Source: Catenuloplanes indicus
GTDB taxonomy: Bacteria > Actinomycetota > Actinomycetes > Mycobacteriales > Micromonosporaceae
NCBI RefSeq assembly: GCF_030813715.1
Contig: NZ_JAUSUZ010000001.1
Span: forward strand, 6,448,001 to 6,512,000
Reading direction: 5' to 3'
DNA length: 64,000 nt
The notes under the pieces are model-generated. The model was not told the DNA's origin and ran no database searches. It saw nothing but the letters and a program-made list of their open reading frames with translations. The position numbers and the translations under genes were made by a program. Below are positions 1-64,000 of the stretch, in pieces. Each line of letters opens with the position of its first letter. Position 1 is the stretch's first letter.

Positions 1-105
1 CTGATCCAGTCATAGCCGGCCATGCATGGACCGTAATCCCGGGTCAGGGCTCTTGCACAGGGGATGAGCGGCCGGTCGGACGATCCTGGTGGCAGAGTAA
101 GGCGC

Positions 106-1029
106 ATGAGGCTCTGTATCTTCACCGAACCGCAGCAGGGCGCCAGCTTCGCGGATCAGCTGCGGGTGGCCCAGCGCACCGAGGAGAACGGCTTCGACGC
201 GTTCTTCCGCTCCGACCACTACCTTTCGATGGGCGGCACCGGCCTGCCCGGTCCGACCGACTCCTGGGTGACGCTGGGCGGGATCGCGCTGCAGACGTCC
301 CGGATCCGGCTCGGCACGCTGGTCACGTCCGCCACGTTCCGGCTGCCCGGACCGCTGGCGGTCAGCGTGGCGCAGGTGGACGAGATGAGCGGCGGCCGGG
401 TCGAGTTCGGCCTGGGCAGCGGCTGGTTCGAGGCCGAGCACACCGCGTACGGTATCCCGTTCCCGGCGGTCGGCGAGCGCTTCGACCGGTACGAGGAGCA
501 GCTGGAGATCATCACCGGGCTGTGGGGCACGCCGGCCGGTGAGACGTACTCGTTCTCCGGCAAGCACTACCGGCTGACCGACTCGCCCGCGCTGCCGAAG
601 CCGGTCCAGTCGCCGGTCCCGGTGATCATCGGCGGCAACGGGAAGAAGCGCACGCCCGCCCTTGCCGCGAAATACGCGGCCGAGTTCAACGTGGCGTTCA
701 ACAAGGTCCCGGACGCGGGCAAGGCCTTCGACCGGGTACGCGCCGCGTGCGCCGAGGTGGGCCGGGCCGAGCTGCCCACGCTCTCCGCCGCCGTGGTGCT
801 CTGCGTCGGCAAGAACGACGCCGAGGTGCGCCGCCGGGCCGCCGCGATCGGCCGGGACGTCGAGGAGATGCGGGGCAACGGCGGCGCGGCCGGCACGCCG
901 GACCAGGTCATCGAGCGCATCCAGGAGTACAAGGCGCTCGGCGCGACCCGGATGTTCCTGCAGATGCTCGACCTGTCCGACCTGGACCACCTGGACCTGG
1001 TCGCGTCAGAGATCGCTCCGCACGTCTGA
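106..1029 (+). CDS. LLM-class F420-dependent oxidoreductase
   Basis: A 307-residue luciferase-like (bacterial luciferase/F420 superfamily) TIM-barrel protein. Proteins of this type usually use reduced or oxidised coenzyme F420 in the cytoplasm; the substrate cannot be read from sequence. Visible hallmarks are the first strand (MRLCIFTEPQQG), the RSDHYLS segment near residue 40, and FGLGSGWFEAEH near residue 105, typical of F420-type members. An in-frame ATG at 64 would add 14 Arg/Gly-rich residues, but the family alignment begins at MRLCIF, so 106 is preferred. The 3' end overlaps the convergent membrane-protein gene by about 24 bp. Family is confident; specificity unknown. Confidence 0.85.
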   Translation: MRLCIFTEPQQGASFADQLRVAQRTEENGFDAFFRSDHYLSMGGTGLPGPTDSWVTLGGIALQTSRIRLGTLVTSATFRLPGPLAVSVAQVDEMSGGRVEFGLGSGWFEAEHTAYGIPFPAVGERFDRYEEQLEIITGLWGTPAGETYSFSGKHYRLTDSPALPKPVQSPVPVIIGGNGKKRTPALAAKYAAEFNVAFNKVPDAGKAFDRVRAACAEVGRAELPTLSAAVVLCVGKNDAEVRRRAAAIGRDVEEMRGNGGAAGTPDQVIERIQEYKALGATRMFLQMLDLSDLDHLDLVASEIAPHV

Positions 1030-2310
1030 GACCGTCTCCGGGCTCGCCGGCTGCCTCGGCGGGCCCGGGGCCGGCTCCTGGGCCGCCGCCGGCAGGACGA
1101 TGTCGCGGACCGCGAGGTAGACCGCGCGGACCGCGAGCGTGCGCTCCACCTCGTCCAGGATCGGCGCGAAGAACTGGCGGCGATGCTCTGTGTCGCTCAT
1201 CGACGTGACCGCGAAGTACATGCTGCCGAACGCGGCCAGCAGCAGCGCGTTGCGCAGCAGCGCGACCGGCACGCCGAACGACGCCGCGGACGTGCGCGGT
1301 GGCGCGCCGATCCACTGCTCCGCGGTCTCCGGCAGGACCACCAGCAGGCCGAGCGTGAGGAAGAACGTGAACAGGCCGACGCCCACCACGGTCGCCTGGA
1401 TCAGCTGCCGGGTGGCCAGCATCAGCAGTAGGTTGCCGATCTGCTGCCCGGTGAGCGGCGCCGGCCGTAGCGCACCGTCCGGCGCGATCTCCTCCATCGG
1501 CAGCTCGGCCAGCGGCGTGCGGCGGCACTCCTTGCTCAGCCGCGCCGGGTGCAGCTCCTGCTCCACCCGGCCGACCTCGTCGCGCAGCCGTGCGGCCGTG
1601 GCCAGCACGGTCACGGCCGCGAACAGCAGCACCACGGCCCAGACCCGGACCCAGGGCAGCCGGTCCATCGCCTGCCACAGCTCGCCGGTGAAGAAGAAGA
1701 ACAGCGTGACGAAGAGCAGCGTGGGCAGCGCCCGGCCCTGGATCCGCACGCTGTTGCGCATGTCGTGCACCGCGTGCCGCAGCCCGCGCCGGATCAGCGG
1801 CACCACGCCGTACGACGTGGCCAGCCAGGCGGCCGCGAACACCACCGCGAAGATGCCCAGGAACGCGGCCACCGCACCGGCGAACGTGGTGCTGTGCGCG
1901 CCGATCCGCTCGCCCACGCCGACGTCCGGTGACGAGTTCGACCGCGAGATCAAGAACTCCAGCGACGGTACGACCAGCGGCATCACGGCGTAGCACACCA
2001 GGATGGCGCCGGCGGTCCGGCGGGAGAACCGGGGCAGCCGCCGGCCGAACGCGGTCAGCCCGGTCCACACCGCCACGCCCACGGCCAGCGTGCCGGCCAG
2101 CACCCACCACCAGTACGCCTGGTCGGCCCACTGCCGCACCAGCCAGAGCAGGCTGGTGACCGAGACGAACGCCAGGAACGGCAGCATGCGGGGGAGCACA
2201 TGCCGCCGGAAACCGTAATCCTCGATCATGAGCGGGACGCCCCGGCGGACGAACCAGCGCTCGGTCTGCCGGACCAGTGCCCGCGATGCCGTCAAAGCCA
2301 CGCCGCGCAT
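1006..2310 (-). CDS. multi-pass membrane protein of unknown function
   Basis: About 434 residues with roughly eight hydrophobic segments, among them LPFLAFVSVTSLLWLV, YWWWVLAGTLAVGVAVW, TLLFVTLFFFFTGE and VVGVGLFTFFLTLGLLVVL, with Arg-rich loops between them. It therefore lies in the cytoplasmic membrane. I recognise no family motif. The ATG at 2310 has GGGAGG directly against it with no spacer; the in-frame GTG at 2301 lies nine bases further on and is the better-spaced start. The gene follows the DUF397 gene on the same strand with a short gap, so it may be cotranscribed with the DUF397/Scr1 pair. Its 3' end overlaps the convergent oxidoreductase gene. Confidence 0.75.
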   Translation of the reverse strand: MRGVALTASRALVRQTERWFVRRGVPLMIEDYGFRRHVLPRMLPFLAFVSVTSLLWLVRQWADQAYWWWVLAGTLAVGVAVWTGLTAFGRRLPRFSRRTAGAILVCYAVMPLVVPSLEFLISRSNSSPDVGVGERIGAHSTTFAGAVAAFLGIFAVVFAAAWLATSYGVVPLIRRGLRHAVHDMRNSVRIQGRALPTLLFVTLFFFFTGELWQAMDRLPWVRVWAVVLLFAAVTVLATAARLRDEVGRVEQELHPARLSKECRRTPLAELPMEEIAPDGALRPAPLTGQQIGNLLLMLATRQLIQATVVGVGLFTFFLTLGLLVVLPETAEQWIGAPPRTSAASFGVPVALLRNALLLAAFGSMYFAVTSMSDTEHRRQFFAPILDEVERTLAVRAVYLAVRDIVLPAAAQEPAPGPPRQPASPETVSDVRSDL

Positions 2311-2337
2311 CCTCCCAGACCGCCGGCGTGCGGGTGG

Positions 2338-2538
2338 TCAGCCGAACGTGTCCTCGCACACGCCGGCCACGAACGCCCGCCACCCCGCCGGCGAGCAGAG
2401 CAGTATCGCCCCGGACGGCCGGCGGCTGTGCCGGATCGCGGCCCGCCCGTCCGCCGCCCGGCCCACCTCGACGCAGTTACCGCCCGCGCCCTGGCTCCGG
2501 CTGCTGGTGTGCCATCCGGTGATCTCGTTCCCACGCAT
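2338..2538 (-). CDS. DUF397 domain protein (Scr1-partner type)
   Basis: A 66-residue protein with the DUF397 pattern: W-H-x-S-S-R-S near the N terminus, then N-C-V-E-V, a basic patch, and a closing W-x-x-F-V/L. Streptomyces and Micromonosporaceae carry many such short genes next to XRE/Scr1 regulators; the pair is thought to act as regulator plus modulator (BldB/WhiJ-like systems). The ATG at 2538 is preceded by GGAAAGAGG. The gene sits just downstream of the Scr1-type regulator on the same strand (about 26 bp gap), the standard order for the pair. Confidence 0.88.
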   Translation of the reverse strand: MRGNEITGWHTSSRSQGAGGNCVEVGRAADGRAAIRHSRRPSGAILLCSPAGWRAFVAGVCEDTFG

Positions 2539-2564
2539 GCGCGCGCGCCTCTTTCCGATGATCG

Positions 2565-3440
2565 TCAGCTTTTGAACTCGTCCGCTATGTCCGCGATGAG
2601 GCGGGTGGAGTCGGCCGGTTCCAGCGCGGCCTCGCGCAGCGTGCGGTAGGCGGACGCGAACCGGCCGGTCCGCGGACCCTCCTGGAACGTGCGGCCGGCG
2701 ATCGTCTCCGTGTACGCCACGTCCGGGAACGGGTCCGGCATCTCGAACAGCAGGAACGCGCCGTCCAGGCCCGGGTGTGCGCCCGCCCCCGCCGGGAGCA
2801 CACTGATCTCTATGTGCCGGCGCCGGGCCAGCCGGCCCAGATGCATCAGCTGCTCGCGCATCACGTCCGGCCCGCCGACCGGGTTGCGCAGCACGGACTC
2901 CGCCACTATCGCCGCGACCCGGGTGGGCTTGGGCCCCTCGATCGCGCGCTGGCGGCGCAGCCGCAACTGCACCCACCGCGCTATCCGGTCGTCGTCCGCG
3001 TCCGGCCCCTCGACCGTACGGATCATCGCCTCCGCGTACGCCGGGGTCTGCAGCAGGCCGAGCACGTACAACGCGTCGTAACTGCCGACCCGCTTCGCCC
3101 GCTGCTCCAGCCAGATCAGATCGCAGAATGTTGGGTCGTAAATCACATCGGAGAATTCGTCGATCCAGTCGTCCCGGCGCCACACCTCCTCGCTCAGCCG
3201 GGTCAGCCGGGTCCGTTCCCGTCGCTCCGAGACGCCGTACAGATCGAGGAGCATCTGGACGTCGTGCCGCGGGATCGGCCATTCCGCGTTCTCGAACCTG
3301 CTCAGTGCGGAGAAGTTCCGTTTCAGGTGCTCGGCGACCTGACGAAGCGTCAGGTTGCGCCGTTCGCGCAGGTCGCGCAGCTCCCGGCCGAGCCATTGCG
3401 CGCGTAACGTGGGCACTTTACGGCCCTTCGAGTCGAGCAT
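2565..3440 (-). CDS. XRE-family regulator with Scr1/DUF5753 domain
   Basis: A 291-residue cytoplasmic DNA-binding protein. An N-terminal helix-turn-helix (about residues 10-70: ELRDLRERRNLTLRQVAEHL, then SALSRFENAEWPIP) is followed by the long C-terminal DUF5753 domain, which contains the usual W-x-x-L-E-x-x-A-like segment (LIWLEQRAKRVGSYD) and the IRTVEGPDADDDRIARWVQL-type region. The start at 3440 follows a G-rich Shine-Dalgarno stretch; upstream in-frame codons lack family similarity. It is paired with the DUF397 gene downstream. Family members control development and secondary metabolism in Streptomyces; the target here is unknown. Confidence 0.9.
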   Translation of the reverse strand: MLDSKGRKVPTLRAQWLGRELRDLRERRNLTLRQVAEHLKRNFSALSRFENAEWPIPRHDVQMLLDLYGVSERRERTRLTRLSEEVWRRDDWIDEFSDVIYDPTFCDLIWLEQRAKRVGSYDALYVLGLLQTPAYAEAMIRTVEGPDADDDRIARWVQLRLRRQRAIEGPKPTRVAAIVAESVLRNPVGGPDVMREQLMHLGRLARRRHIEISVLPAGAGAHPGLDGAFLLFEMPDPFPDVAYTETIAGRTFQEGPRTGRFASAYRTLREAALEPADSTRLIADIADEFKS

Positions 3441-3695
3441 CGCCCCCCCAGGTCGGACGAAAAAGTGTGATGCCCCTTCATTTCCCTCCATCGATCGGTG
3501 GGAGAAGTCGGCCGCGATGTAGACAAACATCACGGACCACGGCATCGATCGGCGCCAACGCGACACCGTACCGGATGATCGGTAAGCGATCCAGCACGCA
3601 TTGCCACCAAACCCTTGTCAGGCAGGCCTTACGGCATGGGCCAGTCTGGTGTGGATGGTGCCGATTTTGCGCTTTAGCGGCCGATTCCCCGCGGG

Positions 3696-4067
3696 TCAGA
3701 ACACCCTGCGTGCACTCTGGACCGGTCCGGTGTGCTGGGTGGGCACGTCCGCGGTGACGATCAGGTCGGCGCGGCCGAGGTGCTGCGCGGTCTCGTTGAT
3801 CACCCGCTGGTCCGCCGCGAGCGAGCGGACCGGCAGGCGGTCGTGGCGGGCGTCGCGGCGCAGCACGAAGTAGTGCACGGCCGCGCGCACCCGGGCGCGG
3901 TCGGCCGCGCACGCGTGCGTGGTGGCGCGCAGCAGGTGGCGGAGGCTGGCGGCCAGTCGCTCGGCGAGCGCGAGGTCGTGCCGCCCGCGTGCGGTGCGCA
4001 GCGTGGCGAGGTGGCCGTCCACCTGGCGGATCAGGACCTCCGTGTCGTGCTCCAGGCCACGCTGCAC
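3696..4067 (-). CDS. small hypothetical protein
   Basis: A 123-residue, Arg/His/Ala-rich, apparently soluble protein starting at a GTG with AGGGG upstream. The central stretch (RVRAAVHYFVLRRDARHD) and the following SLAADQRVIN segment look helical and constrained rather than random, and G/C preference at third positions fits this frame. I recognise no family. Its neighbours are the Scr1 gene (same strand, more than 250 bp away) and the divergent Lhr helicase. The upstream 4068-4130 segment is locally AT-richer and may hold the divergent promoters. Confidence 0.5.
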   Translation of the reverse strand: MQRGLEHDTEVLIRQVDGHLATLRTARGRHDLALAERLAASLRHLLRATTHACAADRARVRAAVHYFVLRRDARHDRLPVRSLAADQRVINETAQHLGRADLIVTADVPTQHTGPVQSARRVF

Positions 4068-4220
4068 CTCGACCCCTTCCGCGACTTTGCCTGAAAAGTT
4101 ACTTTATTAACGCTTTTCGCCGCAAAATGGCGACGCCTCGGGTTTCGGTCACCGGCCTCGGGGCAATGCTGCGGCGGCCGGCCGCAGAAAATGTCGTACC
4201 CGGCGGGCAGGATGGTGGGC

Positions 4221-9611
<5,391 letters not shown>

Positions 9612-9667
9612 GCCGGAACGACCTGACGCCGCCCCCGGCGTGCCGCGAGCCCCGCGGTCGCGCGTCA

Positions 9668-9684
9668 CGTCGCCGGCGGCGACG
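9668..9684 (+). terminator. hairpin downstream of lhr
   Basis: A 7-bp GC-only stem (CGTCGCC/GGCGACG) with a 3-nt loop lies about 57 bp after the lhr stop codon. There is no T-tract. The rest of the gap, 9685-10048, shows no convincing gene. Confidence 0.4.
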
Positions 9685-10048
9685 CGCGATAAGCCGCCGG
9701 CACCGGGCCTCGGCTGCGGGTTCCGTAGGCCGTCGCGTCCCCGGCTGGCGGCGGTGGGACCTGGTGGAGTCGGTGTTCGCCGCGTCGGTTGACGGCTGCC
9801 TGGGGTGTCACGGCCGAAGCGGCTCCGGGTCGCGACTCCTGAGTGAAGCGGTCGCCTGCCGAAGCGCCGGCGGAACCGAAAGGGTTGCCGGTGTGACGCG
9901 ATCTGGTGACAGGCGCAGATCGGGGCGATTTCGGGCAACTGGCACGCCGGGGAAAAGTGCTGGTCGTGGCCGAGGTGCGGGCTCATTCCGTACCGGCGAG
10001 GGATTTGATCTTGAATTTGTCTCACAGCGCGTGCCCAGCATGCGCTGA

Positions 10049-10054
10049 TAGGGT
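10049..10054 (+). promoter_or_regulatory. candidate -10 box (TAGGGT) for a leaderless transcript
   Basis: TAGGGT fits the actinobacterial TANNNT -10 pattern. Six bases separate it from the A of an ATG at 10061, the spacing expected when transcription starts at the start codon itself. No clear -35 element is visible. Confidence 0.4.
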
Positions 10055-10060
10055 GCCTGC

Positions 10061-10159
10061 ATGATCGACCCCAGCCCAGAGGGCTGTAGTCCCCAGCCGG
10101 GAGAGCCCCGGCCTTTGTATCGAAGCCCAGCGCGCACCGAGGGTGACTCGTCGTGCTGA
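10061..10159 (+). CDS. possible leaderless 32-residue upstream ORF
   Basis: A 32-codon ORF beginning MIDPSPEGC and ending GDSSC, with a TGA at 10157-10159. It overlaps the GTG start of the following CNNM-type gene (10153) by 7 bases in another frame. The candidate -10 box at 10049 would place the transcript start on its ATG. If translated, ribosomes ending here would be positioned to re-initiate on the membrane-protein gene. The peptide has no known family. This rests only on gene arrangement. Confidence 0.35.
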   Translation: MIDPSPEGCSPQPGEPRPLYRSPARTEGDSSC

Positions 10160-11469
10160 TCGCGTCAGGGCTTGTGCTGATTCTCGTGGTGACCGCCGCT
10201 ACCGGGTACTTCGTGGCCCAGGAGTTCGGTTATGTCGCCGTCGACCGTGGCAAGTTGCGCCAGGAGGCGGAGGCGGGCGACGCCGCCGCCGCGCGGGCGC
10301 TCAAGGTCACGGAGCGACTCTCGTTCATGCTCTCCGGTGCGCAGCTGGGTATCACCGTGACCGCGCTGCTGGTCGGCTACGTGGCGGAACCGTTCCTCGG
10401 CGGTGGCCTGGCCGAGCTGCTCGGCGTGGCGGGGGTGCCCGCGGCGGTCAGCTATCCGATCTCGATGGGTCTGGCGCTGGCGTTCGCGACCGTGGTGCAG
10501 ATGATCTTCGGTGAGCTGGCTCCCAAGAACCTCGCGATCGCGCGGCCGGAAGCGCTGGCCAAGGCGCTGAGCCGGTCCACGCTGATCTATCTGACCGTGT
10601 TCGGCCCGGTGATCAAGCTGTTCGACCTCGCGGCCAGCCGTCTGCTGCGCAGCATCGGCATCGAGCCGGTCGAGGAGCTGCCGGAGGGCGCGACCGCGGA
10701 GGACCTGACCCAGATCATCGCGGAGGCGCAGAAGGAGGGCCACCTCGACGCCGAGACGTCCGCGCTGCTCGACCGCGGCCTGGACTTCCGCCGGCTGACC
10801 GCCGGCGAGGTGATGGTGCCGCGGGTGGACGTGGCCAGCGTGAGCGCGGCCGAACCGGTCAGCCGGGTGGTCGAGCTGATGGCGTCCGGGCACTCCCGCT
10901 TCCCGGTGTGCGGCGCGGACGGCGTCGACGACGTGATCGGCGTGGTCGGCATAAACGACGTGCTCGCGATCCCACCGGCGCGCCGCGCCGAGGTGCCGGT
11001 CCGCGAGATCACCTCGCCGCCGCTGATGGTGCCGGAGTCGCTGCCGGTCCCGGCCGTGCTGGACCGGCTGCGCGCCGGTCACCGGCAGCTCGCCATCGTG
11101 GTCGACGAGTACGGCGGTTTCGCCGGCGTGATCACGCTGGAGGACATCGCGGAGGAACTGGTCGGCCCGATCCGTGACGAGGACGACCTGCCCGAGGCGT
11201 CGCCGGTCAAGCAGGACGACGGGTCCTGGCTGGTCCCGGCGCGCTGGCGGATCGACGAGGTCGCGGACGCGACCGGCATCGCGCTGCCCGAGGCCGACGA
11301 GTACGACACGGTCTCCGGCCTGATCATGCGCCAGCTCGGCCGCATCCCCGAGGTCGGCGACGCGCTGGAGTTGCCCCTCCCGGGCGTCGACGTCGAGGAG
11401 CGGGCACTGGTCAGCGTGGTCTCGGTCGACCGGCACGTGCCGGGCACGGTGCGGGTGATGGTCCAATGA
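10153..11469 (+). CDS. CNNM/HlyC-CorC family membrane protein with CBS pair
   Basis: A 438-residue protein: an N-terminal DUF21/CNNM membrane domain (about 1-190, starting with a hydrophobic segment and including LSFMLSGAQLGITVTALLVG and the FGELAPKNLAI signature), a CBS pair (about 205-330), and a C-terminal CorC_HlyC domain (about 345-435). Family members are implicated in Mg2+/Co2+ handling, although many are annotated only as 'hemolysin'. The start is GTG. The stop overlaps the ATG of a 51-codon ORF (ATGA), which leads directly into a paralogue, so this is a paired operon. Confidence 0.9.
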   Translation: MLIASGLVLILVVTAATGYFVAQEFGYVAVDRGKLRQEAEAGDAAAARALKVTERLSFMLSGAQLGITVTALLVGYVAEPFLGGGLAELLGVAGVPAAVSYPISMGLALAFATVVQMIFGELAPKNLAIARPEALAKALSRSTLIYLTVFGPVIKLFDLAASRLLRSIGIEPVEELPEGATAEDLTQIIAEAQKEGHLDAETSALLDRGLDFRRLTAGEVMVPRVDVASVSAAEPVSRVVELMASGHSRFPVCGADGVDDVIGVVGINDVLAIPPARRAEVPVREITSPPLMVPESLPVPAVLDRLRAGHRQLAIVVDEYGGFAGVITLEDIAEELVGPIRDEDDLPEASPVKQDDGSWLVPARWRIDEVADATGIALPEADEYDTVSGLIMRQLGRIPEVGDALELPLPGVDVEERALVSVVSVDRHVPGTVRVMVQ

Positions 11470-11621
11470 ACGAGCTTGCGAGTGAATCAGCGGCTCAGTG
11501 CCGCCCACCGCGTGACCGCGGCGTACGGGTGGAATCCGGCGCTCGTGAGCTTGTGAGTGAATCGTCGGCTCAGTGCCGCCCGCCGCGTGAGCGCGGCGTC
11601 GAGGGGACGGTGGCGTCATGA
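11466..11621 (+). CDS. 51-residue bridging ORF made of two repeat units
   Basis: The ATG (11466) overlaps the stop of the preceding gene in an ATGA, and its TGA (11619-11621) overlaps the ATG of the next gene (11618), again as ATGA. The peptide consists of two near-identical halves (ELASESAAQCRPPRDRGV and ELVSESSAQCRPPRERGV). I recall similar peptide-coding repeats at gene junctions in other Micromonosporaceae genomes; that is recollection, not a search. It could be a real small protein, a coupling spacer, or a mobile repeat that stays open in this frame. Confidence 0.5.
   Translation: MNELASESAAQCRPPRDRGVRVESGARELVSESSAQCRPPRERGVEGTVAS
11472..11599 (+). repeat. two-copy direct repeat of about 53 bp between paralogous genes
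   Basis: Unit 1 starts at 11472 and unit 2 at 11547, exactly 75 bp (25 codons) apart. The copies differ at roughly six positions over 53 bp, several of them codon-third positions, so the encoded peptide is conserved better than the DNA. Confidence 0.85.
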
Positions 11622-12679
11622 GCACCGGATGGGCGATAGCTTTTGCGCTTCTGCTGCTGGCCGGTAACGCGTTCTTCGTGGCGGCCGAGTTCGCACTGAT
11701 CGCCAGCAAGCGGTACCGCCTGGAGCAGGCCGCGGCCGGCGGTGACGCCGCGGACCGGGCCGCGCTGGCCGGCAGCCGGGAGCTGACCGTCATGCTCGCC
11801 GGTGCGCAGCTCGGCATCACGCTCTGCTCGCTCGGCCTCGGCGCGCTCGCCGAACCGGCGATCGAGAAGCTGGTCAGCCCGCTGCTGCACGATCTCGGCC
11901 TGCCGGACGCGCCGAGCCACGTGATCGCGTTCCTGTTCGCGCTGATTCTCGTCACGTTCCTGCACCTGGTGGTGGGCGAGATGATGCCGAAGTCCTGGGC
12001 GATCAGCCACCCGGAGGACTCGGCCCGGCTGCTGGCGCTGCCGTTCCGCGGGTTCGCCCGCGTGGTGCGGCCGCTGCTGACCGCGCTGAACAGCGCCGCG
12101 AACGCGATCCTGCGGCTTTTCAAGATCGAGCCACAGAACGAGCTCGCGCAGGTGCATGATCCGGAGGAGCTGCGCATGCTGCTGGAGCAGTCGCGCGCGC
12201 ACGGCACGCTCCCGGTGGATCAGCACGCGCTGCTGACCAGCATGCTCGCGTTGCAGCGGACCACGGTGGCGGAGATCGCCACACCGGCCGCCCAGATGGT
12301 GAGCGTGGCGCCGGGCGATACGGCGTTCCGGATCGAGGAGGTCTCGCACGCGACCGGCCGGTCCCGCCTCGCGGTGATCGACCCGGCCGAGCCGGGCGTG
12401 CTCGGCATGGTGCACGTGCGGGACGCGGTGCGCGCCACCGCCGGCACGAAGGACGGCGCGACCGCGGCCGACCTGATGTCGGCGCCGTTCACGCTGCGCG
12501 CGGACGAGACGCTGATGCAGGCCGTGGGCCGGATGCGGGCCGAGCGGGCGCAGTTGGCGCTGGTCTCGGACGCGGGTGCGACGGTCGGCTTCGTCGCGCT
12601 GGAGGACCTCCTGGAGGAGGTCATCGGCGAGTTCGACGACGAGACCGACGCCGTGCCGCGCGGCCGCCGCCTGCGCTGA
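11618..12679 (+). CDS. CNNM-family membrane protein with CBS domains, lacking CorC_HlyC domain
   Basis: A 353-residue paralogue of the preceding gene. The CNNM/DUF21 domain (about 1-190; FALLLLAGNAFFVAAEFALI, ELTVMLAGAQLGITLCSLGL, VVGEMMPKSWAI) is followed by a CBS pair (about 205-335). It ends shortly after EDLLEEVIGEF and so lacks the C-terminal CorC_HlyC domain present in the upstream paralogue. Two such genes in tandem, one full and one short, are common in actinobacteria and may form hetero-oligomers; that is inference. Translation appears coupled to the 51-codon bridging ORF. Confidence 0.9.
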   Translation: MSTGWAIAFALLLLAGNAFFVAAEFALIASKRYRLEQAAAGGDAADRAALAGSRELTVMLAGAQLGITLCSLGLGALAEPAIEKLVSPLLHDLGLPDAPSHVIAFLFALILVTFLHLVVGEMMPKSWAISHPEDSARLLALPFRGFARVVRPLLTALNSAANAILRLFKIEPQNELAQVHDPEELRMLLEQSRAHGTLPVDQHALLTSMLALQRTTVAEIATPAAQMVSVAPGDTAFRIEEVSHATGRSRLAVIDPAEPGVLGMVHVRDAVRATAGTKDGATAADLMSAPFTLRADETLMQAVGRMRAERAQLALVSDAGATVGFVALEDLLEEVIGEFDDETDAVPRGRRLR

Positions 12680-12732
12680 GCCGACGCACAGGTAACACCC
12701 AGTTTCGTACGGATATAACGGACTTTTCGGAT

Positions 12733-12739
12733 AAGGAGG
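12733..12739 (+). promoter_or_regulatory. consensus ribosome binding site of the Spo0M-like gene
   Basis: AAGGAGG, nine bases before the ATG, is a near-perfect anti-16S match, which suggests high translation of this gene. Confidence 0.8.
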
Positions 12740-12748
12740 TCGAGGCTC

Positions 12749-13801
12749 ATGGTCTTCAAGAAGATGCTCAGCGCCCTCGGCGTCGGCGGCCCGTCCGTCG
12801 ACACCGTGCTCGCGAACCCGAACACCCGTCCCGGACTGACGCTCGACGGTCAGGTCAACATCGTCGGCGGCACCACCGCGGTCGACATCGAGCACGTCGC
12901 GCTCGGCCTGGTCACCCGCGTCGAGGTCGAGGGGCACGACACCGAGTGGGACTCCGTCATGGAGTTCCACCGGGTGGTCGTCGCAGGCGCGTTCCGCCTG
13001 GAGGCGAACGAGCATCGCCAGCTGCCGGTCCGTTTCCCGATCCCGTGGGAGACGCCGGTCACCGACGTCTACGGCCAGCGGCTGCGCGGCATGACCATGG
13101 GCCTGCGCACCGAGCTGTCGGTGGCGCGCGCGGTGGACAAGGGCGACCTCGACCCGATCTACGTGCACCCGCTGCCGATCCAGGAGAGGATCCTGGACGC
13201 GTTCATGCGGCTCGGCTTCCACTTCAAGAACGCGGACCTGGAGCGCGGCCGGATCACCGGAGTCAACCAGCAGCTGCCGTTCTACCAGGAGATTGAGTTC
13301 TACCCGCCGGCGCAGTACCAGGGCACGATCAACGAGGTCGAGCTGACCTTCGTGACGAACCCGCAGGGCATGGACATCGTGCTCGAGTTCGACAAGCGCG
13401 GCGGCTTCTTCACCGAGGGCCGCGACACGTACGGCCGCTACCAGGTCTCGCACGCGCAGGCCGACAGCACCGACTGGGCGCAGGTGGTCGACGGCTGGAT
13501 GCAGCAGGCCGCCGGCAGCTACTCGTCCCTGCGCTCCAGCCACGGCGGCTACGGTGCTCCGGGCTACGGTGCTCCGGGCGGTTACCCGCCGCCCGGCTAC
13601 CCGGCACCCGGCGGCTACGGCCACGGCGCTCCCGGTTACGGCGCTCCCGGTCACGGCGGCTACCACGGCCACTACCGGCGCGGTCACGGCGGCGGCATGG
13701 GCGGCGTCGTCGCGGGTGCGGCCGGCGGCCTCCTCGGCGGCATGATCCTCGGCGAGGCCATGGAGGACATGTTCGAGGGCGACGAAGGCGACGAGGGCTA
13801 G
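12749..13801 (+). CDS. Spo0M-like sporulation-control protein
   Basis: A 350-residue protein. Residues 1-250 match the Spo0M (sporulation-control, arrestin-like fold) family: FKKMLSALGVGGPSVDTVL, then PGLTLDGQVNIVGGTTAVDI and the later PVRFPIPWETPV segment. The C-terminal third is Gly/Pro/Tyr-rich (repeats of GYGAPG and PPGYPAPGG), then a short hydrophobic stretch (GGVVAGAAGGLLGGMILGEA) and an acidic tail. That tail resembles membrane-proximal or condensate-forming tails and is not typical of Bacillus Spo0M. A strong Shine-Dalgarno (AAGGAGG at 12733-12739) precedes the ATG. It stands alone, closed by a strong terminator. Confidence 0.88.
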   Translation: MVFKKMLSALGVGGPSVDTVLANPNTRPGLTLDGQVNIVGGTTAVDIEHVALGLVTRVEVEGHDTEWDSVMEFHRVVVAGAFRLEANEHRQLPVRFPIPWETPVTDVYGQRLRGMTMGLRTELSVARAVDKGDLDPIYVHPLPIQERILDAFMRLGFHFKNADLERGRITGVNQQLPFYQEIEFYPPAQYQGTINEVELTFVTNPQGMDIVLEFDKRGGFFTEGRDTYGRYQVSHAQADSTDWAQVVDGWMQQAAGSYSSLRSSHGGYGAPGYGAPGGYPPPGYPAPGGYGHGAPGYGAPGHGGYHGHYRRGHGGGMGGVVAGAAGGLLGGMILGEAMEDMFEGDEGDEG

Positions 13802-13811
13802 ATTTTCGCAT

Positions 13812-13850
13812 CGACTCGGGGCGCGGGGTTTCTCCTCGCGCCCCGAGTCG
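13812..13850 (+). terminator. intrinsic-type terminator after the Spo0M-like gene
   Basis: A perfect 14-bp stem (13812-13825 with 13837-13850) and an 11-nt loop, 11 bp after the stop codon, followed by TCTTC. The rest of the gap to 14086 shows no gene. Confidence 0.88.
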
Positions 13851-14086
13851 TCTTCGGGGCACCGGACGGCAGCGCACGCAACCGCAGAAGTGGAGTCCCG
13901 CTTCCGGCATGGGCATTCTCGAGTGCTCCCGGCTCTGCTGCTCTTTACCGCCGAGGCGCCGGCCGCGGATGGCCGGCCGCGACGCGGGCGGCCTCGCTGT
14001 CTGTTCGTGGCTGGTCACCACAGACCTGGCTGGGTTCGGGTGCGAGGCCCCGCGCCAGGGGTTTCCGGTGATGGGTGCGGAACGGA

Positions 14087-14160
14087 CAGGGAGGAGCGCC
14101 GGCGACGACCGGTGCCCGCGGGAGCATGCGGGACCCGGCCACGCCGGAAGCGGGAATATC
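14087..14160 (-). repeat. 3' structured repeat element, copy A (after lysE)
   Basis: Read on the minus strand it starts 6 bases after the lysE stop codon with GATATTCCCGCTTCCGGCG and continues through CCCGCATGCTCCCGCGGGCA to a CTCCTCCCTG end. It matches copies after rny (24708-24780) and miaB (30293-30406) in the same orientation to the gene. The core can fold as GGTCCCGC/GCGGGcACC. Confidence 0.8.
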
Positions 14161-14165
14161 CGCTT

Positions 14166-14813
14166 CTAGATCGTCGCCGTGGCGAGCTTGGCGCCGAAGG
14201 TGACGAAGAGCGCGCCGATCGCGGTGGTGCCGGCGCGGGCCAGCAGACGGCGACGGCGGAACTGTGCGGCGAGGTAGCTGCCGGAGAGGATCAGTACGGT
14301 CAGGTAGAGCGCGCTGCAGATCTGCACGATCGTGCCGAGCAGCAGGAACGACAGTTCTGGGTAGGGGTAGCCGGGGTCGACGAACTGGATGAAGAACGAG
14401 ACGAAGAACAGGATCGCCTTCGGGTTCATCAGGCTGATCAGCAGCGCCTTCCGGAACGGCTGGGTGACCGGCGGCGGGTCCTCGGCGACGGTGGCGGGGG
14501 AGCGCCGGCGACGCCAGGCACCGCGCAGCATGGACAGGCCGACCCAGCAGAGGTACGCCGCGCCCGCATACTTGATCACCAGGAACAGCGGGGGATAGGC
14601 GCGCAGCAGCGAGGCGACGCCGGCGGCGGACAGCACCATCAGCACGGCGTCGCCGGCGAAGACGCCGCACGCGGCCCGGTATCCGGTGCCGACGCCGCGG
14701 CGGGCCGCCACGGAGAGCACGTACAGCGAGTTCGGGCCGGGCAGCAGCACGATCGCCACCGTGCCCAGCACGTAGGTCCAGAGGTCGGTCACTCCCAGCA
14801 CGCCCTGCATCAT
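14166..14813 (-). CDS. LysE/RhtB-family amino-acid exporter
   Basis: A 215-residue, six-helix inner-membrane transporter of the LysE/RhtB family. The signature LPGPNSLYVLSVAARRG (about residues 20-36) is present, along with the RKALLISLMNPKAILFFVSF segment typical of the family. Such proteins export amino acids or related small metabolites. The ATG at 14813 overlaps the TGA of the upstream flavin-fold/GNAT gene (ATGA), so the two are translationally coupled. With the divergent PLP-binding regulator, this suggests export of a compound made or modified by the upstream enzyme. Confidence 0.9.
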   Translation of the reverse strand: MMQGVLGVTDLWTYVLGTVAIVLLPGPNSLYVLSVAARRGVGTGYRAACGVFAGDAVLMVLSAAGVASLLRAYPPLFLVIKYAGAAYLCWVGLSMLRGAWRRRRSPATVAEDPPPVTQPFRKALLISLMNPKAILFFVSFFIQFVDPGYPYPELSFLLLGTIVQICSALYLTVLILSGSYLAAQFRRRRLLARAGTTAIGALFVTFGAKLATATI

Positions 14814-16057
14814 GCGCGCTCCGGGTGGTGCGCCCGCAGCCGATCCCGCAGTGCGGCGCGTGCGTTCGGCCACTCCTCGGCGGTCATCGAGTAGAGCACG
14901 GTGTCGCGCCAGGTGCCGTCCGCGCGCCGCTTGTGCCGGCGCAGCACGCCCTCCTTGACCGCACCGAGGCGCTCGATCGCGCGTTGTGACCGTACGTTCC
15001 GGTTGTCCGTCTCCCAGGCCACCCGGACCGCGCCCAGCTCCTCGAACGCGCGGGTGAGCAGCAGCAGCTTGGACTCCGTGTTCGCCCCGGTCCGCCAGTG
15101 GCTCTTCGCGAAGTACGTGTGCCCGATCGCGACCGTACGGTGCCGTTCCTCGATGTCGTAGTACGACGTGGTGCCGATGACCGCGCCGGTGCGCGCGTCG
15201 CGCTGCAGCCACGGCACGGTCGGCGTCGCGGCCAGCCGGTTGCGCAGGTAGGCGCGCATCTCGTCGAGCGTGCGCGGCGCGCTGACCGGCAGGTGCTCCC
15301 AGATCTCCGGATCGCCGCAGGCCGCCAGCAGGTCGGCCGCGTGCACGAGGTCCAGCGGCTCGAGGAGCACGTGCTCACCGCGCAGCGTCACCGGCGTCTC
15401 CCACGCGCCGCGCGCCGGGCGCAGATAATCCGGCACCGGTACGGTCAGCGCGTCGTCCGGCTCCGGCAGGCCGCGGACCCGGCGCAGCGGCAGCACGCCG
15501 GCCCAGTGGGGCAGCGTCTCGTCGCCCGGCTCCTCCTCGCCCACGCCGTGCGCGCGGATCTTCGCCGACACCTCGGTCAGCGGCAGCGCCAGCACGGTGG
15601 TCTGACTCAGTTCCTTCTTCGTACCGGGCCGGCTGTCCGCGGACCGGCCCGCCGCGACCTTCTCCACCAGCGCGGTGAGCGCACGCTCCTTCTCCGCGGC
15701 GACGATGACCGGGAGTGCGGTGCCGTGCGCGATCACCGACCGGTAGTTCGCGCTGTGGTTGAACTGGGAGCGAGCCAGTACCAGCCCGTCCAGGACGGTG
15801 GCCTCGACGCAGACGGCCAGGCCGGCGTCGCGCGCGGCCAGCATCGGCCGGCCGCCGGTGGAGCCGTGCAGGTACAGCGTGTCGCCGACGCGCGCGATCA
15901 GCTGGGGGAGCACGCGCGGCTCGCCGTCGACGACGAACGCCATGTGCGCCTCGAACGTCTCGTCGAGGATCTGGTACGCCAGCTCCCGGTCATAGCGAAT
16001 CCGCCCCTTGCCGCGGAGCGCCGTGGTGCGATGAGTGGGTGTGAAGTCGTCCCCCAT
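14810..16057 (-). CDS. PNPOx-like flavin-fold / GNAT acetyltransferase fusion
   Basis: A 415-residue two-domain protein. Residues about 1-215 form a pyridoxamine-5'-phosphate-oxidase-like FMN-binding split barrel (GRIRYDRELAYQILDETFEA, GDTLYLHGSTGG, FNHSANYRSVIAHG). Residues about 235-410 form a GNAT N-acetyltransferase of the RimJ/RimL type (ending with RSQRAIERLGAVKEGVLRRH). A near-consensus AAAGGAG precedes the ATG at 16057. It is coupled to lysE downstream and divergent from a MocR/PdxR-type regulator, whose own cofactor is pyridoxal phosphate. The natural substrate is unknown; a role in vitamin B6 or amino-acid chemistry is inference from context. Confidence 0.88.
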   Translation of the reverse strand: MGDDFTPTHRTTALRGKGRIRYDRELAYQILDETFEAHMAFVVDGEPRVLPQLIARVGDTLYLHGSTGGRPMLAARDAGLAVCVEATVLDGLVLARSQFNHSANYRSVIAHGTALPVIVAAEKERALTALVEKVAAGRSADSRPGTKKELSQTTVLALPLTEVSAKIRAHGVGEEEPGDETLPHWAGVLPLRRVRGLPEPDDALTVPVPDYLRPARGAWETPVTLRGEHVLLEPLDLVHAADLLAACGDPEIWEHLPVSAPRTLDEMRAYLRNRLAATPTVPWLQRDARTGAVIGTTSYYDIEERHRTVAIGHTYFAKSHWRTGANTESKLLLLTRAFEELGAVRVAWETDNRNVRSQRAIERLGAVKEGVLRRHKRRADGTWRDTVLYSMTAEEWPNARAALRDRLRAHHPERA

Positions 16058-16082
16058 GTTGGCAGATCTCCTTTGTGCTAGT

Positions 16083-16098
16083 ACAGTAGGAAAACTGT
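16083..16098. promoter_or_regulatory. inverted repeat in the PNPOx-GNAT / MocR divergent promoter
   Basis: ACAGT (16083-16087) and ACTGT (16094-16098) flank a 6-bp spacer in a divergent intergenic region of only 39 bp. It is a candidate operator for the adjacent MocR-type regulator, overlapping that gene's own start. Confidence 0.35.
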
Positions 16099-17461
16099 GG
16101 CAGAACATTATCAGATCAGCGGATCCACGGCGGCCGAGATCTCGGAGAGCGTGGAGGCCGGCGTGCGCGCCGGTGACCTCGGGCCGGGCGCGGCGCTGCC
16201 GCCGGTCCGCACCCTGGCCAAGGCGCTGAGCTGCAGCCCGGCGACCGTGGCCAAGGCCTATCAGACGCTGCGGCAGCGCGGCCTGATCGAGACCGCGGGG
16301 CGCAACGGCACCCGGGTCCGCGAGCGGCCGCCGATCGCGACGTCCGGCCGGTCCGCGCTGCGGCTGCCCACGCCGCCCGGCGCGCTCGACCTCTCCACCG
16401 GCGAGCCCGACCTCGCGCTGATGCCCGCGCTCGGCCCGCGCCTGGCCCGGCTCGCGGCCGCGGAGTTCTCGCCGACCAACTACACGGACGCGGGCGCGCT
16501 GCCCGAGCTGGTCGAGCTGGCCCGGGTGCGGTTCGCCGGGGACGGCATCCCGGTCGACGACGCGGAGATCACGGTCACCAGCGGCGCGCTCGACGCGATG
16601 GAACGGCTGCTCGCCGCGCACCTGCGGCCCGGCGACAAGGTCGCGGTCGAGGACCCGGGCTGGGCGAACGCGCTCGACCTGATCGCGGCGCTCGGCCTGA
16701 CCGCGGTGCCGATGCCGGTCGACGACGAGGGCCCGACGCCGGAGGGCCTGCGCACCGCGCTCACCTCCGGCGCCGGTGCGGCCATCGTCACCACCCGCGC
16801 GCAGAACCCGACCGGTGCCGCGGTCAGCGCGGGCCGCGCGGCCGAGCTGCGGTCGGTGCTGGCCGAGTTCCCGTCCGTGCTGCTGATCGAGGACGACCAC
16901 GCGGCCGAGCTGGCCCCGGTCACGCTGCACGCGCTGGCCGGTGCGACCGGTTCGTGGGCGTTCGTCCGGTCGGTCTCCAAGCCGTACGGTCCGGACCTTC
17001 GCCTCGCCGTGGTGGCCGGGGACGAGGCCACGATCGCGCGCGTGGCCGGCCGCATGCGGGTCGGCGCCGGCTGGGTGTCCACGCTGCTCCAGCACGTGGT
17101 GCTCTACCTGTGGCGGGACGACGAGGTGATCAATGGGGTGATCCGCGCGCGGGACAGCTACGTCACCCGGCGGCTCGCGCTGCGCGCCGCGCTCAAGGCA
17201 CACGGGCTGGACGCGCGTGGGCGCACCGGGCTCAACGTGTGGGTCAGCGTGCCGGACGAGACACGCGCGGTCGCGGCGCTGCGCGATGCCGGGTACGTGG
17301 TGGCGCCCGGCTCGCTCTTCCGGCTCGCGTCGCCGCCCGCCATCCGGATCACGATCAGCCCGCTGGCCGAGGACGACATCCAGCCGCTGGCCGACGCGGT
17401 GGCCGCGGCGGCTGCGCTCGACCCGGTGCCGGCCCGCTCGTCGATGGCGCTGACCGCGTGA
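16097..17461 (+). CDS. MocR/PdxR-type GntR regulator with aminotransferase-like domain
   Basis: A 454-residue protein. An N-terminal GntR winged helix (about 1-75: PPVRTLAKALSCSPATVAKA) is joined to a fold-type-I aminotransferase domain (about 95-440). The pyridoxal-phosphate lysine is in the SVSKPYGPDLRLAVV segment (about residue 295), and an Asn in the RAQNPTGA motif is the usual cofactor contact. MocR proteins bind PLP and control vitamin B6 or amino-acid genes. The GTG start has a weak AGGAA upstream. Its divergent position 39 bp from the PNPOx-like/GNAT gene makes that operon the likely target. Confidence 0.9.
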   Translation: MAEHYQISGSTAAEISESVEAGVRAGDLGPGAALPPVRTLAKALSCSPATVAKAYQTLRQRGLIETAGRNGTRVRERPPIATSGRSALRLPTPPGALDLSTGEPDLALMPALGPRLARLAAAEFSPTNYTDAGALPELVELARVRFAGDGIPVDDAEITVTSGALDAMERLLAAHLRPGDKVAVEDPGWANALDLIAALGLTAVPMPVDDEGPTPEGLRTALTSGAGAAIVTTRAQNPTGAAVSAGRAAELRSVLAEFPSVLLIEDDHAAELAPVTLHALAGATGSWAFVRSVSKPYGPDLRLAVVAGDEATIARVAGRMRVGAGWVSTLLQHVVLYLWRDDEVINGVIRARDSYVTRRLALRAALKAHGLDARGRTGLNVWVSVPDETRAVAALRDAGYVVAPGSLFRLASPPAIRITISPLAEDDIQPLADAVAAAAALDPVPARSSMALTA

Positions 17462-17497
17462 CGAATTCTGTCGTACCGGTGGGGTAAACACTCCGGT

Positions 17498-18145
17498 ATG
17501 CAGACGGCTGCCCCTTTCGTTCCCGCCTCCGCCTCGAGCATCGCGGAGCTGCGCGATGCCGCCCCGGCCTGCCGGGGCTGCGAGCTGTGGGAACCGGCCA
17601 CCCAGGTGGTCTTCGGCCGCGGCGACGAGCACGCCAAGGTGATCTTCGTGGGCGAGCAGCCCGGCGACGTGGAGGACCAGAAGGGCCTGCCGTTCGTCGG
17701 CCCGGCCGGGCACCTGCTCCGGCGCGCGGTCGACGACGCCGGCCTGCCGGTCTCCGACCTCTACATCACGAACTCGGTGAAGCACTTCCGGTTCGAGCGG
17801 CGCGGCGCGCGGCGCATCCACAAGACGCCGGACCAGCAGCACATCACGGCCTGCCACCCGTGGCTGGTGAGCGAGTTCGCGCAACTCCGGCCGTCGCTGG
17901 TGGTGCTGCTCGGCGCGACCGCGGCCAAGGCGGTGCTCGGCCCGTCGTTCCGGGTCACCCGGCAGCGCGGTCAGCTGATGCCGTGGCCGGCGTCCGCGCA
18001 GCACCCGGCGGACTTCCCGAGCGGCCACGAGGCGAAGGCGCTGGCCACCATCCACCCGTCCGCGGTGCTGCGCGCGGACGACCGGGAGGCGGCGTACAAC
18101 GGACTCGTCGCGGACCTGCGCGTGGCGGCCACCGCATTGACATGA
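17498..18145 (+). CDS. udgX: UdgX-type uracil-DNA glycosylase
   Basis: A 215-residue member of the family 4-like uracil-DNA glycosylases with UdgX hallmarks: GEQPGDVEDQKG (residues 52-63, motif A) and the extra loop containing RRIH (105-108), where family knowledge places the histidine (here His108) that forms a covalent bond with the uracil site in DNA. CRGC (25-28) and Cys119 are Fe-S ligand candidates. The position that is Cys in classical family 4 enzymes appears to be His96 (VKHF). The C-terminal motif is TIHPSAVLR. It lies 36 bp after the MocR gene; the neighbours give no functional partner. No SOS box is visible upstream. Confidence 0.9.
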   Translation: MQTAAPFVPASASSIAELRDAAPACRGCELWEPATQVVFGRGDEHAKVIFVGEQPGDVEDQKGLPFVGPAGHLLRRAVDDAGLPVSDLYITNSVKHFRFERRGARRIHKTPDQQHITACHPWLVSEFAQLRPSLVVLLGATAAKAVLGPSFRVTRQRGQLMPWPASAQHPADFPSGHEAKALATIHPSAVLRADDREAAYNGLVADLRVAATALT

Positions 18146-18194
18146 TCAATTGTCCGGCTACCGTGAGTGTCTCGCACCGTGGTCGGGGGTTGTC

Positions 18195-19451
18195 ATGAAC
18201 GTTACGGCGTCGGCCGGCCGGGTGCAGCGGCGCACGCTCGCGTTGCTCGTCGCCACGCAGATCATCGGCGGGATCGGGGTGGCGATCGGCATCACGGTCG
18301 GCGCGCTGCTGTCCGCGCGGATGGCCGGCGTCGGGCTGTCCGGCCTGCCCGGCAGCGGCGCGGTGATCGGCGGCGCGCTGCTCGCGGTGCCGGTCACCCG
18401 GATCGTGCAGGCGCGCGGGCGGCGGCCGGGCATGGCGCTGGCGTACCTGGTGGGCGCGCTCGGCGCGGTGCTGGTCGTGCTCGCGGTCGTGGCCGGTTCC
18501 GTACCGCTGCTGTTCCTGGGCATGTTCCTGTTCGGCGGCGGCACGGCGGCGAACCTGCAGGCACGGTACGTCGCGGTGGACCTCGCCGCGCCCGCGCGCC
18601 GCGGGCGGGACCTGTCGCTGGTGGTGTGGTCGGCCACGATCGGCTCGGTGGCCGCGCCGAACCTGGCCGACCTCGCGGACCGGGCCGTGACCGGGCTGCA
18701 CCTGCCCGCGCTGAGCGGCGCGTTCGTGGTCAGCGCCGTGGCGTTCACCCTGGCCTCGCTGGTGCTGTTCGGTCTGCTCCGGCCGGATCCGCTGCTGCTC
18801 GCCCGTACCCTCGACGGCTCGTCCGCTCCTGACTTCCGGCGGCCCGCCGGCGTACGGGCCGGTGCGCGCGTGGTGGCCCGGCTGCCCGAGGCGCGGCTGG
18901 CGATCGCGGCCGTCGCCACCGGCCACCTGGTGATGGTCGCGGTGATGTCGATGACACCGGTCCACCTGGGGGAGGGGCACGCGGACGCGGACCTGCTGCG
19001 CGTCGTCGGCATCGTGCTCAGCGTGCACATCGCCGGCATGTACGGTTTGTCGCCGGTCACCGGATGGCTCGCCGACCGGTACGGCCGCCGGCCCGTGATC
19101 ATCGGCGGGCTGGTGTTGCTGATCACGGCATGCGCGGTCGCCGGTACGGCCGGGCACGACACCCCGCGGCTGACGCTCGGCCTGGCGCTGCTCGGGCTGG
19201 GCTGGTCGGGCACGATGGTGGGCGGCTCGACGCTGCTCTCCGAGTCCGTCCCGGCCGCCGGCCGGCCCGCGGTCCAAGGCCTGTCCGACCTGGTCATGGG
19301 CGTTGCCGGGGCGGGTGCGGGCGCGCTCAGCGGCGCGGTCGTGGCGCTGGCCGGATATGGCACGCTGACCGTGCTGGCCGCGATGGCCGCGCTGCCGGTT
19401 CTGGCGCTAGCGTTGCGGTCCAAGGGTGCTGTTTCGGTCAAGGAGACGTGA
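18195..19451 (+). CDS. MFS transporter
   Basis: A 418-residue, 12-helix major facilitator superfamily protein of the inner membrane. The motif-A-like loop GWLADRYGRRPVIIGG appears at about residue 290, between helices 8 and 9, and the equivalent N-terminal loop is RIVQARGRRPGMALAY. Start at ATG 18195, preceded by GGGGG. It directly precedes DUF3046 and recA with no gap, so SOS-independent transcripts could run through. Substrate cannot be inferred. Confidence 0.88.
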   Translation: MNVTASAGRVQRRTLALLVATQIIGGIGVAIGITVGALLSARMAGVGLSGLPGSGAVIGGALLAVPVTRIVQARGRRPGMALAYLVGALGAVLVVLAVVAGSVPLLFLGMFLFGGGTAANLQARYVAVDLAAPARRGRDLSLVVWSATIGSVAAPNLADLADRAVTGLHLPALSGAFVVSAVAFTLASLVLFGLLRPDPLLLARTLDGSSAPDFRRPAGVRAGARVVARLPEARLAIAAVATGHLVMVAVMSMTPVHLGEGHADADLLRVVGIVLSVHIAGMYGLSPVTGWLADRYGRRPVIIGGLVLLITACAVAGTAGHDTPRLTLGLALLGLGWSGTMVGGSTLLSESVPAAGRPAVQGLSDLVMGVAGAGAGALSGAVVALAGYGTLTVLAAMAALPVLALALRSKGAVSVKET

Positions 19452-19652
19452 GTGCGGCTGACAGATTTCTGGCAGCGGATGGACGAGGTTTTCGGTGCCG
19501 GCTACGCGCCGAGCCTCGCCAGCGACCAGGTGCTGACTACGCTGGGTGGTCGGACCGTGCGGGAGGCGCTCGACTCGGGAGTGGCCACCGTCGTGGTCTG
19601 GCGGGCCGTTTGCGCTGCTTATCCCGATCGCGTGCCGGCGAAGCTGCGCTGA
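19452..19652 (+). CDS. DUF3046 protein
   Basis: A 66-residue soluble protein of the DUF3046 family (MRLTDFWQRMDEVFGAGYA, then REALDSGVATVVVWRAVC), found immediately upstream of recA across actinobacteria. Function unknown. The GTG start follows the MFS stop directly. The recA SOS box begins 4 bp after its stop. Confidence 0.92.
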   Translation: MRLTDFWQRMDEVFGAGYAPSLASDQVLTTLGGRTVREALDSGVATVVVWRAVCAAYPDRVPAKLR

Positions 19653-19655
19653 ATA

Positions 19656-19667
19656 GAACACCCGTTC
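19656..19667. promoter_or_regulatory. SOS (LexA) box upstream of recA
   Basis: GAACACCCGTTC is an exact match to the Gram-positive/actinobacterial LexA operator core GAAC-N4-GTTC. It sits between DUF3046 and recA. Confidence 0.88.
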
Positions 19668-19687
19668 GGGCGTGTCGTGTGGATCTC

Positions 19688-19699
19688 GTACATGTGTTC
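19688..19699. promoter_or_regulatory. variant SOS-like half box (GTAC-N4-GTTC) upstream of recA
   Basis: GTACATGTGTTC differs from the LexA core by one base in one half-site. The same variant occurs twice beside the perfect box in the lexA/LysM intergenic region, so it may be a weaker LexA site. Confidence 0.4.
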
Positions 19700-19842
19700 G
19701 GCTATCGTGCGTTCCCGGGTAAGGGTTCGGCATCGGCGGCCCCCGGAGGCTGTTTTTGTCATACCCAGCGCCTAGCGTGTTGCGCGTGACGAAAGGTTCT
19801 TCGAAGACGCCCGCGAAGTCGGCGAATGTAGGGGTGGGGTCA

Positions 19843-20889
<1,047 letters not shown>

Positions 20890-20903
20890 TCGCGGGCTGA
20901 CGA

Positions 20904-21971
20904 ATGGCAGGCCGACGCGGAGCGCGTTCGGGGCGGGGCTGGGATGCCGCACCGCCCCGGGCGCGCCGATCGTCCACACGTCCCGCCGAACCTGAGTACC
21001 AGGTGTTCGGCTCGGACAGTTCCGCCCACGACGACTCGGCGTCCCCGGATGTTCCCGGCGATGCCGAGTCGGGGTCCGATCCCGGCGAGGCCGGTTCCGG
21101 CGGCTTCGGTTCCGGGCGCTTCGGTGGCTCCGGTTCCGGGCGCTCCAGGGGCTCCGGGTCCGGCGCCGGTCGCGCTGGTGGCTCTGACGGCGGTAGTTCC
21201 GGTTTCGGGGGTTCCGGTTTCGGGCGTGCTGGTGGTTCCGGGGTCGACGGGTCCGATTCCGATGGCTCGGGTGCAGGCAACCGTGGATCCGGTGGGTCCG
21301 GTCGTGCCGGGCGACGGCAGCGCCGGGGCGTGGCAGCGGCCGGGTTCGGGTCCGCGGAGAACTTCCTGGCCGGTGACGGCCCGGCGGAGAAGCCGGCACC
21401 GAAGCCACGCGACGAGGCCGAGGTGGCCCGGGAGATCTGCCTCCGGCAGCTCGCCACCCGCCCGCGCACCCGCGCCGAACTGGCCGCCGCCCTGACCAAA
21501 CGGGAGATCTCCGCCGAGGTGATCGAGTCGGTCCTCGCGCGCTACGACGAGGTCGGCATGATCGACGACGCCGCCTTCGCCCGGGAGTGGGTCACCACCC
21601 GGCACCGCGGCCGTGGCCTGGCCAAACGTGCCCTCGCCGACGAACTGCGCCGCCGCGGCGTCGACTCCGAGACGGCCGGTGCCGCCCTCGACGAACTCGA
21701 CCCGGAGACGGAGGAGGCAACGGCGTTCGCCCTGGCCGAGCGGAAGGTGCGCACCGCTCGCGGCGAACCGGACGCGGTCTTCCGCCGGGTCGTGGGCATG
21801 CTCGGCCGCAAGGGTTACCCGGCGGGCCTGGCGATCCGCGCGGTCAAGGCCGCGATGGAGGCACAGGCCGCCGAGGCCGAGGACCTCGACGACGGCTACG
21901 CCGAACTGGTTGACCAGATCGACCCGGACGCCCTCGCGGATGCAGCGAGGGGCGACTCGGACCCGATCTGA
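20904..21971 (+). CDS. recX: RecX, recombination regulator, with long Gly/Ser-rich N-terminal extension
   Basis: A 355-residue protein. The RecX domain occupies about residues 175-335 (AREICLRQLATRPRTRAELA, VLARYDEVGMIDDAAFAREW, RRRGVDSETAGAALDEL) and ends in an acidic tail. RecX binds RecA filaments and limits RecA activity. Normal RecX is about 150-200 residues; here about 170 residues of Gly/Ser/Arg-rich disordered sequence (GSGSGRSRGSGSGAGR type) precede it. The ATG lies 14 bp after the recA stop, so expression follows recA. A later start within the frame cannot be excluded, but no internal ATG with a Shine-Dalgarno is evident near the domain. Confidence 0.92.
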   Translation: MAGRRGARSGRGWDAAPPRARRSSTRPAEPEYQVFGSDSSAHDDSASPDVPGDAESGSDPGEAGSGGFGSGRFGGSGSGRSRGSGSGAGRAGGSDGGSSGFGGSGFGRAGGSGVDGSDSDGSGAGNRGSGGSGRAGRRQRRGVAAAGFGSAENFLAGDGPAEKPAPKPRDEAEVAREICLRQLATRPRTRAELAAALTKREISAEVIESVLARYDEVGMIDDAAFAREWVTTRHRGRGLAKRALADELRRRGVDSETAGAALDELDPETEEATAFALAERKVRTARGEPDAVFRRVVGMLGRKGYPAGLAIRAVKAAMEAQAAEAEDLDDGYAELVDQIDPDALADAARGDSDPI

Positions 21972-21991
21972 GTCGGTTGCGCTTCATCGCC

Positions 21992-22163
21992 AGCGCCGCG
22001 CAGCCCTCGTCACCCGCGGCGCTGCCTTGCGCCGCCTTGTCCGCCCAGCGCCGCGCAGCCCTCGTTACCCGCGCGCTGCTTGCGCCGCCTTGTCCGTGGA
22101 GCGCCGGGCGGCCGTCGTCACCCGCGGCGCTTCCTACGCCGTCTTGTCCGTGCAGCGCCGCTG
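21992..22163 (+). repeat. three tandem repeats of 53-55 bp after recX
   Basis: Units start at 21992, 22047 and 22100, with a truncated fourth at 22154. Each begins AGCGCCG and contains a TCGTYACCCGCG segment followed by CGCCTTGTCCG or its variant. Unit 1 carries a perfect 9-bp inverted repeat (AGCGCCGCG 21992-22000 with CGCGGCGCT 22015-22023). The array starts 20 bp after the recX stop and could act as a structured 3' end. Confidence 0.75.
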
Positions 22164-22850
22164 AGTCGCGCCTGTCGGACGCCCTACGAGGCTGCTGTGC
22201 GCGCGACACGCGCCGCCCCACCGGTCACACCGCGGTGTCCGTTGACGTCGGCCGCTCGATCTCGCTGCCGGCCCGGCGGAAGCAGTCGCGGTAAGCGGCG
22301 ACCGAGCCCGTCCCGGCCGTCACCGCCGCCCCGGCCTCCCCGAAGACCCGCCCGTCATCGGCCGCCGCGACGCGGTCAACCTGTCGCCGGCACCCCGCCG
22401 TCCCGCCGTCGATCCAGCCCGGCCGATTTGTCCATGATCGGCGGAAACCCCCCATGCGTGCGGTCGTTAACCACTGGGTAGTATGAGCTGGGCGTAAGCA
22501 CACGTGTGCCGTGTGTCCCACCTGCTTCCGGATGAGGTCTTCTTGACCGAACGGCCCTCCGCGACCTAGCCTCGCGTACAAAGAGGATTGCCCGACCATT
22601 GCAGGCTAAGCGCACAACATAGATCGCGTAACAACACGGCATCATTTCAAGGTTGCAGCCCTGTCATGACGTCTTCCACCGTCGGCCCGGCCGCGCCGAC
22701 GGTGGCCTGACATACCTCGGCCTGCCGGAGCGTGCCCGAAGGGATGCGCCCGGTGGGTCGTACCCACGGCCAGCCGCCTCGGTCGGGCAAGTCCGTGAGC
22801 CGCAAGACGGCGCATGTGCCGCTGCAGAGCGTCCATGCGGGCGAACGGTG
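22164..22850. other. recX-rny intergenic region
   Basis: No convincing coding sequence. A TAGTAT hexamer at 22479-22484 is a possible -10 element for the RNase Y transcript, though the -35 is poor. The 22590-22660 stretch is noticeably AT-richer than its surroundings. A long 5' untranslated region for rny is possible; no known riboswitch fold was recognised. Confidence 0.4.
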
Positions 22851-22863
22851 AGGGGAGGCGGCG

Positions 22864-22926
22864 GTGACGATCGAAACGCACGCCGGAGAGGGCGCCGACG
22901 AGGCCGGGAAGCGGGCCCGGCGATGA
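22864..22926 (+). CDS. 20-residue leader ORF coupled to rny
   Basis: A GTG at 22864 lies five bases after a strong AGGGGAGG (22851-22858) and opens a 20-codon frame starting MTIETHAGEG and ending in KRARR. Its TGA overlaps the ATG of rny (ATGA at 22923-22926). The rny ATG itself has only a weak Shine-Dalgarno, so rny translation probably depends on this leader. The peptide is highly charged and has no known relative. Confidence 0.5.
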   Translation: MTIETHAGEGADEAGKRARR

Positions 22927-24701
22927 CGGCGTGGACCGTGGCGCTGTTCGGCGTCGTGCTCGTGCTGATCGTCCTCGTGGCGGGCGGAATAGCGTACGTC
23001 GTCCGAGTCCTGCGCCGCCTGCAACCGGTTACCCCCGCGCGTCCCGCCGAGGACGACCCCGCCTTCCTCGCGCAGAAGGACAAGCAGGAACGCTCGCTCG
23101 CCAAGCTGCAGACCGCCGCCGCCGAGGCCACCTCCGCGGTCGAGGAGGCGAAGAACGAGACCGCCGCCGCGCGTACCGACGCCGCCGCCGCCCGCGCCGA
23201 GGCCAGCTCGGCCCGGGCCGAGGCACGCCGTGTGCTGGACGCCGCGCACGCGGAGGCGGACACGATCCTGGACCGCGCGCACCGCCAGGCCGAGGCCGAT
23301 GCCGAGCAGGTCCGCGCCGCGGCCCGGCGCAGCGGCGAGCGCGAAGTCGCGCTGCTCAACGCGACCGTGAAGGAGCAGGCAGCCGAGGTCGAGCGCCGCG
23401 CCGCCCGGATCGACGAGCGGGAGCGGCAGCACACCGAGGAACTGGACCGGCTGATCGAACGCGAACGCCGGCTCGCCGACCGGGAGAGCGATCTCACCGC
23501 GCGGGAGAACTCGCTGGCCGAGCGGGAGGCCGCGGTCGCGGCCGCCGAGGAGGTGCGCCAGCGCGAGCTGGAGCGCGTCGCCGGCCTCACCGCGGACGCC
23601 GCCAAGACCGAGGTGGTCGAGTCGATCGAGGCCCAGGCCAAGCGCGAGGCCGCGATCCTGGTCCGGGACATCGAGAACGACGCCCGCAGCACCGCCGAGG
23701 ACCGCGCCCGGCACCTGGTCGTCGACGCGATCCAGCGGGTGGCCAGCGAACAGACCGCGGAGAGCGTGGTCAGCGTGCTGCACCTGCCGAGCGACGAGAT
23801 GAAGGGCCGGATCATCGGCCGCGAGGGCCGCAACATCCGCGCGTTCGAGTCGGTCACCGGCGTCAACCTGATCATCGACGACACGCCCGAGGCCGTGCTG
23901 CTCTCCTGCTTCGACCCGGTCCGCCGGGAGATCGGCCGCCTCACGCTGGACAAGCTGGTGCTGGACGGCCGCATCCACCCGCACCGGATCGAGGAGGTCT
24001 TCGAGACCGCGAAGGACGAGGTCGAGCGCCTCTGCCTGCGCGCCGCCGAGGATGCGCTGGTCGAGGTCGGCATCACCGACATCCACCCGGAGCTGGTCAC
24101 CTATCTGGGCCGGCTGCGCTACCGCACCAGCTACGGGCAGAACGTGCTCAAGCACCTGGTCGAGACCGCGCACATCGCCGGTGTGATGGCCGCCGAGCTG
24201 CGCCTGGACGTACCCACGATCAAGCGGTGTGCCTTCCTGCACGACATCGGCAAGGCGCTCACCCACGAGGTCGAGGGCAGCCACGCGCTGATCGGCGCGG
24301 ACCTGGCCCGCAAGTACGGCGAGTCCGAGGACGTGGTGCACGCGATCGAGGCGCACCACAACGAGGTCGCACCGCAGACCATCGAGGCCGTGCTGACCCA
24401 GGCCTCCGACGCCTGCTCCGGCGGCCGTCCCGGCGCCCGCCGGGAGAGCCTGGAGGCCTACGTCAAGCGCCTCGAGCGGATCGAGGAGATCGCCGGCGGG
24501 AAGGGCGGCGTCGACAAGGTCTTCGCCATGCAGGCCGGCCGCGAGATCCGGGTCATGGTCCGCCCCGAGGACATCGACGACATCGCGGCCGCGGTCCTGG
24601 CCCGCGACGTGGCCAAGCAGATCGAGGAGGAGCTGACCTACCCCGGCCAGATCCGCGTCACGGTCGTCCGCGAGTCCCGGGTCACCGAGATCGCCCGCTG
24701 A
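22923..24701 (+). CDS. rny: ribonuclease Y
   Basis: A 592-residue membrane-anchored endoribonuclease that starts mRNA decay. It has an N-terminal transmembrane helix (about 5-25), a long charged coiled coil (about 45-250), a KH domain with GRIIGREGRNIRAFE (about 298-312), and an HD domain with FLHDIGKALTHEVEG (catalytic His-Asp) and the downstream AIEAHHNE motif. Length is slightly above the Bacillus enzyme because the coiled coil is Ala/Glu/Arg-rich and longer. Translation appears coupled to the 20-codon leader ORF. A 3' repeat element begins 7 bases after the stop. Confidence 0.95.
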   Translation: MTAWTVALFGVVLVLIVLVAGGIAYVVRVLRRLQPVTPARPAEDDPAFLAQKDKQERSLAKLQTAAAEATSAVEEAKNETAAARTDAAAARAEASSARAEARRVLDAAHAEADTILDRAHRQAEADAEQVRAAARRSGEREVALLNATVKEQAAEVERRAARIDERERQHTEELDRLIERERRLADRESDLTARENSLAEREAAVAAAEEVRQRELERVAGLTADAAKTEVVESIEAQAKREAAILVRDIENDARSTAEDRARHLVVDAIQRVASEQTAESVVSVLHLPSDEMKGRIIGREGRNIRAFESVTGVNLIIDDTPEAVLLSCFDPVRREIGRLTLDKLVLDGRIHPHRIEEVFETAKDEVERLCLRAAEDALVEVGITDIHPELVTYLGRLRYRTSYGQNVLKHLVETAHIAGVMAAELRLDVPTIKRCAFLHDIGKALTHEVEGSHALIGADLARKYGESEDVVHAIEAHHNEVAPQTIEAVLTQASDACSGGRPGARRESLEAYVKRLERIEEIAGGKGGVDKVFAMQAGREIRVMVRPEDIDDIAAAVLARDVAKQIEEELTYPGQIRVTVVRESRVTEIAR

Positions 24702-24707
24702 GAAACC

Positions 24708-24780
24708 GATTTTCCCGCTCCCGGCGGCTCCGGTCCCGCATGCTCCCGCGGGCACCGGTCGGCCGCGGGCGGCCTCCCTG
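24708..24780 (+). repeat. 3' structured repeat element, copy B (after rny)
   Basis: Begins GATTTTCCCGCTCCCGGCGG six bases after the rny TGA and runs through CCGCATGCTCCCGCGGGCAC to a CCTCCCTG end. It is closely similar to copy A (after lysE) over nearly the whole 73 bp, including an identical central 30-bp core. Confidence 0.8.
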
Positions 24781-24961
24781 CAAGCCGGGTGGGTGGTCAC
24801 CCTCGCGACCGCTCGGCCACTCACCCGGTCATCGCGGCTCCCGCCACGCGGCGGCACCGAACCGGCGCCGGAATCCGGGAGCCGTGCGGACCTGCGGGCC
24901 CGGCCTGACATCAACCCCAGGGCCCGGCAGACACCCGGCAGCCAAGCGGGCACCGGCCCAC

Positions 24962-25030
24962 GGGCGGCAGTCGGCATCGCGGACAGTGCGAGCGGCGCCA
25001 GGTTCGCGGGCAGCAGTCAGCATCGCGGCC
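24962..25030. repeat. short imperfect direct repeat in the rny-glu intergenic region
   Basis: GGGCGGCAGTCGGCATCGCGG (one base shorter when aligned) near 24962 recurs as GCGGGCAGCAGTCAGCATCG near 25007. The whole 24781-25077 gap has no convincing gene. Confidence 0.45.
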
Positions 25031-25077
25031 GGTGACCGCCACGAATGCGGCACCCAGCCAGCAGGAGGTAGGCGCGA

Positions 25078-25110
25078 AGCGGAGAGGACGCCCCGAGGGG
25101 CGCCCTCCGC
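25078..25110. repeat. first copy of a duplicated hairpin
   Basis: AAGCGGAGAGGACGCCCC followed by GAGGGGCGCCCTCCGC; nearly identical to the hairpin at 25188-25222, about 110 bp away. One mismatch interrupts the stem. It may be a second terminator or part of a small duplicated element. Confidence 0.6.
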
Positions 25111-25194
25111 GCTGCTCGCGATGGGTGGCGGCCGCCGCCGAGGTTGCCGAAGGGCGTGGTACCTCGGGTGATTGTGGTCGGGTGGCAAAGCAGA

Positions 25195-25218
25195 GAGGGC
25201 GCCCCGAGGGGCGCCCTC
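25195..25218 (-). terminator. terminator hairpin of the glu operon
   Basis: Perfect 11-base arms (GAGGGCGCCCC/GGGGCGCCCTC) with a tight GA centre, 17 bp downstream of the last permease gene. No T-tract. It is one of two near-identical hairpins in this gap. Confidence 0.75.
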
Positions 25219-25235
25219 CGCCGGTGAATCGGGTG

Positions 25236-26144
25236 CTATGCGCCGACGGCTCCGCCGCCCATGCCGGCCGGCATGGCGACGTTCTGTGCGGCGGTGCGGA
25301 CCGGGTTGGCGCCGTTGCGCGGGACGCGGATGCCGCGGCGGCGGGTGCGGCGCTCGATGAAGCTGGCGAGGGAGGTGAGGAGGAAGTTGATGACGATGTA
25401 GATGGCGGCGGCGACCAGCGCGGCGGCGACGATGTTGGCGCGGTTGGCGCCGAGGTCGTTGACGCCGCGCTGCATCAGCTCGGGGAACGCCACGATGTAG
25501 CCGAGTGCGGTGTCCTTCACCAGGACGACGAGCTGGCTGACGATGACCGGGAGCATGGCGCGGGCGGCCTGCGGGATCAGGATGAACCGCATGACCTGGT
25601 TCTTGCGCATGCCGATGCCGTACGCCGCCTCGGACTGGCCGGTCGGGACGGCGCGGACGCCGGCCCGGAACGCCTCGGCGAGCACGGAGCCGTTGTAGAG
25701 CGTGAGGCCGACGACCACGGCCCAGAACGCCGGGATCGGGACGCCGCCGTTGACGTACGGGAGGCCGTAGAAGATGAAGAAGATCATCAGCAGCAGCGGT
25801 ACGGCCCGGAAGAACTCGACCACCGCGCCGGCCGGCACGCGGACCCACCAGTGGTCGGAGAGCCGGCCGACCGCGAAGACGATGCCGAACGTCAGCGACA
25901 GCACCATCGCGACGAGCGCGGCGGCCAGCGTCTGCTGCAGGCCCGGGATGATGAAGTTGACCCAGGTGTTCGCCTCGAGGAACGGCGTCCAGAGCTCGGC
26001 CGCCCACTGGTTCTTCTGGTCGAACTTGACGTAGATCCAGTAGAGCAGCGCCAGCAGCCCGAGGCCGAAGACGACCGTGAGGACCAGGTTGCGGATCTTG
26101 GCGCGGGGGCCCGGGTGGTCGTAGAGGACCGCGTCGGTACTCAT
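25236..26144 (-). CDS. gluD: amino-acid (glutamate-type) ABC transporter permease, GluD-like
   Basis: A 302-residue inner-membrane permease of the polar amino-acid transporter family (HisM/GluD). It has an N-terminal helix (LVLTVVFGLGLLALLYWIY), then the permease core with the EAA loop (EAAYGIGMRKNQVMRFILIP, about residue 190). The last 35 residues are a Gly/Ala/Arg tail beyond the last helix. It follows GluC by 1 bp, so the two permeases are made together and should form the heterodimeric channel. Specificity for glutamate is inferred from operon layout and binding protein. Confidence 0.92.
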   Translation of the reverse strand: MSTDAVLYDHPGPRAKIRNLVLTVVFGLGLLALLYWIYVKFDQKNQWAAELWTPFLEANTWVNFIIPGLQQTLAAALVAMVLSLTFGIVFAVGRLSDHWWVRVPAGAVVEFFRAVPLLLMIFFIFYGLPYVNGGVPIPAFWAVVVGLTLYNGSVLAEAFRAGVRAVPTGQSEAAYGIGMRKNQVMRFILIPQAARAMLPVIVSQLVVLVKDTALGYIVAFPELMQRGVNDLGANRANIVAAALVAAAIYIVINFLLTSLASFIERRTRRRGIRVPRNGANPVRTAAQNVAMPAGMGGGAVGA

Positions 26145-26145
26145 G

Positions 26146-26820
26146 TCAGCGCTTCACCGCCAGTCGGTTCGCCAGCCAGCCGAAGAGGTAGCCGGTAGGG
26201 ATCAGGACCGCCGCGAACGTACCGGCGAAGATCAGGAAGATCAGGATGGTCTGGCTGCCGTAGTCGTTGATCAGCGTCTTCATCGCGTTCGACGACTCGG
26301 CGAGGCCGATCGTGCCGACGATCGTGGAGTTCTTCGCCAGTGCGATGAAGATGCTGCCCAGCGGCGCGATCACGGCGCGGCCGGCCTGCGGCAGCACGAT
26401 CATGCGCAGCACCTGGAAGAACGACAGCCCGATCGCGCGTGCCGCCTCTGCCTGGCCCGCCGGCACCGTGTTGATGCCGGAGCGGATCGCCTCGCAGACG
26501 AACGCGGCCGTGTAGACGGAGAGGCCGATCACGCCCAGCCAGAAGTTGTTGACGTCGATCTCCTCGGCGAGCGACAGGCCGAGCGTGGAGAACAGACCGA
26601 AGTAGCAGAAGAAGATGATCAGCGTCAACGGGGTGTTGCGGAAGATGTTCACCCAGGCGGCACCGAAGCCGCGCAGCACCGGGATGGGGGAGACCCTGAA
26701 ACCGGCCAGGATCACGCCGAGCACGAGTGCGCCGAGCGCACCGGCGCCGGTGAGACGCAGGATCCAGCTGAAACCGGTGAGATAGAGGTCCAGGTTGTCG
26801 GGATCGCTCAGAAGATCCAT
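26146..26820 (-). CDS. gluC: amino-acid (glutamate-type) ABC transporter permease, GluC-like
   Basis: A 224-residue permease with five or so helices and the EAA loop (AEAARAIGLSFFQVLRMIVL). It opens LLSDPDNLDLYLTGFSWILR, as in actinobacterial GluC. A 13-bp hairpin stands between it and the binding-protein gene upstream, which should lower permease mRNA relative to the binding protein. Confidence 0.92.
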   Translation of the reverse strand: MDLLSDPDNLDLYLTGFSWILRLTGAGALGALVLGVILAGFRVSPIPVLRGFGAAWVNIFRNTPLTLIIFFCYFGLFSTLGLSLAEEIDVNNFWLGVIGLSVYTAAFVCEAIRSGINTVPAGQAEAARAIGLSFFQVLRMIVLPQAGRAVIAPLGSIFIALAKNSTIVGTIGLAESSNAMKTLINDYGSQTILIFLIFAGTFAAVLIPTGYLFGWLANRLAVKR

Positions 26821-26845
26821 GACTCGCTTCCTAGCCGGGGTACGA

Positions 26846-26879
26846 CGCGGGGCCGGCCAGGAAGAGGGCCGGCCCCGCG
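26846..26879 (-). terminator. intercistronic hairpin between gluB and gluC
   Basis: A perfect 13-bp GC-rich stem (CGCGGGGCCGGCC/GGCCGGCCCCGCG) with an 8-nt loop. It lies 16 bp after the gluB stop and 25 bp before gluC. Such structures in ABC operons act as partial terminators or mRNA stabilisers that raise the level of binding protein. Confidence 0.8.
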
Positions 26880-26895
26880 GATGGTGTGCGGATTG

Positions 26896-27759
26896 TCAGG
26901 CAGGGCAGTTGGACAGCTTGGACGCGTCGAAGGTCGGCGCGGGCGTGCCACCCTTGCCGAGCGTCGCGTCCCACGCGGCCTTGTAGGTGCCGTCGTCCAC
27001 CGCGGCCTTGAGGATCTCGTTGATCTTGGTGCAGCCCGCGGTGTCGGTCTTCTTCAAGCCGATGCCGTACGGCTCCGAGCTGAACGGCTTGCCGACGACC
27101 TTGAACTTACCGGCGTACTCCGCCTGCGCCGCGTAGCCGGCGAGGATGATGTCGTCCGTGGTGACCGCGTCCACCTGGCCACCGCCGAGCGCCGTCACGC
27201 ACTTGGAGTAGGAGTCGAACTCCTGCAGCGCGACCTTCGGGTACTCCTCCTTGATCCGCTTGGCCGGCGTGGAACCCGCCACCGAGCAGACCTTCTTGCC
27301 GTCCAGGCCCTCCGGCCCGGTGATCGTGGAGTCGGTCTTGACCAGCAGGTCCTGACCGGCCACGTAGTACGGCCCGGCGAACGCGACCTTCTTCTTCCGG
27401 TCGTCGTTGATCGTGTAGGTGGCGATCACGAGGTCGACCTGGCCCTGCTCGATGAACGGCTCACGGTTGGCGGAGACCGTGGTCTTCCACTCCACCTTCG
27501 CCGGGTCCAGGCCGAGGCCCTTCGCCACGATCTTGCCGACCTCGATGTCGAAGCCCTCGTACGTCGTACCGGTCTGCAGGCCCAGGCCCGGCTGGTCGGA
27601 CTTGACGCCGATGATCAGCTTGCCGGACGCGGCCTTGCCGATCACGCCGTCGCCGGAGCCCCCGCCGCCGCTGCCGGCGTCTTCCCCGCCACCACAGGCG
27701 GCGACGGAAAGGGCCATGACCGCGGCCGTGGCGACCGCCGCCATCCGCGAAACACGCAT
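26896..27759 (-). CDS. gluB: glutamate-type substrate-binding lipoprotein
   Basis: A 287-residue lipoprotein: signal peptide with lipobox LSVAAC (Cys22), a Gly/Ser linker, and a family-3 solute-binding fold (KLIIGVKSDQPGLG, EGFDIEVGKIVAKGLG, VDLVIATYTINDDRKKKVAF, GPYYVAGQDLLV). It is anchored outside the membrane and hands the amino acid to GluCD. Sequence features resemble Corynebacterium/Streptomyces GluB. Start ATG 27759 follows AAGGAG. Confidence 0.93.
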   Translation of the reverse strand: MRVSRMAAVATAAVMALSVAACGGGEDAGSGGGGSGDGVIGKAASGKLIIGVKSDQPGLGLQTGTTYEGFDIEVGKIVAKGLGLDPAKVEWKTTVSANREPFIEQGQVDLVIATYTINDDRKKKVAFAGPYYVAGQDLLVKTDSTITGPEGLDGKKVCSVAGSTPAKRIKEEYPKVALQEFDSYSKCVTALGGGQVDAVTTDDIILAGYAAQAEYAGKFKVVGKPFSSEPYGIGLKKTDTAGCTKINEILKAAVDDGTYKAAWDATLGKGGTPAPTFDASKLSNCPA

Positions 27760-27818
27760 CTGAATCTCCTTCTTCGTCACGGGGTGCCGTGCGACGGCCC
27801 CTCCGCAGTGGACGTATC

Positions 27819-28574
27819 TCAGTGGGTCAGGATCTTCGACAGGAAGTCCTTGGCACGGTCGCTCGTGGGGTTCGCGAAGAACTCGGTCGGCGCGGCCTGC
27901 TCGATGAGCTGACCGTCCGCCATGAACACGACCCGGTTCGCCGCGTGCCGGGCGAAGCCCATCTCGTGCGTGACCACGACCATGGTCATGCCCTCCTTGG
28001 CGAGCGACGTCATCACGTCCAGCACCTCGCCGACCATCTCCGGGTCGAGTGCGCTGGTCGGCTCGTCGAAGAGCATCGCCTTCGGGCGCATGGCCAGCGC
28101 CCGCGCGATCGCGGCCCGCTGCTGCTGCCCACCGGAGAGCATCGCCGGGTACTTCTCCGCCTGGTTCGCGATGCCGACGCGGTCGAGCAGCGCCATCGCG
28201 CGCTCCTTCGCCTCCGCCGGCTTCTCCTTGCGGACCTTGATCGGCCCGAGGGTCACGTTCTCCAGGATCGTCTTGTGCGCGAAGAGGTTGAACGACTGGA
28301 ACACCATGCCCACGTCGCTGCGGAGCCGGGCCAGCGCCCTGCCCTCCGCCGGGAGCGGCTGCCCGTCGAACGTGATGGTGCCGCCGCTGATCGGCTCCAG
28401 CCGGTTGATCGAGCGGCACAGCGTCGACTTGCCGGAGCCCGACGGGCCGATCACCACGACCACCTCGCCCCGGTCGATCGAGAGGCTGACGTCTCGCAAC
28501 ACGTGCAAGGGCCCGAAGTGCTTGTTCACCCGGTCCAGCACGATGAGCGGCTCGCCCTCTGCCACGCTTGTCAC
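27819..28574 (-). CDS. gluA: glutamate-type ABC transporter ATP-binding protein
   Basis: A 251-residue ABC ATPase: Walker [10 protein letters not shown] (about 42-50), Q-loop FQSFNLF, signature [15 protein letters not shown] (about 144), Walker B AMLFDEP, and H-loop VVTHEM. First gene of the four-gene operon. GTG start with a G-rich Shine-Dalgarno. The promoter lies in the 207-bp gap shared with the divergent miaB; a TAAGGT on the minus strand at 28617-28622 is a possible -10. Confidence 0.93.
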
Positions 28575-28781
28575 CGTCCCCCTCGTACCTCTGATCGCTT
28601 CTGACCTGTGGGCAAAACCTTAAGGGTGCCCTTGTGTCAGGAAGCAGCCTTGTTGGTCACGGAGAGGCAACACTTGACCGCATCCCCGCGCAAGCGGCAC
28701 CGATGGTAGCCACCCTCCGCACCCGGCCGGGCCGGGCCGGATTCACCGGTCGCCGGGTGCGCCGGATACGCTGGTCATGCC

Positions 28782-30287
28782 ATGACTACCGCAGCCCTTC
28801 CCGCGCCGTCCGAGGCCCGCACCTACGAGGTGCGCACCTACGGCTGCCAGATGAACGTGCACGATTCGGAGCGCATATCCGGCCTGCTCGAGGCGGCCGG
28901 TTACGTGCGCGCACCGCAGGACGCCGACCCTGATGTGGTCGTCTTCAACACCTGCGCCGTCCGGGAGAACGCGGACAACCGCCTCTACGGAAACCTCGGC
29001 CACCTGCGCCCGGTCAAGGACTCACACCCGGGCATGCAGATCGCGGTCGGCGGCTGCCTGGCGCAGAAGGACCGCGGCGACATCGTGGCCAAGGCGCCCT
29101 GGGTCGACGTCGTCTTCGGCACGCACAACATCGGCTCGCTGCCCGCGCTGCTGGAGCGCGCCCGGCACAACGCCGACGCCGAGGTGGAGATCCTGGAGTC
29201 GCTGGAGGTCTTCCCCTCCACGCTGCCGACCCGCCGCGAGTCGACGTACGCCGGCTGGGTCTCGATCTCGGTGGGCTGCAACAACACCTGCACGTTCTGC
29301 ATCGTGCCGTCGCTGCGCGGCAAGGAGAAGGACCGCCGTCCCGGCGACGTGCTCTCCGAGGTGCGCGCGCTGGTCGCGGAGGGCGTGCTGGAGGTGACGC
29401 TGCTCGGGCAGAACGTCAACTCCTACGGCGTCGAGTTCGGCGACCGCTACGCGTTCGGCAAGCTGCTGCGCGCGACCGGCGAGATCGAGGGCCTGGAGCG
29501 GGTCCGGTTCACCAGCCCGCACCCGAAGGACTTCACCGACGACGTGATCGCCGCGATGGCCGAGACGCCGAACGTGTGCCACTCGCTGCACATGCCGCTG
29601 CAGTCCGGGTCCGACGCGATGCTCAAGTCGATGCGCCGTTCGTACCGGCAGGAGCGCTACCTCGGCATCATCGAGAAGGTGCGCGCCGCCATGCCGGACG
29701 CCGCGATCACCACGGACATCATCGTCGGCTTCCCCGGCGAGACCGAGGCCGACTTCCAGGCCACGCTCGACGTGGTCCGGGAGGCCCGCTTCTCGTCCGC
29801 GTTCACGTTCCAGTACTCGAAGCGCCCCGGCACGCCCGCCGCCACCATGGACTCCCAGGTGCCGAAGGAGGTCGTCAAGGAGCGCTACGGCCGCCTGATG
29901 GAGGTCGTCGAGGAGATCACCTGGGCGGAGAACCGGGCACAGGTCGGCCGCGAGGTCGAGCTGCTGGTCGCGGTCGGCGAGGGCCGCAAGGACGAGCGCA
30001 CCGGCCGGATGTCCGGCCGCGCCCGCGACGGCCGCCTGGTCCACTTCGACACCGGTGACCTCGGCGCCGCGATCCGCCCCGGCGACATCGTGCACACCGA
30101 GATCACCTACGCGGCACCGCACCACCTCAACGCGGACGGCGCACCGATCAGCCACCGCACCACGCGCGCGGGCGACGCCTGGGCGGCCGGCCGCTCGCCG
30201 CGCACCCCGGGCGTCAACCTCGGCCTCCCGACGATCGGCGTCCCGGCGCCGCTCCCGGTCGCGGTCAGCGCCTGCCAAACCCATTAG
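28782..30287 (+). CDS. miaB: tRNA (i6A37) methylthiotransferase MiaB
   Basis: A 501-residue radical-SAM methylthiotransferase that converts i6A37 to ms2i6A37 in tRNA. The UPF0004 domain carries Cys22 (TYGCQMN), Cys58 (NTCAVRE) and Cys92 (GGCLAQ) for one 4Fe-4S cluster. The radical-SAM motif is C166-x3-C170-x2-C173 (GCNNTCTFC). A TRAM domain follows (about 375-445), then about 40 poorly conserved residues. It acts after MiaA, encoded 5 kb downstream. Possible TACGCT -10 element 9 bp before the ATG. A 3' repeat element starts 5 bases after the stop. Confidence 0.96.
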
Positions 30288-30292
30288 GAGCT

Positions 30293-30406
30293 GATATACC
30301 CGCTTCCGGCGAGGGCTCGGCGTTCACTCCTGATTAGGGGCGGGGGCCGGGGCGGCAGCAGGGGTACGCTCCCGCGGGCAACGGTCGTCGCTGGCGCTCC
30401 GCCCTG
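30293..30406 (+). repeat. 3' structured repeat element, copy C (after miaB)
   Basis: Begins GATATACCCGCTTCCGGCG five bases after the miaB stop and ends with GTACGCTCCCGCGGGCAACG, GTCGTCGCTGGCGCTCC and GCCCTG. It matches copies A and B at both ends but has about 40 bp more in the middle. Confidence 0.75.
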
Positions 30407-30431
30407 CGGGATCCGTGGCCGCAAGACCGAG

Positions 30432-30461
30432 AGGGCATCCCCGCTGACGCGGGGATGCCCT
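30432..30461. terminator. bidirectional terminator between miaB and the cellulase gene
   Basis: A perfect 12-bp stem (GGGCATCCCCGC/GCGGGGATGCCC, plus an A-T pair outside) with a TGAC loop. It serves convergent transcripts; the cellulase stop is 10 bp away. Confidence 0.88.
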
Positions 30462-30470
30462 TCGGCATGA

Positions 30471-32078
30471 TCAGGCGCAGCCGGCGCCGTTGAGCTGAAG
30501 CGAGATCGGTGGCGTGGCGGTGCCGTTCGCGGTGAAGCCGATCGAGACCGACGCACCCGGTGCCAGCGACGGTGACCAGGCCGGGCCCGCGGCCGTGACC
30601 GTGGTGCCGGACTGGCTGACGGTGGCGTTCCAGCCGCTGGCCAGCGTGACACCGGCCGGCCAGGTCCAGCGCGCCTGCCACGGGTTGACCGCCGCGGTGC
30701 CGGTGTTCGTCACCGTGATCGCGCCCTGGAAGCCGCCCTGCCACGCGTTGTCCTGCCGGTAGGTGACCGTGCACGCGCCGGTCCCGGTGCCCGGCGTCGG
30801 CGACGCGGTGCCGGTCGGCGACGCGGTGCCGGTCGGCGTCGGCGTGCCGGTCCCGCCGCCCGGCGACGGCGCGATCAGGTAGGGCTGCAGGATCGCCTGT
30901 TTCGCCTGGTTGACCGTGGTCCAGTCGTCGTTCGCGATGCCACCGGTGTCACCCGAGTTCGGGTTCCACGACCAGTACGTGAACGACATCCCGGTCACGC
31001 CGGTGCCGGTGTAGCGCATCAGTTCGGTCAGCCAGACGCGGTCGATGTCGTTCGCCAGCGTGGTACCGAACTCGCCCATCATGATCGGCGCGATGTTCTG
31101 CTTGTACAGGTAGCCCCAGTACCGGTCCCAGATCGCCGGCATGTTCGCCGGGTACGCCGGGTCGTCGAACCAGTCCTGGTGGTAGACCGAGGTCGCGTAC
31201 TCGTGCGGCGAGTAGACCAGCCGGTTCGCCACGTCCAGCCGCACCGGGTGGGTGCCCGCGCGGGACAGGTTCCCGCCCCACCAGCCGCAGTCCTCGTCGT
31301 TGCCGGGATCGCCGTCCCACACGTCGGACAAGCCGCCGCTCGGACAGGACACGCCCTCCACGAAGATCAGCCAGTTCGGCTGTACCGCCAGGATCGCGTT
31401 CCCGGCCCGCTCGGCCGCGAGCCGCCAGTCCCGCAGCGGATCGCCGCAGCCCCAGCACGCGCCGGTCGCGGCCGGATTCGTACCCTCGGCATGGGGTTCG
31501 TTGTGCAGGTCCGCACCGATCACCGTGGTGTTGCCCGCGTAGCGGCGGGCCAGCATCAGCCAGTCGTCGATCCAGGTCTGTTCCGAGACCGTGGGCGTGT
31601 ACCAGAGCGGCGACTGCCCGGCCGCGGTCGGCCGGTGCCGGTCCAGGATGACCCGCATGCCCTTCGACCCGGCGTACTCGATCACCTTGTCCAGGATCTG
31701 CAACGGGCTCAGGCCGGCCAGGTCCGGGTTGACGAAGTCGTTGACGCCGGACGCGGTCGCGCCCGCCTTCAGCGCGTCGTTCGAGTACGGGATGCGCAGC
31801 GTGTTGTAGCCGAGCCGCGCCATCGTGTCCACCTGGCCGCGCCACGGGTTGTTCGACCAGAGACCGTGGAACGTCTTGTTGTCCGTCTCCATCCCGAACC
31901 AGTTGATGCCGGTGATCCGGACCGTGGCGCCGGTCGAGTCGACGATGCGGTTGCCGTCGGTGTGCAGGTACCCGGTGCCGGTGGACGCGTTCGCGGAGGG
32001 CACGCCGATCAGCGCGACGAGCAGCCCGGCGGCGGTGACGACGGCCGCGCCGAGCGCGGTGAACCGTCTGCGTGACAT
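30471..32078 (-). CDS. secreted GH5 endoglucanase with C-terminal CBM2
   Basis: A 535-residue secreted enzyme. It has a signal peptide with an Arg-rich start (MSRRRFTALG, cleavage near PSANA), then a GH5 catalytic domain (about 35-400) with the acid/base Glu194 (DLHNEP) and nucleophile Glu336 (GEFGTT). A Pro/Thr/Gly linker (about 403-432) leads to a family-2 carbohydrate-binding module ending in Cys (about 433-535, with CTVTYRQDNAWQGGFQGAI). It should cut beta-1,4-glucan in plant cell walls; beta-mannan is a possible alternative for GH5. ATG 32078 follows a GGAG lying inside an upstream in-frame ATG, so 32078 is preferred over 32093. Confidence 0.93.
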   Translation of the reverse strand: MSRRRFTALGAAVVTAAGLLVALIGVPSANASTGTGYLHTDGNRIVDSTGATVRITGINWFGMETDNKTFHGLWSNNPWRGQVDTMARLGYNTLRIPYSNDALKAGATASGVNDFVNPDLAGLSPLQILDKVIEYAGSKGMRVILDRHRPTAAGQSPLWYTPTVSEQTWIDDWLMLARRYAGNTTVIGADLHNEPHAEGTNPAATGACWGCGDPLRDWRLAAERAGNAILAVQPNWLIFVEGVSCPSGGLSDVWDGDPGNDEDCGWWGGNLSRAGTHPVRLDVANRLVYSPHEYATSVYHQDWFDDPAYPANMPAIWDRYWGYLYKQNIAPIMMGEFGTTLANDIDRVWLTELMRYTGTGVTGMSFTYWSWNPNSGDTGGIANDDWTTVNQAKQAILQPYLIAPSPGGGTGTPTPTGTASPTGTASPTPGTGTGACTVTYRQDNAWQGGFQGAITVTNTGTAAVNPWQARWTWPAGVTLASGWNATVSQSGTTVTAAGPAWSPSLAPGASVSIGFTANGTATPPISLQLNGAGCA

Positions 32079-32170
32079 GTAACGGAGCTCCATTCATGAG
32101 GATGCCCGGAATCACTGGGGCTGCCCTCGGCTCCGCGATCGATTCTCATCGACGGACACGGCAAAGACAA

Positions 32171-32209
32171 GAGCGCCGCGGGTACGGACGGCCCGTACCC
32201 CCGGCGCTC
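32171..32209 (-). terminator. terminator of the DUF349 gene
   Basis: A 17-bp stem with a single mismatch (32171-32187 with 32193-32209) and a 5-nt loop, 16 bp after the stop. On the minus strand it is followed by TTGTCTTTGC. Confidence 0.88.
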
Positions 32210-32225
32210 CTGGATCGTGCTCTTC

Positions 32226-33434
32226 TCAGCCGGCTTGCTCGGCGAGCTTCAGGAACTGCTGCTTGCTCTCCAGCGCCTTCTCCGCCTCGCGGATGCGCTT
32301 GGCGTCGCCGGCCGCCTTGGCCCGCTCCAGCCGCTGCTCGGCCTCGGAGACCTGGTCGCGCATCTGGGCGAGCAGCGGGTTGGCGGACGGCTCGGTGCGG
32401 CGCCACGCCGAGTCCATCGCCTGGCGGAGCTTGTCCTCGATCGCGCGCATGCGGCGGTCGAGACTCGCCATGTTCTCCCGGGGGACGCGGCCGATGTCGT
32501 GCCACTGGCCCTGGATCTCGCGGAGCTTGTTCTGCGCGCCCTTCGGGTCGGCGTCGACGTCGACCGCCTCGGCCTCGGCCAGCAGCGCCTGCTTGCGCTC
32601 CAGGTTGCCCTTGAGCTCGGCGTCCCGCGCGGAGAAGACCTCGCTCCGGCGCGAGAAGAACGCGTCCTGCGCGGCCCGGAACCGGTCCCACAGCCGCTGC
32701 TCCGCCTCCTTCGAGGCGCGGGGTGCGGCCTTCCACTGGGCCATCAGGTCCTTCAGCCGGGCGGCGGTGTCGGCCCAGTCCTCCGACGAGGCGAGCGCCT
32801 CCGCCTCCTTGACCAGGTCTTCCTTCGCGCCCTGGGCCTGCTTGCGCTGGCCGTCGAGCGTCGCGAAGTGCGCGCCGCGGCGCCGGGTGAACCCGTCCCG
32901 CGCGGCCGCGAACCGCTTCCACAGCTCACCGTCGGTCTTCTTGTCGATCCCCCGAATGGTCTTCCACTCGTCGAGGATCTCCTTGAGGCGGTCGCCCGCG
33001 GCCTTCCACCCGGTCGACTCGGCGGCGATCTTCTCCGCCTCCTCGACCAGCGCGACCTTGCGGGCCTGCGCCTCGGTCCGGGCGGTCTCCTTCGCGGCCT
33101 TCGCCGCGGCCGCGCTCTCCTCGGCCTGCGTGGTCAGCCGGTCGAGGCGGGCGGCGAGCCCGTCCACGTCGCCGACCACGTGCGCCTCGGCCAGCTCGGC
33201 CCGCAGCCGCTTCACGCTGGCCAGCGAGTGCGCCGCGTCGGCTGCTCCGGACTTCAGCCGCGCCTCGATGAGGTCGACCTCGGTAACCTTGTCCGCAAAG
33301 CGGCGCGCGAAGTGGGCGAGGCCCTCCTCGGGCGTTCCCGCCTGCCAGGACCCGACCACGCGCTCGCCATCGGCGGTCTTGCAGTAGACCGTGCCGTCGG
33401 CGTCCACCCGACCGTAGGCGGTCCAGTCGCTCAT
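32226..33434 (-). CDS. DUF349 domain protein
   Basis: A 402-residue, highly charged, mostly helical and coiled-coil protein with several DUF349 units (pattern W-x2-I/A-x4-K-x5-L-W-x-R-F, e.g. DGELWKRFAAARDGF and EQRLWDRFRAAQDAFFSRR). It is soluble with no catalytic motif. DUF349 proteins often lie next to miaA/miaB in actinobacteria, as here; their function is not established, though ribosome- or RNA-related roles have been proposed for relatives. Monocistronic, closed by a strong terminator. Confidence 0.88.
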   Translation of the reverse strand: MSDWTAYGRVDADGTVYCKTADGERVVGSWQAGTPEEGLAHFARRFADKVTEVDLIEARLKSGAADAAHSLASVKRLRAELAEAHVVGDVDGLAARLDRLTTQAEESAAAAKAAKETARTEAQARKVALVEEAEKIAAESTGWKAAGDRLKEILDEWKTIRGIDKKTDGELWKRFAAARDGFTRRRGAHFATLDGQRKQAQGAKEDLVKEAEALASSEDWADTAARLKDLMAQWKAAPRASKEAEQRLWDRFRAAQDAFFSRRSEVFSARDAELKGNLERKQALLAEAEAVDVDADPKGAQNKLREIQGQWHDIGRVPRENMASLDRRMRAIEDKLRQAMDSAWRRTEPSANPLLAQMRDQVSEAEQRLERAKAAGDAKRIREAEKALESKQQFLKLAEQAG

Positions 33435-33631
33435 CTGCCCATCCTCGTTCTTCCCGGCGCCGGAGGGAAAGCCAGTTTCCCCTCGGTCACCGCCACCGCG
33501 CAGTAGGTTGCCTATGAACTTCTCCCGGCATTGTCACAGGTCCTCCCCCGTGTCCGTCGAGTGCCTGTTGACGACCGTGACCATACGGTGTTCTAGGTCG
33601 GCCGTGCGGCGGTCGCACACGCCCGTGCAGT

Positions 33632-33637
33632 TACCGT
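33632..33637 (+). promoter_or_regulatory. candidate -10 box for leaderless miaA
   Basis: TACCGT followed by exactly seven bases to the GTG start of miaA, with no good Shine-Dalgarno. This fits leaderless transcription. TTGACG at 33568-33573 could belong to a second upstream promoter. Confidence 0.35.
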
Positions 33638-33644
33638 AGGTCGC

Positions 33645-34598
33645 GTGTCGTCACCCGCCGCATCCAGGGTCTTCCCCCGCAAGGGTCGTGTCGTGGCCGT
33701 GCTCGGCCCGACCGCGGCCGGAAAGTCGGATCTCAGCGTCGCGCTGGCCGAGGCGCTCGGGGGAGAGGTGGTCAACGCCGACTCCATGCAGCTCTACCGG
33801 GGCATGGACATCGGCACGGCCAAGCTCACCCCGGCCGAGCGCCGCGGCGTGCCGCACCACGTGCTGGACATCTGGGACGTCGCCGAGCCCGCCGCGGTGG
33901 CGGAATACCAGGCGCTGGCCCGCGCCGCGATCGACGACATCCTGGCCCGCGATCGGGTTCCGCTGCTGGTCGGCGGCTCCGGCCTCTACGTCCAGGCGGT
34001 CCTGGAGGAGTTCTCCTTCCCGGGTACGTCGCCGGAGCTGCGCGCCGCGCTGGAGTCGGAACTGGCCACTGTCGGATCCGCGGCCCTGCACGAACGGCTG
34101 CGTGGTCTCGACCCGGTGGCGGCCGGCGCGATCCTGCCCAGCAACGGCCGCCGGATAGTCCGGGCACTGGAGGTGATCGCGCTGACCGGCAAGCCGTTCA
34201 CCGCGTCGCTGCCGACCACACCCAAGCCCTTCTACGACAGCGTACGGATCGGCGTGGACCGGGAGACCGCCGCGCTGGACGCGCGCATCGCCCGCCGGGT
34301 GGACCTGATGTGGGAGCGGGGCCTGGTCGACGAGGTCGCCGGGCTGCTGCCGCACGGCCTGCGCGAGGGCCGGACCGCGGGCCGTGCGCTCGGCTACCAG
34401 CAGGCCATCGACCAGCTCGACGGCGCGTGCACGGCGACCGAGGCGCGCACCCGGACCACGGCAGCGACCCGCCGGTTCGTCCGCCGGCAGCGCTCCTGGT
34501 TCCGCCGGGACGCGTCCGTGCACTGGCTGGACGCCGCGGCGCCCGATCTCGTGGATTCCGCGCTGCGGTTGGTGGATCTTCCGGTGGGTGCGGAATGA
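33645..34598 (+). CDS. miaA: tRNA dimethylallyltransferase MiaA
   Basis: A 317-residue P-loop enzyme that transfers an isopentenyl group from DMAPP to A37 of tRNA, the step before MiaB. P-loop GPTAAGKS is at 21-28, the catalytic region NADSMQLYRGMDIGTAK follows, and the tRNA-binding segment ends with TRRFVRRQRSWFRRD. GTG start. Only 7 bp separate it from dapF. Confidence 0.96.
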   Translation: MSSPAASRVFPRKGRVVAVLGPTAAGKSDLSVALAEALGGEVVNADSMQLYRGMDIGTAKLTPAERRGVPHHVLDIWDVAEPAAVAEYQALARAAIDDILARDRVPLLVGGSGLYVQAVLEEFSFPGTSPELRAALESELATVGSAALHERLRGLDPVAAGAILPSNGRRIVRALEVIALTGKPFTASLPTTPKPFYDSVRIGVDRETAALDARIARRVDLMWERGLVDEVAGLLPHGLREGRTAGRALGYQQAIDQLDGACTATEARTRTTAATRRFVRRQRSWFRRDASVHWLDAAAPDLVDSALRLVDLPVGAE

Positions 34599-34605
34599 TG
34601 GTCCG

Positions 34606-35451
34606 GTGCAGTTCACCAAGGGCCACGGCGCCGGCAACGACTTCGTCATCCTCGAGGACCCGGACGGGCAGCTCCCGCTGACGCCGTCACTGGTCGCGGC
34701 GCTCTGCGACCGGCACCGGGGCATCGGCGGCGACGGCGTGCTCCGGGTGGTCCGCACCGCGAAGCACCCGGAGGCGGTGGACCACGCGGCCGACGCGGAG
34801 TGGTTCATGGACTACTGGAACGCGGACGGCTCGATCGCCGAGATGTGCGGCAACGGCGTGCGCGTGTTCGCCCGCTACCTGGCCGCGTCCCGGCTGGTCG
34901 AGGGCGCGTCGTTCCCGATCCTGACCCGGGCCGGGCTGGTGCGTGCCGTGCTCGTCGGCGACACCATCGCGGTGGACATGCCGACGCCCCGCCTCGGCGC
35001 GGCCGGTGCGGCCACGATCGTGCCGCTCACGTTCCCCGGCACCGCGGTCGACGTCGGCAACCCGCACCTGGTCAGCGTGCTGCCGGACGGCGTCGACCTG
35101 GACTCGCTGGACCTCACCCGGCCACCCGGCTTCGATCCGGCGCTCTTCCCGGCCGGTGTCAACGTCGAGTTCGTGACGCCGCAGCCGCCGCTCGACGGCT
35201 TCGACCTGCACGTGCGCATGCGGGTCTACGAGCGCGGCTCCGGCGAGACGCTGGCCTGCGGCTCCGGTGCGCTGGCGGTCGCCGCGGTGGCGCTGCGCGA
35301 CGCCGGCCACGAGACCGGCACGGTCGCGGTCGACCTGCTCGGCGGCCGGCTCACCGCCACCCGCACCGGCGCGGGCTGGACCCTGGCCGGTCCGGCCGTG
35401 CTGATCGCCACCGGCGAGGTCGACCCGAGCGCGCTGACCCCGGCCGGCTGA
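34606..35451 (+). CDS. dapF: diaminopimelate epimerase
   Basis: A 281-residue cofactor-independent racemase that converts LL- to meso-diaminopimelate for lysine and peptidoglycan. The two catalytic cysteines are Cys81 (EMCGNGVR) and Cys218 (LACGSGAL), and KGHGAGNDFV is at the N terminus. GTG start chosen because VQFTKGHGAGND is the conserved start. Probably cotranscribed with miaA, as in many actinobacteria. Confidence 0.96.
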   Translation: MQFTKGHGAGNDFVILEDPDGQLPLTPSLVAALCDRHRGIGGDGVLRVVRTAKHPEAVDHAADAEWFMDYWNADGSIAEMCGNGVRVFARYLAASRLVEGASFPILTRAGLVRAVLVGDTIAVDMPTPRLGAAGAATIVPLTFPGTAVDVGNPHLVSVLPDGVDLDSLDLTRPPGFDPALFPAGVNVEFVTPQPPLDGFDLHVRMRVYERGSGETLACGSGALAVAAVALRDAGHETGTVAVDLLGGRLTATRTGAGWTLAGPAVLIATGEVDPSALTPAG

Positions 35452-35592
35452 GCACGGCGACCGGCACCGGTCCGGTCGTCCGGCCGCCACCTGATCACCA
35501 GGACCGGCGGTTCGTGACTGCGGGGCGATGCGCGAGTGAACGTCCCGTTCTGTCACTTCTTCCGTGCTGAGCTGCGTGTTAGCGTCCGCGGG

Positions 35593-36330
35593 GTGCAGAA
35601 CCGGCCCCTGATCATCGCCCACCGTGGCTACTCCGCCGTCGCACCGGAGAACACCATCGCCGCGCTCGTCGCCGGTGTCCGCGCCGGGGCCGACCTGCTG
35701 GAGATCGACGTGCACGTCGCCGCGGACGGCGTGCCGGTGGTCATCCACGACTACACGCTGGAGCGCACCACCGACGGCGGCGGCCGGGTCGCCGAGCACA
35801 CCTCGGCGCAACTGGCCGCACTGGACGCCGGATCGTGGCGTGCCCCGGAGTTCCGCGGCGAGCCGGTGCCGGTGCTCAGCCAGGTGCTCGACCTGGTGGC
35901 GAAGGAGCGGACCGGCCTGCTGCTGGAGGTCAAACCGTTCCAGACGCGCGCGCAGACCGCCGCCGTGATCGCCGAGATCACCGCCCGCGACCTCGCACCG
36001 CGGGTGCTGCTGCAGAGCTTCGACGAGAACGTGCTCCGCGACGCCCGCGACCTGGCCCCGGCCACGCTGCGCCTCGGCCTGCTCCGCGAGTCCCTGGACG
36101 CGGACCCGGTCGCGGCCGCCCGCGCGCTCGGCTGCGTCGCCTACAACCCGGGCGTCGACGCGCTGCTCACCGCGCCGGCGGTCGCCACGACGCTGCTGGC
36201 CGCGGGCCTGCGGGTGATGGTCTGGACCACGGACGACGAGACGCAGTGGCGCGCGCTGACCGAGCTCGGTGTCACCGGCATCATCACGAACGTGCCGGCG
36301 GAACTGCACGCCTGGCAGTCCGCCGGCTGA
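35593..36330 (+). CDS. glycerophosphodiester phosphodiesterase
   Basis: A 245-residue TIM-barrel GDPD-family protein: HRGYSAVAPENT (catalytic His and Glu/Asn region), EIDVHVAADGVPVVIHD (metal-binding Glu/Asp and catalytic His), and LEVK. It hydrolyses glycerophosphodiesters to glycerol-3-phosphate and alcohol. No signal peptide with the GTG start at 35593; an in-frame GTG at 35536 would add 19 residues (MNVPFCHFF...) without family similarity. Confidence 0.9.
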   Translation: MQNRPLIIAHRGYSAVAPENTIAALVAGVRAGADLLEIDVHVAADGVPVVIHDYTLERTTDGGGRVAEHTSAQLAALDAGSWRAPEFRGEPVPVLSQVLDLVAKERTGLLLEVKPFQTRAQTAAVIAEITARDLAPRVLLQSFDENVLRDARDLAPATLRLGLLRESLDADPVAAARALGCVAYNPGVDALLTAPAVATTLLAAGLRVMVWTTDDETQWRALTELGVTGIITNVPAELHAWQSAG

Positions 36331-36395
36331 CCTGTCCCGCCGCCGCCCGGCTCGGCCCGGTCGCGTTCGGCCGGCTCGGCTGTGAGCGGCGAGGT

Positions 36396-37310
36396 TCAGC
36401 GGCGGCCGGCGGTGCGGTAGCGGCCGGGGGCGGTGCCGTGGGCGCGGGTGAAGGCGCGGCTGAACGCGGGCACCGAGTGGTAGCCGACACCGGCCGCGAT
36501 CGTCTCCACCGGCTCGTCCGTGGTGTGCAGCCGGGCCGCCGCCAGGTCCATCCGCCACTGCGTCAGGTAACTGCCGGGGCTCTGCCCGATCGCGGCCGGG
36601 AAGCGCCGGCTGAGCGTGGCCCGGGAGACCGCGATCGAGGCCGCGAGCGTACCGGTCGTCCAGTCCTTGGCCGGGTCGGCGTGGATGTGCTCCAGCGCCC
36701 GCCGCACGACCGGGTCGCCGAGCATGCCGAACCAGGTGCCGCGGTGCTCCGCCGCCTGCGTGGGCAGCCAGGCGCGCAGCAGCTGCACCAGCATGATGTC
36801 GACCAGGCTGTTCAGCACCGCGGTGGTGGCGATCTGCGGATGGGCCAGCTCGCGGCCGAGCATGCGCACCGTGTCGTCACACTCGGCCCCCGACCCGGCG
36901 GGGACGTGCACGACGTCGGGCAGCGCGAAGAGCAGCTGGGTCCGTACCGTGTGATCGCAGTCGTAGAGGATCGTGACGACCCGGACGTCGCCCGGCTCGC
37001 TGCCGACCCGGATCGCCTCGCCGGTCCGCTGGGCGCGCGCGGTCGCGGCCCGGTCGCAGCCGGCGTCCTCGTTGTCCGGCGAGTCGGCCAGCACGTGCGG
37101 GGTGCGCGACCCGACCAGCACGACGTCGCCCGCGGCCAGCCGCACCGGCTGCTGGCCGGGCCGGATCAGCCAGGCGCTGCCGGCGGTGACCGCGTGCAGC
37201 GCCGCGCCGGGCTCGTCGATCTCCACGGCCCAGCGCCCGCCCGCCTCCATCCGCGCGCCGAGCGAGCCGCGGACACCGGACACGTGCATCACGTCGCTCA
37301 CCACGTCCAT
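36396..37310 (-). CDS. AraC-family regulator with cupin-type N-terminal domain
   Basis: A 304-residue regulator: N-terminal cupin_6-like ligand domain (about 1-180) and C-terminal AraC double helix-turn-helix (about 205-300: LAASIAVSRATLSRRFPAAI and VETIAAGVGYHSVPAFSRAF, with PGRYR at the end). No Shine-Dalgarno precedes the ATG; a minus-strand TATCCT (37319-37324) eight bases upstream suggests a leaderless mRNA. It is divergent from an oxidoreductase/hydratase operon and shares a 71-bp promoter with a perfect inverted repeat, so autoregulation and control of that operon are likely. Confidence 0.92.
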   Translation of the reverse strand: MDVVSDVMHVSGVRGSLGARMEAGGRWAVEIDEPGAALHAVTAGSAWLIRPGQQPVRLAAGDVVLVGSRTPHVLADSPDNEDAGCDRAATARAQRTGEAIRVGSEPGDVRVVTILYDCDHTVRTQLLFALPDVVHVPAGSGAECDDTVRMLGRELAHPQIATTAVLNSLVDIMLVQLLRAWLPTQAAEHRGTWFGMLGDPVVRRALEHIHADPAKDWTTGTLAASIAVSRATLSRRFPAAIGQSPGSYLTQWRMDLAAARLHTTDEPVETIAAGVGYHSVPAFSRAFTRAHGTAPGRYRTAGRR

Positions 37311-37330
37311 GAGACAGAAGGATAACTTCC

Positions 37331-37357
37331 TGCGTCAGGTGGGCATCGACTGACGCA
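37331..37357. promoter_or_regulatory. inverted-repeat operator between the AraC gene and the oxidoreductase operon
   Basis: Perfect TGCGTCA (37331-37337) / TGACGCA (37351-37357) with a 13-bp spacer, centres 20 bp apart (two helical turns). It overlaps the candidate -35 (TCGACT, 37346-37351) of the oxidoreductase promoter. Confidence 0.6.
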
Positions 37358-37374
37358 CTCGATCTTCCTAGCGT
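37346..37374 (+). promoter_or_regulatory. promoter of a leaderless oxidoreductase transcript
   Basis: -35-like TCGACT (37346-37351), 17-bp spacer, -10 TAGCGT (37369-37374), then seven bases to the ATG at 37382. This geometry predicts initiation at the start codon. Confidence 0.5.
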
Positions 37375-37381
37375 GGATGTC

Positions 37382-38386
37382 ATGACCGACCACACGATGC
37401 GGGCGCTCGTCGCCACCGAGTACGGCGAGCCGGAGCGGCTCACCGTCGCCGATCTGCCGGTGCCGCGCCCGGGACCGGGCCAGATCCAGGTGCGGATCGC
37501 CGCCGCCACCGTCAACCCGCCCGACCTGCACGTGATCTCCGGCGCGTTCGGCGACGTGCTGTCGCTGCCGTTCCCGTACGTACCGGGCACCGAGTTCGCC
37601 GGCACCGTCACCGAGGCGGGGGCGGGCGTGACCGCGTACCGGGTGGGTGACGAGGTGTTCGGCTCCGCGCTGCCGCGGCCGTTCGCGCCGATCCTGGCCC
37701 ACCTCCCGCGCCCGTCGCTGGGCACCGGCGCGCTGGCCGAGTACACGGTGTGCGAGGCGGACACGCCGCTGATCGCGCACCGCCCGGCCGGTGTGCCCGC
37801 GGAGCAGGCGGCGGCGCTGGCGATCGCCGGCTCGACCGCGCAGGCGCTGCTCGACGTGTCCGAACTGAAGCCCGGCGAGACCGTGCTGGTCATCGGCGCG
37901 ACCGGCTCGGTCGGCCTGACCGTGCTGCCGCTGCTGGCCGCGGCCGGCGTACGGATCATCGCGACCGCGGCCCGGGAGGCCGGTGCCACGCTGCTCCGCC
38001 GGCTCGGCGCCCACGAGATCATCGGGCACGACCCGGCGGAGTACCCGGCCGGTGCCGACGTGGTGTTCAACCTGGTGCTCGGCGCGGAACGGCTGCCGGA
38101 CGCGGCCCGCGCGGTGCGGCCCGGCGGCCGGCTGGTCTCGATCGTCTATCCGGAGCCGACCGCGGAGCAAGTGGGCCGCGACGACGTACGGGTGCACTTC
38201 GTGTGGGACGTGGCCGGTGAGCACGGCGGCATGCGGCGGGTCGCGGACGCGGCCGCGGCCGGCGAACTCACCGCGGTGATCGCGAGCCGTTACCCGCTCA
38301 CCGACGCGGTACGAGCGGTCGTCGACTACGCCCGCACGCACCCGCTCGGCAAGATCGTCGTGACCGGAGCGGAGCTGCCCGCATGA
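37382..38386 (+). CDS. zinc-independent MDR-family NADPH:quinone-type oxidoreductase
   Basis: A 334-residue medium-chain dehydrogenase/reductase: GroES-like N domain (about 5-120; PYVPGTEFAGTVTEAGAGV) and Rossmann domain with GATGSVGLTVLPLL (about 173-186). The catalytic zinc-ligand cysteines of alcohol dehydrogenases are absent, pointing to the quinone-oxidoreductase type. ATG 37382 is chosen over the in-frame GTG at 37373 because of the promoter spacing. ATGA overlap with the enoyl-CoA hydratase gene downstream. Confidence 0.88.
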   Translation: MTDHTMRALVATEYGEPERLTVADLPVPRPGPGQIQVRIAAATVNPPDLHVISGAFGDVLSLPFPYVPGTEFAGTVTEAGAGVTAYRVGDEVFGSALPRPFAPILAHLPRPSLGTGALAEYTVCEADTPLIAHRPAGVPAEQAAALAIAGSTAQALLDVSELKPGETVLVIGATGSVGLTVLPLLAAAGVRIIATAAREAGATLLRRLGAHEIIGHDPAEYPAGADVVFNLVLGAERLPDAARAVRPGGRLVSIVYPEPTAEQVGRDDVRVHFVWDVAGEHGGMRRVADAAAAGELTAVIASRYPLTDAVRAVVDYARTHPLGKIVVTGAELPA

Positions 38387-39204
38387 CCACGCTTCGAGTC
38401 GCCCGGGACCGCGGCGTCGTCACGGTCGTCATCGACAACCCGCCGGTCAACGTGCTCAGCCTGGCGATGATGTCGGAGCTGACCACACTGTTCGCCGCGC
38501 TGCGCGACGACGACAGCGCCCGGGTCGTGGTGTTCGAGAGCGCCGACCCGGAGTTCTTCATCGCCCACGTGGACATGACGCTCGCCGACGACCCGGACCT
38601 GGCCGCCGCCGCGACCGCCGGTGCGCCCGCGGGACTCAACATGTTCCAGGCGGTCGGCGAGGCGCTGCGTACGCTGCCGCAGGTCTCGATCGTCAAGCTC
38701 GCCGGGCTGGCGCGCGGCGGCGGCGCCGAGTTCATCGCGGCGGCCGACCTGACGTTCGCGGCGATCGGCCGTGCCGGGCTCGGCCAGATCGAGGTACTGG
38801 GCGGCATCGTCCCCGGTGGCGGCGGCACCCAATACCTGCTGCACCGCGCCGGCCGCAACCGCGCGCTGGAGATCATCCTCGGCGCCGACCTGTTCGACGC
38901 CCAGACCGCCGAACGGTACGGCTGGATCAACCGCGCGCTCCCGGCCGATGAGCTGGACACGTTCGTGGACCGGCTCGCCCGCAACATCGCCGACCTGCCG
39001 GAGGGCTCGATCGCCGCGATCAAGCACGCGCTCCCGGCGGACGACCTGGCGGCCGGCCTGCTGCGTGAGCACGAGGCGTGGGCCGGCCAGTTCGCCCGCC
39101 CCGCCGCCGAACACCTGCTGCGCGCCGTCCGCGCTGCCGGCGCCCAGACCCGTGCGGGGGAGCGGCACATCGAGGAGCTGATGCGCGCACTCCTGGCGGC
39201 GTGA
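38383..39204 (+). CDS. enoyl-CoA hydratase/isomerase-family protein
   Basis: A 273-residue crotonase-fold protein: oxyanion-hole segments DPEFFIAHVDM (about 50) and LAGLARGGGAEFIAAADL (about 105), and the GQIEVLGGIVPGGGGTQYL region where catalytic acids usually lie. Hydration, isomerisation or another crotonase reaction cannot be told apart. It is coupled to the preceding reductase and under the AraC promoter, suggesting a small inducible catabolic operon. Confidence 0.88.
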   Translation: MTTLRVARDRGVVTVVIDNPPVNVLSLAMMSELTTLFAALRDDDSARVVVFESADPEFFIAHVDMTLADDPDLAAAATAGAPAGLNMFQAVGEALRTLPQVSIVKLAGLARGGGAEFIAAADLTFAAIGRAGLGQIEVLGGIVPGGGGTQYLLHRAGRNRALEIILGADLFDAQTAERYGWINRALPADELDTFVDRLARNIADLPEGSIAAIKHALPADDLAAGLLREHEAWAGQFARPAAEHLLRAVRAAGAQTRAGERHIEELMRALLAA

Positions 39205-39396
39205 CGGACTTCTGAGCCGATGACCGCGTCCTGGGCCGCCGATGCCGAGGTGGGCGCGGCGGGTCCGCGATTGACCGTCTGACAGTGTCCGGCAGCCCCG
39301 TTCCCGCCGAGGCGGCGGCCACGTACGGCCGGCCGCGCGACGTGGGCGGCCCGCGCACCAGCGGCATCGGACCGGGGAAGATCTGCCTCCGGGAAG

Positions 39397-39434
39397 CCGG
39401 GCGCGGCCGCGAACGTCATCGCGGCCGCGCCCGG
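39397..39434 (-). terminator. terminator of the malic enzyme gene
   Basis: A perfect 15-bp GC-rich stem (39397-39411 with 39420-39434) with an 8-nt loop, 5 bp past the stop codon; no T-tract. It could serve the convergent hydratase gene too, but 193 bp away. Confidence 0.85.
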
Positions 39435-39439
39435 ATCGG

Positions 39440-40900
39440 TCACTGCTCCGGTGCGCCGAAGCTGGTGTCCTCGTCGGCGTCGACGCCGCCGAAGTTCGCG
39501 CTGGTGCCGTTGCTGGCGGCGGCGCGGCGGACCGCGGCCGCGACCGCCGGGGCGACGCGCGTGTCGAACACGCTGGGGACGATCACCGTCGGGTTGATCT
39601 TGTCTTCGCCGACCACGTCCGCGATGGCCTGGGCGGCGGCGAGCGCCATCTCCTCGGTGAAGTTCTCCGCGTGGGCGTCGAGCATGCCGCGGAAGACGCC
39701 GGGGAACGCCAGCACGTTGTTGATCTGGTTGGGCTGGTCGCTGCGGCCGGTCGCGACGATCGCGGCGTGCTCACGGGCCGCCCGCGGGTCGACCTCGGGG
39801 TCCGGGTTGGCCAGCGCGAACACGATCGAGCGGTCGGCCATGGTGGCGATGTCGTCGCCGGTGAGCAGGTTCGGCGCGGAGACGCCGATGAACACGTCGG
39901 CGCCGCGGACCGCGCCCTTCAGATCTCCGGCATATCCGGACTTGTTGGTGTTCTCCGCCAGCCACTGCCAGGTCGGGTTCAGGTCGGCCAGACCGCGGTG
40001 CAGCGCGCCCGGCCGGTCGTACGCGATGATGTCGCCGACCCCCTGCCGGAGCAGCAGCTTCATGATGGCGGTGCCCGCGGCGCCGGCGCCGGAGACCACC
40101 ACGCGCACGTCCGCCAGGTTCTTGCCGACCACGCGCAGCGCGTTGGTCAGCGCGGCCAGCACGCAGATCGCGGTGCCGTGCTGGTCGTCGTGGAAGACCG
40201 GGATGTCCAGCAGCTCGCGCAGCCGGGCCTCGATCTCGAAGCAGCGCGGCGCCGCGATGTCCTCGAGGTTGATGCCACCGTAGCCGGGCGCGATCGCCTT
40301 GACGATGTTCACGATCTCGTCGGTGTCCTGCGTGTCCAGCACGACCGGCCAGGCGTCCACGCCGCCGAACCGCTTGAACAGCGCGGCCTTGCCCTCCATC
40401 ACCGGCAGCGCGGCGGCCGGGCCGATGTTGCCGAGACCGAGGACGGCGGACCCGTCCGTGACGACCGCGACCGTGTTCCGCTTGATCGTGAGGCGGCGCG
40501 CGTCCTCCGGGTTCTCCGCGATCGCGAGGCAGACCCGGGCGACGCCGGGCGTGTACGCGCGGGACAGCTCGTCGCGGTTGCGCAGCGCGACCTTGGACGT
40601 GACCTCGATCTTGCCGCCGAGGTGCAGCAGGAACGTGCGGTCGGAGACCTTCCGGACCTCCACGCCGTCCAGCTCCTCCAGGGCCTTGACGACCTGGTCC
40701 GCGTGGGTGGAGTCGGCGGTGTCGCAGGTGAGGTCGACGGTGACGCGCGAGGGGTCGGAGTCCACCACGTCCAGCGCGGTGACGATCGCGCCGGCCTCGC
40801 CCACGCACGTGGTCAGCCGACCGATCGCGGAGGCGTCGGCGACGACGCTAACCCGGATGGTGATCGAGAACCCTGCACTCGGCAGGCGGGTCGGGGACAA
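39440..40900 (-). CDS. NAD(P)-dependent malic enzyme with N-terminal ACT domain
   Basis: A 486-residue enzyme converting malate to pyruvate and CO2. An ACT-like regulatory domain (about 10-95) precedes the malic N-terminal domain ([38 protein letters not shown]) and NAD-binding domain ([17 protein letters not shown]). The catalytic Lys and the metal site near HDDQHGTA are in place. The ACT domain suggests allosteric control by an amino acid. The start is TTG at 40900, preceded by a strong GGGAGG; no ATG or GTG in frame is better placed. Divergent from hflX. Confidence 0.92.
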
Positions 40901-41061
40901 CGGTCCTCCCAGGTTGTACGGCGATGTACCGGTCCTGATTCTTGTCCTCTACCCGAACGGGATCGTTTCGGGGTCGTACCGGCGGGTAGACGCGCGGGGG
41001 CGATTTATGAGTGCACTGAGCCGGGGAGCGTGCAACCATCGAGGTCTGAGGAGGGAATTAC

Positions 41062-42525
41062 TTGCCTAGCAACCGCACAGCGTCAGCCTCTGAGTCCGAC
41101 TTCGACGAGATCGACCTGTGGGACGACGAGGATCAGAACACCGACGACGACGTGACGACCGGTGAGCTGGAGCTGGAGGACAGGCACGCCCTGCGCCGCG
41201 TGGCGGGCCTCAGCACCGAGCTCACCGACATCACCGAGGTCGAGTACCGCCAGCTCCGCCTGGAGCGGGTCGTGCTGGTCGGCGTCTGGACCGGCAGCTC
41301 CGTCACCGAGGCGGAGAACTCGCTGACCGAGTTGGCCGCGCTGGCCGAGACCGCCGGGTCGCAGATCCTGGAGGGCCTGATCCAGCGGCGCAACCGGCCG
41401 GACCCGGCCACGTTCATCGGCCGTGGCAAGGTCGAGGAGCTGGGCGCGGTCGTCCGGGAGACCGGCGCCGACACCGTCATCTGCGACGGCGAGCTGTCCC
41501 CGTCCCAGCTGCGCAACCTGGAGCAGCAGGTCAAGGTCAAGGTCGTCGACCGTACGGCGCTGATCCTGGACATCTTCGCCCAGCACGCCAAGAGCAAGGA
41601 GGGTAAGGCGCAGGTCGAGCTGGCGCAGCTCGAATACCTGGTGCCGCGCCTCCGGGGCTGGGGTGAGTCGCTGTCCCGCCAGGCCGGTGGTGCCGGCGGT
41701 GGCGCGAGCGGCGGCGGCGTCGGCCTGCGCGGTCCCGGTGAGACGAAGCTGGAGATCGACCGGCGGCGCATCCGGACCCGCATCGCCCGCCTGCGGCGGG
41801 AGATCAAGGCGATGAAGACGGTACGGGAGACCAAGCGCGCCCGTCGCACGCGGCGCTCGGTGCCGGCCGTCGCGATCGCCGGTTACACCAACGCCGGCAA
41901 GTCCAGCCTGCTGAACAAGCTGACCAACGCGGGCGTGCTGGTGGAGAACGCGCTGTTCGCCACGCTCGACCCGACCACCCGCCGGGCGTACGCGTCGGAC
42001 GGCCGGGTCTACACGCTCTCCGACACGGTCGGCTTCGTCCGGCACCTGCCGCACCAGATCGTGGAGGCGTTCCGCTCCACGCTCGAGGAGGTCGCGGAGG
42101 CGGACGTGGTGGTGCACGTGGTGGACGGCTCGCACCCCGACCCGGAGGAGCAGCTGCGCGCGGTGCGCGAGGTGCTGGCCGAGGTCGGCGCGGACCGGCT
42201 GCCCGAGCTGCTGGTGGTCAACAAGACCGACGCGGCCGACGAGGAGACGCTGCTCCGCCTCAAGCGCGAGTGGCCGGACGCGATCTTCGTGTCCGCGCAC
42301 ACCGGCCGCGGCATCGACGAGCTGCGGTCCGCGATCGAGTCGCGGCTGCCGCGGCCGGCCGTGGAGATCCGTGTCACGGTGCCGTACGACCGTGGCGATC
42401 TGGTGGCGCAGGTGCATCGCCGCGGCGAGGTGCTCAGCACCGCGCACACCGGCGACGGTACGGAACTGCACGTCCGCGTCGATGAAGCCCTTGCCGCCGA
42501 GCTGTCACCGTGGGTAACCGGCTGA
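41062..42525 (+). CDS. hflX: GTPase HflX
   Basis: A 487-residue ribosome-associated GTPase that rescues or splits stalled ribosomes in stress. An acidic N-terminal extension (about 1-45, rich in Asp/Glu) precedes the HflX N domain (FIGRGKVEEL), a Gly-rich hinge (GGAGGGASGGGVGLRGPGET) and the G domain: G1 GYTNAGKSS, G3 DTVGF, G4 NKTD. TTG start with GAGGAGGG at 7-nt spacing. Terminator-like hairpin at 42559. Confidence 0.95.
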   Translation: MPSNRTASASESDFDEIDLWDDEDQNTDDDVTTGELELEDRHALRRVAGLSTELTDITEVEYRQLRLERVVLVGVWTGSSVTEAENSLTELAALAETAGSQILEGLIQRRNRPDPATFIGRGKVEELGAVVRETGADTVICDGELSPSQLRNLEQQVKVKVVDRTALILDIFAQHAKSKEGKAQVELAQLEYLVPRLRGWGESLSRQAGGAGGGASGGGVGLRGPGETKLEIDRRRIRTRIARLRREIKAMKTVRETKRARRTRRSVPAVAIAGYTNAGKSSLLNKLTNAGVLVENALFATLDPTTRRAYASDGRVYTLSDTVGFVRHLPHQIVEAFRSTLEEVAEADVVVHVVDGSHPDPEEQLRAVREVLAEVGADRLPELLVVNKTDAADEETLLRLKREWPDAIFVSAHTGRGIDELRSAIESRLPRPAVEIRVTVPYDRGDLVAQVHRRGEVLSTAHTGDGTELHVRVDEALAAELSPWVTG

Positions 42526-42558
42526 CGTTTCCTATTGTCCTGATTTGTAGTTGTCTGT

Positions 42559-42594
42559 GGGTGCGATGCGGCGCGTAAGGGCGGCATCGCACCC
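42559..42594 (+). terminator. hairpin downstream of hflX
   Basis: An 11-bp stem (GGGTGCGATGC/GCATCGCACCC) with a 14-nt loop, 33 bp after the stop, followed by GGTGTGTGT. Confidence 0.65.
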
Positions 42595-42640
42595 GGTGTG
42601 TGTCAGTCGGCTTTGATCGGCGTGTAACCAAGGTTCGAGG

Positions 42641-45139
42641 ATGGCGTGCGAGACTAGCCGGATGCGGCGTGCGGTTTCATCGATTGTTGTGGCGTTCGGG
42701 CTGGTCGCTGCCATGCCGTCGAACGCACTCGCGGCGGCGGCCGCGGAGCCCGCGAAGGGCCAGGAGGTGTGCAAGCTCTCCGACGAGGTGCTGTCCGAGC
42801 TCTCCGGCATCGCCGCCTACGAGGACGGCTACTTCGTCATCAACGACGGCTCGGACAACCCCGCCGAGGCCACCAAGGTCTTCTACCTGGACGGCAAGTG
42901 CAAGCTCCAGGGCAACCGGACCATCGAGTACCCCGGCGAGCCCGCGGACACCGAGGACATGGTGCTCTCGCCGGACGGAAAGACGCTGTGGGTCGGCGAC
43001 GTCGGTGACAACGAGGGCAAGCGCGCCACGATCGGGCTGTTCAAGATCGACCTGACGGCGGAGAGCCCGGAGCCGGTCTATTACCCCGTGCGTTACCCCG
43101 GCGACAACGCGCCGAACGCCGAGGCCCTGCTGGTCAACGGCGACGGTACGCCGATCGTGGTCACCAAGGAGGCCGCGGTCGCGCACTTCTGGATCCCCGC
43201 GGCGCCGCTGGAGAAGACCGCGGACGGCATCGAGCTCAAGCAGGCCGGCGAGTGGAAGATCCCGCTGACCGAGACCAGCACCTGGCTCGGCGTGCCCGGC
43301 CGGCTCGCGGTCACCGGCGGCGCGGTCGCGCCCGGCGGCGCGAAGGTGGCACTCCGTACGTACGCGGACGCGTTCGAGTGGGACGTGCAGAACGGCGACG
43401 TCATCGCGGCCGTGACCGGCGGCGAACCACGCATCACCGGGCTGCCCGACGAGTCGTTCGGCGAGGCGATCACGTACGCGGCGGACGGCGCCTCCTACAT
43501 CACCGTCTCCGAGGTGTCACCGGGCCAGACGTTCGCCAAGGACACGCCGAAGCTGCTGAAGTACGCGCCGACGCACAACGCGGTCCAGGCGCAGGACGCG
43601 GGCGGCGACGGCCAGGGCGACGACCGCGCGCTGTGGGAGAAGCTGTCCCTCGGCCAGATCACCGCCGCGGTCGTGTCGGTCGGCGTCGTCGGCCTGCTCA
43701 TGCTGATCGGCGGCATCCTCGGCATCGTGATGTTCCGGCGCCGCAACCCGGTCCCGGACGAGGAGGAGCCCAAGGTCAAGGCCGCATCCGCCGCCGGGCT
43801 CGGTGACGGCGACTCGCCCGAGCAGAGCGGCGGCTGGAACGGCGCGGAGTCCTCGGGCGCGAACCGCCGTGAGCCGGCCGCCGCGGGCGCCGTGTACGGC
43901 GCGGGCGGCGCGGCCCGGTCCGGCGGCGTGTACGGCGGCGGCCCGGCCGGTATGAACGGCGGCGGCTCCGGCGCGGTCTACGGCGCCGGCGGAAACGGCG
44001 CCGGCGGTGGGGCGGCGCGCGGCGGTGGCGGCGTGTACGGCGGTGGCCCGGCCGGTATGAACGGCGGCGGCTCTGGTGCGGTGTACGGCGCCGGCGCTGG
44101 TCCGGGCGACGGCGGCAAGGCCGGTGCCGCTAAGTCCGGCGGCGTGTACGGCGGTGGCCCGGCCGGTATGAACGGCGGCGGCTCCGGCGCGGTGTACGGC
44201 GCCGGTGGCGGCCGCGCGGCCGGCCGGCCGGACGGGTCCGGTCAGGGCCCGCGCGGCGGCGGTCGCGGTCCGCAGGATCCGCAGCAGAGCGGCGGCGTGT
44301 ACGGCGGTGGCCCGGCCGGTATGAACGGCGGCGGCTCCGGCGCGGTCTACGGCGCCGGTGGCGCCGGTGGCCAGGGCGGCGGCGGTCAGGGCGGCGGCGG
44401 TCGCGGGCCGGGCGGCGGCGGTCGTGGTCCCGGCGGCCAGGGCGGTGGCCCGCGCGGCGGCGGTCAAGGCGGCCAGGACGGCCCTCGCGGCGCTGGTCAG
44501 GGCGGTCCCGGCGGGGGTCCGCGCGGTGGCCAGGCCGGCCCCGGCGGCGGTCCGCGCGGTGCCGGTCAGGGCGGTGCCGACGGCCCGCGCGGCGGGGCGC
44601 AGGGTGCACGCGGCGGGGCGCCGGCTGGGCCCGGTGGCCCGCGCGGCGGGCAGGGCGGTCCCGGCGGCGGTCCGCGCGGTGACGGTGGTCCGGGCGGCGG
44701 CGGCCGGCGTGGCCCGCAGCAGAGCGGCGGAAACCCGCAGCAGGGCGGCGGAAACCCGCTGCAGAGCGGCGGCATCCCGCAGGCCGGGCGTGGTCCGCAG
44801 CAGGGCGGTCGCGGCCCGCAGCAAGGCGGGCGTGGGCCGCAGCAGGGTGCGCGCGGTCCGCAACAGGGCGGCGGCGTCCCGCAGGGCGGGCGCGGTCCCC
44901 AGCAGGGCGGGCGCGGTCCGCAGGACGGTGGGCGGGCTCCGCAGCAGGGCGGTGGCGGTCGCCCGCCGCGCCAGGGCGGGAGCGGCGTCTACGGCGGCGG
45001 CCCGGCCGGTATGAACGGCGGCGGTTCCGGTGCCGTCTACGGCGGCGGGGACGGCGAGCGGAGCGGCGGTCACGATCGCCGCGACGACCAGCGCGGCGGT
45101 TACCCGCAGAACCCGCCCTACGACGACCGCCGGCGCTGA
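42641..45139 (+). CDS. membrane-anchored secreted protein with beta-propeller-like domain and Gly-rich repeat tail
   Basis: An 832-residue protein of unknown function. Signal peptide (MRRAVSSIVVAFGLVAAM, cleavage near NALAAAA); an extracellular region of about 290 residues with repeated strand motifs (YFVINDGSDNPAE, MVLSPDGKTLWVGDVGDNEG, EAITYAADGASYITVSE) resembling beta-propeller proteins; one transmembrane helix (about 345-370, VVSVGVVGLLMLIGGILGIVMF); then a cytoplasmic tail of about 460 residues made of Gly/Pro/Gln/Arg repeats, with five copies of a 20-residue GVYGGGPAGMNGGGSGAVYG unit. ATG 42641 has AAGG at good spacing; 42662 is an alternative that starts directly at the signal peptide. 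Confidence 0.7.
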   Translation: MACETSRMRRAVSSIVVAFGLVAAMPSNALAAAAAEPAKGQEVCKLSDEVLSELSGIAAYEDGYFVINDGSDNPAEATKVFYLDGKCKLQGNRTIEYPGEPADTEDMVLSPDGKTLWVGDVGDNEGKRATIGLFKIDLTAESPEPVYYPVRYPGDNAPNAEALLVNGDGTPIVVTKEAAVAHFWIPAAPLEKTADGIELKQAGEWKIPLTETSTWLGVPGRLAVTGGAVAPGGAKVALRTYADAFEWDVQNGDVIAAVTGGEPRITGLPDESFGEAITYAADGASYITVSEVSPGQTFAKDTPKLLKYAPTHNAVQAQDAGGDGQGDDRALWEKLSLGQITAAVVSVGVVGLLMLIGGILGIVMFRRRNPVPDEEEPKVKAASAAGLGDGDSPEQSGGWNGAESSGANRREPAAAGAVYGAGGAARSGGVYGGGPAGMNGGGSGAVYGAGGNGAGGGAARGGGGVYGGGPAGMNGGGSGAVYGAGAGPGDGGKAGAAKSGGVYGGGPAGMNGGGSGAVYGAGGGRAAGRPDGSGQGPRGGGRGPQDPQQSGGVYGGGPAGMNGGGSGAVYGAGGAGGQGGGGQGGGGRGPGGGGRGPGGQGGGPRGGGQGGQDGPRGAGQGGPGGGPRGGQAGPGGGPRGAGQGGADGPRGGAQGARGGAPAGPGGPRGGQGGPGGGPRGDGGPGGGGRRGPQQSGGNPQQGGGNPLQSGGIPQAGRGPQQGGRGPQQGGRGPQQGARGPQQGGGVPQGGRGPQQGGRGPQDGGRAPQQGGGGRPPRQGGSGVYGGGPAGMNGGGSGAVYGGGDGERSGGHDRRDDQRGGYPQNPPYDDRRR
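43925..45043 (+). repeat. five 60-bp coding repeats plus a GPQQGG repeat block
   Basis: Copies of a 60-bp unit at 43925, 44030, 44141, 44294 and 44984, all in the same frame and encoding the same 20 residues apart from silent changes. Between the fourth and fifth copies lies a block of shorter GGRGPQQ-type repeats (about 44360-44980). Confidence 0.9.
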
Positions 45140-45260
45140 TTCGCGGGCGACGATCAGAGGTTTCCGGGGTGCGGCCTCCACGGCCGACGGAGCCCACACC
45201 CCGGACGTCTTTCGCGGCGATCCGATTTCGGTGTGACGGCCCGTGCCGTGACCGACGAGC

Positions 45261-45293
45261 CCGCATTCCTCGGGCGTCGCCGGAGGAATGCGG
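45261..45293. terminator. hairpin 1 between the convergent repeat-protein gene and lexA
   Basis: An 11-bp perfect stem (CCGCATTCCTC/GAGGAATGCGG) with an 11-nt loop. Confidence 0.65.
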
Positions 45294-45298
45294 ATATC

Positions 45299-45332
45299 CG
45301 GCTCGGCTCGCCGGGCTGGGCGAGCCGAGCCG
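45299..45332. terminator. hairpin 2 between the convergent repeat-protein gene and lexA
   Basis: A 14-bp perfect stem (CGGCTCGGCTCGCC/GGCGAGCCGAGCCG) with a 6-nt loop, 5 bp from hairpin 1. The pair would stop transcripts from both sides. Confidence 0.75.
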
Positions 45333-45397
45333 CTTGCAGCGCGGCGCCGCCGGATCGCGTGTGGCGCTGTTGCGGGATCCGGTGCTGCGCCGCGACC

Positions 45398-46177
45398 TCA
45401 GATCCGCCGGAGCACCGCCACGACGCGGCCGATGATGGATGCGTCGTCGCCCGGGATCGGGTCGAACGCCGGGTTCGCCGGCATCAGCCAGACGTGTCCG
45501 TCGCGGCGCCGGTACGTCTTCACCGTGGCCTCGCCGTCCAGCATCGCGGCGACGATCTCACCGGAGTCCGCGTTCGGCTGCTGCCGCACCACGACCCAGT
45601 CGCCGTCGCAGATCGCGGCGTCGATCATCGAGTCGCCCTTGACCTTCAGCATGAAGACCTCGCCCTCGCCGACCAGCTCGCGCGGCAGCGGGAAGACCTC
45701 CTCCACCGCCTGCTCGGCCAGGATCGGGCCACCGGCCGCGATCCGGCCCAGCATCGGCACGAACGCGGGCGTGGGGCGCTGCGCGCGGGCCGCCTCGTCG
45801 TCGATCATGTCGGCCGGCGGCCGGACGTCGACGGCACGCGGCCGGTTCGGGTCGCGGCGCAGGAAGCCCTTCCGCTCCAGCTCCTTCAGCTGGTACGCGA
45901 CGGAGGACGGGGAGACGAGGCCGACCGCCTCGCCGATCTCCCGGACACTCGGCGGGTAACCGTACTTCTCCACCCACTCGCGGATGAACTCGAGAATCTT
46001 GCGCTGGCGTGCCGTGAGGTCCGCGGAGACCAGATCGGGGAAACTGCTGACCGGCTGCACCGGCCGCAGGTGCGGGGCCGCGGCCCGTTGCCGCCCGGCG
46101 CCGCGCTTGCCCGCGGAGGGCGCGCTCTTGCCCTGCTGCTCCTGCTCCGGATGCTTGCTCCGGTCGTCGGTTGACAC
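45398..46177 (-). CDS. lexA: SOS repressor LexA
   Basis: A 259-residue repressor: disordered N-terminal extension (1-45, Lys/Gln/Ser-rich), winged helix-turn-helix (about 52-115; [36 protein letters not shown]), Ala148-Gly149 cleavage site ([10 protein letters not shown]), and Ser183/Lys220 protease dyad (GDSM, TVKTY). RecA filaments induce self-cleavage. GTG start at 46177 follows AGGGAGG. The 358-bp upstream region contains one perfect and two variant SOS boxes, so it is autoregulated. Confidence 0.97.
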
Positions 46178-46454
46178 GTCCGTCCTCCCTGGTCGGTGAG
46201 TGCCGGGTGCGGCACCTGGTCGCCGGTGCGCGGTGGGGAAGTGCGCAACGGCGGCCGTTAGGTACGGGAGTGCGCCATGCGGACCGCGGCCGGACGTCAC
46301 GTCGCCCGGTGGTGCGGCCCCGCCGAGCCGGTTTGGGGAAGTCCGGTTCGGCGTGGTGACCCCTCTGTGCGCAAACGGTAATGGTGAAATCCCACTTCTT
46401 CAAACATCTGTACGAGATTTAGGCGGCGTGTCGCGCTTTCGAGCCTCGACATCC

Positions 46455-46466
46455 GTACGCATGTTC
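46455..46466. promoter_or_regulatory. variant SOS-like box 1 (GTAC-N4-GTTC)
   Basis: GTACGCATGTTC; one mismatch to the LexA core. 24 bp from variant box 2. Confidence 0.4.
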
Positions 46467-46478
46467 TGGTAGACCTTC

Positions 46479-46490
46479 GTACGTCCGTTC
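46479..46490. promoter_or_regulatory. variant SOS-like box 2 (GTAC-N4-GTTC)
   Basis: GTACGTCCGTTC; one mismatch to the LexA core, 16 bp from the perfect box. Confidence 0.45.
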
Positions 46491-46494
46491 TATC

Positions 46495-46506
46495 GAACCC
46501 TTGTTC
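46495..46506. promoter_or_regulatory. perfect SOS (LexA) box between lexA and the LysM gene
   Basis: GAACCCTTGTTC, extended to a 16-bp palindrome by flanking TC/GA. It lies immediately upstream of TAAGAT (46510-46515), the probable -10 of the LysM gene, so bound LexA should block that promoter. Confidence 0.88.
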
Positions 46507-46509
46507 GAG

Positions 46510-46515
46510 TAAGAT
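46510..46515 (+). promoter_or_regulatory. -10 element of the LysM gene
   Basis: TAAGAT, 3 bp after the SOS box and about 20 bp before the GTG start with its GGGGGG Shine-Dalgarno. Confidence 0.5.
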
Positions 46516-46535
46516 CATTATTACTGGGGGGTCCC

Positions 46536-46943
46536 GTGGCCGGGACGGCAACGACGACGGCGTTCTCCGCATCCGCGGTGAGCGCCCCCACCAGGGCGGC
46601 GATCGGTTGGGGGACCGATCGCACGGCCCGTCCGGCGCAGCGGCCGCCGAGGAGGCCGCTGCGCCTCACCCGGCGTGGCCGGATCGTCCGCATGATCGCG
46701 CTGATCGCGCTGGCCTGGGTCGCGGTCGGCCTGGTCGCCGCCACCGCCTCGCACGCGGAGAAGGACGCCGGCCCGCTGCCCACCGCCGTGGTGCAGAAGC
46801 ACGACACGCTGTGGGACATCGCGGCGCGCTACCGTCCCAGCGACGACCCGTTCGCCATGGTGGAGGAGATCCGGGCGCTGAACGATCTGCCCGGCTACAC
46901 GATCCGTCCCGGCCAGGAGTTGCGGCTGCCGCGCGAGCGCTGA
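46536..46943 (+). CDS. LysM-domain membrane protein, likely SOS-induced division inhibitor
   Basis: A 135-residue protein: basic N-terminal cytoplasmic part (about 1-50), one transmembrane helix (IALIALAWVAVGLVAATA, about 53-70) and an extracellular LysM peptidoglycan-binding domain (about 82-133; VVQKHDTLWDIAARY, LPGYTIRPGQELRLP). It is divergent from lexA with a perfect SOS box at its promoter. This is the layout of Bacillus yneA and the position of corynebacterial divS and mycobacterial Rv2719c/ChiZ, which slow septation during DNA damage. Function here is inferred from architecture and position. Confidence 0.82.
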   Translation: MAGTATTTAFSASAVSAPTRAAIGWGTDRTARPAQRPPRRPLRLTRRGRIVRMIALIALAWVAVGLVAATASHAEKDAGPLPTAVVQKHDTLWDIAARYRPSDDPFAMVEEIRALNDLPGYTIRPGQELRLPRER

Positions 46944-47092
46944 GATCGTCCCCCGGGAGCCGAAACCCGGTCAAAAGCAACGACTTCCGCGCCGCCGGTA
47001 ACCACCGTCCCACGACGCGTGTTGAGACCGCAGGCACAGTTGTGACCGATGCGGCGGGTGAGCTTGCACCCGTGGCGTGGGGGGCCTAGGGT

Positions 47093-47109
47093 CACAACAT
47101 CTAGTAGTG
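47093..47109. promoter_or_regulatory. candidate NrdR box upstream of nrdR
   Basis: CACAACATCTAGTAGTG, an imperfect palindrome (half-sites CACnAC/GTnGTG) resembling NrdR boxes of actinobacteria. The usual second box about three helical turns away is not obvious. The rest of the 331-bp gap shows no gene. Confidence 0.4.
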
Positions 47110-47274
47110 ACACGGGTGTAAGTCATCAACTGGTAGGGGTCCTCACCCCCACCTTCCCAGCCTGTTCACCACAGCGGCCGCCCGGTGCAACCGGGCGTTT
47201 TCGCTGCGGTTCGGCGTGCGCGGGGTAAGGCTGGAGGGGAGCCGGCCCAGCCGCGGGGGAAGGGGACGCTCGAC

Positions 47275-47799
47275 ATGCGCTGTCCGTATTGCCGGCACGC
47301 CGACTCCCGGGTGGTGGATTCCCGCGAGGCGGACGACGGGCAGCTGATCCGCCGGCGGCGGTCCTGCCCCGAGTGCGGCAAGCGGTTCACCACGGTCGAG
47401 GAGGCGGTCCTCGCGGTGGTGAAGCGCAGCGGCGTCACCGAGCCGTTCAGCCGGACGAAGATCGCCAACGGCGTGCGCAAGGCCTGCCAGGGCCGCCCGG
47501 TCACGGAGGACGCACTGGCTCTGCTCGCGCAGCGGGTGGAGGACGCGGTCCGGTCGCGGGGCGCGGCGGAGATTCCCAGTAACGAGGTCGGTCTCGCGAT
47601 CCTCGGCCCGCTGCGGGAGCTTGACGTCGTCGCCTACCTGCGGTTCGCCAGCGTCTACCGGTCGTTCGACACGCTGGGGGACTTCGAACGGGAGATCGAG
47701 GCGTTGCGCCAGGAGGCGCTGGCGCGTGAGGCCGCGATCGAGCAGGGCGCGGACGCGAACGGCGCGGCAGCCGTACCGTCCGATCGCTCTGGGGTCTGA
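47275..47799 (+). CDS. nrdR: transcriptional repressor NrdR
   Basis: A 174-residue repressor of ribonucleotide reductase genes: zinc ribbon with Cys3, Cys6, Cys31, Cys34 (CPYC, CPEC) and an ATP-cone (about 46-136) that senses ATP/dATP. ATG 47275 follows GGGGAAGGGG. It lies just ahead of nrdJ, as in Streptomyces. Confidence 0.97.
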
Positions 47800-47819
47800 G
47801 CAACGACAGTAGTGAGAGT

Positions 47820-47838
47820 CGCGGCTACGAAAGCCGCG
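47820..47838 (+). other. small hairpin in the nrdR-nrdJ gap
   Basis: A 7-bp stem (CGCGGCT/AGCCGCG) with loop ACGAA, directly before the nrdJ Shine-Dalgarno (GAGGGGGAAG). It may tune nrdJ translation or mRNA ends. Confidence 0.4.
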
Positions 47839-47858
47839 CTGATCGAGGGGGAAGCACA

Positions 47859-50789
47859 TTGGCCGGGGACAACGCGTCCACGAGCAACGCGACGACGGGT
47901 AAGGGGCGGATCCGGGCGACGCAGGGCAACGGCTCGGCTCCGAAGGAGTCGAAGGAGCTCAAGGGCCTCACCGTGGAGCGGGTCTGGACGACCGAGGGCG
48001 TCCACCCGTACGACGAGATCGAGTGGGAGCGCCGGGACGTCGTCATGACGAACTGGCGGGACGGCTCGATCAACTTCGAGCAGCGCGGTGTGGAGTACCC
48101 CACGTCGTGGAGCGTCAACGCGGCGAACATCGTGACCACGAAGTACTTCCGGGGCGCGGTGGGGACCCCGCAGCGTGAGTGGTCGCTCAAGCAGCTGATC
48201 GACCGGGTCGCGAAGACGTATCGCGCCGCGGGCGAAAAGTACGGCTATTTCGCGACGTCGACCGATGCCGAGATCTTCGAGCACGAGCTGACCTGGATGC
48301 TGCTGCACCAGGTGTTCAGCTTCAACTCGCCGGTCTGGTTCAACGTCGGCACCGCGTCGCCGCAGCAGGTCAGCGCGTGCTTCATCCTCTCCGTCGACGA
48401 CTCGATGGACTCCATCCTGGACTGGTACAAGGAGGAGGGACTGATCTTCAAGGGCGGTTCCGGCTCCGGCGTGAACCTGTCCCGGATCCGTTCCTCCAAG
48501 GAGCTGCTCTCCAGCGGCGGCACCGCCTCCGGCCCGGTCAGCTTCATGCGCGGCGCGGACGCGTCCGCCGGCACCATCAAGTCGGGCGGCGCCACCCGCC
48601 GGGCGGCGAAGATGGTCATCCTCGACATCGACCACCCGGACATCGAGGAGTTCGTCGAGACCAAGGCGCGCGAGGAGGACAAGATCCGCGCGCTGCGGGA
48701 CGCCGGCTTCGACATGGACCTGGGCGGTGCGGACATCGTCTCCGTGCAGTACCAGAACGCGAACAACTCGGTCCGCGTGTCCGACGAGTTCATGACCGCG
48801 GTCGAGAACGGCACCGAGTTCGGCCTGCGCAGCCGCCTGGACGGCAGCGTCATCGAGACGATCGACGCGAAGGGCCTGTTCCGCAAGGTCGCGCTGGCCG
48901 CGTGGGAGTGCGCCGACCCGGGCATCCAGTACGACGACATCATCAACGACTGGCACACGAACCCGGAGACCGGGCGGATCACCGCCTCGAACCCGTGCTC
49001 GGAGTACATGTCGCTGGACGACTCGTCCTGCAACCTGGCCTCGCTGAACCTGATGAAGTTCCTCAAGGACGACGGCGGCTTCGAGATCGAGAAGTTCGTC
49101 AAGTCGGTCGAGTTCATCATCACCGCGATGGACATCTCGATCTGCTTCGCCGACTTCCCGACCGAGCGGATCGGCGCCACCACCCGGGCGTACCGTCAGC
49201 TGGGTATCGGCTACGCGAACATCGGCGCGCTGCTGATGGCCTCCGGCCTGCCCTACGACTCGGACGGCGGCCGCACCGTCGCCGCGTCGATCACCTCGCT
49301 GATGACCGGTACCGCGTACCGTCGCTCGGCCGAGCTGGCCGGGATCGTCGGCGCGTACGACGGCTACGCCCGCAACGCCAAGGCGCACCAGCGCGTCATG
49401 CGCAAGCACGCCGCGGCGAACGACGACATAAGGGCGTTCAGCACGGTCTCCGACGCGATCCGCGAGGCGGCCGGCGAGCAGTGGACGCTCGGTAACAAGA
49501 TCGGCGAGAAGAACGGCTGGCGCAACGCGCAGGCGTCCGTGCTCGCGCCGACCGGCACCATCGGCCTGATGATGGACTGCGACACCACCGGCATCGAGCC
49601 GGACCTGGCGCTCGTCAAGTTCAAGAAGCTGGTCGGCGGCGGCTCGATGCAGATCGTCAACCAGACGGTCCCGCGCGCGCTGCGCAGCATCGGCTACCAG
49701 GAGGAGCAGATCGAGGCGATCGTCGAGCACATCGGCGAGCACGGCCACGTGATCGACGCCCCGGGCCTGAAGACCGAGCACTACTCGATCTTCGACTGCG
49801 CGATGGGCGCCCGGTCCATCTCCCCGATGGGCCACGTCCGGATGATGGCGGCCGTCCAGCCGTTCATCTCCGGCGCCATCTCCAAGACCGTCAACATGCC
49901 GGAGGACGCGACGGTCGAGGAGGTCGAGGAGGTCTACTTCCAGGGCTGGAAGCTCGGCCTCAAGGCGCTCGCGATCTACCGCGACAACTGCAAGGTCGGC
50001 CAGCCGCTCTCCGCCATGAAGAAGGAGGCTCCCGCCGAGGAGCCCAAGGCCGAGGTCGAGAAGGTCGTCGAGAAGGTCATCGAGTACCGCCCGGTCCGCA
50101 AGCGCCTCCCGAAGAAGCGCTCCTCGCAGACCGTGTCGTACTCGGTTGCCGGCGCCGAGGGCTACCTCACCGCCTCCGGCTACCCGGACGGCGGCCTCGG
50201 CGAGGTCTTCCTGAAGATGTCCAAGCAGGGCTCCACGCTCGCCGGCGTGATGGACGCCTTCTCGGTGGCCATCTCGATAGGGCTTCAGCACGGCGTCCCG
50301 CTGGAGACGTTCGTCAACAAGTTCACGAACATGCGCTTCGAGCCGGCCGGCATGACCGACGACCCGGACATCCGGATGGCGTCCTCGGTGATGGACTACA
50401 TCTTCCGTCGCCTGGCGCTGGACTACCTGGACTTCGAGACCCGCTCCGAGCTGGGCATCCTGACCGCGCGTGAGCGCGCGGCCCAGGTCGCCGCGGAGCA
50501 GGAGGCCGCGGTCGACCTGGCCGGCATGGCCGCGTCCGCCCCGGTGCCCACCAAGGCCCCGGAGCCGGTCGTCACCGCCGCCGCGGTCACCGAGCCGGCC
50601 AAGCCGGCCGACGCCAAGGTCCCGGCCCAGCCCGCACCGGTCCAGGCCCGCACCTCGACCGAGCTCCTCGAGCTGGTCCAGGGCCGCTCCGCCGACGCCC
50701 CGCTCTGCTTCACCTGCGGCACCAAGATGCGCCCGGCCGGCAGCTGCTACGTCTGCGAGGGCTGCGGCAGCACCTCCGGCTGCAGCTGA
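47859..50789 (+). CDS. nrdJ: adenosylcobalamin-dependent (class II) ribonucleotide reductase
   Basis: A 976-residue cytoplasmic enzyme that reduces ribonucleotides using coenzyme B12. Visible: the FNSPVWFNVGTA region, GGSGSGVNLSRIRSS (about 205), NPCSEYMSLDDSSCNLAS (about 377), FSNT-like and LAPTGTIGLMMDCDTTG (about 565), and a C-terminal zinc-type cysteine cluster CFTCGTKM...CYVCEGCG (about 950-970) with the redox cysteines. About 100 Ala/Pro-rich residues precede that tail. TTG start with a strong GAGGGGG. Its partner nrdR lies 60 bp upstream. Confidence 0.97.
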   Translation: MAGDNASTSNATTGKGRIRATQGNGSAPKESKELKGLTVERVWTTEGVHPYDEIEWERRDVVMTNWRDGSINFEQRGVEYPTSWSVNAANIVTTKYFRGAVGTPQREWSLKQLIDRVAKTYRAAGEKYGYFATSTDAEIFEHELTWMLLHQVFSFNSPVWFNVGTASPQQVSACFILSVDDSMDSILDWYKEEGLIFKGGSGSGVNLSRIRSSKELLSSGGTASGPVSFMRGADASAGTIKSGGATRRAAKMVILDIDHPDIEEFVETKAREEDKIRALRDAGFDMDLGGADIVSVQYQNANNSVRVSDEFMTAVENGTEFGLRSRLDGSVIETIDAKGLFRKVALAAWECADPGIQYDDIINDWHTNPETGRITASNPCSEYMSLDDSSCNLASLNLMKFLKDDGGFEIEKFVKSVEFIITAMDISICFADFPTERIGATTRAYRQLGIGYANIGALLMASGLPYDSDGGRTVAASITSLMTGTAYRRSAELAGIVGAYDGYARNAKAHQRVMRKHAAANDDIRAFSTVSDAIREAAGEQWTLGNKIGEKNGWRNAQASVLAPTGTIGLMMDCDTTGIEPDLALVKFKKLVGGGSMQIVNQTVPRALRSIGYQEEQIEAIVEHIGEHGHVIDAPGLKTEHYSIFDCAMGARSISPMGHVRMMAAVQPFISGAISKTVNMPEDATVEEVEEVYFQGWKLGLKALAIYRDNCKVGQPLSAMKKEAPAEEPKAEVEKVVEKVIEYRPVRKRLPKKRSSQTVSYSVAGAEGYLTASGYPDGGLGEVFLKMSKQGSTLAGVMDAFSVAISIGLQHGVPLETFVNKFTNMRFEPAGMTDDPDIRMASSVMDYIFRRLALDYLDFETRSELGILTARERAAQVAAEQEAAVDLAGMAASAPVPTKAPEPVVTAAAVTEPAKPADAKVPAQPAPVQARTSTELLELVQGRSADAPLCFTCGTKMRPAGSCYVCEGCGSTSGCS

Positions 50790-50806
50790 GGATCAACAGC
50801 AGGATC

Positions 50807-50842
50807 AAGGGCCTCCCGCGCGGGTACGTGCGGGAGGCCCTT
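50807..50842. terminator. bidirectional terminator between nrdJ and the HxlR gene
   Basis: A perfect 13-bp stem (50807-50819 with 50830-50842; AAGGGCCTCCCGC/GCGGGAGGCCCTT), 10-nt loop. Confidence 0.9.
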
Positions 50843-50849
50843 GCCTGTG

Positions 50850-51266
50850 TCACGCGTCGTAGGCGGCGCGGTGGGTCAGGACCTCGTCCATGTGGTCCTG
50901 GGCCCACATCTTCAGCCCGCGCATCATCGCGTGCAGCGAGAGCCCGAGCCCGGTCAGCTCGTACGTCACCGTGACCGGAACGGTTGCCTCCACGCTGCGG
51001 GTGATCAGCCCGTCGCGTTCCAGCGCGCGCAGTGTCTGGGTGAGCATCTTCTGGCTCACGCCGGCCAGCAGCCGGGACAGTTCCGAGTAGCGCATCGGAC
51101 GCGGCTCCCCGGTGCAGTCCGGCCCGCTGCCGAGCGCGGACAGGATCAGCGCCACCCACTTGTCGGAGATCCGATCGAGGAGCTGGCGGCTCGGGCACGC
51201 TGCCAGGAACGCGTCGTACTCCACCTTCGCCAGGGCCCGCCTCTCGGCCGCCGTCATCGTCGCCAT
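50850..51266 (-). CDS. HxlR-family transcriptional regulator
   Basis: A 138-residue winged-helix protein of the HxlR family: N-terminal Cys (ACPSRQLLDRISDKW), recognition region MRYSELSRLLAGVSQKMLTQ and RALERDGLITRSV, then VTYELTGLG. Many members sense reactive electrophiles or quinones through the conserved cysteine. ATG 51266 follows AAGGAG. Divergent from the aldo/keto reductase gene, its likely target. Confidence 0.9.
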   Translation of the reverse strand: MATMTAAERRALAKVEYDAFLAACPSRQLLDRISDKWVALILSALGSGPDCTGEPRPMRYSELSRLLAGVSQKMLTQTLRALERDGLITRSVEATVPVTVTYELTGLGLSLHAMMRGLKMWAQDHMDEVLTHRAAYDA

Positions 51267-51289
51267 CGCCTGCTCCTTCGGTGCCTTAC

Positions 51290-51347
51290 GTACCTTGAGG
51301 TGCGTACTTCCCAACAGGAAGTTACCCCACCAGCATGGAGTGCGTAC
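51290..51347. promoter_or_regulatory. GTAC-containing repeats in the HxlR/aldo-keto reductase promoter
   Basis: GTAC occurs at 51290, 51304 and 51344; the first two frame an imperfect palindrome (GTACCTTGAGGTGCGTAC), and GTGCGTAC recurs at 51302 and 51340 as a direct repeat. Candidate HxlR operators. Confidence 0.4.
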
Positions 51348-51367
51348 ATCGACAGAGAGGCACGCAC

Positions 51368-52231
51368 ATGTCCACGACCCTTCCCGGCGGCACCTGGACG
51401 CTCGGCGACCTGACCGTCACCCGGTTCGGCTACGGCGCCATGCAGCTCGCCGGCCCATGGGTGATGGGCCCGCCCGCCGACCGTGACGGCGCGCTCGCGG
51501 TCCTCCGGGAGGCCGCCGCGCTCGGCATCACGCACATCGACACGGCCGAGGCGTACGGCCCGCACGTCACGAACCAGCTGATCCGCGAGGCGCTGCACCC
51601 GTACCCCGAGGGTCTGCACATCGCGACCAAGGTCGGCGCCGACCGCGACGCGCAGGGCGGCTGGCCACCGGCCCGCGAGCCGGCCGCGCTCCGCCGCGCC
51701 GTCCAGGAGAACCTGCGGTCGCTCGGCCTGGACGCGCTGGACCTCGTCAACCTGCGCCTCGGCAACGCGGAGGGCCCGCAGCCCGGCTCGCTCGCCGAGG
51801 CCTTCGAGACGCTGGCCGAGCTGCAACGCGACGGCCTGATCCGGCATCTCGGCGTCAGCAACGCGACCGCCGGCCAGGTCGCCGAGGCCCGCTCGATCGC
51901 GCCCATCGTCTGCGTCCAGAACATGTACAACCTCGCGGTCCGCCACGACGACGACCTGATCGACACGCTCGCCGCCGACGACATCGCCTACGTCCCGTTC
52001 TTCCCGCTCGGCGGCTTCACCCCACTCCAGTCCTCCGCGCTCACCGCCGTCGCCACCCGCCTGCACTCCACCCCGATGGCCGTCGCGCTCGCCTGGCTCC
52101 TCCAGCGCTCCCCGAACATCCTGCTGATCCCCGGCACGTCCGCCGTCACCCACCTGCGCGAGAACATCACCGGCGCCGCCCTCCACCTCTCCACCGACGA
52201 CCTCACCGAACTCGACAAGATCGCCCATTGA
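51368..52231 (+). CDS. aldo/keto reductase
   Basis: A 287-residue NADPH-dependent (beta/alpha)8 reductase: DTAEAYGPHVTNQL (catalytic Asp/Tyr), HIATKVG (catalytic Lys), and IPGTSAVTHLREN near the C terminus for cofactor binding. ATG 51368 follows GAGAGG. Under the divergent HxlR regulator, so it may detoxify carbonyl compounds. A possible degenerate relative of the 3' repeat element lies at 52244-52292. Confidence 0.9.
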   Translation: MSTTLPGGTWTLGDLTVTRFGYGAMQLAGPWVMGPPADRDGALAVLREAAALGITHIDTAEAYGPHVTNQLIREALHPYPEGLHIATKVGADRDAQGGWPPAREPAALRRAVQENLRSLGLDALDLVNLRLGNAEGPQPGSLAEAFETLAELQRDGLIRHLGVSNATAGQVAEARSIAPIVCVQNMYNLAVRHDDDLIDTLAADDIAYVPFFPLGGFTPLQSSALTAVATRLHSTPMAVALAWLLQRSPNILLIPGTSAVTHLRENITGAALHLSTDDLTELDKIAH

Positions 52232-52405
52232 CCCCCGCAACCTGGCTTCCCGCTCGCGGCGTGGAGCCGCCCGTACGCTCGGAGCGAGGGCCGAACACAC
52301 CGGTTCTGCTGTCACCGAAGGTGACGGGCGCCACCGGGGTTGCGGGACTGTTCTAGCCTGCGTGGAGTTGATCTGGATGCAATGCAGCTACGGGGAGTTA
52401 TGTAC

Positions 52406-53209
52406 GTGAAGGCTCTGAAGACCATCGTCGTCGCTGTCTCGGCGGTTACCGTGCTGGGTGTCGCGGCCGGGTGCGGGGGTGCCGGGGACTCCGGTGCGAC
52501 GAGTGCGCCCGCGCCCGGTGGGGCGGCCACGGCGGCGCCGGAGGTGACGCCGGCGGATCCGAAGGAGGCGTTCCTGCAGGCGTTCACGGCGGTGAAGGCG
52601 GGGCACTACGCCTACACGGTCAGCGTGGACGGTACGGAGGCGTCCGGCGTCGTCTACGCACCGGGGAAGTCGTCGAGCAACTCGACGTCCGGTGAGCTGG
52701 AGGGCACGAAGTTCAGCACCGACATGGTCTACGTGGACGGCAAGGCGTACGCGAAGATGGACTTCGGGTCCGGCAACAGCGGCCTCGGCATCGACCCGGA
52801 CGCCTGGTACGAGATGGATCTGTCCGTCGCGAAGCAGCTGGACTACTCGTTCGAGCAGCAGGCGCCGTTGCAGCCGGCCTTCGAGACGTCGATCGCCTCG
52901 GTGGAGCGGGACGGCGATGCCGCGTTCACCGGCGTGTTCGACTTCGCGGCCGCGTCCGAGGGTAGCCCGAATGCGCAGACCGCGACGCTGTTGAAGGCGA
53001 TCGGCGACGCCGCGAAGACGGCCACGTTCGCGGCGGAGCTGGACGGTGCGGGCAACGTCTCCGAGCTGGTGCTCACGATCGCGAAGACGGACAAGACGCC
53101 GGAGATCAAGCAGTCGCTGACGTTCTCCGAGTTCGGTACCGCGAAGGCCCCGGAGGTGCCGGCGAACGTGCAGCCGGCGCCGGCCTCGCTGAACAACATC
53201 TACAAGTGA
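52406..53209 (+). CDS. secreted lipoprotein (LppX/LprG-like)
   Basis: A 267-residue lipoprotein: signal peptide (KTIVVAVSAVTVLGV) with lipobox VAAGC, a Thr/Ala/Pro linker, then a fold with repeated strand motifs (YTVSVDGTEASGVVYAPGKS, MVYVDGKAYAKMDF, DAWYEMDLSVAKQLDY) resembling the LppX/LprG lipid-binding family or DUF-type relatives. The GTG at 52406 has GGGGAG at 8-nt spacing, better than the ATG at 52400. Ligand unknown. Confidence 0.78.
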   Translation: MKALKTIVVAVSAVTVLGVAAGCGGAGDSGATSAPAPGGAATAAPEVTPADPKEAFLQAFTAVKAGHYAYTVSVDGTEASGVVYAPGKSSSNSTSGELEGTKFSTDMVYVDGKAYAKMDFGSGNSGLGIDPDAWYEMDLSVAKQLDYSFEQQAPLQPAFETSIASVERDGDAAFTGVFDFAAASEGSPNAQTATLLKAIGDAAKTATFAAELDGAGNVSELVLTIAKTDKTPEIKQSLTFSEFGTAKAPEVPANVQPAPASLNNIYK

Positions 53210-53215
53210 CGCCGC

Positions 53216-53248
53216 GGTGGCGGAGGCCGGATTCCGGTCTCCGCCACC
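53216..53248 (+). terminator. terminator of the lipoprotein gene
   Basis: Nested stem GGTGGCGGAG/CTCCGCCACC extended through a G-U pair into CCGG/CCGG with an ATT loop, 6 bp after the stop. Confidence 0.85.
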
Positions 53249-53443
53249 TTGGCCGTTCGCGCGCGATCCCGTCGCGGAGCGGTCCCGGTCGCGGTCCGGC
53301 GCCGCGGCGGGCGGGCGTAGGGATCCCGCTGCCGGTCGCCGGGCTCGGCCTGCTCGCGATCACCACCTCGCAGCAGCACCGCCGGCGATTCCCGCGCTCG
53401 GCTGCTAGCCGATGGGCGGAGCAGCCGCCGCACGCCGCATATC

Positions 53444-54010
53444 ATGAGCGGCGTGCCACAGCTCACGATCATCATCGCCAGTACCCGCCCAGGCCGCGCC
53501 GGTGCGCCGGTCGCCCGATGGCTCGGCGGCCGCGCGACCGCGCACGGCGGCTTCGACCTGCACATCGCCGATCTGGCCGAGATCGGCCTGCCGATGATGG
53601 ACGAGCCGAACCACCCGCGGCTCCGCAAGTACGAGCACGCGCACACGAAGGCGTGGAGCGCGATCGTGGACGCGTCGGACGCGTTCGTCATCGTGACGCC
53701 GGAGTACAACCACGGGTATCCCGCGCCGCTCAAGAACGCGATCGACTACCTGTTCCAGGAGTGGGCGCACAAGCCGGTCGGTCTGGTCAGCTACGGCGCG
53801 GTCGCCGGTGGGGTGCGGGCGGCGCAGGCGATCAAGCCGGTGTTGCAGTACCTGAAGATGATCCCGGTCAGCGAGTCGGTGATCATCCCGTTCGTCGCGA
53901 AGCACATCGTGGACGGCGAGTTCCAGGCCACGTCCGCCATCGACGCGTCCGCGACCGTGATGCTCGACGAGCTCCAGCGCCTGGAGGCGACGCTCCGGCC
54001 GCTGCGCTGA
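53444..54010 (+). CDS. NADPH-dependent FMN reductase
   Basis: A 188-residue flavodoxin-fold protein: IIIASTRPGRAG (phosphate-binding loop) and VTPEYNHGYPAPLKNAIDYL (the family signature, about residues 83-102). It reduces FMN or quinones with NADPH. ATG 53444 or GTG 53453 could be the start. The 53249-53443 gap shows no gene. Confidence 0.92.
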   Translation: MSGVPQLTIIIASTRPGRAGAPVARWLGGRATAHGGFDLHIADLAEIGLPMMDEPNHPRLRKYEHAHTKAWSAIVDASDAFVIVTPEYNHGYPAPLKNAIDYLFQEWAHKPVGLVSYGAVAGGVRAAQAIKPVLQYLKMIPVSESVIIPFVAKHIVDGEFQATSAIDASATVMLDELQRLEATLRPLR

Positions 54011-54053
54011 CCCACCTGGTGAAATCCGGCTGTCCGGTGACCTGCTGTTCCTC

Positions 54054-54059
54054 TAGCGT
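54054..54059 (+). promoter_or_regulatory. -10 box of a leaderless leader-peptide transcript
   Basis: TAGCGT (TANNNT) followed by seven bases and then the ATG of a 12-codon ORF: the geometry of a leaderless mRNA. The same TAGCGT plus 7 nt arrangement occurs at 37369. Confidence 0.5.
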
Positions 54060-54066
54060 GCCGGTC

Positions 54067-54105
54067 ATGCGTCTCGTCGTGTGCTCCCCGCCGGTCGCCC
54101 GCTGA
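54067..54105 (+). CDS. 12-residue leader peptide MRLVVCSPPVAR
   Basis: A 12-codon ORF with no Shine-Dalgarno, starting where the predicted transcript starts. It contains one Cys and a Pro-Pro pair. Its TGA (54103-54105) is exactly the loop of an 11-bp hairpin. 123 bp downstream begins a DMT-family transporter. The design suggests ribosome-dependent attenuation; cysteine (as in mycobacterial leaderless attenuators), Pro-Pro stalling or an antibiotic are possible signals. Not proven. Confidence 0.55.
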   Translation: MRLVVCSPPVAR

Positions 54106-54137
54106 GCGGGCGACCGTAAGGGCCGTCTTTCCGGCCC
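54092..54137 (+). terminator. two hairpins overlapping and following the leader ORF (attenuator candidate)
   Basis: Hairpin 1: perfect 11-bp stem CGGTCGCCCGC/GCGGGCGACCG (54092-54116) with the stop codon TGA as loop. Hairpin 2: GGGCCG/CGGCCC (54120-54137), 6-nt loop. A ribosome on the leader ORF would melt hairpin 1. Confidence 0.6.
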
Positions 54138-54228
54138 GGTGATGCCGCAAGCGCCTCGATGCGCGCGGCGGGTGGTCGCTGCCCTCACTCCGCAGCCCTG
54201 ATCCGACCATCCGCAGTGGAGCATCCGC

Positions 54229-55341
54229 ATGTCCATCGATACTTCCGCACCCGCATCCGTCGCCTCCCCGGCCGCGCGCGGCACGAATCCCCTCTGGCGC
54301 GGCATGGCGTTGATCGCCCTGGCCGCCGTGGCCTGGGGCACCGGCGGCGCGGTGGCCGCCGTGCTGTACCGCACCGGCGGCCTCGGCCCGATCGCCGTCT
54401 CCTACTGGCGTTTCGTGATCGGAGCGCTCGCCCTCGCCGGGTATCTGGCCACACGCACCGCCCGCCACCGGGCGTCGGCACGCCGGGCCTCGGCCCGCGA
54501 TGAGCACGGCGAGGCCGGCCTCGCCGTCACCGACGGCTACGCGGCCTTCCACGGCGGCGCCGGCCCGGCCGTCGCCGCACATGGCGATGCCCGTAGAGCC
54601 GCCGCGCACGGCGATGCCCGTAGAGCCGGCGCCGCGAGCGCACGCCGTCGCCGGTTCCGCCGCCTGCTGATGGCCGTCGCGACCGGCGTCGGGCTCGCCG
54701 TCTACCAGTCCGCGTTCTACGTCAGCATCGCCGAGACCGGCCTCGCCGTCGCCACCGTCGTCACGCTCGGCGCCGGTCCGATCCTGATCGCCGTCGGCGC
54801 CCGCGTCCTGCTCGCCGAACGCCTCGGCCACGCCGGTGCCGCCGCCATCACGCTCGCGCTCGCCGGCCTGGTCGCGCTGTCCCTGGACAGCGGCGCCACC
54901 GGCCCGAACCCGGCCCTCGGCATCACCTGCGCGCTCTTCTCCGCGTTCGGCTACGCCGTGGTCACGCTGATCGGCCGCACCGCCGACGGCGCCGGCGACC
55001 CGTTCCGGACCTCGCTGACCGGTTTCCTGGTGGGCGGCGTCGTCCTCACCCCGTTCGCGCTGGCCGAGGGCGTACTGCCGAGCGCTGCCGGTCTGCCGGT
55101 GACCATCGGCTGGCTGCTCTACCTGGGGGTGGTCGCGAGCGCGCTCGCCTACGGCCTGTTCTTCGCCGGCCTGGCGCAGGTGAGCGCCACCACCGCGGCC
55201 GTCGTCACGCTGCTCGAACCGGTCGCGGCCGCATTGCTCGCGGTCGTGTTCCTCGGTGAGCGCCTCACCCCGGCGGTCCTCACCGGCATGCTCCTGTTGC
55301 TCGGCGCGGTCGCCGCCCTCGCCTACCCGGCCCGCCGCTGA
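54229..55341 (+). CDS. EamA/DMT-family exporter
   Basis: A 370-residue, ten-helix inner-membrane transporter with two EamA repeats (about 20-180 and 205-360; e.g. LIALAAVAWGTGGAVAAVLY, TTAAVVTLLEPVAAALLAVV). Members export metabolites or amino acids; the substrate is not known. Between helices 2 and 3 there is an extra loop of about 60 Ala/Arg/His-rich residues, with a tandemly duplicated AAHGDARRA, absent from typical members. ATG follows GGAG. Preceded by a leader ORF and hairpins at 54067-54137. Confidence 0.88.
   Translation: MSIDTSAPASVASPAARGTNPLWRGMALIALAAVAWGTGGAVAAVLYRTGGLGPIAVSYWRFVIGALALAGYLATRTARHRASARRASARDEHGEAGLAVTDGYAAFHGGAGPAVAAHGDARRAAAHGDARRAGAASARRRRFRRLLMAVATGVGLAVYQSAFYVSIAETGLAVATVVTLGAGPILIAVGARVLLAERLGHAGAAAITLALAGLVALSLDSGATGPNPALGITCALFSAFGYAVVTLIGRTADGAGDPFRTSLTGFLVGGVVLTPFALAEGVLPSAAGLPVTIGWLLYLGVVASALAYGLFFAGLAQVSATTAAVVTLLEPVAAALLAVVFLGERLTPAVLTGMLLLLGAVAALAYPARR
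54574..54627 (+). repeat. 27-bp tandem duplication inside the DMT transporter gene
   Basis: Units 54574-54600 and 54601-54627 differ by two silent changes and encode AAHGDARRA twice in the extra cytoplasmic loop. Confidence 0.85.
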
Positions 55342-55348
55342 CCCGCGC

Positions 55349-55380
55349 CCGCCTCCCGCCCGGCCCGGGGCGGGAGGCGG
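55349..55380. terminator. terminator after the DMT transporter
   Basis: A perfect 13-bp stem (CCGCCTCCCGCCC/GGGCGGGAGGCGG) with a 6-nt loop, 7 bp after the stop. The following gap to 55553 shows no gene. Confidence 0.85.
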
Positions 55381-55553
55381 CCGCGCCAGCCCCCCGTCTG
55401 ATCACGGCCGGGCTTCGGCGGCGTCAGCTGGCCGCCGGATCCCGGCCGAGAGGCGGCCACGTCGGCCGCCGCCCGGCGAGGTGGGAGTCAGCCTCGTCGA
55501 CCGGGCGCCGATGGAGCCGGCCGGCGGTCTCGTTCACCCATCACGAGTCGCGC

Positions 55554-56429
55554 CTACTCCTGCCCGGGCGCCTTCGCCGCTCCGGCGTCGCCCAGCGCCC
55601 GTGGCCGCGACGCGTCCGTGATCCACTCGCTCCACGAGCCGACGTACAGCGCCGCGTCCTTCCGTCCGGCCAGATGCAGGGCCAGCACCGTGTGTGCGCC
55701 GGTCACCCCGCTCCCGCAGTACGCGCCGACCAGCTCGGCCTCCGGCGTCACGCCGGCCGCGGCGAAGCGATCGCGCAACTGGCCCGCCGCCAGGAAGCGG
55801 CCGTCCGGCCCGGTGTTCCCCGCGGTCGGCACGTTGACCGCGCCCGGGATGTGCCCCGGAGCCGCGTCCACCGGCTCGACCTCACCGCGGTAGCGTTCCG
55901 GTGCCCGCGCGTCGATCAGCACGCCACCGGCCGCGACGGTCGCGGCACCGGCCGCGTCCAGCACCGGCAGGCCGCCGGTCCGGACCGTGAAGTCGCCCAC
56001 GTCGGTTCCCGGCACCTCGGACGTGATCTCGAATCCGCCGGACCGCCAGGCCCGGAACCCGCCGTCCAGCACCCGTACGTGCGGGTGCCCGGCCCAGCGC
56101 AGCGTCCACCAGGTGCGCGCCGCGGCCCACTGGTCGCCGTCGTCGTAGACGACGACCGGACGGGACGCGGACACCCCGGCTGCGCGCAGCGCGTCCTGCA
56201 GCACGGTGGGGTCGGGCAGCGGATGCCGGCCGTGCTCGCCGGGCGGGCCGCTGAGCGAGGCGTCCAGGTCGACGAAGACGGCGCCGGGCAGGTGGCCGGC
56301 CAGGTAGTCGTCGCGGCCGGGCGGGCCGGTGAGCCGCCAGCGCACGTCGAGCAGCGTCGGGGCCGCTCCGGAGCGCAGGAGCGCGGCGAGCGCTGAGGCA
56401 TCGATGAGAAGTTCGTCCGGTAGGGTCAC
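55554..56429 (-). CDS. sulfurtransferase (two-rhodanese, thiosulfate/3-mercaptopyruvate type)
   Basis: A 291-residue protein with two rhodanese domains. The N-terminal one is inactive (LIDASALAALLRSGAAPTLL); the C-terminal one carries the active Cys in YCGSGVTG (about residue 233). The CGSGVT loop favours 3-mercaptopyruvate over thiosulfate in family comparisons. Cytoplasmic. GTG start with AGGGA upstream; divergent from the DtxR-family gene. Confidence 0.92.
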   Translation of the reverse strand: MTLPDELLIDASALAALLRSGAAPTLLDVRWRLTGPPGRDDYLAGHLPGAVFVDLDASLSGPPGEHGRHPLPDPTVLQDALRAAGVSASRPVVVYDDGDQWAAARTWWTLRWAGHPHVRVLDGGFRAWRSGGFEITSEVPGTDVGDFTVRTGGLPVLDAAGAATVAAGGVLIDARAPERYRGEVEPVDAAPGHIPGAVNVPTAGNTGPDGRFLAAGQLRDRFAAAGVTPEAELVGAYCGSGVTGAHTVLALHLAGRKDAALYVGSWSEWITDASRPRALGDAGAAKAPGQE

Positions 56430-56505
56430 AAGTCCCTAGTCAACACCACCCTTCGGCACTTGCCCTTACCATTCTGCGGCCAAGTCTGGTGCCGGGTTCG
56501 CAAGG

Positions 56506-56511
56506 TAGAAT
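56506..56511 (+). promoter_or_regulatory. -10 element (TAGAAT) of the DtxR-family gene
   Basis: TAGAAT about 25 bp before the GTG start, with GGGAGGG between them. No clear iron box is seen. Confidence 0.4.
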
Positions 56512-56535
56512 CGCCATCCAGGGAGGGCTGCCGTC

Positions 56536-57213
56536 GTGAACGACCTAGTCGACACCACCGAAATGTATTTGAAGACCATCCTCGAGCTCGAGGAGGAGGG
56601 CGTGCCCGCGCTTCGCGCGCGAATCGCGGAGCGTCTGCGCCAGAGCGGCCCCACCGTGAGTCAGACCGTCGCCCGCATGGAGCGGGACGGACTGCTGCGG
56701 GTCGAGAACGATCGTCATCTGCACCTGACCGAGGCGGGGCGTCAGCACGCGGTCTCCGTCATGCGCAAGCACCGCCTTGCCGAGCTGCTGCTGGTCAACG
56801 TCATCGGCATGCCCTACGAGGAGGCCCATGAGGAGGCCTGCCGCTGGGAGCACGTGATGAGTGACGCGGTGGAGAAGCGGGTCTTCGAGCTGCTGAACCG
56901 GCCTAGCCGCTCGCCGTACGGCAATCCGATCCCGGGCCTGGAGGCGCTGGGTGACGACCCGTCGACGGAGGAGCGGCCGGGGGAGCGCAACCTCGCGTTC
57001 CCCGGCCTGTCCGGCAGCGTCGTGGTGTCCCGCATCTGCGAGAGCGTCCAGACGAATGCGGATGTGCTGCGTCAACTGCACGCCGCGGGCGTCGATCCGG
57101 GCGCGACCGTGACGGTGGCGCAGGATCGGGACGCGGTGACGATCGACCGCTCCGGCGACAAGATCAAGCTTCCTCGTGAGGTCGCGTCGCGGGTTTTCGT
57201 GGCCGCGGCATAA
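56536..57213 (+). CDS. ideR: DtxR/IdeR-family metal-dependent repressor
   Basis: A 225-residue regulator: winged helix (about 1-70; NDLVDTTEMYLKTILELEEE, RQSGPTVSQTVARMERDGLL), dimerisation and metal-binding domain (about 71-140, with HKHRLAELLLVNVIGM-type and EACRWEHVMSD segments holding Cys/Glu/His ligands; here Cys101), and a C-terminal SH3-like domain (about 150-225). It controls iron uptake genes in response to Fe2+. Close to actinobacterial IdeR/DtxR by length and motif. GTG start. Confidence 0.92.
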   Translation: MNDLVDTTEMYLKTILELEEEGVPALRARIAERLRQSGPTVSQTVARMERDGLLRVENDRHLHLTEAGRQHAVSVMRKHRLAELLLVNVIGMPYEEAHEEACRWEHVMSDAVEKRVFELLNRPSRSPYGNPIPGLEALGDDPSTEERPGERNLAFPGLSGSVVVSRICESVQTNADVLRQLHAAGVDPGATVTVAQDRDAVTIDRSGDKIKLPREVASRVFVAAA

Positions 57214-57224
57214 GCGACAGACAC

Positions 57225-57255
57225 AAAACCCCCGGCCGTACGGCCGGGGGTTTTT
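57225..57255. terminator. canonical intrinsic terminator (bidirectional)
   Basis: 14-bp arms AAAACCCCCGGCCG/CGGCCGGGGGTTTT followed by T, with A-tract on the other side for the convergent lipoprotein gene. The clearest U-tract terminator in the window. Confidence 0.95.
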
Positions 57256-57271
57256 CGTGGGAAAGCGACAA

Positions 57272-57838
57272 TCAGGCCGAGACCAGCGTCGCGTCCAGGT
57301 CTTTCGCCATGTCGACCAGGATCGGCGCGATATCCGTCGCCGCGGCTTTCTGCTGATCCTTGGCGAACGTGTATCGCAACATCAGAATGCGACCGTTCGA
57401 CGACAGCCAGCCGATCTCCGCGGACGGCCCGTGCTCCTTTGTCGAGTCGGAGACGATCTGATAGGCGGCTTTTCCGAGTCCCTTGACCGCTTCCGCGCCG
57501 TCCGGTTTCACGTCCGACGCGAAGATAGCCGGATCGGCCGACGTCTCACTGACCGCCAGGCTCAGATCCGGCCACGGCGCGTCGCCCTGCTGCAGCACGC
57601 AGGTGATCGTCTCCTTCTGCTCCCCGGCCGCGGAGACGTTGAACTCCACGTCCAGGAAGTCGTGCACCACGCCGAAGTTCAGCAGCTCACAGGCGCCGCC
57701 GGCGATCTCGGCCTGGGCGTCGTCGACCCGCGCCTTGACGGGCGGGCCGGAGCTCTCCGGTGTCTCACCGTTGTTGCAGCCGGTGACGGCCAGCATCAGG
57801 CCCAGCGTCACCGCCATCAGCCGGTTACGCACGTCCAC
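57272..57838 (-). CDS. lipoprotein of unknown function (DUF3558-like)
   Basis: A 188-residue lipoprotein: signal peptide with lipobox LAVTGC (Cys21), then a soluble domain with a conserved-looking ACELLNFGVVHDFL segment and two cysteines in addition to the lipid one. The pattern resembles DUF3558-type actinobacterial lipoproteins, but the match is loose. GTG start. Confidence 0.7.
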   Translation of the reverse strand: MDVRNRLMAVTLGLMLAVTGCNNGETPESSGPPVKARVDDAQAEIAGGACELLNFGVVHDFLDVEFNVSAAGEQKETITCVLQQGDAPWPDLSLAVSETSADPAIFASDVKPDGAEAVKGLGKAAYQIVSDSTKEHGPSAEIGWLSSNGRILMLRYTFAKDQQKAAATDIAPILVDMAKDLDATLVSA

Positions 57839-57909
57839 TCCTCGAATTCACGGTCCGACGCCGGAAACCGTACGGGGTGAGCGCCCCGGGCGAAAGCCCC
57901 GCCACTCCG

Positions 57910-59094
57910 CTAATTCGGCGAAATCGCTCCGAGCTGCGCGACGATGTGTTTTGCGATCTCCAGGGAGCTGGTCGCGGCCGGTGACGGAGCGTTCAGCACG
58001 TGCACCTGTCCGTCGCGAGACTCGATCAGGAAGTCGTCGACCAGCTCGCCGGACGGCAGGATCGCCTGCGCCCGCACGCCGGCCTCGGCCGGCACCAGGT
58101 CCGCCTCGGTGATCTCCGGAACCAGCCGGGCCAGGCTGCGTGCGAACAGCGGCCGGGACAGCGATCGCCGCACCTCGGTCAGCCCGTACCCGAGATGCCG
58201 CCGGGCCAGCCGCCACATCCCCGGGAACGCGGCCACCTCGGCCAGGTCGCGCGCGCTGAACCGGCGCCACGAGTAGCCCTCGCGCGCGGTGGCGAGCACC
58301 GCGTTCGGCCCCGCGTGCACGCTTCCGTCGATCATGCGGGTGAGGTGCACGCCGAGGAACGGGAACCGCGGGTCCGGCACCGGGTAGATCAGGCCGTTGA
58401 CCAGGTGCCGCCGGTCCTCGCGCAGCTCGTAGTACTCGCCCCGGAACGGCACGATACGCGCGCCCGGCCGGATCCCGGCGAGCCGGGCGATCCGGTCCGA
58501 CTGCAGCCCCGCGCAGTTGATGACGAAGTCCGCCGGGATGTCCCCGGTGCTGGTCTCGACGACGCCGTGCCGGAACCCGGTGACCGCGGCACCGAGCCGG
58601 ATCCGCCCGCCGCCGTCCGCGATCAGCCGCGCGAGCACCTCGCACACCGCGGTGTAGTCCACGATCCCGGTCGACGCCACGTGCATCGCGGCCAGCGCGG
58701 ACACGTGCGGCTCGTACTCCGACGCCTCCGCGGGCGACAGCATCCGCACCGGCAGCCCGTTCGCGGTGGCGCGCTCGAACAGCGCGGTCAGCCGGGGTAG
58801 CTCGTCCGCGGCGGTGGCGACGATCAGCTTGCCGCACGTCTCCACCGGGATGCCGTGCTCCCGCGCGAACGCCACCATCGACGCGCTGCCGGCCCGGCTC
58901 AGCGTGGCCTTCAGGCTGCCCGGCTTGTAGTACACGCCCGCGTGGATCACGCCGGAGTTGTGCCCGGTCTGGTGTGCCGCGACGCACGGCTCCTTGTCCA
59001 CCACGGTCACCCGCGCGCCGGGGCGGTCGAGCGTCAGCCGATGCGCGGTCGCGAGCCCCACGATGCCCGCCCCGATCACCACGTACCGCGCCAT
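57910..59094 (-). CDS. lhgO: L-2-hydroxyglutarate oxidase
   Basis: A 394-residue FAD-dependent oxidase of the DAO family: N-terminal GxGxxG (VIGAGIVGLATAHRL), QTGHNSGVIHAGVYYKPGS (FAD/substrate contacts, about 42-60), and the C-terminal NAPSPAATSSLEIAKHI. It oxidises L-2-hydroxyglutarate to 2-oxoglutarate, a metabolite-repair step. Peripheral membrane or cytoplasmic. Confidence 0.93.
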   Translation of the reverse strand: MARYVVIGAGIVGLATAHRLTLDRPGARVTVVDKEPCVAAHQTGHNSGVIHAGVYYKPGSLKATLSRAGSASMVAFAREHGIPVETCGKLIVATAADELPRLTALFERATANGLPVRMLSPAEASEYEPHVSALAAMHVASTGIVDYTAVCEVLARLIADGGGRIRLGAAVTGFRHGVVETSTGDIPADFVINCAGLQSDRIARLAGIRPGARIVPFRGEYYELREDRRHLVNGLIYPVPDPRFPFLGVHLTRMIDGSVHAGPNAVLATAREGYSWRRFSARDLAEVAAFPGMWRLARRHLGYGLTEVRRSLSRPLFARSLARLVPEITEADLVPAEAGVRAQAILPSGELVDDFLIESRDGQVHVLNAPSPAATSSLEIAKHIVAQLGAISPN

Positions 59095-59169
59095 ACCGAG
59101 ATCCCCCCGACGTCCCCGACCGGCGAGGCTACCCGCGACGAACCGTTCTGAACAGGCAAAAGATCAAAA

Positions 59170-60402
59170 TCAAGATCTTTCAACGGTACGGGTGACCACG
59201 CGCCACGCCTGTGCTCCGAGACCGTACGGGCCGCGGTCGCGGTCCGGCGTGGGGGAGGACTCGGCCACCACGACCCCCGGTTCCACGGCCGGGAACTGGT
59301 ACGGCGCGTCGTCGAGGTTGAGCAACGTCACCACGACCTGGCCCTCGTGCTCGGCCCGCAGCGCCAGCTGCCGGTTGGTCACGTGCGCCACCGTCGTCTC
59401 CGCCCGCGCCAGCCACGGGAAGCGCCGCCGCAGCCCGATCAGCCGCTGGTGCGTCCGCAACACCTCCGCCCCGAACGGCGCCAGCTCCGCCGGGGAACCC
59501 GGGAACGCGGGCCGCACCGCGTCGTCCCCGCCGGCCCGGTCCTCCTTGACCCCGCGGAACGCCTGCTCGTCCCCGTAGTACACGCTCGGCACCCCGGCCA
59601 CCGTGAACAGCACGGCCAGCGCGTGCCCGAGGTGCGCCGGGTTCGTCAGGCGGGACGCGATCCGGGTCACGTCGTGGTTGCCGACGAACGTGAGCGTGTC
59701 CGGCGAGTGCCGGTCCAGCGCCCAGGACAGCTCGAACAGGTTCCGGTCGTTGAGCGAGCTCCAGATCGCCTTCCACAGCTCGTACTGGGTGACCGCGTCC
59801 AGCCCGGCACGCTCCCGGTAGTCCAGCCCGTGGATCACCTCGCCGACGATCCACGCCTCCGGGTGCCGCTCACGCACGGCGGGCAGCACCGCGCGCCAGA
59901 AGTCCGGCGGCACCGCGTACGCCGCGTCCAGCCGCCACCCGTCCGCGCCGCGGTCCAGCCAGTGGTTCATCACGGTGATGACGTGCTCGCGTACCGCCTC
60001 GGACCGGTGGTCCAGCACGACCAGCGCGTCATGGCCCTCGAACGTCGCCGAGCCGAACCAGGCGGCCGGCCGGAACGCGCGCCCCACGTGGTTGAAGACA
60101 CCGTCCAGCAGCAGCCGGATCCCGCGCTCCCGGCAGGCCGCGATCAGATGGTCGAAATCGGAATCGTCGCCCAGGCGAGGATCGATCGCGAAATGATCGA
60201 CGGTGTCGTACCCGTGCGTGGAGGAGGCGAAGACCGGCCCCAGCTGCAGCCCGTTGCAGCCCAGCTCGATGAGGTAGTCGAGCCAGCCCTCGAGGTGCTT
60301 CAGCCGGTGCACCACCGGCTCGCCCGGCTCGGCCGCGGGCGGTGCGCCGGTGAAGCCCAGTGGGTAGACGTGCCAGAAAATCGCGTGCTCGGCCCAGCTC
60401 AT
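59170..60402 (-). CDS. GH13 alpha-amylase-family glycosidase
   Basis: A 410-residue, apparently cytoplasmic enzyme (no signal peptide). GH13 regions: I DGVFNHVG, II GWRLDAAYA (nucleophile Asp), III IVGEVIHG (acid/base Glu), IV FVGNHDVTR. It lacks extra domains, fitting a small alpha-glucanase or cyclodextrin/maltodextrin-type enzyme. An AT-rich 7-bp hairpin (AAAGATC/GATCTTT, 59159-59180) overlaps its stop codon. Divergent from a TetR gene whose operator lies in the shared 69-bp gap. Confidence 0.9.
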   Translation of the reverse strand: MSWAEHAIFWHVYPLGFTGAPPAAEPGEPVVHRLKHLEGWLDYLIELGCNGLQLGPVFASSTHGYDTVDHFAIDPRLGDDSDFDHLIAACRERGIRLLLDGVFNHVGRAFRPAAWFGSATFEGHDALVVLDHRSEAVREHVITVMNHWLDRGADGWRLDAAYAVPPDFWRAVLPAVRERHPEAWIVGEVIHGLDYRERAGLDAVTQYELWKAIWSSLNDRNLFELSWALDRHSPDTLTFVGNHDVTRIASRLTNPAHLGHALAVLFTVAGVPSVYYGDEQAFRGVKEDRAGGDDAVRPAFPGSPAELAPFGAEVLRTHQRLIGLRRRFPWLARAETTVAHVTNRQLALRAEHEGQVVVTLLNLDDAPYQFPAVEPGVVVAESSPTPDRDRGPYGLGAQAWRVVTRTVERS

Positions 60403-60431
60403 GCGGTGGCCCCCTCGGCAATGTGAGCGAC

Positions 60432-60454
60432 TTTACTGAGCCTAGCTCACTAAA
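60432..60454. promoter_or_regulatory. TetR-type operator between the GH13 and TetR genes
   Basis: Palindrome TTTACTGAGC-CTA-GCTCACTAAA with 9 of 10 matched positions in each arm, in the middle of the divergent gap. Confidence 0.7.
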
Positions 60455-60471
60455 GCGGTAGAGTGGGCCGC

Positions 60472-61089
60472 ATGACCCGCACCGATCGACGCCCCCGGCA
60501 GCGGCTCGGCGAGGCGGCCCGCCGCGAGGCGATCCTCACCGCGGCCGGCCAGGCCTTCGCCGGCCACCCGTACGACGAGGTCGCCGTGGCTCGCGTCGCC
60601 GAGGCAGCCGGTGCCTCCGAGGCGCTCGTGCACCGCTACTTCGGCAGCAAGAGCGGTCTGTACCTGGCGGTCGTACGGCAGTCGGTCCGCCTGCTGCTGG
60701 ACCGGCAGCGCGTCGCGGATGCCGCGCTCCCCGCGGACGCCACGCCGCGCGACCGGCTCGCCGAGAGCGTCCGCGTCTACCTGGACACGGTGGCGGTCTG
60801 GGCGGTCGGCTGGCTGGCGCCGCTGCAGTCCCCCGGCGGCGAACCCCCGGCCGCGGCGGAGCTGCGCACCGAGAGCCGGGCCTACTACGTGCGCCTGATG
60901 CGCGCCATGCTGGAGACCGAGGACCCCGCGCTCGACTACGCGCTGCACGGCTACCTGGGCTTCCTGGACGCGGCCTGCCTGGCCTGGGCCGGTCAGGACT
61001 ATCCGGAGACGGCCCGGCCCGCGATCACCGCGCAGGCGCTGGGCGCGCTCGACGGCGCGCTCCGCGCGGCCGGTCACCGCGGCCTATAG
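60472..61089 (+). CDS. TetR/AcrR-family regulator
   Basis: A 205-residue regulator: N-terminal HTH (about 15-60; REAILTAAGQAFAGHPYDEV, ASEALVHRYFGSKSGLYLAV) and a helical ligand domain. ATG 60472 is chosen; GTG 60463 is in frame. The palindrome at 60432 suggests it represses itself and the divergent GH13 gene. Confidence 0.9.
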   Translation: MTRTDRRPRQRLGEAARREAILTAAGQAFAGHPYDEVAVARVAEAAGASEALVHRYFGSKSGLYLAVVRQSVRLLLDRQRVADAALPADATPRDRLAESVRVYLDTVAVWAVGWLAPLQSPGGEPPAAAELRTESRAYYVRLMRAMLETEDPALDYALHGYLGFLDAACLAWAGQDYPETARPAITAQALGALDGALRAAGHRGL

Positions 61090-61145
61090 ACAGAAGTCTC
61101 ACAGCTGGTCCGCTGAGTCGCCGATCCGCGTGGGACGATGGCCGC

Positions 61146-62360
61146 ATGGAGAGCCCGACATCAGGTTCAGCCGGCACGGTCGTCGTCTGGGACGAGTCCC
61201 TCCTGCAGTACGACCTCGGCGACCACCCGCTCAACCCGGTCCGCGTGGAACTCACCATGGCCCTCGCCCGCGAGCTCGGCCTGCTGCGCCGCCCCGGCGT
61301 GCGCGTGATCGCGCCGTCGATCGCGGAGGACGCGCTGATCGAGCGCGTCCACACGCGAGACTACGTGCAGGCGGTCCGCACCGCCCCCGACGACCCCTTC
61401 TTCTCCGGGTACGGGCTGAACAGCCCGGACAATCCGGTCTTCGCGAACATGCACGAGGCCAGCGCGCGCATCGCCGGTGCCACCGTCGCCGCGGCCGAGG
61501 CGATCTGGAAGGGCGAGGCCGTCCGGGCGCTCAACGTGGCCGGTGGCCTGCACCACGCGATGCCGGGCCGGGCCGCCGGCTTCTGCGTCTACAACGACCC
61601 GGCCATCGCGATCGCCCGCCTGCTCGACCTGGGCGCGGAGCGGGTGGCCTACGTGGACGTGGACGTGCACCACGGCGACGGCGTGCAGGCCGCGTTCTAC
61701 GACGACCCGCGGGTGCTCACGATCAGCCTGCACGAGACGCCGCTCGCGCTGTTCCCGAACACCGGCTTCCCGGACGAGACCGGCGTGCCCGGCGCGGAGG
61801 GCTACGCGGTCAACGTCGCGCTGCCGCCCGGTACCACCGACCCCGGCTGGCAGCGCGCGTTCCACGCGGTGGTGCCCGGCCTGCTGCGCGCGTTCCGGCC
61901 GCAGATCCTGGTCACCCAGTGCGGCGCGGACGCGCACCGGCTCGACCCGCTGGCCGACCTGCGCCTCTCGGTGGACGGGCAGCGCGCCACCTACCTGGCG
62001 TTCCGCGCGCTCGCCGACGAGCTGTGCGAAGGCCGCTGGCTGGCCACCGGCGGCGGTGGGTACGCGCTGGTCGAGGTGGTCCCGCGCGCCTGGACGCACC
62101 TGCTGGCGATCGCCACCGGCGAACCGCTCGACCCGGCCACGCCCACGCCGCCGGACTGGCGCGCGTTCGCGGCGCAGCGCATCGCGCAGGGGCACCTGGG
62201 TCAGGCCGAGATCCCGGAGCGGATGACGGACGACGTCGACCCGAGCCACACACCGTGGGAGCCGGAGGGTGAGCCGGACGCGGTGGACCGGGCCGTGATG
62301 GCCACCCGCCGCGCCGTCTTCCCGCTGCACGGCCTGGACCCGCACGACCCGAGGGACTGA
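61146..62360 (+). CDS. acuC: AcuC-type histone-deacetylase-family deacetylase
   Basis: A 404-residue zinc-dependent deacetylase: VAGGLHHAMPGRAAGFCVYND (His-His motif, about 133-153), VDVDVHHGDGVQAAFYDD (zinc-binding Asp/His), QCGADAH (second zinc Asp), and GGGGY. AcuC deacetylates and reactivates acetyl-CoA synthetase in Bacillus. TGATG overlap with the GNAT/acyl-CoA-synthetase fusion downstream, so modifier and eraser would be made together. Confidence 0.93.
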   Translation: MESPTSGSAGTVVVWDESLLQYDLGDHPLNPVRVELTMALARELGLLRRPGVRVIAPSIAEDALIERVHTRDYVQAVRTAPDDPFFSGYGLNSPDNPVFANMHEASARIAGATVAAAEAIWKGEAVRALNVAGGLHHAMPGRAAGFCVYNDPAIAIARLLDLGAERVAYVDVDVHHGDGVQAAFYDDPRVLTISLHETPLALFPNTGFPDETGVPGAEGYAVNVALPPGTTDPGWQRAFHAVVPGLLRAFRPQILVTQCGADAHRLDPLADLRLSVDGQRATYLAFRALADELCEGRWLATGGGGYALVEVVPRAWTHLLAIATGEPLDPATPTPPDWRAFAAQRIAQGHLGQAEIPERMTDDVDPSHTPWEPEGEPDAVDRAVMATRRAVFPLHGLDPHDPRD

Positions 62361-64000
62361 TGACCGAGACGGTTTCCCGGACCGACCGGGACGCGGACGT
62401 GCTCCTCAGCGACGGCACCACGGCGCACCTGCGGCAGATCCGGCCGGAGGACGCGCCCGCGATCGTCGCCATGCACTCGCGGTTCTCCGAGCGCACCCGC
62501 TACCTGCGCTACTTCAGTCCGTACCCGCGGATCCCGGAGCGCGACCTGCGCCGTTTCGTCACCGTCGACCACCGCGACCGTGAGGCGCTGGTGCTGACCA
62601 GCGGCGGCGAGATCTTCGCGGTCGGCCGGTACGAGCGGCTCGGCACGGACTCGCCGGAGGCCGAGGTCGCGTTCGTGGTGGAGGACGCGCACCAGGGCCG
62701 CGGCATCGGGTCCGTGCTGTTGGAGCACCTGGCCGCGGCCGCCCGGCAGGAGGGCATCACCCGGTTCGTGGCCGAGGTGCTGCCGTCGAACGGCACGATG
62801 CTGCGCGTCTTCGCGGACGCCGGTTACTCGATCGCGCGCAAGTACGAGGACGGCGTCGTTCACCTGACGTTCCCGATCGCACCCACCGAACTGTCCCGCG
62901 AGGTGCAGGAACGCCGCGAGCACCGCACCGAGGCCCGCTCGATCGGGCCGCTGCTCGCGCCGCGCGCGGTCGCGGTCTACGGCGCCAGCGCGAGTGGCCA
63001 GGGCATCGGCGCGGCGCTGCTGGCCCACCTCCGCGACGGGGGCTACGCCGGTCCGGTGCTGCCGATCCACCCGTCCGCGGCGCGGGTGGCCGGCCTGCCC
63101 GCGCTGCGCAGCGCGGTGGACGCCGGCCTCGAGATCGACCTGGCGCTGGTCGCGGTGCCGCCCGGCGCGGTCCGCGCGGTGGTGGCGGACGCGGCCCGGG
63201 CCGGCGTGCGCGGCCTGGTCGTGGTCTCGGCCGGCTTCGCGGAGACCGGGCCGGAGGGCGCGGCCGCCGAGCGCGAGCTGCTGCGCGCGGCGCGGGACGC
63301 CGGCCTGCGCCTGATCGGACCGAACTGCCTCGGCATCGCGAACACGTCGTCCGACGTCCGGCTGAACGCCACGCTCGCACCGCGGCTGCCGGTCGCCGGC
63401 CGGGTCGGCTTCTTCAGCCAGTCCGGCGCGCTCGGCGTGGCGCTGTTGGATGCGGCGGACCGGCGCGGGCTGGGCCTGTCCAGCTTCGTCTCGGCCGGCA
63501 ACCGCGCCGACGTCTCCGGCAACGACCTGTTGCAGTACTGGCAGGACGACCCGGCCACCGACGTCATCCTGCTCTACCTGGAGACGTTCGGTAACCCGCG
63601 CAAGTTCGCCCGGCTGGCCCGCCGGATCGGCCGCACCAAGCCGGTGGTCGCGGTCGCGTCCGCGGCCCGCCCGGCCGCGCCGGACGTGCCCGGCCTGGAC
63701 CCGGCCGCGGTCACCGCGCTGTTCGCCCGGTCCGGCGTGATCCGGGTGGACACGGTCGCGGAGATGTTCGACGTGGGCATGCTGCTCGCGCACCAGCCGC
63801 TCCCGGCCGGCCGGCGGATCGGTGTGGTCGGCAACTCGTCCGCGCTGACCACGCTCGCGGCCACGGCCGTGCACGTGTCCGGCCTGACGCTGGCCGAGAG
63901 CTACCCGCACGACGTGCCACCGGCCGCGAGCGCACACGACTTCGCGGACGCGCTCGCCGACGCGGCCACCGACGAGCGGGTGGACGCGCTGGTCGCGGTG
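62360..64000 (+). CDS. GNAT / NDP-forming acyl-CoA synthetase-like fusion, protein lysine acyltransferase (partial)
   Basis: 547 codons visible; the frame stays open at the window edge. The N-terminal GNAT domain (about 20-175; VVEDAHQGRGIGSVLLEHLA is the acetyl-CoA-binding loop) is followed by a CoA-binding and succinyl-CoA-ligase-like region (about 195-540: VAVYGASASGQGIGAALL, GLRLIGPNCLGI, GFFSQSGALGVALLDAADRRG). An ATP-grasp domain is expected beyond 64000. Such fusions (Pat family, here GNAT first) acetylate acetyl-CoA synthetase and other enzymes. ATG overlaps the acuC stop. Confidence 0.9.
   Translation, partial: MTETVSRTDRDADVLLSDGTTAHLRQIRPEDAPAIVAMHSRFSERTRYLRYFSPYPRIPERDLRRFVTVDHRDREALVLTSGGEIFAVGRYERLGTDSPEAEVAFVVEDAHQGRGIGSVLLEHLAAAARQEGITRFVAEVLPSNGTMLRVFADAGYSIARKYEDGVVHLTFPIAPTELSREVQERREHRTEARSIGPLLAPRAVAVYGASASGQGIGAALLAHLRDGGYAGPVLPIHPSAARVAGLPALRSAVDAGLEIDLALVAVPPGAVRAVVADAARAGVRGLVVVSAGFAETGPEGAAAERELLRAARDAGLRLIGPNCLGIANTSSDVRLNATLAPRLPVAGRVGFFSQSGALGVALLDAADRRGLGLSSFVSAGNRADVSGNDLLQYWQDDPATDVILLYLETFGNPRKFARLARRIGRTKPVVAVASAARPAAPDVPGLDPAAVTALFARSGVIRVDTVAEMFDVGMLLAHQPLPAGRRIGVVGNSSALTTLAATAVHVSGLTLAESYPHDVPPAASAHDFADALADAATDERVDALVAV

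Follow-up and report, generated by a model that had tools for sequence, protein, structure and literature searches.

Leaders of erm genes are described by a helix numbering in which 1:2 and 3:4 stand against 2:3. Among the systems that come closest to the locus described here, Erm-type attenuators such as the ermC leader peptide combine a short ORF with a downstream Shine-Dalgarno that is exposed when a ribosome stalls within that ORF (PMC6685928). Consecutive proline codons are known to stall ribosomes, which EF-P relieves, and a leader ORF with PPP governs mgtCBR in Salmonella (PMC5299641); in E. coli reporters, pausing was weak at TPPP and intermediate at LPPP (PMC8129111). In actinobacteria, leaderless short ORFs with a polycysteine tract have been cited as translation attenuators of mycobacterial cysteine genes (Canestrari 2020, cited in PMC13236596), and the Streptomyces leader peptides LeuL, TrpL, IlvL and ThrL are also leaderless (PMC8079986). 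The leaderless genes of Streptomyces lividans carry a TAnnnT box, with the transcription start at a mean distance of 6.3 nt (PMC8079986). No leader peptide for an EamA/DMT exporter is described in the literature that we searched, which lay mostly outside the subscription journals.

A leaderless-type uORF ahead of an EamA exporter gene

In the window (the whole 64,000-nt stretch of Catenuloplanes indicus DNA; all features below lie on the + strand), a -10 box TAGCGT (54054..54059) stands 7 nt ahead of an ATG (54067-54069) that opens a leaderless-type uORF of 12 codons, encoding MRLVVCSPPVAR and ending with TGA at 54103-54105 (54067..54105). This spacing implies a transcription start at the start codon, give or take a base or two. 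The end of the uORF, CGGTCGCCCGC (strand 1, 54092..54102), is the 5' arm of a stop-codon hairpin whose 3' arm is GCGGGCGACCG (strand 2, 54106..54116); all 11 of 11 base pairs form over 54092-54116, and the TGA is the entire loop. A second hairpin, GGGCCG-TCTTTC-CGGCCC, follows at 54120..54137 and is mostly limited to the closest relatives in alignment A1. The original prediction, which had named the box, the spacer, the peptide, the TGA loop of a perfect 11-bp stem and the second hairpin, was exact to the base. The downstream gene starts at the ATG at 54229 and encodes an EamA/DMT-family exporter of 370 aa (54229..55341; Pfam EamA PF00892, E=1e-27), with its Shine-Dalgarno GGAGCA at 54218..54223 (GGAG at 54218-54221). 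The 175-nt region folds with -90.9 kcal/mol, compared with -78.0 ± 4.2 for dinucleotide shuffles (z=-3.1), and Rfam covariance models gave no meaningful match in the window or in seven further leader loci. The window's exporter contains a low-complexity insert of ~60-70 aa between predicted membrane segments (54460-54660), in which an AHGDARRA motif is repeated and whose length varies among close species. The exporter of locus L002 (genome G003) has, instead of the insert, a long N-terminal extension of Ala/Ser/Pro repeats; its leader is intact.

EamA homologue loci were drawn from two sources, related genomes and a species-level genome collection, and about 87 of 96 EamA/DMT homologue loci carried a leaderless-type ORF with Pro-Pro, 2-3 further codons and a stop at a stop-codon hairpin. 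Micromonosporaceae, Streptosporangiaceae, Streptomyces and Geodermatophilaceae are among their sources. A strict scan (TAnnnT, 5-10 nt, ATG/GTG, 7-24 codons, PP 1-4 codons from the stop) over both strands of 707 kb of homologue loci returned 89 matches, 87 of which were the leader ahead of the exporter. Across homologues the uORF is mostly 8-16 codons long, with TAnnnT 6-7 nt 5' of ATG/GTG; the spacer is 6 or 7 nt in 72 of 77 distinct leaders, although the scan itself demanded TAnnnT, which makes the presence of a -10 box partly circular. The -10 spacing suggests a leaderless transcript. Examples of the peptides are MRLIISPPPAR (Microtetraspora, Microbispora corallina), MTLIVSPPPAR (Microbispora), MPMTVLPPPAA (Streptomyces), MRLCVLPPPAR (Phytohabitans), MHRCFPITPPPRS (L024, from the window's own family) and MTTGRALVLPPPRS (a Modestobacter MAG).

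The 86 distinct uORFs all contain PP (the set was selected for it), and PPP occurs in 57 of them. The entropy over the two proline codons is 0, 0, 1.71 and 0, 0, 1.16 bits, so that only third bases vary; V or I stands three codons ahead of Pro-Pro, and Pro-Pro lies 2 codons from the stop in 70 uORFs and 3 codons from it in 16. The coding frame is thus under selection, since the proline codons vary solely at the third base while the pattern of residues and spacing is kept. Judged by these comparisons, Pro-Pro is conserved as amino acids, and it, rather than Cys or MRL, is the constant part of the peptide. The original prediction had mentioned the Pro-Pro pair (codons 8 and 9, 54088..54093, the presumed stall site) only in passing, and that pair turned out to be the invariant element, whereas the cysteine and the MRL start listed beside it are not conserved. 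Cysteine occurs in just 16 of the 86 distinct peptides (once in the window peptide) and is missing from 70, so that the proposed cysteine-responsive analogy is not supported, and MRL is too variable among the uORFs to bear the weight it had been given.

The association with the exporter was also followed beyond these loci. A covariance model, R1, was built on the promoter box, uORF and stop hairpin and run against genomes of the phylum (296), the family (61) and the class (247). The strong matches examined lay directly 5' of EamA genes. Among matches unused in model building with E<=5e-5, 24 of 25 were at EamA genes and the remaining one was without a uORF; two matches, L099 and L101, belong to other classes of the phylum and likewise lay ahead of EamA genes. 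In the window's own genome the leader matched at 5.7e-10 and the next best hit at 0.009, seven orders weaker, despite several EamA paralogues. By these searches the leader is linked exclusively to EamA genes. Second-tier matches (E about 1e-4) were considered as other target genes and rejected, as they are the 5' ends of apparent proline dehydrogenase genes. Such 5' ends (MLRSVILAASRSS...) were seen near 1501-1570 in L107, L148, L151, L153 and L154; this gene appears leaderless itself, with TAnnnT 6-8 nt before its ATG, and recurs across Micromonosporaceae.

RNA architecture and co-evolving pairings

Four elements recur in the minimum-energy folds of many leaders, namely a helix P1, the stop-codon hairpin (1:2), P3 (a GC-rich hairpin) and, just 5' of the Shine-Dalgarno, hairpin 3:4. 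P1 is a long-range helix that joins codons from the front of the uORF to the exporter Shine-Dalgarno; in the window, folding and co-evolution place TGCTCC (the Cys6-Ser7 codons, 54082..54087) as the core of the anti-Shine-Dalgarno strand, opposite GGAGCA. P3, the central GC-rich hairpin, lies at 54144..54169 according to the predicted fold and covarying pairs. Strand 3, TGGTCGCTGCCCTCA (54173..54187), has either strand 2 or strand 4 as its partner, and strand 4, the GACCATCC region (54205..54212), pairs with it in P4 immediately 5' of the Shine-Dalgarno. The complementarity of TGC-TCC to the Shine-Dalgarno and the second, downstream partner of the stem's 3' arm, about 50-60 nt ahead of the exporter start, both go beyond what had been predicted.

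The 2:3 pairing sequences change by group (GCGGGCGGC/GCTGCCCGC, GAGCGGGGCGA/TCGCCCCGCTTC, AGCGAGGCGGTG/TGCCGCCTCGCT and GAGGGCGCA/TGCGCCCTC, with CGGGGACGC/GCGTCCCCG in another class of the phylum). The helix is imperfect in the window, where it contains a 2-nt bulge, and a group provisionally labelled Dactylosporangium-like is without it. In L015, L035, L039, L040, L043 and L045, the 5' arm of the hairpin contains the stop codon (e.g. GGTAACGA CCA TCGTTACC), strand 2:3 is absent, and P1 is very long and includes both the PP codons and the Shine-Dalgarno. In the PPPRS group, hairpin 3:4 itself covers AGGAG; leaders with a C-terminal PPPRS or similar (L019, L022, L023, L024, L142, L150, L170) have a local hairpin, GCTTCCGCGAC..GTCGCAGGAGC, over the Shine-Dalgarno. 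This subgroup is the cleanest Erm-like version and probably the best suited to experiments.

The pairings were evaluated by a permutation test in which the duplex energy of native partners was compared with that of partners shuffled among species (43 representatives, 20,000 permutations). The z values were -7.0 (1:2), -5.8 (2:3), -7.0 (3:4) and -10.0 (uORF:Shine-Dalgarno), and for each of the four pairings none of the 20,000 permutations was as good as the native mean; because the representatives are related, the p-values are approximate. The control pairings 1:3, 2:4 and uORF:3 were not significant among the same 43 representatives, so base composition alone is insufficient for the signal. 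In a held-out test with 18 representatives that the covariance model found later, the p-values were 0.00005 (1:2), 0.0006 (2:3), 0.00005 (3:4) and 0.007 (uORF:Shine-Dalgarno), compared with 0.09-0.97 for the controls. On this comparative evidence, the four pairings co-evolve.

Alignment-based analyses gave a complementary picture. For the stop hairpin, none of 500 shuffles matched the native alignment on paired cells plus covariation score, and in a Streptosporangiaceae-rich alignment 2:3 was 93% paired and too invariant to show covariation. RNAalifold on a MAFFT alignment recovered the stop hairpin, P3 and P4 and missed P1, since the MAFFT gaps break the P1 register. A duplex swap test of the whole uORF against the Shine-Dalgarno was weakly informative, because every uORF has C/U-rich, anti-Shine-Dalgarno-like bases. 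Partition-function chimeras gave 9.1 expected long-range pairs for native leaders compared with 6.5.

Together these data identify, at the level of sequence comparison, a conserved regulatory element and not a chance arrangement. Conservation of the peptide and stem in orthologues, which had been named as the decisive check, came out strongly in favour, through the loci, the held-out leaders and the covariance-model matches. The earlier view also holds up that the first hairpin must be opened when the leaderless-type peptide ORF is translated, and that exporter expression probably depends on this translation.

Proposed mechanism and competing readings

We consider it likely that the element is an Erm-type ribosome-mediated translational attenuator on a leaderless uORF, in which a stall at Pro-Pro exposes the exporter start. 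At rest, ribosomes would initiate at the 5'-terminal AUG, translate the short peptide and depart. The end of the uORF would then pair with the bases past the stop (1:2), placing the stop codon in the loop, while strand 3 would pair with strand 4 beside the Shine-Dalgarno and the front of the uORF with the Shine-Dalgarno itself (P1); in some families 3:4 itself would mask the Shine-Dalgarno. The exporter would thus stay untranslated. A ribosome held at Pro-Pro would cover both the anti-Shine-Dalgarno and strand 1, and strand 2, once freed, would pair with strand 3, opening 3:4 and exposing the exporter start. A ribosome stalled on the uORF would in this way probably switch the exporter on; that the stall occurs at Pro-Pro and turns the gene on is what we infer. 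Candidate signals include a shortage of EF-P or of charged Pro-tRNA, a proline analogue, an inhibitor of prolyl-tRNA synthetase and a peptidyl-transferase antibiotic. The residues preceding PP(P) in the uORFs include L and T, and by analogy with the E. coli reporters, weak or intermediate pausing would fit a sensor kept poised better than a permanent block.

Simulated ribosome footprints agreed with this scheme to a modest degree. With a footprint on PP, the mean predicted accessibility of the Shine-Dalgarno and start rose from 0.22 to 0.34 (46 leaders up, 8 down, n=74), and in the window the predicted rise in Shine-Dalgarno exposure was small (0.29 to 0.35). In most leaders shown, 2:3 was not part of the ON fold that free-energy folding ranked best. 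Because the footprint effect is modest and free-energy minima do not always pick 2:3, it is the comparison among species that carries the case for the ON fold.

Pro-Pro is not necessarily where the ribosome stalls, since P1 would be opened as well by one positioned on the start codon. The same switch might be triggered when drug-bound ribosomes are arrested on the uORF start or close to it, Pro-Pro doing no more than slow the ribosome, and the leader would then be a general sensor of translation stress. LSAP antibiotics do stall ribosomes at the start codons of Streptomyces uORFs (PMC12421871), and in the folding model footprints at the start codon and at PP opened the Shine-Dalgarno to the same extent (0.35 vs 0.34). 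This reading leaves the amino-acid-level conservation of Pro-Pro, 2 or 3 codons from the stop, unexplained; we regard it as unlikely but far from negligible, and our estimate for it overlaps with that for the Pro-Pro-stall attenuator.

Attenuation could instead act on transcription, if the stop-codon hairpin or a later one terminated, intrinsically or through Rho, unless a ribosome were stalled on the uORF. Such a mode has been described for Streptomyces ARE-ABCF uORFs (PMC12421871), and the stop-codon hairpins are GC-rich, a few of them preceding T-rich stretches (e.g. L061, GCTTTTCT). U-tracts are nevertheless lacking (TTTT within 25 nt past the stop in 4 of 91 leaders, with a T fraction there of at most 0.22), which makes intrinsic termination unlikely, and the strongest co-evolving pairing involves the Shine-Dalgarno, which a terminator would not explain. 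The anti-Shine-Dalgarno pairing and the 2:3 alternative make translational attenuation the likelier mode, and we consider transcription attenuation distinctly improbable. Translational coupling or re-initiation, by which ribosomes finishing the uORF would supply the exporter, has a precedent in mycobacterial leaderless uORFs proposed to feed downstream genes via overlapping start/stop tetramers (PMC4633059); here, by contrast, the uORF stop and exporter start do not overlap and are mostly 60-150 nt apart, with conserved helices filling the interval, and coupling is very improbable. Least credible of all is a ligand-binding riboswitch with an incidental ORF, as the multibranch architecture closed by a long-range helix might suggest, given the PP codon-position pattern, the lack of an obvious conserved unpaired core, the lack of an Rfam match and the free change of helix sequences among groups.

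Returning to the Pro-Pro-stall attenuator, a fuller proposal is that this uncatalogued Actinomycetota riboregulator detects, through its leaderless Pro-Pro ORF, faults in proline decoding or in peptide-bond formation and induces, by translational attenuation, one dedicated EamA exporter that removes the cause. This we offer tentatively, as almost as credible as its opposite. The element gives an exporter family a testable inducer logic, in which an agent that causes Pro-Pro stalling should point to the cargo.

Comparison with known leader systems

As a translational attenuator, the element is absent from Rfam and from the literature covered by our search. Its likeness to Erm-type attenuators is the closest in RNA logic. 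Both have a short leader ORF, whose translation here is supported by the codon pattern, and mutually exclusive helices 1:2/3:4 and 2:3 occur here too, weakly so in the window itself; the Shine-Dalgarno is, by prediction and co-evolution, sequestered in the resting state. The differences are that the uORF is leaderless-type, that the presumed stall is at Pro-Pro near the stop, that the anti-Shine-Dalgarno lies inside the uORF, and that the downstream gene encodes an EamA exporter with no known inducer rather than an rRNA methyltransferase. Because the downstream gene is an EamA transporter, this is not an erm leader and just works like one. The Salmonella mgtP/mgtCBR leader (PMC5299641) shares the consecutive proline codons (PPP in the majority of our uORFs), an operon with a transporter gene downstream and two alternative stem-loops. 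However, mgtP is a transcription attenuator from an unrelated lineage and, with a leader RNA of 296 nt, is not leaderless, and the leader described here probably does not share its transcriptional mode.

The actinobacterial systems resemble the element in how translation would begin. The mycobacterial polycysteine ORFs are, as cited, leaderless translation attenuators with a Cys tract ahead of cysteine genes, whereas here there is no Cys run and the gene is an exporter. LeuL, TrpL, IlvL and ThrL of Streptomyces precede biosynthesis and tRNA-ligase genes, contain the matching amino-acid codons and are mostly read as transcription attenuators. Leaderless initiation, stalling at polyproline and RNA switching of the Erm kind would come together in a single element, conserved across a phylum with many antibiotic producers. 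Given its partial likeness to the erm, mgtP and mycobacterial Cys attenuators, we file the leader under ribosome-mediated attenuation, in a new form.
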